Part shown: piece after piece, positions 1-64,000 of the stretch
Layout of the letters: each line of letters starts with the position of its first letter
Position numbering within the stretch: the first letter of the stretch is position 1
Source of the DNA: Artemia franciscana
Taxonomy: Eukaryota; Arthropoda; Branchiopoda; Anostraca; Artemiidae
DNA length: 64,000 nucleotides
Assembly: GCF_032884065.1 (NCBI RefSeq)
Contig: NC_088864.1
Location: 16,186,409 to 16,250,408 of the forward strand
Direction of reading: 5' to 3'
Translations under genes and position numbers: made by a program
Notes under the pieces: generated by a model
The model's database searches: none
Told to the model about the DNA's origin: nothing
The model's input: the letters and a program-made list of their open reading frames with translations, nothing else

Positions 1-812
1 GAAACAAATACCAGAAATAAAATCCAGAGGTTATAAACTATCTCTGGATATTAGAACACATTTTGAGAGTGTCAAAAGCTACAGGTTATATGATACATTA
101 TATTGTCATTTCAAGTCTGCCATCATTATAACATAGACAAGGCAGCATTTTTCCATTACCATCTCTGCAGGCTGAGTGCCCAAAATAATATCCGAAGAGA
201 ACAAATAGTTTATCCCTTATTAGTACTGAATGTGATGCAATTCTTCCAGTTTGTTTCAACTTACCATGAAAGCCGCTATATTGCTTGGGGCACACAGTCT
301 GCTTTCTTTTTTTGACTCGACTAAACAACGCTATTTATACTCCACGCCAAGGGTCTTGTTACAGAATAACCTTCATAACTCCTACAGCACTCTTCTCCTC
401 AGTCTCATGTTAGGAGATTTTTTCGTAATTTCCTATCACTTTCATATAACTTCCTTTTTGTGCAGTTTTTTTGGCTGGATGGCCCCCACCACCCATTACA
501 CTTCCTGGTTGAAGTACCACTGGCTGAAACGGAGATCAGCACCGACTTGTGGGTCTAGTGCCGTCATACATACTTATTTTTGATTGCCCCTCCCTCAAGA
601 ATTCTTGGGTACCTACCCACTATACTTTGCGCACGAAATAAACCATATAAAACCAAAAATATGTACGGTATACGGGGTGGCATGTAGACTTAATTCGTAA
701 AATAGTATTTAGCCATAATGTGTTTTTGACAAAATTTGTTCAGAAAACTGTATCAATATAACAGTTTGAAACCATAATTAAAATGGAAAATACAAAATTT
801 TTCGATAGTTAC
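1..812. other. Intron or 3' flank; no lectin exon found
   Basis: If the donor at 812 is used, this is the start of a downstream intron. I read the minus strand for the ricin-type lectin exons (QxW repeats) and found none. Short ORFs on both strands show no recognisable domain. The stretch near 465-570 (GGCTGGATGGCCCCCACCAC) is more GC-rich than its surroundings and may be a dispersed repeat, but I see only one copy here. Confidence 0.5.
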
Positions 813-40697
<39,885 letters not shown>

Positions 40698-43600
40698 TTT
40701 CAAGTGAATATAACAGAAAAAATTAGGCAGTAACTGAGGCTAAAATTCACATTTAGAACTCAACTGGTTTACAACTCAAAAACCTGTAAAGCCGAAATTT
40801 TTCTATTCAAAATCGACTTTTTTTAAATATGACGCTAGATGGTATTCATCTGAATAAGCCAAGAGCCTATGAAAAACAACATTAAAAGAAAATATCATGG
40901 CAAAATAGATACAAAGATACAGAAAAGCATAAATTACTCTGGTGTCATTAACGTTAGTTTTTCCATGAATAGCTTACGAGTAATTTTGCATGAAAAACCC
41001 ATAGTCATTTGAATTTTTGCTATTTTTCCACCTCTTCAAACTGTTTTTCATTTTGATGCTAATTTCTTCTCCTTCAATAATCCCCATAAACTAGTGAATC
41101 AGAATTTATTAGAATCAAAAGGTAATTGATGGTCCCTAAACTGACAATCAATAAATCAACATCTTAATTTCCCAGAAGAATACACAAGGGTGTAAAATGG
41201 AGCAATAGAGTGAGAACAAAAGAAAAATAAAGAAAAAAATTCATACACTGACAAGAGATTGTTGCAAGTAACATAACATACAAATGGCACAAATAACAAA
41301 TACTAACACAAAGCAGGATAAAGGCCATCTGACTTATCCAGCTTACACTGAAAGTGGATACAATACTGCTCTGCTGTTTTTAATGGCTCATTTAACTCGT
41401 CAGCTGAGACTGGAGATTTGTTTCTGGCCTGTAAAGGTTCATAAGAGAAAATTTGCAAAAAAAAAAAAATACAGAGTGGATAGTTGTTTTAGCGCTAGCT
41501 GAGAATTTATTCCAAAATTGATTCAATGCGATGAAAAGAGGTATGGCGAAAGAATTGTGTATATGGGACTAAATATGACTTCTATAGCAGGCTATACAAG
41601 AGACTCAAATTTCAAACGCTTTTCTGAGCTTCCCACCTAGATGTGTGGTGAGGAGTACCCTCGTTGATTTCACATTATGTCGAATTGAAAAATTAATGGA
41701 GGTACATAATTGAATAATTCAATTACCTAGTTGTAAGCAGTCAACATTGCTTGTAGGTTTACCGCTCCTTAAACTTCAAACCAATTTTGTCATATTCCCT
41801 GCTAAGTATACAAAAATTCTTCTCCAATATCTTAATTAGATATATAATTATATCTTAAATAGACATAAATAGTATTTTCACTGAAATATTCACTAAGTGT
41901 TTAGCACAAGATTAGCCTATCCTTCCCTCTCCTATAGTGTGTTTACCTCACCTTATTTGCGGGAAAAAAGCCATTATGAAGAACACAAAATTTTCCCTTT
42001 TTTGAGAGTCATTTTAGTACTTTTTTGTTATGAAGTTGCATTCAAATAAAACTGTATATAGATTTTTCCATTTGACTTTTGTGTGATAAAAACTTACATC
42101 TTCTCTTCACCATTTTGATGTTTAAACACTTATTCATAGATTTATAAACTCTGAGACAGAATTTAGGAAAACAAGGTAAACTTAGCCAGGTATTATCTTA
42201 AATAGATTTAAATTTAATAAGAAACAGTGCTTGCAAATGATTTTGTTTATTCCAAATTTTTGCTGTTATTTTTCTTATTTTCGGGAAGCTAATTTTTTAC
42301 AGCTAATTTTCGAAAGCAATAGTTTAAAATGAAGCTTGAAATTGTCAATAAAATTTATTACCACGTAATTATTTATATACAGTATTTGCTATTCGTAGTG
42401 AAAAAATTACAAATAATATTTAAGAATGTTGAGCTTTTTTGATCATTATGTCGAATAACCATTTTATTTAAACAATTACTTGAAAAATCATTTGAAAACG
42501 CGTAAATTCATTAAAAGCGTGTTGCAAAGACAGAGAGGAATACATTGATGTATTTTAGTCATACAGTAAAATATTTTCTTGCGGATAGCAAAAATAAAAA
42601 TGAATTTAATATCAGAGCATTTTACATAATCTTAAAATCAAAGAAGCAGATTTTAACTTTTTGCTTGATCGATTTGGAGTGGTGAAAAAAAATCAATAAA
42701 AACTAGCTGTTTAAAAGAACTTTTAGCTGCAAAAAAGTCATTTGCGCATTTTCAAAAATTTGAAATAGGGCTGGTCCTAAGCCCATGCTGTAATGTTGTA
42801 ACTAGTTTTCCTATGGTTGGTTAGCTTAAATGGAAAAATAGTGAAAAATATTGCCTCATTTGTAAGACTTCTTTTCCTTATGGGTTGGGTTTCAAGAGAC
42901 CAGGGATTCTTCAAAATCAGTAAGGCTCCTAAATCGCTCATGGTATCGTATAAACTGTTGACAATTAAATTTTGTAATTATAAGTTTTGTCATTAGCGAT
43001 TCAAATTTGAAATCATACCGGTTTTAGCATGATAACCATTTCAGTTTTTACTCTGAACTATACTTATTGTAATAATTCCTGCCATTATTTACTGTCCATT
43101 TCATCCTAGAAAAATCTGAACGGATCAAAATGAATTCATGTTTGAAAAATGGGCTCAACGAAGAAATTTTGTCCATATCAGTGCCATCTGTTACTCAGAG
43201 TATTCAGAATTGATCTTCAAGATTAAGCTGATTACAAAACTATTTTTAAGTTTAACATAAGCAGATATATATTGGAGAGGAAGCTCAGTTTTACGGTGAT
43301 TTAAAGAGGAGATAAATATTTTCTTAGGCACCAATGAAGAAATAAATTCAAGGAGGAATTTAGAGAGAATTTTAAAGAGGAAATAAATATTTTCATGGGC
43401 AATAATGTGGACAATTTGGAATTTGACAACGGTAGATGTGGGGCTAGATTAGGACCTATTGGAGTTCGTATCTTAGTAGAGTTTTCTGGCTTCTTTTCAT
43501 TTACATTTATTAAGGTAGGCATACATGCTATGGAAATTTAGGCCGTTATATATAAATAAAACTTCAGGTTCAGGTCCTTATCTCTAATATTGGGTCTTAA

Positions 43601-43895
43601 TAAATAATGGGTCTAAGTTGAGTCAATTTTTAATAAAAGAGGACATCTGTCCTTATAATGAAAAGGAGGAGGTGTCGAGATGAGGTGTTTTTGCCTTTGT
43701 AATATGTCAAAGTTTAAAATTGACGAGGTCTAGTTTGCACTGATATCGTTTTGAAATACCTATGAAAAAGAATGAATAGATAAAGGTGGCCTTAGCGGTT
43801 CTGCATATAAAATATATTAACAAAATAAATTTATTGCAAGTGCCTTCAATGTAGGTTCAATGTAGGTATAAATCAACCTTAATAATTTCTTTGGT
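40698..43895. other. 5' flank of the GALNT10-like gene; no gene recognised
   Basis: Must contain the 5' UTR and promoter, but I cannot locate a TATA box or initiator with confidence in this AT-rich sequence. Small ORFs (for example 41284-41502 plus, 43301-43522 minus) have no family signature. Confidence 0.5.
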
Positions 43896-43899
43896 ACTT

Positions 43900-44178
43900 G
43901 TACGATATACCCCCTGCAGCTTAAGTTGTTCATGCATTGACGCACTGTAAACCGGTTTATTTCGTTAGTATCTTTCTACTTAGCGTGAGAAACGACAAAG
44001 AGAAGTGACAGAATAGATGGGAAACATAGAATTTGTGCTATATATTTTCACAAAAGGGGGGTGGTAAAGTATTTGGACATTGTAAAAACAGAAAACAATT
44101 TTTTTCTTCATAATACCAGAATAATTGTAACTAGGACATTTTGCATGCATACCCGCTACATTTTACCCCCACTTCTAA
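43900..44178 (+). repeat. ~280-bp dispersed repeat, direct copy
   Basis: GCTTAAGTTGTTCATGCATT, GACGC, GTGACAGAATAGATG, GTAAAGTATTTGGA, CAGAATAATTGTAACTAGGA and a pyrimidine-rich end TTTTACCCCCAC. Matches the reverse complement of 54838-55112 over its whole length. A third, partial copy may lie at about 53965-54110. Confidence 0.8.
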
Positions 44179-44951
44179 TGTGCAAATATATATCCCAAAT
44201 TTGTTTCCAAAGTGTTATATTTTATGATACTTAGGTGTAATTTATTAGGATAAACCTAATTTCACTTCTTGGGCTGCAGGGGTAAATCATAGAAGTACCA
44301 TTTCTTTTACCCTTGCAGAAATATGAGCAAAAACAAACCTGACAAAAAATTATTAAATCAAGGAGGTGTTGAAAATATAGTCAGCCAATTTAATTTAGTG
44401 TTGGCAGTACTAGATTTACGTGCGGAGTAACTCATTCTTAAATATCTCAAAACAAAACAAAAATGTTCTAGTAAGCAAAATGTTATGCATCTCGTTTAAA
44501 AGTGTATATTTTACAACCATTTTGCATCTAGTCCCCGGAAAAACTCCGTGGGGGGATATTATATGGTTTTTTCCAAAATGTCCAAAATAAGCATCTGGGT
44601 TAAAAAACTTCAGCTGGGTCAATTTGCTTTGGTTAAAGAGGCACCATTATGTCTCTCAAAGGAGGTAGCACATAATAAAATATAGTCAATTTCTGGTATA
44701 AGTTTTTTTAAACCATGAAAATAATGCTTATAGGGACACAATCTAAAATATCCTTAAAATTTGTTTTGATCTCTATAATCATCGAACCCTGAAACTATTT
44801 CTGTTACCAAAGCGGATATGATGGTAAACGACTATCTCTTGGTCTAATCGTTACGAGGAGGAGAATATGCATAGAGAATATGAATATGGGTTTGAACTCA
44901 ATGAGCCAATGAACTTCACCAATTTTTTTTTGCCAAAATAATATATTCGTG
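44179..44951. other. Unassigned sequence
   Basis: No gene, RNA or repeat recognised. Confidence 0.4.
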
Positions 44952-45155
44952 ATGAGATGCTCTAATTCTAACAGCAGAAAATATAACTAGACGTAAATTA
45001 CAGAAAATAACAACAGCTGCTTCTAGTTGCTGTAGTTGCTATAGAACTATTTTATGAGATGCTCTAATTCTAACAGCAGAAAATATAACTAGACGTAAAT
45101 TACAGAAAATAACAACAGCTGCTTCTAGTTGCTGTAGTTGCTATAGAACTATTTT
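44952..45155 (+). repeat. Perfect 102-bp tandem duplication
   Basis: Two adjacent copies (44952-45053 and 45054-45155), each running from ATGAGATGCTCTAATTC through CAACAGCTGCTTCTAGTTGC to ATAGAACTATTTT. I see no difference between them, so the event is recent or an assembly duplication. Confidence 0.9.
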
Positions 45156-46775
45156 ATTCACTTTAACATACATTCTATTTTATTCTAATTTATCCTATTC
45201 TTTGACATTTTCTTTTTACATTTTTTAATTTAGATGTCTTCCTTTTTGGTAAAATATTCATTTGATTGTACTTTTTATTTTTTGATTGGCCCTAGTTCCG
45301 CTGTTTTTACAATATTTTTGAAATTTTGCAATTTTTCAATATTGTTTATTTTTTTGTAATTGGTTTTTAATAGTTGAGTTTTTAGTAAGTTTTTGATTAT
45401 TAAGACTGTTTTTTTTTGCAAACAAGTTTAAAAAAAGGTTTCAGTTACTTTGTGTGGTCTCTGTTAGATTTTACTGAAGACGCCTACCGCCAAAAAGTAT
45501 TCAATTAAATTTAGGTTTATCAAGGGGATCTGTCCGTATTACCGCAAAAATCAACTAGGAGGCGAAAATCTTCAGTTTCGATTTCAGCTTCGATTCAACT
45601 TAAAAAAATATACTACTAAATTTAATTATATAAAATAAATAAATTGAAATAAAATATAAAATTATACCTGTTTAGAAAAAAATGTACTATAGAGAAGTTC
45701 AGAAAAGGAGTTCCTGAACTTGAATTTAATTTTTTTTTTTTATTCATACCCTTTTAGTAGGTCATTAAAACCATTAATATTTCAGACAAGTAGCACAGTT
45801 GACGCATTGTAATTTGATTTAATTATAAATTATTAAGAAGCTTAAAATATAAAACGTACAAAAAATCTGCTAAACTGGTCAGGTAGAAGAAAGTCACGAT
45901 ATTTTTATCCAATTTTTAATATTGCACCAAAGATCACAAACAAGTAAAAAGAGATTTAAGGGAGAAAAAACAAAGGATATGTCTATCGATAATTTTGAAA
46001 ATGAATTTTTATGCTCACAGAAGTTCTTTAGTTTTTTTTTCTAGCCGGGTATATTCGCAGTGGCTTAATTACTACAGGAGTAGTTTCATCTGCTGTGTAG
46101 ATGAAAACAAATGTGTTTTAAGTACTACATAAAAAAAACCTGTTTTGCCCACTGGACCCCTCTTAGGTCTATTCATAACTAAAACTACGATTTTCTAGAT
46201 TTCTCTTTTCGTTACTTCAAAATTGTGAATTTATTTTCCATGAATAAAGATAAATACATGAAGTCATAATTTCGTCAGTGTTACCAAATTCAACCGTCAA
46301 AATAAGCAAGCAAAAACAATTAGTTGAATTTGACAACGCTTTTCATTATACAAAAATTTAAATAAAAAAAAATAGCTCGCAACTGAGAAAAAGTTGATAA
46401 AGACGAGTTGTGAGGACGGCTGCTGATTCCTCACTTTCCTGGTGTTCATTAAAAAGTTTGATTTATGTTGGTGAAAGCATTGATAGTCTGATAACATTGA
46501 AAGTACAATAGTTATAGCCAGTTGGCAATTGAAAGAGAGAAAGAGAAAGAAAGAAATCTATTTATTAAAAAAATAGAATGAACAATATATAGAATTGGTT
46601 GGATATTAAACTCTAAAGAACCAGGGTGGCTAAAATAAGCTCAAAACTCCTCACTAAAACAACAATACCATAAATGGTATAACTCATTTTCTTAATAGGT
46701 TACTTAAGAGTTTTAAGTATTTTATTTAAGAAACCCCTTTCAAAATATTTGAACTGGCAATTTTAAATGTTTATA
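45156..46775. other. Unassigned AT-rich sequence
   Basis: Long A and T runs. Around 46140-46235, ACTGGACCCCTCTTAGGTCT and GATTTTCTAGATTTCTCTTT resemble 7890-7965, a weak dispersed repeat. No gene recognised. Confidence 0.4.
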
Positions 46776-46779
46776 GTGA

Positions 46780-47010
46780 AAAAAGAAATCACCAATGCAA
46801 CAGCACAAACACAGAAACAAACGCACACCACACAACCGAACATAAAAAAACATAAACTATAAAAAATTACAATAAATAATATATAATAAATAATTTATAA
46901 AGTATAATGAATAATATATAAAATATAAAATCAAAAAAGAAAGACAAAAGGAGAAAGGAAGACTGTTTTTCTACTTAATAATAAATATATATAATTACTT
47001 GAACTTTGCT
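46780..47010 (+). repeat. Dispersed repeat with variable A-rich core, copy 2
   Basis: AGAAATCACCAATGCAACAG and CAGCACAAACAC, a core of AATAATATATAA words, then GGAGAAAGGAAGACTGTTTT. Collinear with 8075-8240, where the core is 54 A residues. Confidence 0.75.
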
Positions 47011-47104
47011 ACGGTGTAATTTATATAGTGACTTAGAAAGAAAGCTAAAACTTAATATTCACTTTCTAGCGCTCACTTTCCTTTATCCTATAGCCCTTGG
47101 ATAG

Positions 47105-48804
47105 GATTAAATAAAAAAAACAAGTTTTTTTAACTGAAAGTAAGGAGCGACATTAAAACTTAAAACGACCAGAAATTACTTCGTATATGAAAGAGGCTGC
47201 TTCCTCATCAACGCCTCGCTCTTTACGCTGAAGTTTGACTCTTTCTCTCAATTCTTCTTTTTAAAACAGTAAAAAACTTTAGCGTAAAGAGCCGGGCGTT
47301 GATGAGGAAGCAGCCTCTTTCATATACGAAGTAATTTCTGGTCGTTTTAAGTTTTAATGTCGCTCCTTACTTTCAGTTAAAAAAACTTGTTTTTTTTATT
47401 TAATTTCTGGACGTTTTTGAATCAATGCATGTTTTGATTTTGGCTCTCCACAGAGGAATAATTAAAACAAAATTTGCATTTTTTTGGGTAAATGGCTTTC
47501 TCATAATTTTGATCGAATGATTTTGAGAAAAAAAGAGCGGGGGAGGAAGCCTAGTTGCCCTCCGATTTTTTGGTTAATTAAAAAGGCAACTAGAATTTTA
47601 AATTTTTTACGAATATTTTTATTAGTAAAAGATTTACGTAACTTATAAATTAGCTTACGTAAAGAACTTTTGTATTCTCATATTTTTATTACATATATGA
47701 GGGGGTTCCCCCCTTGTCTGATCCTCGCTCTTAACACTAAAGCTTAAATTTTGTCCCAATTCATTAAGAATGACCCCAGAATCACAAAAGCCGTATAATA
47801 AATAGTTGAAATTACTAAAAATACTTTAGCGTAAAGAGCGAGGTATTAGGAGGATGTGAGCCCCTTAAATGGGTAATAATTTCTGTTTGTTTTAAGTTTT
47901 AATGCTGCTCCTTACTTCCAGCTGAAAGAACTTTTTCATATTTATTTTTTCATTTTTTTTTTAAATAATGCTAGTAAATCCTGCGCTCCCTTCATGGAGA
48001 TTGTCTTCCCCCATGACAAACTATCGATGGAAAGTTCCCCCAGCATATCCCCCTATTCTCAACCTCTCCCCCAACCAAAAAATCCTCCTGAAAACGCCTG
48101 TACACTTCCCAATAAACATTACTATATGTAAGCACTGTTCAAAGTTTGTAACTTGTTGCCCCTCCCACGGGGACTGTGGGGGAGTAAGTCGTCCCCAAAG
48201 ACATAGTTATAAGGTTTTTTGACTACGCTGAATAAAATGGCTATCTCAGAATTTTGATCTGTTGACTTTGGTAAAATAATTAGCGTGGGAGGGGGCCTAG
48301 GTGCCCTCCAATTTTTTTGGTCATTTAAAAAGGGCACTAGAACTTTTCATTTCCGTTAGAATGAGCCCTCTTGCAACATTCTAGGACAACTGGGTCGATA
48401 CGATCACCCCTGGGAAAAAAAAAACAAACAAAAAAACAAATAAACACGCATCCGTGATCTGCCTTCTGGCAAAAAAATACAAAATTCCACATTTTTGTAG
48501 ATAGGAGCTTGAAACTTCTACAGTAGGGTTCTCTGATACGCTGAATCTGATGGTGTGATTTTCGTCAAGATTCTATGACTTCTAGGGGGCGTATCCCCCT
48601 ATTTTCTAAAATAACGCAAATTTTCTCAGGCTCGTAACTTTTGATGGGTAAGACTAAACTTGATGAAACTTATATATTTAAAATCAGCATTAAAATGCGA
48701 TTCTTTTGATGTATGTATTGGTATCAAAATTCCATTTTTTAGAGTTTTGGTTACTATTGAGCCGGGTCGCTCCTTACTACAGTTCGTTACCACGAACTGT
48801 TTGA
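47105..48804 (+). mobile_element. Foldback element, copy 5, full length
   Basis: 1.7 kb. Starts GATTAAATAAAAAAAACAAG, followed by the long hairpin (47108-47401), a middle part with a second CTTTAGCGTAAAGAGCGAGG block, a C-run-rich part, ACTGTTCAAAGTTTGTAACT, AGGAGCTTGAAACTTCTACA, then TTGAGCCGGGTCGCTCCTTA, the palindrome CAGTTCGTTACCACGAACTG and TTTGA. TAAGGAGCGAC recurs in both orientations at the start, at the hairpin exit and at the end. No coding capacity, no recognised transposon class. Confidence 0.85.
47108..47401. repeat. Long hairpin of foldback copy 5
   Basis: Arms of about 125 bases around a loop of about 40. Left arm: AACTGAAAGTAAGGAGCGAC, AAAACGACCAGAAATTACTT, GAAAGAGGCTGCTTCCTCAT, CTCTTTACGCTGAAG. 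The right arm is its complement, and both share the private variant GACCAG/CTGGTC where other copies have GAACAG/CTGTTC. Confidence 0.9.
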
Positions 48805-49240
48805 AACAATCATCCACAAACAAAAGAATAACCGCAGGAATGGTTTGTTATTAGCTTAACGCCAGAGGAATCAACAGGACACTAGGACATAACGCCAGAA
48901 GTTAAGGACTTGGGGTTGCTAGAAGATGTTGTAAATCTTCCAGAGAGCTTTTACTATTCTCCTTTTATTCTTAAAAGTGTTTTGTATAAATTAGTGTTTT
49001 GTTGAGAATAGCCCTTGGATAAAGGGTCCAAATATTCATTTGAAGTTTGAGCAAGTTTCACTGTCTTAAAAAAATCCCTATTGTTTTACCTGTTGTTTGT
49101 GTTTTTGATGCAAGGGCTACGTGGCTTTCGTGGCTATTTGCGTAAAAATAAACATAACGAGGCAAGCATGAGCGGAAATTCTCTGCTTTTATTCATCACC
49201 CAAATCCTTTGCCGTCATCCTAAAAATTTTCTTCGTCAAA
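48805..49240. other. Unassigned spacer ending in a 14-bp repeat
   Basis: No gene recognised. ATAGCCCTTGGATA at 49008-49021 also occurs at 47090-47103, just left of foldback copy 5. Confidence 0.5.
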
Positions 49241-49246
49241 AATAAC

Positions 49247-49482
49247 TGGTCTTTGCGCTGGGAATACCTAAACATATTTTTCAAGTTTTCGCTATCCCGC
49301 AAACTTTATTTTGCGGTGTCAAAACAGCATATTGTACTTGTATGATATGCGTCCTACCCAGTGTTCTTCTAATATGATTCTGACGCTAAATCCTAACGAA
49401 ATAAACCGAAGTAAGATCAAATATAAACTGGTCTTTGCGCTGGGAATACTTAAACATATTTTTCAAGTTTTCGCAATCCCTT
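49247..49482 (+). repeat. ~55-bp direct repeat flanking a 125-bp spacer
   Basis: ACTGGTCTTTGCGCTGGGAA, TACCTAAACATATTTTTCAA and GTTTTCGC at about 49247-49303, and again at about 49427-49480 with one or two changes. The second copy runs directly into the truncated foldback element at TCGCAATCCC. Confidence 0.85.
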
Positions 49483-50685
49483 GCTCTTTACGCTAAAGCT
49501 TTTAATTGTTTTAAAAAGTAGAATTGTGGCAAAGAGTCAAACTTTAGCATAAAGAGCGAGGGATTGCGGAGGGGACAACCCATTTCACATACGGAGTAAT
49601 TTCTGTTCGTTTTAAGTTTTAATGTCGCTCCTTACTTTCAGCTAAAAAAATTAATTTTTTTTATTTAATTTCTGAACGTTTTTGAATTAATGCATGTTTG
49701 GTTTTGACTCTCCGCACATAAATTATTAAAATGAAATTTTTATATTAATTCTTTTTTTGGCTAAATGGCTTTCTCTTAGTTTTGATCAGACGATTTTGAG
49801 AAATAAGGGGTGGAGAAGGAGGCCTAGTTGCCCTCTAATTTTTCGGTTACTTAAAAAGGCAACTAGAACTTTTAATTTTTAACGAACGTTTTTATTAGTA
49901 AAAAATATACGTAACTTAAGAATTAACTTACGTAACAAACTTTCATAACCTTTTATTTTTATTATGTATACGAGGGGGTTTGTACCCTCGTTAATACCTC
50001 GCTCTTTACACTAAATCTTAAGTTTTGTCCCAATTCTTTATGAATGACCCCTGAATCAGAAAGGCCGTAGAATAAATAGTTGGAATTACTAAAAATACTT
50101 TAGCATAAAGAGCAAGGTATTTATATCCTTCTAAATACCTCGCTCTTTATGCTAAAGTATTTTTCGAACCCCTCATATGCGTAATAATCTCTTTTCGTTT
50201 TAAGTTTCAAAGCTACTTCTTCCTTTCATTTGAAAAAACGTGTTCATGTTTATTTTTTATTGTTTTTTTTTATAGTAATGCCAGAGAATTCTGCGCCCTT
50301 TTCATTGGATTTTTTTCCCCATGACAGATTCCTCTAAGGAAAGATCCTTCAACATAGCCCCCTCTCCTCAGCCCCACCCCAAAACAAAATAAAATACCCC
50401 TGAAAACGTCTGTACACTTCCCAATAACCATTACTATATGTAAACACTGGTCAAAGTTTATATCTTGCAGCCCCTCCCCCAGGGATTGTGAGGAAGTAAG
50501 TCATCCCCAAAGACATAGTTATTATGGTTTTCGACTATGCTGAACAAAATGGCTATCTAAAAAATTTGATCCGTTGACTTTGGGAAAAAATGAGCGTGGG
50601 AGGGGGCCTAGATGCCCTCCAAGAGTTTTGGTTACTATTGAGCCGGGTCGCTCCTTACTACAGTTCGTTACCACGAACTGTTTGA
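49472..50685 (+). mobile_element. Foldback element, copy 6, truncated and internally deleted
   Basis: Begins inside the left hairpin arm (CAATCCCTTGCTCTTTACGC), so the full left arm and 5' end are missing. The right arm and middle are complete, with a second perfect hairpin at 50093-50163 (TACTTTAGCATAAAGAGCAA and partner). It then jumps from GATGCCCTCCAA to GAGTTTTGGTTACTATTGAG, losing about 330 bases against copy 8. Ends in the standard palindrome and TTTGA. Confidence 0.85.
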
Positions 50686-51445
50686 TCATAATAGCTAGGC
50701 TGCATTAATTCAAAAGGCAGTAGGTAACAAAACATAAATTTGATCAGAGAAGTGCAAACTGAAAGACATGTTCTGGGTTATTTATTTCTTATTACTAGGT
50801 GCAGTAATTGTTCTAAATTAATTGTTTTTCAGACTTTCAAGGTATGATAAAACAGTCTTGACGTCGTAAACTACGAGTTCCAATTGTTTTTGTTAGTAAG
50901 AAAAGAAGATGAAACTTGTTTTCGAATAAAAAAGCTAAGCATCTAACGAAATTAAATAAATGAAATGAAAGAAAATGCATTAAAGTGACTTTTGGAAACT
51001 GATGTCTTTGAGGGTATGGGATGTCTAGCAAGGTTTCTCGGAAATGTTACATAAAATGCTTCGAAATAATGCTGAAAAGCATAAATCCAATGATAAATAT
51101 CCGTATTTTGGGGCGGGGGATTCAGATTGATTAAGGGTGAGTTTAGTTTATGACAGTAAAAGTAGGAAATATTTTAGTCAGTGGCGTAGGCTATCTACAT
51201 TACCTAGTTATGACTCTGCTGAGTTTATAAAAACGAGCCTAACGCTTACAACTTGAAAAAAAGGGGCAGTTCTTCCTTGAAAAATTACTTCTAAACACCA
51301 AAATTCTTGTTAGTTTCATCATAATCTCCGTAAATGCTTATCATTTCATAGAGGGAGAATAAATCCCCATTTGTGAATATCCCATTTGAAGAAAAACTAA
51401 GAAAGGTATTTTGTGTCAGAAAATGTTTTTGATGTGGGTACTCTT
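50686..51445. other. Unassigned spacer
   Basis: No gene recognised between two foldback copies. The 64-residue minus frame at 50837-51031 has no family signature. Confidence 0.4.
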
Positions 51446-53054
51446 GAAGAAAGGGGCTGCTCCTTCTTCAACGCCTTGCTCTTTGCACTAAAGTTTGACT
51501 CTTTCTCTCAACTCTACTTTTTAAAACAGTAAAAACTTTAGCGTAAAGAGCAGTGCGTTGAAGAAGGAGCTGCCCCTTTCATATACGGGGTAATTTCTGT
51601 TCGTTTTAAGTTTTAATGTCGCTCCTTACTTTCAGTTAAAAAACTTGTTTTTTTATATTTAATTTCTGAATGTTTTTTAGTTAATCCATGTTTTGATTTC
51701 GGCTCTCCGCAGATGAATAATTAAAGCGAAATTTGCATATTTATTTATTTGGCTAAATGGCTTTCCCATAGTTTTGATCGAATGATTTTGCGAAAAAAGG
51801 AGGGGAAGGAGGCCCAGTTGCTCTCCAATTTTTTGGGTACTTAAAAAGGCAACTAGAACTTTTAGTTTTTACGAACGTTTTTATTAGTAGAAGATATACG
51901 TAACTTATGAATTAGCTCACGTAACAAACTTCTATGTTCGTATGTTTTTATTACGTATATGAGAAGGTTCGCCCACTCGTCAATACTTCGTCAATAACTC
52001 TTTGCATTAAAGCTTAAATTTTGTCCCCTGAATCACAAAGGCCGTAGAATAAATAGTTGAAATTACTAAAAATCCTTTAGCGTAAAGGGTGAGGTATTAG
52101 GAGGAGGTGAACCACTTATACGCGTAATATTTTCTGTTCGTTTTAAGTTTTAATGCTACTCCATACTTCCAGTTGAAATTTTTTTTTCATATTTATTTTT
52201 CATTGTTTTTTTTTAAATAATGCTAGAAAATGCTGCGCCCCCTTTATGGAAATCTTCTTCCCCCATGACAAATTTCTCCATGGAAAATATCCCCCACATA
52301 GCCCCCTCTTCTCAACCCCCCTCCAAACCAAAAAATCCCCCTGAAAACGTCTCTACATTTCCCAATAACCATTAATATATGCAAACACTGGTCAAAATTT
52401 GCAACTTGCAGCCCCTCCCATGGGGACTGTGGGGGAGTAAGTCGTCCCCAAAGACATAGTTATAAGATTTTTCGACTATGCTGAATAAAATGGCTATCTC
52501 AGAATTTTGATCCGACTACTTTGGGAAAAAATGAGCATGGGAGGGGGCCTAGGTGCCCTCCGATTTTTTCGGTCACTTAAAAAGGGCACTAGAACTTTTC
52601 ATTTCCGATCGAATGAGCCCTCTCGCAAAATTCTTGGACCACTGGGTCGATACGATCACCCCTGGGAAAAAGAAAAAAAAAAAAAAAACAATTAAACACG
52701 CATCCGTGATTTGTCTTCTGGCAAAAAATACAAAATTCCACATTTTTGTAGATAGAATCTTGGAACTTGTACAATAGGGTTCTCTAATACGCTGAATCTG
52801 ATGGTGTGATTTTCATTAAGATTCTATGACTTTTAGGGGGTGTTTCACCCTATTTTCTAAAATAGGGCAGATTTTCTCAGGCTCGTAACTTTTGATGGGT
52901 AAGACTAAACTTGATGAAACTTATATATTTAAAATCAGCATTAAAATGCGATTCTTTTGATGTAACTATTGGTATCAAAATTCCGTTTTTAGAGTTTTGG
53001 TTACTATTGAGCCGGGTCGCTCCTTACTACAGTTCGTTACCACGAACTGTTTGA
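51446..53054 (+). mobile_element. Foldback element, copy 7, truncated in the left arm
   Basis: Begins within the left arm at GAAAGGGGCTGCTCCTTCTT, keeps the rest of the hairpin (partner GAAGAAGGAGCTGCCCCTTT) and the whole 3' part to CACGAACTGTTTGA. The arm-tip sequence differs from copy 5 (GGGGCTGCTCCTTCTTCAAC against GAGGCTGCTTCCTCATCAAC), but both arms carry the change. Confidence 0.85.
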
Positions 53055-53111
53055 TTAAATTTCTGTATCACTTTATCAAGGTCAATTTGCACTTCTCTTT
53101 CAATTGCCAAC

Positions 53112-53480
53112 AGTACAAGTAAAGATAATCTTTCTTACCTCGTGGTCTTGCGGCAGTACATCTTCAACCATCGAAGGCAAGAAAAAGATCTTTCGAACGG
53201 CACAGAATTCATAGGAATTCAGAGGAAACACACATTTAACCGCTTTCTACGCCAAAACTTTCCACTAAAATAATGTATCGTTCTAACTTGGTCTTTTGCG
53301 ATTACTACTTTTCAATCTTTATGAAATATCAAATTTTATTTTCAAACTATGAAGTGAAGATAATTTTTCTTACCCCGTGGCGTTGAGGCAGTATATCTTC
53401 AACCATCGAAGGCAAGAAAAAGATCTTTCGAACTGCGCAGAATTCATATAATACACACATTTCAAGCATTTTTCAGCCAA
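53112..53480. repeat. Direct repeat pair with ATCTTCAACCATCGAAGGCA
   Basis: Two copies (about 53112-53255 and 53350-53480) share AAAGATAAT, TTTCTTACC, CGTGG, GCAGTA, ATCTTCAACCATCGAAGGCA, AGAAAAAGATCTTTCGAAC and CAGAATTCAT. On the minus strand each reads KIFFLPSMVEDVLPQDHE (second copy slightly changed) up to a perfect donor context GTAAGAAA, so this might be a duplicated exon. I cannot name the family. Confidence 0.6.
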
Positions 53481-54837
53481 AACAGATGCTCTCTCTAGAA
53501 TGTTTTTAATTTTTAAATCTTCAACTCAGTAAAAGCACTGTAACTCAGACATGCATTGTTCAAAATCGAGCTTATAGTACAAAGCTTACACTGTCCTTGT
53601 TCATTTCGGTTGTACCTATCATTACACATTAGTTGTCCAAAACGTCCTAACTGTTCTCTTCTAGCCTACTTTCAATATCTGAAGGTACAACATAGATAAC
53701 AAAATACAAAACTGTATTTTCGAAAAACTCTAGCGCTGTCTCATATGGAACAATTGTACCCCCACATAATTTCACTGGAGCTTTACGTTGCTGGGGCAAT
53801 TCAGGACCTCTAAAACCATATTTATTAGCTAATTCTGAGCTTTAAGGCAATCATAAAGTATCATATGACACACACAACGTGTAGATTGTTAAAAAAAAAC
53901 TTGTTTTTTTCATGCAATATTTATCTTTAATATCTTGAATATTTAATATCTTTTTTATTTGATTTCAAGGGCTGAAACAAGAGTGACACATGGCAAAATA
54001 CATGGGAAACATATAATTTGGGTTATATATTTACATACTAAGGAGGGGTGTGTGAACTATAGTGTTGCTGCAGTCAAATGTTTTAATTACAATTATCCTA
54101 CATATTATGAGGTAGGTTTAAGACTTGTTTTTGAACATGTTTGTTTCTGAACTACCTCAATTATATACTTGAAAAAAAATTAAGGAGGGGGTAACCTTTT
54201 CTTCTTTTTTTTCATGAAAATACCCAATAAAAAATTATTTTTGAGATCAAGCGATGGGGGCAAATCCAGAAGGAAAATCCCCCCGTGATTGGTGCCACTG
54301 GAACTATTTTCAGTAGCAACAGCATTGTAGTACCATTCAATACTTGGTTTTAGGTTCTGAGCCCTCTGTAGCTCGGAATCCCTTCGGCACTGCCCTACGG
54401 GATAGCCTAGACCAAGTATTAAATAATTGTTTAATCTAGCTTAAAACGTAAAATTAACATACTATAGTCTAATTTAGATATTGAAAACAGTCGAACTTGT
54501 TTCTCACTATAATCTATTTCAAAAACTGGACCTGCTAACAAGAGCAAAGAAGAAGATGACCTATTTCCTTGATGATTAGACTTCAAAGGCGGTATCTTTG
54601 TATAAATATTAATGTGGAAGCACAATGGACCACTATTTTTTGCATTTTTTTACATTAAAAACAAGCTGGGATTAATTTTTAAAAATATCTGGTCGAAGTA
54701 AAGAGTGAATTTGCAGCTTAAAACGAGTGACAATTTTAAAGTTACTTAATGAATCATAGTTTTTCTCCAAATTACTAGGGGACAACTGCCCCTCCCACCT
54801 TTCCCCCCAAAGGACGCCATTGGGTGGGGGGTAAAGT
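53481..54837. other. Unassigned sequence with a weak repeat fragment
   Basis: No gene recognised. Around 53965-54110, GTGACACATGGCAAAATACA, GGGAAACATATAATTTGGGT and a GGAGGGGTGTG stretch resemble part of the 43900 repeat. Confidence 0.4.
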
Positions 54838-55112
54838 ATAGCGGGTCTGTATGCCTAATGTCCTAGGTACAATTATTCTGCATATTATGTATTAAGAATT
54901 GTTTTCTAACTTCACACTATCCAAATACTTTACCCCTCGCCCGCTAATGTGCAGATATATTGCCCAAATTATATATATTTTCATCTATTCTGTCACGTCT
55001 CCTTAACCTTGTCTCACTCTAAGCTGAAAGAAACTAACGGAAAAACCGGATCCCATACCGCGTCAATGAATGAACAACTTAAGCGGTATGGCGTTTGTCA
55101 TACAGGTACCCA
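54838..55112 (-). repeat. ~280-bp dispersed repeat, inverted copy
   Basis: Reverse complement of 43900-44178. Conserved blocks on its own minus strand: CCGCTTAAGTTGTTCATTCA, GTGACAGAATAGATG, GTAAAGTATTTGGATAG, CAGAATAATTGTACCTAGGA. Both copies end in a GTAAA/TTTAC-G-run context that may be terminal repeats. Confidence 0.8.
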
Positions 55113-55912
55113 ACATATTTTTTAGTGTCTAGACCCCGTTGCCTAACTATAGACCCCCCCTAGACCTTTGTGCCACGTATTCAGTTATGGCGATTTTATT
55201 TCAAATGGCTGGATGCCTTCTGAATAACTACTTACAATTTGTTTTAAAGTACACGAGTTGACATTCGTCTAAAAAAATCCATTACAAGACGTTTCAAATT
55301 GTCTCATCATATAATCTCAAAGTGCTGAAATTCAGTGTCAGAAGAATTAATAGACAAAAAAACTACCATTTTCACCCCTGATAGGAAAAGTATGAAATTC
55401 AATGTTACACGGTAGCACGTGTTTTTATCTTATTCTTTTCATCAGTCAACCCCTCGAATTTCACGGTGCTATGGATTTAATTTCCAAAGCCGCTTTTACT
55501 TCTTGTATTTTTAAAAAGAGATTTCCTGTAGAAAACATTTGGCCAGCGCATCTCCTCCGGCCAGGGGTACAACAGACAGTGGACGCTCTGCTTTTGGGGG
55601 GTGGGTAACTGAAGCTGTTAATTACCTACCTCATTGGCATATGGTACTTTGACAAATGCAATTAAACAAGCACTAGGTATAATAAAACACCCATTGGTGA
55701 GCGAGGGTTGAGTGCAAATTATATTAACTAGTTTTAATTATTTAAGACCTATTAATTTATCGTCTGCTTGATATTAAAAGGAAAACATAGTCCTTATGGG
55801 GAAACGAGCTTTAGATTCCCTTGAATTTTTTTATATATAATTAACTTCACTCCTATGTTAGAGAAATTTGTATGAACAAAAGAAAAATTAAGCAAACTTT
55901 TTACGGTTGTAT
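55113..55912. other. Unassigned sequence
   Basis: No gene recognised. The 68-residue plus frame at 55402-55608 has no family signature. Confidence 0.4.
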
Positions 55913-56026
55913 GAAACAGTTAATGGTAAGGAACTGAATGTAAGGAGCGACAGGGCTCAATAGTAACCGAAACTCTAAAAAAACAGAATTTGGATATCAC
56001 TAGATATATCAAAAGAATTGGCTGAT

Positions 56027-56114
<88 letters not shown>

Positions 56115-56512
56115 AGTTTCATTAAATTTAGTTTTACCCATTAAAGGCTACGTGCCTGAAAAAAAACTTCACTGATTCTCGAAAAAGGGGGGAATACCCC
56201 TTAATAGTGAAGAAATCTTCTCAAAAATCAAATCATCAGATTCAGAGTATCAGAGCATCCTACTGTAGAGGAGTCAAACAACCATCTTCAAAAATTTTTA
56301 ACCAAAAGAAAGATCATGGATGCTTCTTTATTTATTCTTTGCCCACGGGTGATCGCATTGAGCCAAAGACCCTAGAATATCTAAAAAGAGCACTTTCACA
56401 CGGAAATTTAGTCTCAGAGTCCTTTTTAAACGGCTAAAAAGATTGAAGGGCATCTAGACCCCCTCCCAAGTCCCCTTTTTACCAAAGTCGTCCGATCAAA
56501 ATGTTATGAAAA
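55913..56512 (-). mobile_element. Foldback element, copy 8, 3' half, with internal (TA)n
   Basis: Reverse orientation. Degenerate terminal palindrome near 55915-55940, then TAAGGAGCGACAGGGCTCAA, TAGTAACCGAAACTCTAAAA. The ATATATA word of the consensus AAATATATAAGTTTCAT has grown to an 83-bp (TA)n array (56030-56112). It continues TCAGATTCAGAGTATCAGAG, GGGTGATCGCATTGAG and CCCCCTCCCAAGTCCCC, ending where Penelope-like sequence starts. Confidence 0.8.
56030..56112. repeat. (TA)n microsatellite inside foldback copy 8
   Basis: About 83 bases of TA at the position of a short ATATATA word in all other copies. Confidence 0.95.
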
Positions 56513-56894
56513 ATTAAGCAAAGAGGAAACGGGTTTTAATTTCGACAAAGCAGTGAACAAAAAATAAAATATAAAAACAAAACTACACTTTAATTAAAAA
56601 AATTTAAATAATCCGAATATTTCAGCCCCACGTCTGGGAGCCTTTCTCAACGGTAATAATATTAAAATTAAATTGGTCTTTTGCCACCCGTAGGCTAGAC
56701 GTAAATAATTTCTTAGACCACACTGCTTTTCCATTTACAAAAAATTAAGCAAAGAGAAAACGGATTTTAGTTTCGACAAAACAGTGAACAAAAATTAAAA
56801 TATAGAAACAAAACTACACTTTAACTAAAAAAAATAAAAATAATGCGAATATTTCAGCCCCACGTCCGGGAGCGTTTCTCAACGGAAAAAAAAA

Positions 56895-57245
56895 TTACAA
56901 ACGACAAAAAAGAAGAAAAGAATGTCCTCCTCTAACTTGATGATAAAAATTATCTCTAAATTTGAAGTAATTAGTATACCTGCTAGTTATTTTAACCAAA
57001 TATAATATAGATTTTATCTCAATACCTGCAGATAATTCTTCTTTCTCATTTTTATGTTCATCAAGTTTTTTTTTGGATAAAACAAATACGGGTTTATCGA
57101 AAGGTATACACGTATTCATTGATTTTATATCAAAACCAAAAAGTCCAGATTCATTTGATATTTCAATATTTTCAAGTTTATCTTTTAAAAATTCCGAGTT
57201 TTTAATATACAAATTTTGAAGATATAATAAAGGTTTAAGTGTCAT
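56895..57245 (-). pseudogene. PLE reverse transcriptase, motif A region, truncated
   Basis: Frame of 116 residues: LFGFDIKSMNTCIPFDKP is motif A (usual form SFDVxSLFTNIPLD, first Asp kept), and YTNYFKFRDNFYHQVRGG matches the YFxFxxxxYxQxxG block just before the AMGSP motif B. The sequence then becomes unrelated (HSFLLFCRL, stop), so motifs B and C are absent. Confidence 0.8.
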
Positions 57246-57850
57246 TGCTACCCATTTTTCGATTTTTTTCTGTTGGCGAGTTCATTGTTGATACTAATAG
57301 GTCTTAGAGGAATACCTGTTTTATGTATTTTTGGCAAGCCATATATTCTTGGGCAGACTGATTCCCTCAGAAGAACTTGTAATACATCTGTGGTGTACTT
57401 GGATTAGTTTTGAGGCCTTCTAAGTCCTTTCTTAATTTTGCTACATACGATTCAGTTTGGTCTGAGTTAGGTTTTTAGTATGTTGAAAGATCGTTTAGAA
57501 TTATTTCTATTTTACTATCATAATCATCTTTTTCTAGGATTACTACCGTATTGCTCTTATCAGCTTTCGTTATTATTGGAGAATCATCTTTTTTAAAATC
57601 TTTCAAAATTTTTGTATCTTTGTTATTAAGATATTCTTGAAAACTGCCAAAAATTTTTTTAAATATTAACGACTTCCAGTATTAAATCATCCACACTACA
57701 AATATCTTTTGAGAACACGTGAATCCCTGTCTGAATCTTTGAAATTATTTCTTCTACCGGTACTTTTTTAGGATTTAGTCCGAATTTTATACCTTTTTCA
57801 AGGTTTTCCTTTTGTTCTTTGGTTAACTCCTTTTTGCTTAAATTAACCAT
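57246..57850 (-). pseudogene. PLE N-terminal region and start of reverse transcriptase
   Basis: Three short frames in order: NLSKKELTKEQKENLEKGIK, ILKDFKKDDSPIITKADKSN then TVVILEKDDYDSKIEIILND, and VCPRIYGLPKIHKTGIPLRP then ISINNELAN. The DK(S/G)xxVVILxKxDY and PRIYGLPKIHKxGxPLRPI patterns are diagnostic of Penelope-like reverse transcriptases. Several stops and frameshifts. Confidence 0.85.
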
Positions 57851-57884
57851 ACATGGTCTTAGGAAATGCTTAGGTTTATATGTT

Positions 57885-59642
57885 GATTAAATAAAAAAAA
57901 CTAATTTTTTTAGCTGAAAGTAAGGAGCGACATTAAAACTTAAAACGAACAGAAATTACTCCGGATATGAAATGAGTTGTCCCCTTCGCAATCCCTCGAT
58001 CTTTACGCTAAAGCTTTTAATTGTTTTAAAAAGTAGAGTTGTGGCAAAGAGTCAAACTTTAGCGTAAAGGGCGAGGTATTGCGAAGGGGACGACTCATTT
58101 CATATCCGGAGTAATTTCTGTTCGTTTTAAGTTTTAATGTCGCTCCTTACTTTCAGCTAAAAAAATTAGTTTTTTTTTATTTAATTTCTGAACGTTTTTG
58201 AATTAATGCGTGTTTGGTTTTGGCTCTCCACACATAAATTATTAAAATGAAATTTGTATATTAATTCTTTTTCTGGCTAAATGGCTTTCTCTTAGTTTTG
58301 ATCAGACGATTTTGAGAAATAAGGGGTGGAGAAGGAGGCCTAGTTGCCCTCCAATTTTTCGGTTACTTAAAAAGGCAACTAGAACTTTTAATTTTTAACG
58401 AACGTTTTTATTAGTAAAAAATATACGTAACTTAAGAATTAACTTACGTAACAAACTTTCATAACCTTATATTTTTATGATGCGTACGAGGGGGTTTTTA
58501 CCCTCCTTAATACCTCGCTCTTTACACTAAATCGTAAGTTTTGTCCCAACTCTTTAAGAATGACCCCTGAATCAGAAAGGCCGTAGAATAAATAGTTGAA
58601 ATTACTAAAAATACTTTAGCATAAAGAGCAAGGTATTTATCTCCTCCTAAATACCTCGCTCTTTGTGCTAAAGTATTTTTAGAACCCCTCATATACGTAA
58701 TTATCTCTGTTCGTTTTAAGTTTCAATGCTACTTTTTCTTTTCATTTGAAAAAACATTTTCATGTTTATTTTTCATTGTTTTCTTATAGTAATGCTAGAG
58801 AATCCTGCGCCCTTGTCATTGAATTTTTCTTCCCCCATGACAGATTCCTCCAAGGAAAGATCCTCCAACATAGCCCCCTCTCCTCAGCCCCACCCCCAAA
58901 CAAAATAAAATCCCCCTGAAAACGTCTGTACACTTCCCAATAACCATTACTATATGTAAACACTGGTCAAAGTTTGTAACTTGCAGCCCCTCCCCCAGGG
59001 ATTGTAGGGGAGTAAGTCATCCCCAAAGAAATATCTATTAAGGTTTTCGACTATGTTGAACAAAATGGCTATCTCAAAATTTTGATCTGTTGACTTTGGG
59101 GAAAAAATGAGCGTGGGAGGGGGCCTAGATGCCCTCCAATTTTTTTGGTCACTTAAAAAGGGCACTAGAACTTTTCATTTCCGTTAGAATGAGCCCTCTT
59201 GCGACATTCTAGGACCACCTGGTCGATACGATGACCCCTGGGGAAAAGAAAAAAAACAAAAAAACAAACAAACAAACAAATAAACACGCACCCGTGATTG
59301 TCTTCTGGCAAAAAATACAAAATTCCACATTTTTGTAGGTAGGAGCTTGAAACTTCTACAGTAGGGTTCTCTGATACGCTGAATCTGATGGTGTCATTTT
59401 CGTTAAGATCCTACGACTTTTAGGGGGTGTTTCCCCCTATTTTCCTAAATAAGACAAATTTTCTCAGGCTCGTAACTTTTGATGGGTAAGACTAAACTTG
59501 ATGAAACTTATATATTTAAAATCAGCATTAAAATGCGATTCTTTTTATGTAGCTATTGATATCAAAATTCAAGTTTTTAGAGTTTTGGTTACTATTGAGC
59601 CGGGTCGCTCCTTACTACAGTTCGTTACCACGAACTGTTTGA
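57885..59642 (+). mobile_element. Foldback element, copy 9, full length, nested in the PLE
   Basis: 1.76 kb with both ends (GATTAAATAAAAAAAACTAA and CACGAACTGTTTGA). The hairpin spans 57888-58195; both arms carry private variants (CTCCGGATATGAAATGAG and its complement). A second hairpin lies at 58608-58678 (CTTTAGCATAAAGAGCAAGG). It splits the PLE coding region and inserts in the opposite orientation, so it is younger than the PLE. No ORF. Confidence 0.9.
57888..58195. repeat. Long hairpin of foldback copy 9
   Basis: Arms of about 130 bases around a loop with AATTGTTTTAAAAAGTAGAG. The arms match nearly throughout, including ACTCCGGATATGAAATGAGT and CCCCTTCGCAAT. The homologous hairpin of copy 2 has different tip sequence. 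Confidence 0.9.
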
Positions 59643-59644
59643 TA

Positions 59645-60115
59645 TATTTTATTTTTCATATTCCCTTTTTAATTGCAAAAATTGTTGGTTTAACCTTTCC
59701 CTCAATAAACTCAAAACATGTTCAAAAGAATTTTTGGAAATTGATATAATTTATTAGAAATCATACGCATTAAGAACCGCAAAAAATATTAAAAATATAT
59801 ATATATTTCTTTTACAACTTGTGATCTCTGGAAACGTTTATCTTTCAACACATGGTCTATATTTAGTAAATTTACCTTTCTCGTGTGATTAGTCTCATTA
59901 TATGTATTTAAATGATTCTTGAAACGAAACGATTTTGGAATAATTTTACTTACTTTACACTTTTCTAAAAACTTTTGTTGTGTAATTATATTGGCATGTT
60001 TTTTTTTGCTAAATTCAAAAATATTAAAGTTGAATTGGTGTTTTGCCACCTGTAGGCTAGACGTGAATAATTTCTTAGACCACACTGCTTTTCTATTTAC
60101 GAAAAATTAAGCAAA
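59645..60115 (-). pseudogene. PLE N-terminal fragment
   Basis: Minus frame HANIITQQKFLEKCKVSKII, PKSFRFKNHLNTYNE. The FLxxCxxxxxIPKxxRxK pattern fits the N-terminal part of Penelope-like proteins. The preceding WSKKLFTSSLQVAKHQFNFN part is repeated at about 56650-56735 as part of the terminal block. It ends where the foldback element interrupts. Confidence 0.65.
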
Positions 60116-60262
60116 GAAAAAACGGGTTTTAATTTCGACAAAGCAGTGAACAAAAAATAAAATATAAAACAAAACTACACTTTAACTAAAAAAAAATTAA
60201 AATAATCTGAATATTTCAGCCCCCGTCTGGGAGCCTTTCTCAACGGAAAAAAAGTTACAAAC

Positions 60263-60872
60263 GACAAAAAAGAAAAAATGTTTTTAAAAAAATAACAAAA
60301 AAAGAAAAAAAACCGACAACTAAACACACACAAAAAACAATAAATAAGTAAGAACAACTCACATTATAAACAAAATTTCCAGCACTAATGGTAATAATTT
60401 AAGACAACACCAAAGCAAACGTTTATGATGAAACCATGGGTTCCTTTTCTCTGCAAAATCCGGTGTATAAATAGGAATCTATTAAAGGTGAAAATTTTAA
60501 CAAAACAAAAGAAGGTCACCCAACACCAGGTCCTCCACCCCTAAATAAATCTTACAGGTTAATGAAACAAATTTATGAATAATAACTTGAATGGATTTTT
60601 TCATTTGCTAGTTTAGCTGCAGTCCGTTGACTTTTCACAGCATTGACCTTACTTTGACTTTCGTTCGCAAGGACAATTATCAGGACAATCACGTAAATCA
60701 CTACTCGTTGAAGTTTTTAACTGGTCTTTAATTAAACTATTTTAAATTGAATTTATCTTAAAATCCTCTTCATCTCTATTAATACTAACACCACCATAGA
60801 TAATCCTTTTTGTTTCTATAATTTCTCTGAAGTTTTGTACAAGTCCTAGACATATCAACAATTTTTGTCTGA
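60263..60872. other. Unassigned sequence
   Basis: No gene recognised. Starts with A-rich sequence at the PLE border. Confidence 0.4.
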
Positions 60873-61092
60873 TCAAACAGTTCGTGGTAACGAACTGTAG
60901 TAAGGAGCGATCCGGCTCAATAGTAACAAAAACTAAAAAAAATGAATTTTGATATCAATAGCTACATCAAAAGAATCGCATTTTTGCCTTATTTAGGAAA
61001 ATAGGGGGAAACACCCCCTAAAAGTCGTAGGAACGAAAATGACACCATCAGATTCAGTGTATCAGAGAACCCTACTGTAGAAGTTTCAAGCT
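60873..61092 (-). mobile_element. Foldback element, copy 10, cut by the RTE-like insertion
   Basis: Reverse orientation: TCAAACAGTTCGTGGTAACG, TAAGGAGCGATCCGGCTCAA, then GTTTCCCCCTATTTTCC and CCTACTGTAGAAGTTTCAAG in complement. It stops at GTTTCAAGCT, the point where the retrotransposon tail begins. The rest of this copy should lie right of the window. Confidence 0.85.
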
Positions 61093-61107
61093 TTGACTTA
61101 ACTTGAC

Positions 61108-61440
61108 TTAAGGCTCCTGCCGCATGGGGTGCGGCGTAGAGAGCTTCGCAACTTGACTTCTCCAGGCGGACCGGTCTGCTGCTAAATGAGGCGCCTCGTC
61201 GACAGCAATGTTGGCCATCACCAAGAAGTTGTCGAGGCTGTCTTTCCACCTTGTCCGAGGTCTGCCCCTCGGGCGAGACCAGCCATGGGCTTTTGGGTCG
61301 AAGTCGTACACTATTCGGGCTGGCGTTGATGTCGGCATTCGTAGGAGGTGTCCGAACCATCTGAGAGACCTCTGCGCTATCTGGACGGAGAATGGCACCT
61401 GGGAGGTGAGAGTAAGCAACCTTGCGTTGCTAACAAAATC
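61108..61440 (-). pseudogene. C-terminal region of the RTE-like element
   Basis: Continues the reverse transcriptase protein in another frame: DDFVSNARLLTLTSQVP, RSLRWFGHLLRMP, RPRGRPRTRWKDSLDNFL, and HPMRQEP with a TAA stop at 61108. The RWxGHxLRM and GRPRxRW patterns are the usual end of this class of LINE protein. The 312-base frame has no natural start of its own. Confidence 0.85.
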
Positions 61441-63214
61441 ATCCCCACCGGAATCCCTCGATCCGGCGAAGCTGTTTCGTCTGACAGACGTCTATCATTT
61501 TAAGGATGGTTGATTTGAGGGGCCAGGTTTCCGCCGCGTAGAGCAGGACGGAGCTTACGGATGCGTTATAGATTCGCATTTTCGTACGCCTTGAGATGTG
61601 CGGCATTCTCCATAGACTGTTGAGTCTACCGACGATGGAAGAGGCTTTCGATATTCGGCTGCATACCTCTTCGTCTACGGAGCCATCATTGGACAGCACA
61701 GAGCCGAGGTAAGTGAAGTTTTTAACGACTTCAACAAGTGTTCTGCAGACAGTTATGGTATCAGGGTGCGAGACTGGACCTGGGGGTTCAATTGCCATAA
61801 TCTTAGTTTTGAGCCAGTTGATTATCAGCCCCACTTTTGCTGCCTCTTCCTTCAGGACTTCCAGAGCGTCGGTCAGCTGGTCGATTGAGTCGGCAACGAG
61901 AGCAAGATCGTCTGCGAAGTCCGCATCCGTCAGAATGCGATCTCCAAACTGCAGACCAAAGGGCAGGCGATTTGTAGTTCTTGTCATCACATAGTCTATC
62001 ACACAATTGAACAATGCCGGGGCGGCGGCACACCCTTGGCGAACGCCAGTTTTGATATTGAATGTCGTGCTCCGTTTTCCGTTGACTTGGACGCAACTCT
62101 CGGTCTCTTCGTACAGCTTTTCAAAAAGCTTGCAGTATTTATCTGGTAGACCCGTCGATCTAAGTATTAGCCAAACAGAGTTGCGATCAACGGAGTCAAA
62201 AGCAGCTTTGAAGTCTACGAAGGCCACGTATGCGTTCCTCCTGAATTCTCTAGTTTTCTCAATTAACTGCCGCATAGTGAAGATTTGTTCGACAGTGGAC
62301 CTCCCTGGCATAAATCCGGCCTGCTGAACTCTCCTTTTTCTTCGGAGGATACTCGTGCATCTGTCTAGCAGGGTCATGGCAAAGAGCTTTCCAGGGACTG
62401 AGAGAAGGGTTATACCTCTGTAATTAGAGCAGATGCTCTTGCTCCCCTTTCTCTTCCAAAGGGGCAGGATTATGCCAAGTCGCCAGTCCTTCGGGACCCA
62501 TTCTGTGCGCCACACCACGGAAAACAGCATTTGCAGCCAAAGTAACATCGCCGGTCCAGCATACTTCAGGAGCTCAGCGGATACTCCGCATACGCCTGCC
62601 GCTTTGTTGTTCTTTAGACGTTTCAAAGCAGAGTAGATTTCTGCTGTCGTGAAGGAAGTCTCTGGTTCGTTTGACGGCACTTCCTGAGTGCTGGCAGCTA
62701 GGCGTGCGAGTTCCTGGTCAGTCTGTGCTACAGCATCGGCATTGAGGAGACTTGAGAAGTGGTCTTTCCATCGACTGACCTGAGCGGCCTCGTCACTAAG
62801 TGGCTGGCCGTCCGCAGAGACAACAGATGCAACTGAGGGGGCTTTGTCGCTTGTGAGGTCACGGAGGTGCTTGTAGAGGCTCCCGACGTCCCCTTTCATG
62901 GCTGCGCCCTCCAGCTCGTTTGCCTTCCTTTCCACAAACAGTTTCTTGTCTCGCTGTATCAGCTTGTTGCGGACACCATTGAGGCGCCTGTAGGTCGGCA
63001 TGTCGCCCAGAAGCCTTGCCTTGCGTCTCTGCTCAATGACGTCAAGCGTATCGAACTGAACCCAGGACTGAACCCGCTGACTCCAGGACATTCTTCTTAA
63101 ACGAGATCCATGCGTCCTCAGAACTTTCAAATGGCAGGAGTGCGTCGAAGCGGTTCGAGACATCAATGGCATACTTGGACCGTATCTCTTGATCGGAGAG
63201 ACGAGAGACATCAA
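61439..63214 (-). pseudogene. Reverse transcriptase of the RTE-like element
   Basis: Open frame of 591 residues; homology starts near FDTLDVIEQRRKARLLGDM, so the first 50 or so residues are an out-of-frame shadow of the endonuclease end. Reverse transcriptase blocks: CSNYRGITLLSVPGKLFA, QAGFMPGRSTVEQIFTMRQL, motif A VAFVDFKAAFDSVDR, motif B GVRQGCAAAPALFN, motif C DFADDLALV, then NWLKTKIM and NFTYLGSVLSNDG. The three catalytic Asp residues are present. The thumb ends LLYAAETWPLKS and RRIEGFRWG, where a stop occurs; a change in the GGGG run at 61443-61446 shifts the frame. Confidence 0.92.
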
Positions 63215-64000
63215 TCTTGGTTGGTCTAGGTTGCGAGCGCTGGGCTTGGAGTCTCAGTCGCATATTAGCTACAACGAGGCGATGGTCAGTGTTACCAATC
63301 TCGGCTGACCTGTACGTCCTGCAGTTACTAATCGAGGATCTCCATCTCTGTGAGACAATGATATAGTCGATCATTTTTTTGGTACAGCCATCGTTGCTGT
63401 ACCATGTGTATTTGTGGATATCCTTCCTTGCGAACAGCGTGTTCGTAATGACAAGGTTATGCATGCTGCACAGTTGAAGGAGCCTTAGCCCATTGTCATT
63501 TAGAGGGTCCGGAATAACTGGTCCGATGACTTGCCGCCATAGGTCGTGGTTGTCGCTCACTGTTGCATTCATATCACCCAAAAGGATGACAATATCGTGG
63601 GGGGATATCTTGGACAGTTCATTAGCCAGGGCAGAGTAGAAAGTTTCTTTTGCTTCGTCGTCGGCTTCATTTGTCGGAGCATAGCAGACAAGGACTGTCA
63701 TTTTTCCTTGCTTATGACTCAGTCGAGCATTAGCTATTCTATCCGAGACGGGAGTAAATGACAGTAGACACTTTATGGACTTGTTATCAAGTAGTAGTCC
63801 GACCCCATTTCTCCTAGTCGTTGTCTGTCCAGACCATAGAAGGTGGTATCCCTCACCTATGGGATCAGTCCCATTCCCGACTAGGTGGGTTTCTGTTATT
63901 CCAGCAATAGAGATGCGGAATCGCTTCAGTTCCATCGCCAGAAGCGTCTTTGCTCCGGGAAAGTTCAATGTCAATACATTCCAGGTGGCAATCCGGAGGC
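63042..64000 (-). pseudogene. Endonuclease domain of the RTE-like element
   Basis: About 320 residues of an exonuclease III-like DNase that nicks target DNA for reverse transcription. Seen in order: WNVLTLN, AGITETHL (metal-binding Glu), LVCYAPTNEADDE, VILLGDMNATV (Asp and Asn), HKYTWYSNDGCTKKMIDYII, and GNTDHRLVV (catalytic Asp-His). All key residues are kept. The frame ends SVLGSVRYA and stop at 63042, where it should continue into the RT frame, so a one-base change near 63060 separates the two. The ATG at 63974 is not a reliable start, since homology extends upstream of it. Confidence 0.88.

Follow-up and report, generated by a model that had tools for sequence, protein, structure and literature searches.

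Concerted change of the two arms of a long 5' hairpin in a non-coding mobile DNA family of Artemia franciscana

The two arms of the very long hairpin at the 5' start of a non-coding mobile DNA family in Artemia franciscana change together between lineages, and in settled copies the mismatches between arms are about as many as drift should produce. We consider it most likely (roughly 60%) that the family transposes through single-stranded DNA like Helitron2/HINE elements, its arms being equalised and its loop inverted by template switching between the paired arms; the observation is real, and a known mutational process accounts for most of it.

Results

Copies of the family in the window

The DNA analyzed, here called the window, is one stretch of 64,000 nucleotides in which at least ten copies of the family had been proposed by an initial annotation made from the letters alone, with ten places listed; self-BLAST within the 64-kb window located family sequence at all ten places. 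The elements are 1.2–1.8 kb long (Table 1). The hairpin arms were compared in the six copies whose two arms are both of sufficient length, of which 47105, 57885, 17651, and 32203 have full left arms while 51446 contributes 45 columns and 49472 contributes 27; copies 5735, 25885, 55912, and 60873 were excluded from the arm counts. The six copies belong to three or four subfamilies and so represent few independent events. Neither Rfam (gathering threshold) nor ARAGORN gave a match in the 64-kb window, and exact-pattern scans gave none for the family 3' end and hairpin in a viral contig collection or for the 3' end and one stem string in a genome contig collection. In titles and abstract openings of the literature, a scope that leaves out most subscription journals, we found no described family of such form.

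Table 1 Features of the family; positions are those of the window.
Feature	Position	Strand	Basis
Copy 47105, full-length, two-unit form	47107..48804	+	self-BLAST, end comparison
5' hairpin left arm, copy 47105	47107..47236	+	DNA fold
5' hairpin right arm, copy 47105; 98% complementarity to left arm	47274..47404	+	DNA fold
5' subterminal inverted repeat AGTAAGGAGCGAC, copy 47105; 32 nt from 5' end	47139..47151	+	
3' subterminal inverted repeat GTCGCTCCTTACT, copy 47105; 26 nt from 3' end	48766..48778	+	
3' stem-loop, copy 47105; 9-bp stem, ends 4 nt short of 3' end	48779..48800	+	
Unit 2, second, truncated hairpin of copy 47105; arms not concerted	47692..47872	+	
Copy 57885, full-length; within a gene for a Penelope-like reverse transcriptase; loop in the opposite orientation to that of 47105	57887..59642	+	
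Copy 17651; 5' hairpin complete, interior with a large deletion, 3' end limited to last 10 nt	17651..18306	-	
Copy 32203; one unit; oldest of the full copies; target is one member of a pair of ~150-bp direct repeats	32205..33393	+	
Empty site, uninterrupted paralogue of the 32203 target	33460..33605	+	
Copy 49472; 5'-truncated within left arm, internal deletion in body	49472..50685	+	
New 33-nt inverted copy, unit-2 right arm of 49472; 8-nt loop, 1 mismatch	50091..50164	+	
Copy 51446; 5'-truncated within left arm	51448..53054	+	
Copy 5735; old, diverged, left arm mostly missing; outer limits approximate	5735..7231	+	
Family body fragment	25915..26177	+	
Copy 55912; 5'-truncated, with (AT)n tract	55912..56502	-	
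Family 3' ~220 bp, directly behind LINE open reading frame	60873..61092	-	

The arms match within a copy

Folded as DNA, the 5' hairpin of copy 47105 (47107–47404) reaches -146.9 kcal/mol, with a z-score of -34.5. The stem strings quoted in the initial annotation are present in both arms, as are the private variants GACCAG/CTGGTC of 47105 and CCGGAT/ATCCGG of 57885. Over columns inside the element, arms of the same copy differ at 4/129 positions in 47105, 5/129 in 57885, 5/45 in 51446, 2/27 in 49472, 25/127 in 32203, and 21/127 in 17651, the last figure being inflated by a local expansion. With the outermost columns and disturbed stretches removed (1–19, 25–45, 59–66, and 93–96 of the arm alignment), the corresponding counts on these clean columns are 3/96 (47105), 4/96 (57885), 5/45 (51446), 2/27 (49472), 6/96 (17651), and 17/92 (32203). 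The observed mean arm mismatch of 9.7% compares with 17.4% after left and right arms were re-paired among the six copies; 3 of 720 pairings, including the true one, are as low (2 of 720 on clean columns), and of the 24 pairings possible with the four full copies alone, the true one has the least mismatch. The match between arms of one copy is not due to chance.

The proposal that arms match within copies and differ between them holds between subfamilies, but inside the subfamily of 57885, 49472, and 17651 divergence within a copy is about that between copies. For 32203, the within-copy value of 18% stands against 14–21% to other copies in longer comparisons or 21–33% on clean columns. The equality of within- and between-copy divergence that the initial annotation had held to speak against its reading was therefore found inside that subfamily and nearly so for 32203, and is absent between subfamilies.

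The arms change together

In phylogenetic comparison on clean columns the arms cluster by copy and not by side, and the data reject a clade of left arms (12 arms, p = 5.5e-10; 8 arms, p = 4.6e-8). We counted alignment columns changed concordantly in both arms and columns changed in one arm only for the 15 pairs among the six copies; the ratios are 17:1 for 47105–57885, 15:0 for both 47105–32203 and 57885–32203, and 11:0 for 51446–57885. Were the arms of the pair 47105–57885 to change independently, concordant columns would have a mean of 0.34, and the maximum in 20,000 simulations was 4. Equalisation is imperfect: one left-specific base is common to 17651 and 49472, and another to 47105 and 51446.

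Matched changes would also arise if the 5' hairpin were needed, as DNA for a transposase or as RNA, so that independent matching mutations accumulate and only matched elements spread. Such compensatory selection keeps pairing while sequence changes and predicts drift after insertion equally well; the accessible text of the relevant papers reports compensatory changes for two Helitron2 elements, in their small 5' hairpins (PMC3627910), and, between species, in the DINE-1 3' stem (PMC2374699). Among the 37 clean within-copy mismatches, 15 keep a G.U pair in plus-strand RNA, which makes selection on an RNA fold possible, and 9 are transitions without G.U. We nevertheless think this explanation unlikely, as 6 of the 17 concordant columns of 47105–57885 are transversions, for which a G.U pair offers no intermediate step, and as concordant change runs at about the body rate when two-step compensation should be slower. 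In 57885, private concordant columns (3/129, 2.3%) and stem mismatches (4 over two arms of 128, giving 1.6%) add up to 3.9%, near half of the distance that separates its body from those of its sisters (7.3% and 7.6%); in 47105, 5/129 (3.9%) and 3 mismatches over two arms (1.2%) give 5.1%, against half of 11.6%.

The four older copies carry 6–18% arm mismatch on clean columns, and once a copy is in place its arms diverge about as fast as its body. Because settled copies drift, the arms appear to be equalised in the spreading lineage and not by continuing conversion. Of the mechanisms offered in the initial annotation, equalisation before or during transposition fits, while gene conversion that goes on between the arms after a copy has settled in the chromosome is disfavored; the latter could account for 47105, which has just 3 stem mismatches while its body is 11.6% from the nearest relative, but 17651, 49472, 51446, and 32203 have drifted about as expected, and we regard it as very improbable.

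An internal control and an inverted loop

In four copies a shortened hairpin, unit 2, lies ~290 bp behind the intact palindrome. Its arms mismatch within a copy at 15/48, 15/49, 5/26, and 5/26 positions, and in two close pairs the ratio of arm-specific to concordant columns is 5:1 and 5:0, the opposite of the 5' hairpin (32203 was included in the unit-2 alignment and excluded from these pair counts). Since 32203 has a loop of ~90 nt and yet shows concordant changes in its 5' arms, the control cannot be put down to loop size alone, and arm length is the likelier factor in the escape of unit 2.

The loop of the 5' hairpin is inverted between {47105, 51446} and {57885, 49472, 17651}, which share 46–49 identities of 53–55 only with one of the two reversed. 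The inverted-copy scar in unit 2 of 49472 recurs in 57885 at 58606–58681, there over 24 nt with 1 mismatch. Compensatory selection would still need a copying or exchange event for the loop inversion and the new inverted copy. Taken with the clustering by copy, the concordant columns, and the unit-2 control, the loop inversion lends good support to the earlier statement that copying takes place between the arms.

Ends and insertion sites

The element begins with TTAA and ends with TTTGA. A 13-bp inverted repeat near both ends is exact in copy 47105 (AGTAAGGAGCGAC; 0 of 2000 shuffles) and is placed asymmetrically, 32 nt from the 5' end versus 26 nt from the 3' end, with a 9-bp stem following the 3' repeat. 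Taking TTAA as the 5' end, we found GA in front of 5 of 6 five-prime ends and TGA in front of 4 of 6, and T after 7 of 8 three-prime ends; the sequence in front of copy 57885 is TTGA. Two pre-insertion sites reveal no long target duplication and are compatible with none or with one of TGA type, and TGA on both sides could be a 3–5 bp duplication. Insertion into TT, as in Helentrons, was rejected, the junction falling between A and T behind (T)GA in most copies. For 57885, nine Penelope-like relatives were aligned, and P0121 alone is similar enough to show where the element went in; its serine at that point is seen in the window only if the TGA is counted as host. Snap-back priming at each insertion was also given less weight; it expects random left-arm ends, and all four full left arms stop at one common base.

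The initial annotation could not place the family; its ends resemble those of non-autonomous Helitron2/HINE rolling-circle elements in repeats, hairpins, absence of a long target duplication, and apparent insertion behind a short motif. As described in the accessible text of Bao and Jurka 2013 (PMC3627910), Helitron2 has a 3' hairpin immediately preceded by a 3' repeat that lies 20–30 bp from the 3' end, a 5' repeat 0–2 bp from the 5' end that pairs downstream into a 5' hairpin, T as first base, insertion behind a fixed short motif (TTTT) with no duplication at full-length copies, 5'-truncated copies with 7–19 bp duplications in Chlamydomonas, and autonomous members that encode Rep/helicase between the same ends. 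The present family shares the position of the 3' repeat and its stem, the pairing of the 5' repeat, the first base, 5'-truncated copies, and apparently insertion behind a short motif; it differs in its 5' repeat lying 32 nt inside, hairpin arms of ~130 bp, the motif (T)GA in place of TTTT, and the lack, by eye, of 7–19 bp duplications at truncated copies 49472 and 51446. Because of the internal 5' repeat, and with no autonomous Rep/helicase partner carrying these ends seen, we do not file it as Helitron2.

DINE-1/HINE elements, according to the portions available of Thomas 2014 (PMC4067079) and Yang and Barbash 2008 (PMC2374699), are likewise non-coding, with subterminal repeats (12–15 bp), an inverted repeat beside the 5' subterminal repeat, a 3' stem-loop, and no target duplication; they insert in TT or T-rich sequence and their 5' inverted repeat is short, and co-evolution of long-hairpin arms was not found in those portions. 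The bacterial IS200/IS605 element ISDra2 (PMC2806898, in part) transposes as a single strand, has a subterminal hairpin, and inserts 3' of TTGAT, comparable to the TTGA site and TTTGA end of copy 57885, a likeness of anatomy only. Canonical Helitrons (Helitron1) have 5' TC and 3' CTRR ends, which this family lacks, and a cut-and-paste foldback element or MITE would have terminal inverted repeats at its extreme ends, where the repeats here are internal and unequal in position.

A neighboring LINE

The 3' ~220 bp of the family begins ~15 nt behind the stop codon of a LINE at 61111–63998, and the family could be a retroposon dependent on it, moved by target-primed reverse transcription through the shared 3' tail, with the arms equalised in single-stranded cDNA. 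Several copies have a 3' end and lack a 5' end, and TGA flanks insertions on both sides, as such a retroposon might; but the LINE-adjoining tail is nested in the family (8/220 differences from 57885, versus 17/299 between 57885 and 47105), and the stop codon is followed by a tandem TTAAGTCAAG, perhaps the short terminus proper to the LINE, in which case the LINE may sit within or next to a copy of the element. There is no poly-A and no long duplication (at most TGA/TTGA(T)), the breaks in the hairpin (49472, 51446, and perhaps 5735) fall in the left arm, which is not where reverse transcriptase would first contact the stem, and an inverted repeat between the 5' and 3' ends is unexpected for a retroposon. 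An exact scan for the LINE protein pattern in the viral contig collection gave no match. The tail comparison weakens the case for a LINE partner, which we regard as quite improbable.

Discussion

Template switching between inverted repeats leaves homogenised arms and an inverted spacer (PMC8604942, in part), and the arm pattern described here thus matches a described mutational process. In the accessible text on template switching and quasipalindrome correction (PMC8604942, PMC8794818, PMC6649704), loop inversions are likewise recorded and palindromes vary between species while their arms stay identical; the cases given there are from genes, RNAs, and mitochondria, and we did not find in it a recurrent feature of a spreading transposon. 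For the present family, the palindrome would become single-stranded during transposition or during lagging-strand replication of source copies, its arms would pair, and a polymerase could switch template from arm to arm, overwriting one with the other and occasionally inverting the loop; a hairpin with shortened arms would escape. A stronger version, in which each single-stranded passage re-templates the 5' palindrome from one arm and every new insertion starts out with arms that match, we advance only tentatively.

If re-templating did occur in every cycle, arm mismatches would be a built-in clock of insertion age, and matched changes would time how long a lineage had been spreading. So far, template switching between inverted repeats has mostly been deduced from scattered single events, and this one family offers a natural test in which, within the same copies, an intact palindrome co-evolves and a shortened one does not. 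A genome-wide set of copies could measure the effects of arm length and loop size, separate copying from compensatory selection, and date insertions. The family also calls for caution, as matched changes in transposon hairpins, read as structure-keeping compensation, can come from copying.

Copies of the family and their layout

The initial annotation placed the family at ten positions, and self-BLAST of the window recovered family sequence at all ten (copies are named here by approximate start). A full copy opens with a hairpin (hairpin 1) whose arms span ~130 bp; five copies have a loop of ~40 nt, and that of 32203 measures ~90 nt. The common 5' end is reached by four copies (47107+, 57887+, 18306-, 32205+); the truncation falls in the left arm for 49472 and 51446 and in the body for 55912 and 60873, and little of the left arm remains in 5735. 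The 3' terminal 39-nt sequence is retained in seven copies, exactly in four and with 1-6 differences in three (33393, 60873, 55912), and in 17651 the 3' end is reduced to its final 10 nt. Copies 47105, 49472, 51446, and 57885 carry a second, truncated hairpin (unit 2) ~290 bp after hairpin 1 and thus look like fusions of two units; self-BLAST also identified a recurring segment in 47105. None of the 12 frames of at least 120 codons in the window is contained in a family copy, and one frame extends from the neighboring LINE retrotransposon into the 60873 fragment. Upstream of 49472, a 64-bp stretch occurs twice, the second time reaching right to the truncation, which suggests that copying took place at this 5' junction. 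The right arm of 17651 contains a local tandem expansion that is absent from its left arm.

Positions of features in the window
Feature	Position	Detail
Gap between hairpin 1 and unit-2 hairpin, 47105	47404 to 47692	
Recurring segment, 47105	47490-47605; 48235-48352	
Frame shared by LINE and 60873 fragment	60989-61429	
Repeat upstream of 49472	49236-49298; 49417-49480	94% identity
Tandem expansion, 17651 right arm	18024-18078	ACTTAAAACGAAC
LINE	61111-63998	to window end
Helicase-end fragments	8465-9694; 11696-11997	(AT)n tracts
Inverted pair among the three helicase-end fragments	8506-8718; 8916-9128	arms 100% complementary
Glycosyltransferase gene pieces, minus strand	756-35000	PF00535 at 21838-22110; PF02709 at 14206-14454
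Pieces with no match in Pfam	756-1061; 16734-17015; 34370-34585	
Tandem duplication	9684-10208	261-bp unit, 97%
Tandem duplication	44952-45157	102-bp unit, 100%
Penelope-like reverse transcriptase gene, minus strand	56511-57886; 59643-60106	stops, frameshifts; split by 57885
Related ~150-bp repeat	56500-56700; 56740-56891; 60017-60260	

Concerted change of the hairpin arms

Left arms were aligned to reverse-complemented right arms, and for each of the 15 pairs that six copies allow, columns were classed as concordant (both arms of each copy agree, copies differ) or arm-specific. Between 47105 and 57885, 17 of the 129 columns are concordant and one is arm-specific; the latter is the outermost base, whose left-arm version is host sequence under a later reading of the 5' end. 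Independent arms would be expected to give 0.34 concordant columns for this pair, with a maximum of 4 in 20,000 runs. The concordant:arm-specific counts are 12:1 for 47105-17651, 15:0 for 47105-32203, 4:1 for 47105-51446, 15:0 for 57885-32203, 11:0 for 51446-57885, 9:0 for both 51446-17651 and 51446-32203, 11:0 for 17651-32203, and 4:0 whenever 49472 is paired with 47105, 51446, or 32203; within one subfamily they are 2:1 (57885-17651), 0:0 (57885-49472), and 0:1 (49472-17651). Other differing columns are mostly single-arm changes in single copies. Arm trees group by copy and reject a left-arm clade (p 5.5e-10), a small exception being 17651 and 49472, whose left arms join each other.

The unit-2 hairpins of the four two-unit copies, with compared arms of ~50 nt (27 nt in the two copies with an interrupted right arm, 49472 and 57885) and loops of 60-80 nt, served as an internal control. 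Mismatch within copies is 15/48 in 47105, 15/49 in 51446, and 5/26 in both 57885 and 49472, while the same arms compared between copies differ at 4/53 (left) and 0/27 (right) for 57885 versus 49472 and at 13/51 and 9/50 for 47105 versus 51446. Arm-specific columns outnumber concordant ones 5:1 in 47105-51446, 5:0 in 57885-49472, and 1:0 in each of four mixed pairs, so the column test is able to detect independent arms. Arm co-evolution accompanies long arms that are intact. Loop size cannot be the sole cause, since 32203 has a long loop yet concordant arms.

Footprints and timing of probable copying between arms

The hairpin 1 loop is inverted in {47105, 51446} relative to {57885, 49472, 17651}, and the orientation of the latter group seems derived because that of 47105 resembles, by eye, the loop of the old copy 5735. 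In unit 2 of 49472, an inverted copy of a 33-nt stretch lies 8 nt behind the original and differs from it by 1 mismatch; 57885 carries the same scar with more changes. Selection for pairing may act alongside copying, but by itself it leaves the inverted loop and the new inverted copy unexplained. According to Abraham and Hazkani-Covo (PMC8604942), arm homogenization and spacer inversion both result from template switching between inverted repeats; strand-switching footprints are also treated by Monttinen and Loytynoja (PMC8794818).

In the subfamily 57885/49472/17651, the bodies diverge by 7.2-7.6% and within-copy arm mismatch is 4/96, 2/27, and 6/96, respectively (clean columns, which omit alignment columns 1-19, 25-45, 59-66, and 93-96), about the level of drift since insertion. 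Because of this, and because mismatch reaches 17/92 clean columns in 32203, the oldest full copy, the arms of settled copies are not undergoing correction. Private matched columns number 3/129 in 57885 and 5/129 in 47105, two of the latter (columns 110 and 122) being comparable only with the right arm of 51446. In both copies, adding half the within-copy mismatch to these private changes gives roughly half of the body divergence from the closest relatives. The numbers are small, but this is what unbiased inter-arm copying in the spreading lineage, followed by drift, predicts.

Termini and insertion sites

Copy 47105 has a 13-bp repeat, AGTAAGGAGCGAC, placed 32 nt inside its 5' end; the inverted counterpart is 26 nt from the 3' end and is directly followed by a 9-bp stem ending 4 nt from the terminus. 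With the 5' end placed at TTAA, host GA precedes 5/6 and TGA 4/6 five-prime ends, 49472 being the exception, and T follows 7/8 three-prime ends. The site before insertion was reconstructed for two copies. Copy 32203 sits in a ~150-bp sequence that has a second, directly repeated version with 75% identity; the unfilled repeat reads ACTCC-TAAC-AGCAGG and the filled site ACTCC-TGA[element]TAGCAGG. At the 57885 insertion, P0121, a relative with 74% identity across 78% of the query, reads NI-S-TYK; the flanks give NI on one side and STYK on the other, the latter only with the host TGA included. As the serine is thereby restored, the TGA appears to have pre-existed in the host, with no longer duplication made. 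The gene interrupted by 57885 encodes a Penelope-like reverse transcriptase, and a related ~150-bp repeat occurs three times at the positions tabulated above.

Neighboring elements and resemblance to rolling-circle families

The LINE is 92-97% identical to the metagenome-derived P0001 and 56% identical to an Artemia franciscana relative, and the last ~220 bp of the family begin ~15 nt past its stop. A LINE-driven family would follow if this flank belonged to the LINE as its tail. The tail sequence lies nested within the family, differing from 57885 at 8/220, which favors a family copy adjoining, or split by, the LINE. Three copies of a helicase-like fragment at 8.5-9.7 kb are presumably Helitron. 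A Pfam search of the fragments themselves gave no match; for the fragment at 9476-9694 there are 42 matching short proteins, of which 17 carry PF02689, a helicase family, and one of them comes from Artemia franciscana (92% identity across 53% of the query). Relatives with a species name indicate an animal host, perhaps a brine shrimp, given the 92% to Artemia franciscana here but only 56% for the LINE. A GC-rich hairpin beside CTAG on the minus strand near the helicase-end fragments resembles a canonical Helitron 3' end. Self-BLAST found no family sequence between 7.2 and 17.6 kb, and thus no link to these fragments is evidenced. Scattered pieces elsewhere resemble exons of a polypeptide N-acetylgalactosaminyltransferase-like gene, to which we assume the three pieces with no match in Pfam also belong.

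Copies truncated at the 5' end occur both in this family and in Helitron2 of Chlamydomonas, where they carry 7-19 bp duplications (PMC3627910); none were seen by eye at 49472 and 51446. As far as the cited portions describe them, the features of the family agree with those of Helitron2 except in 5' repeat position and target motif (PMC3627910), and with those of DINE-1/HINE except for the TT target of the latter. The family is built like both of these rolling-circle elements, is filed under neither, and probably works like them.
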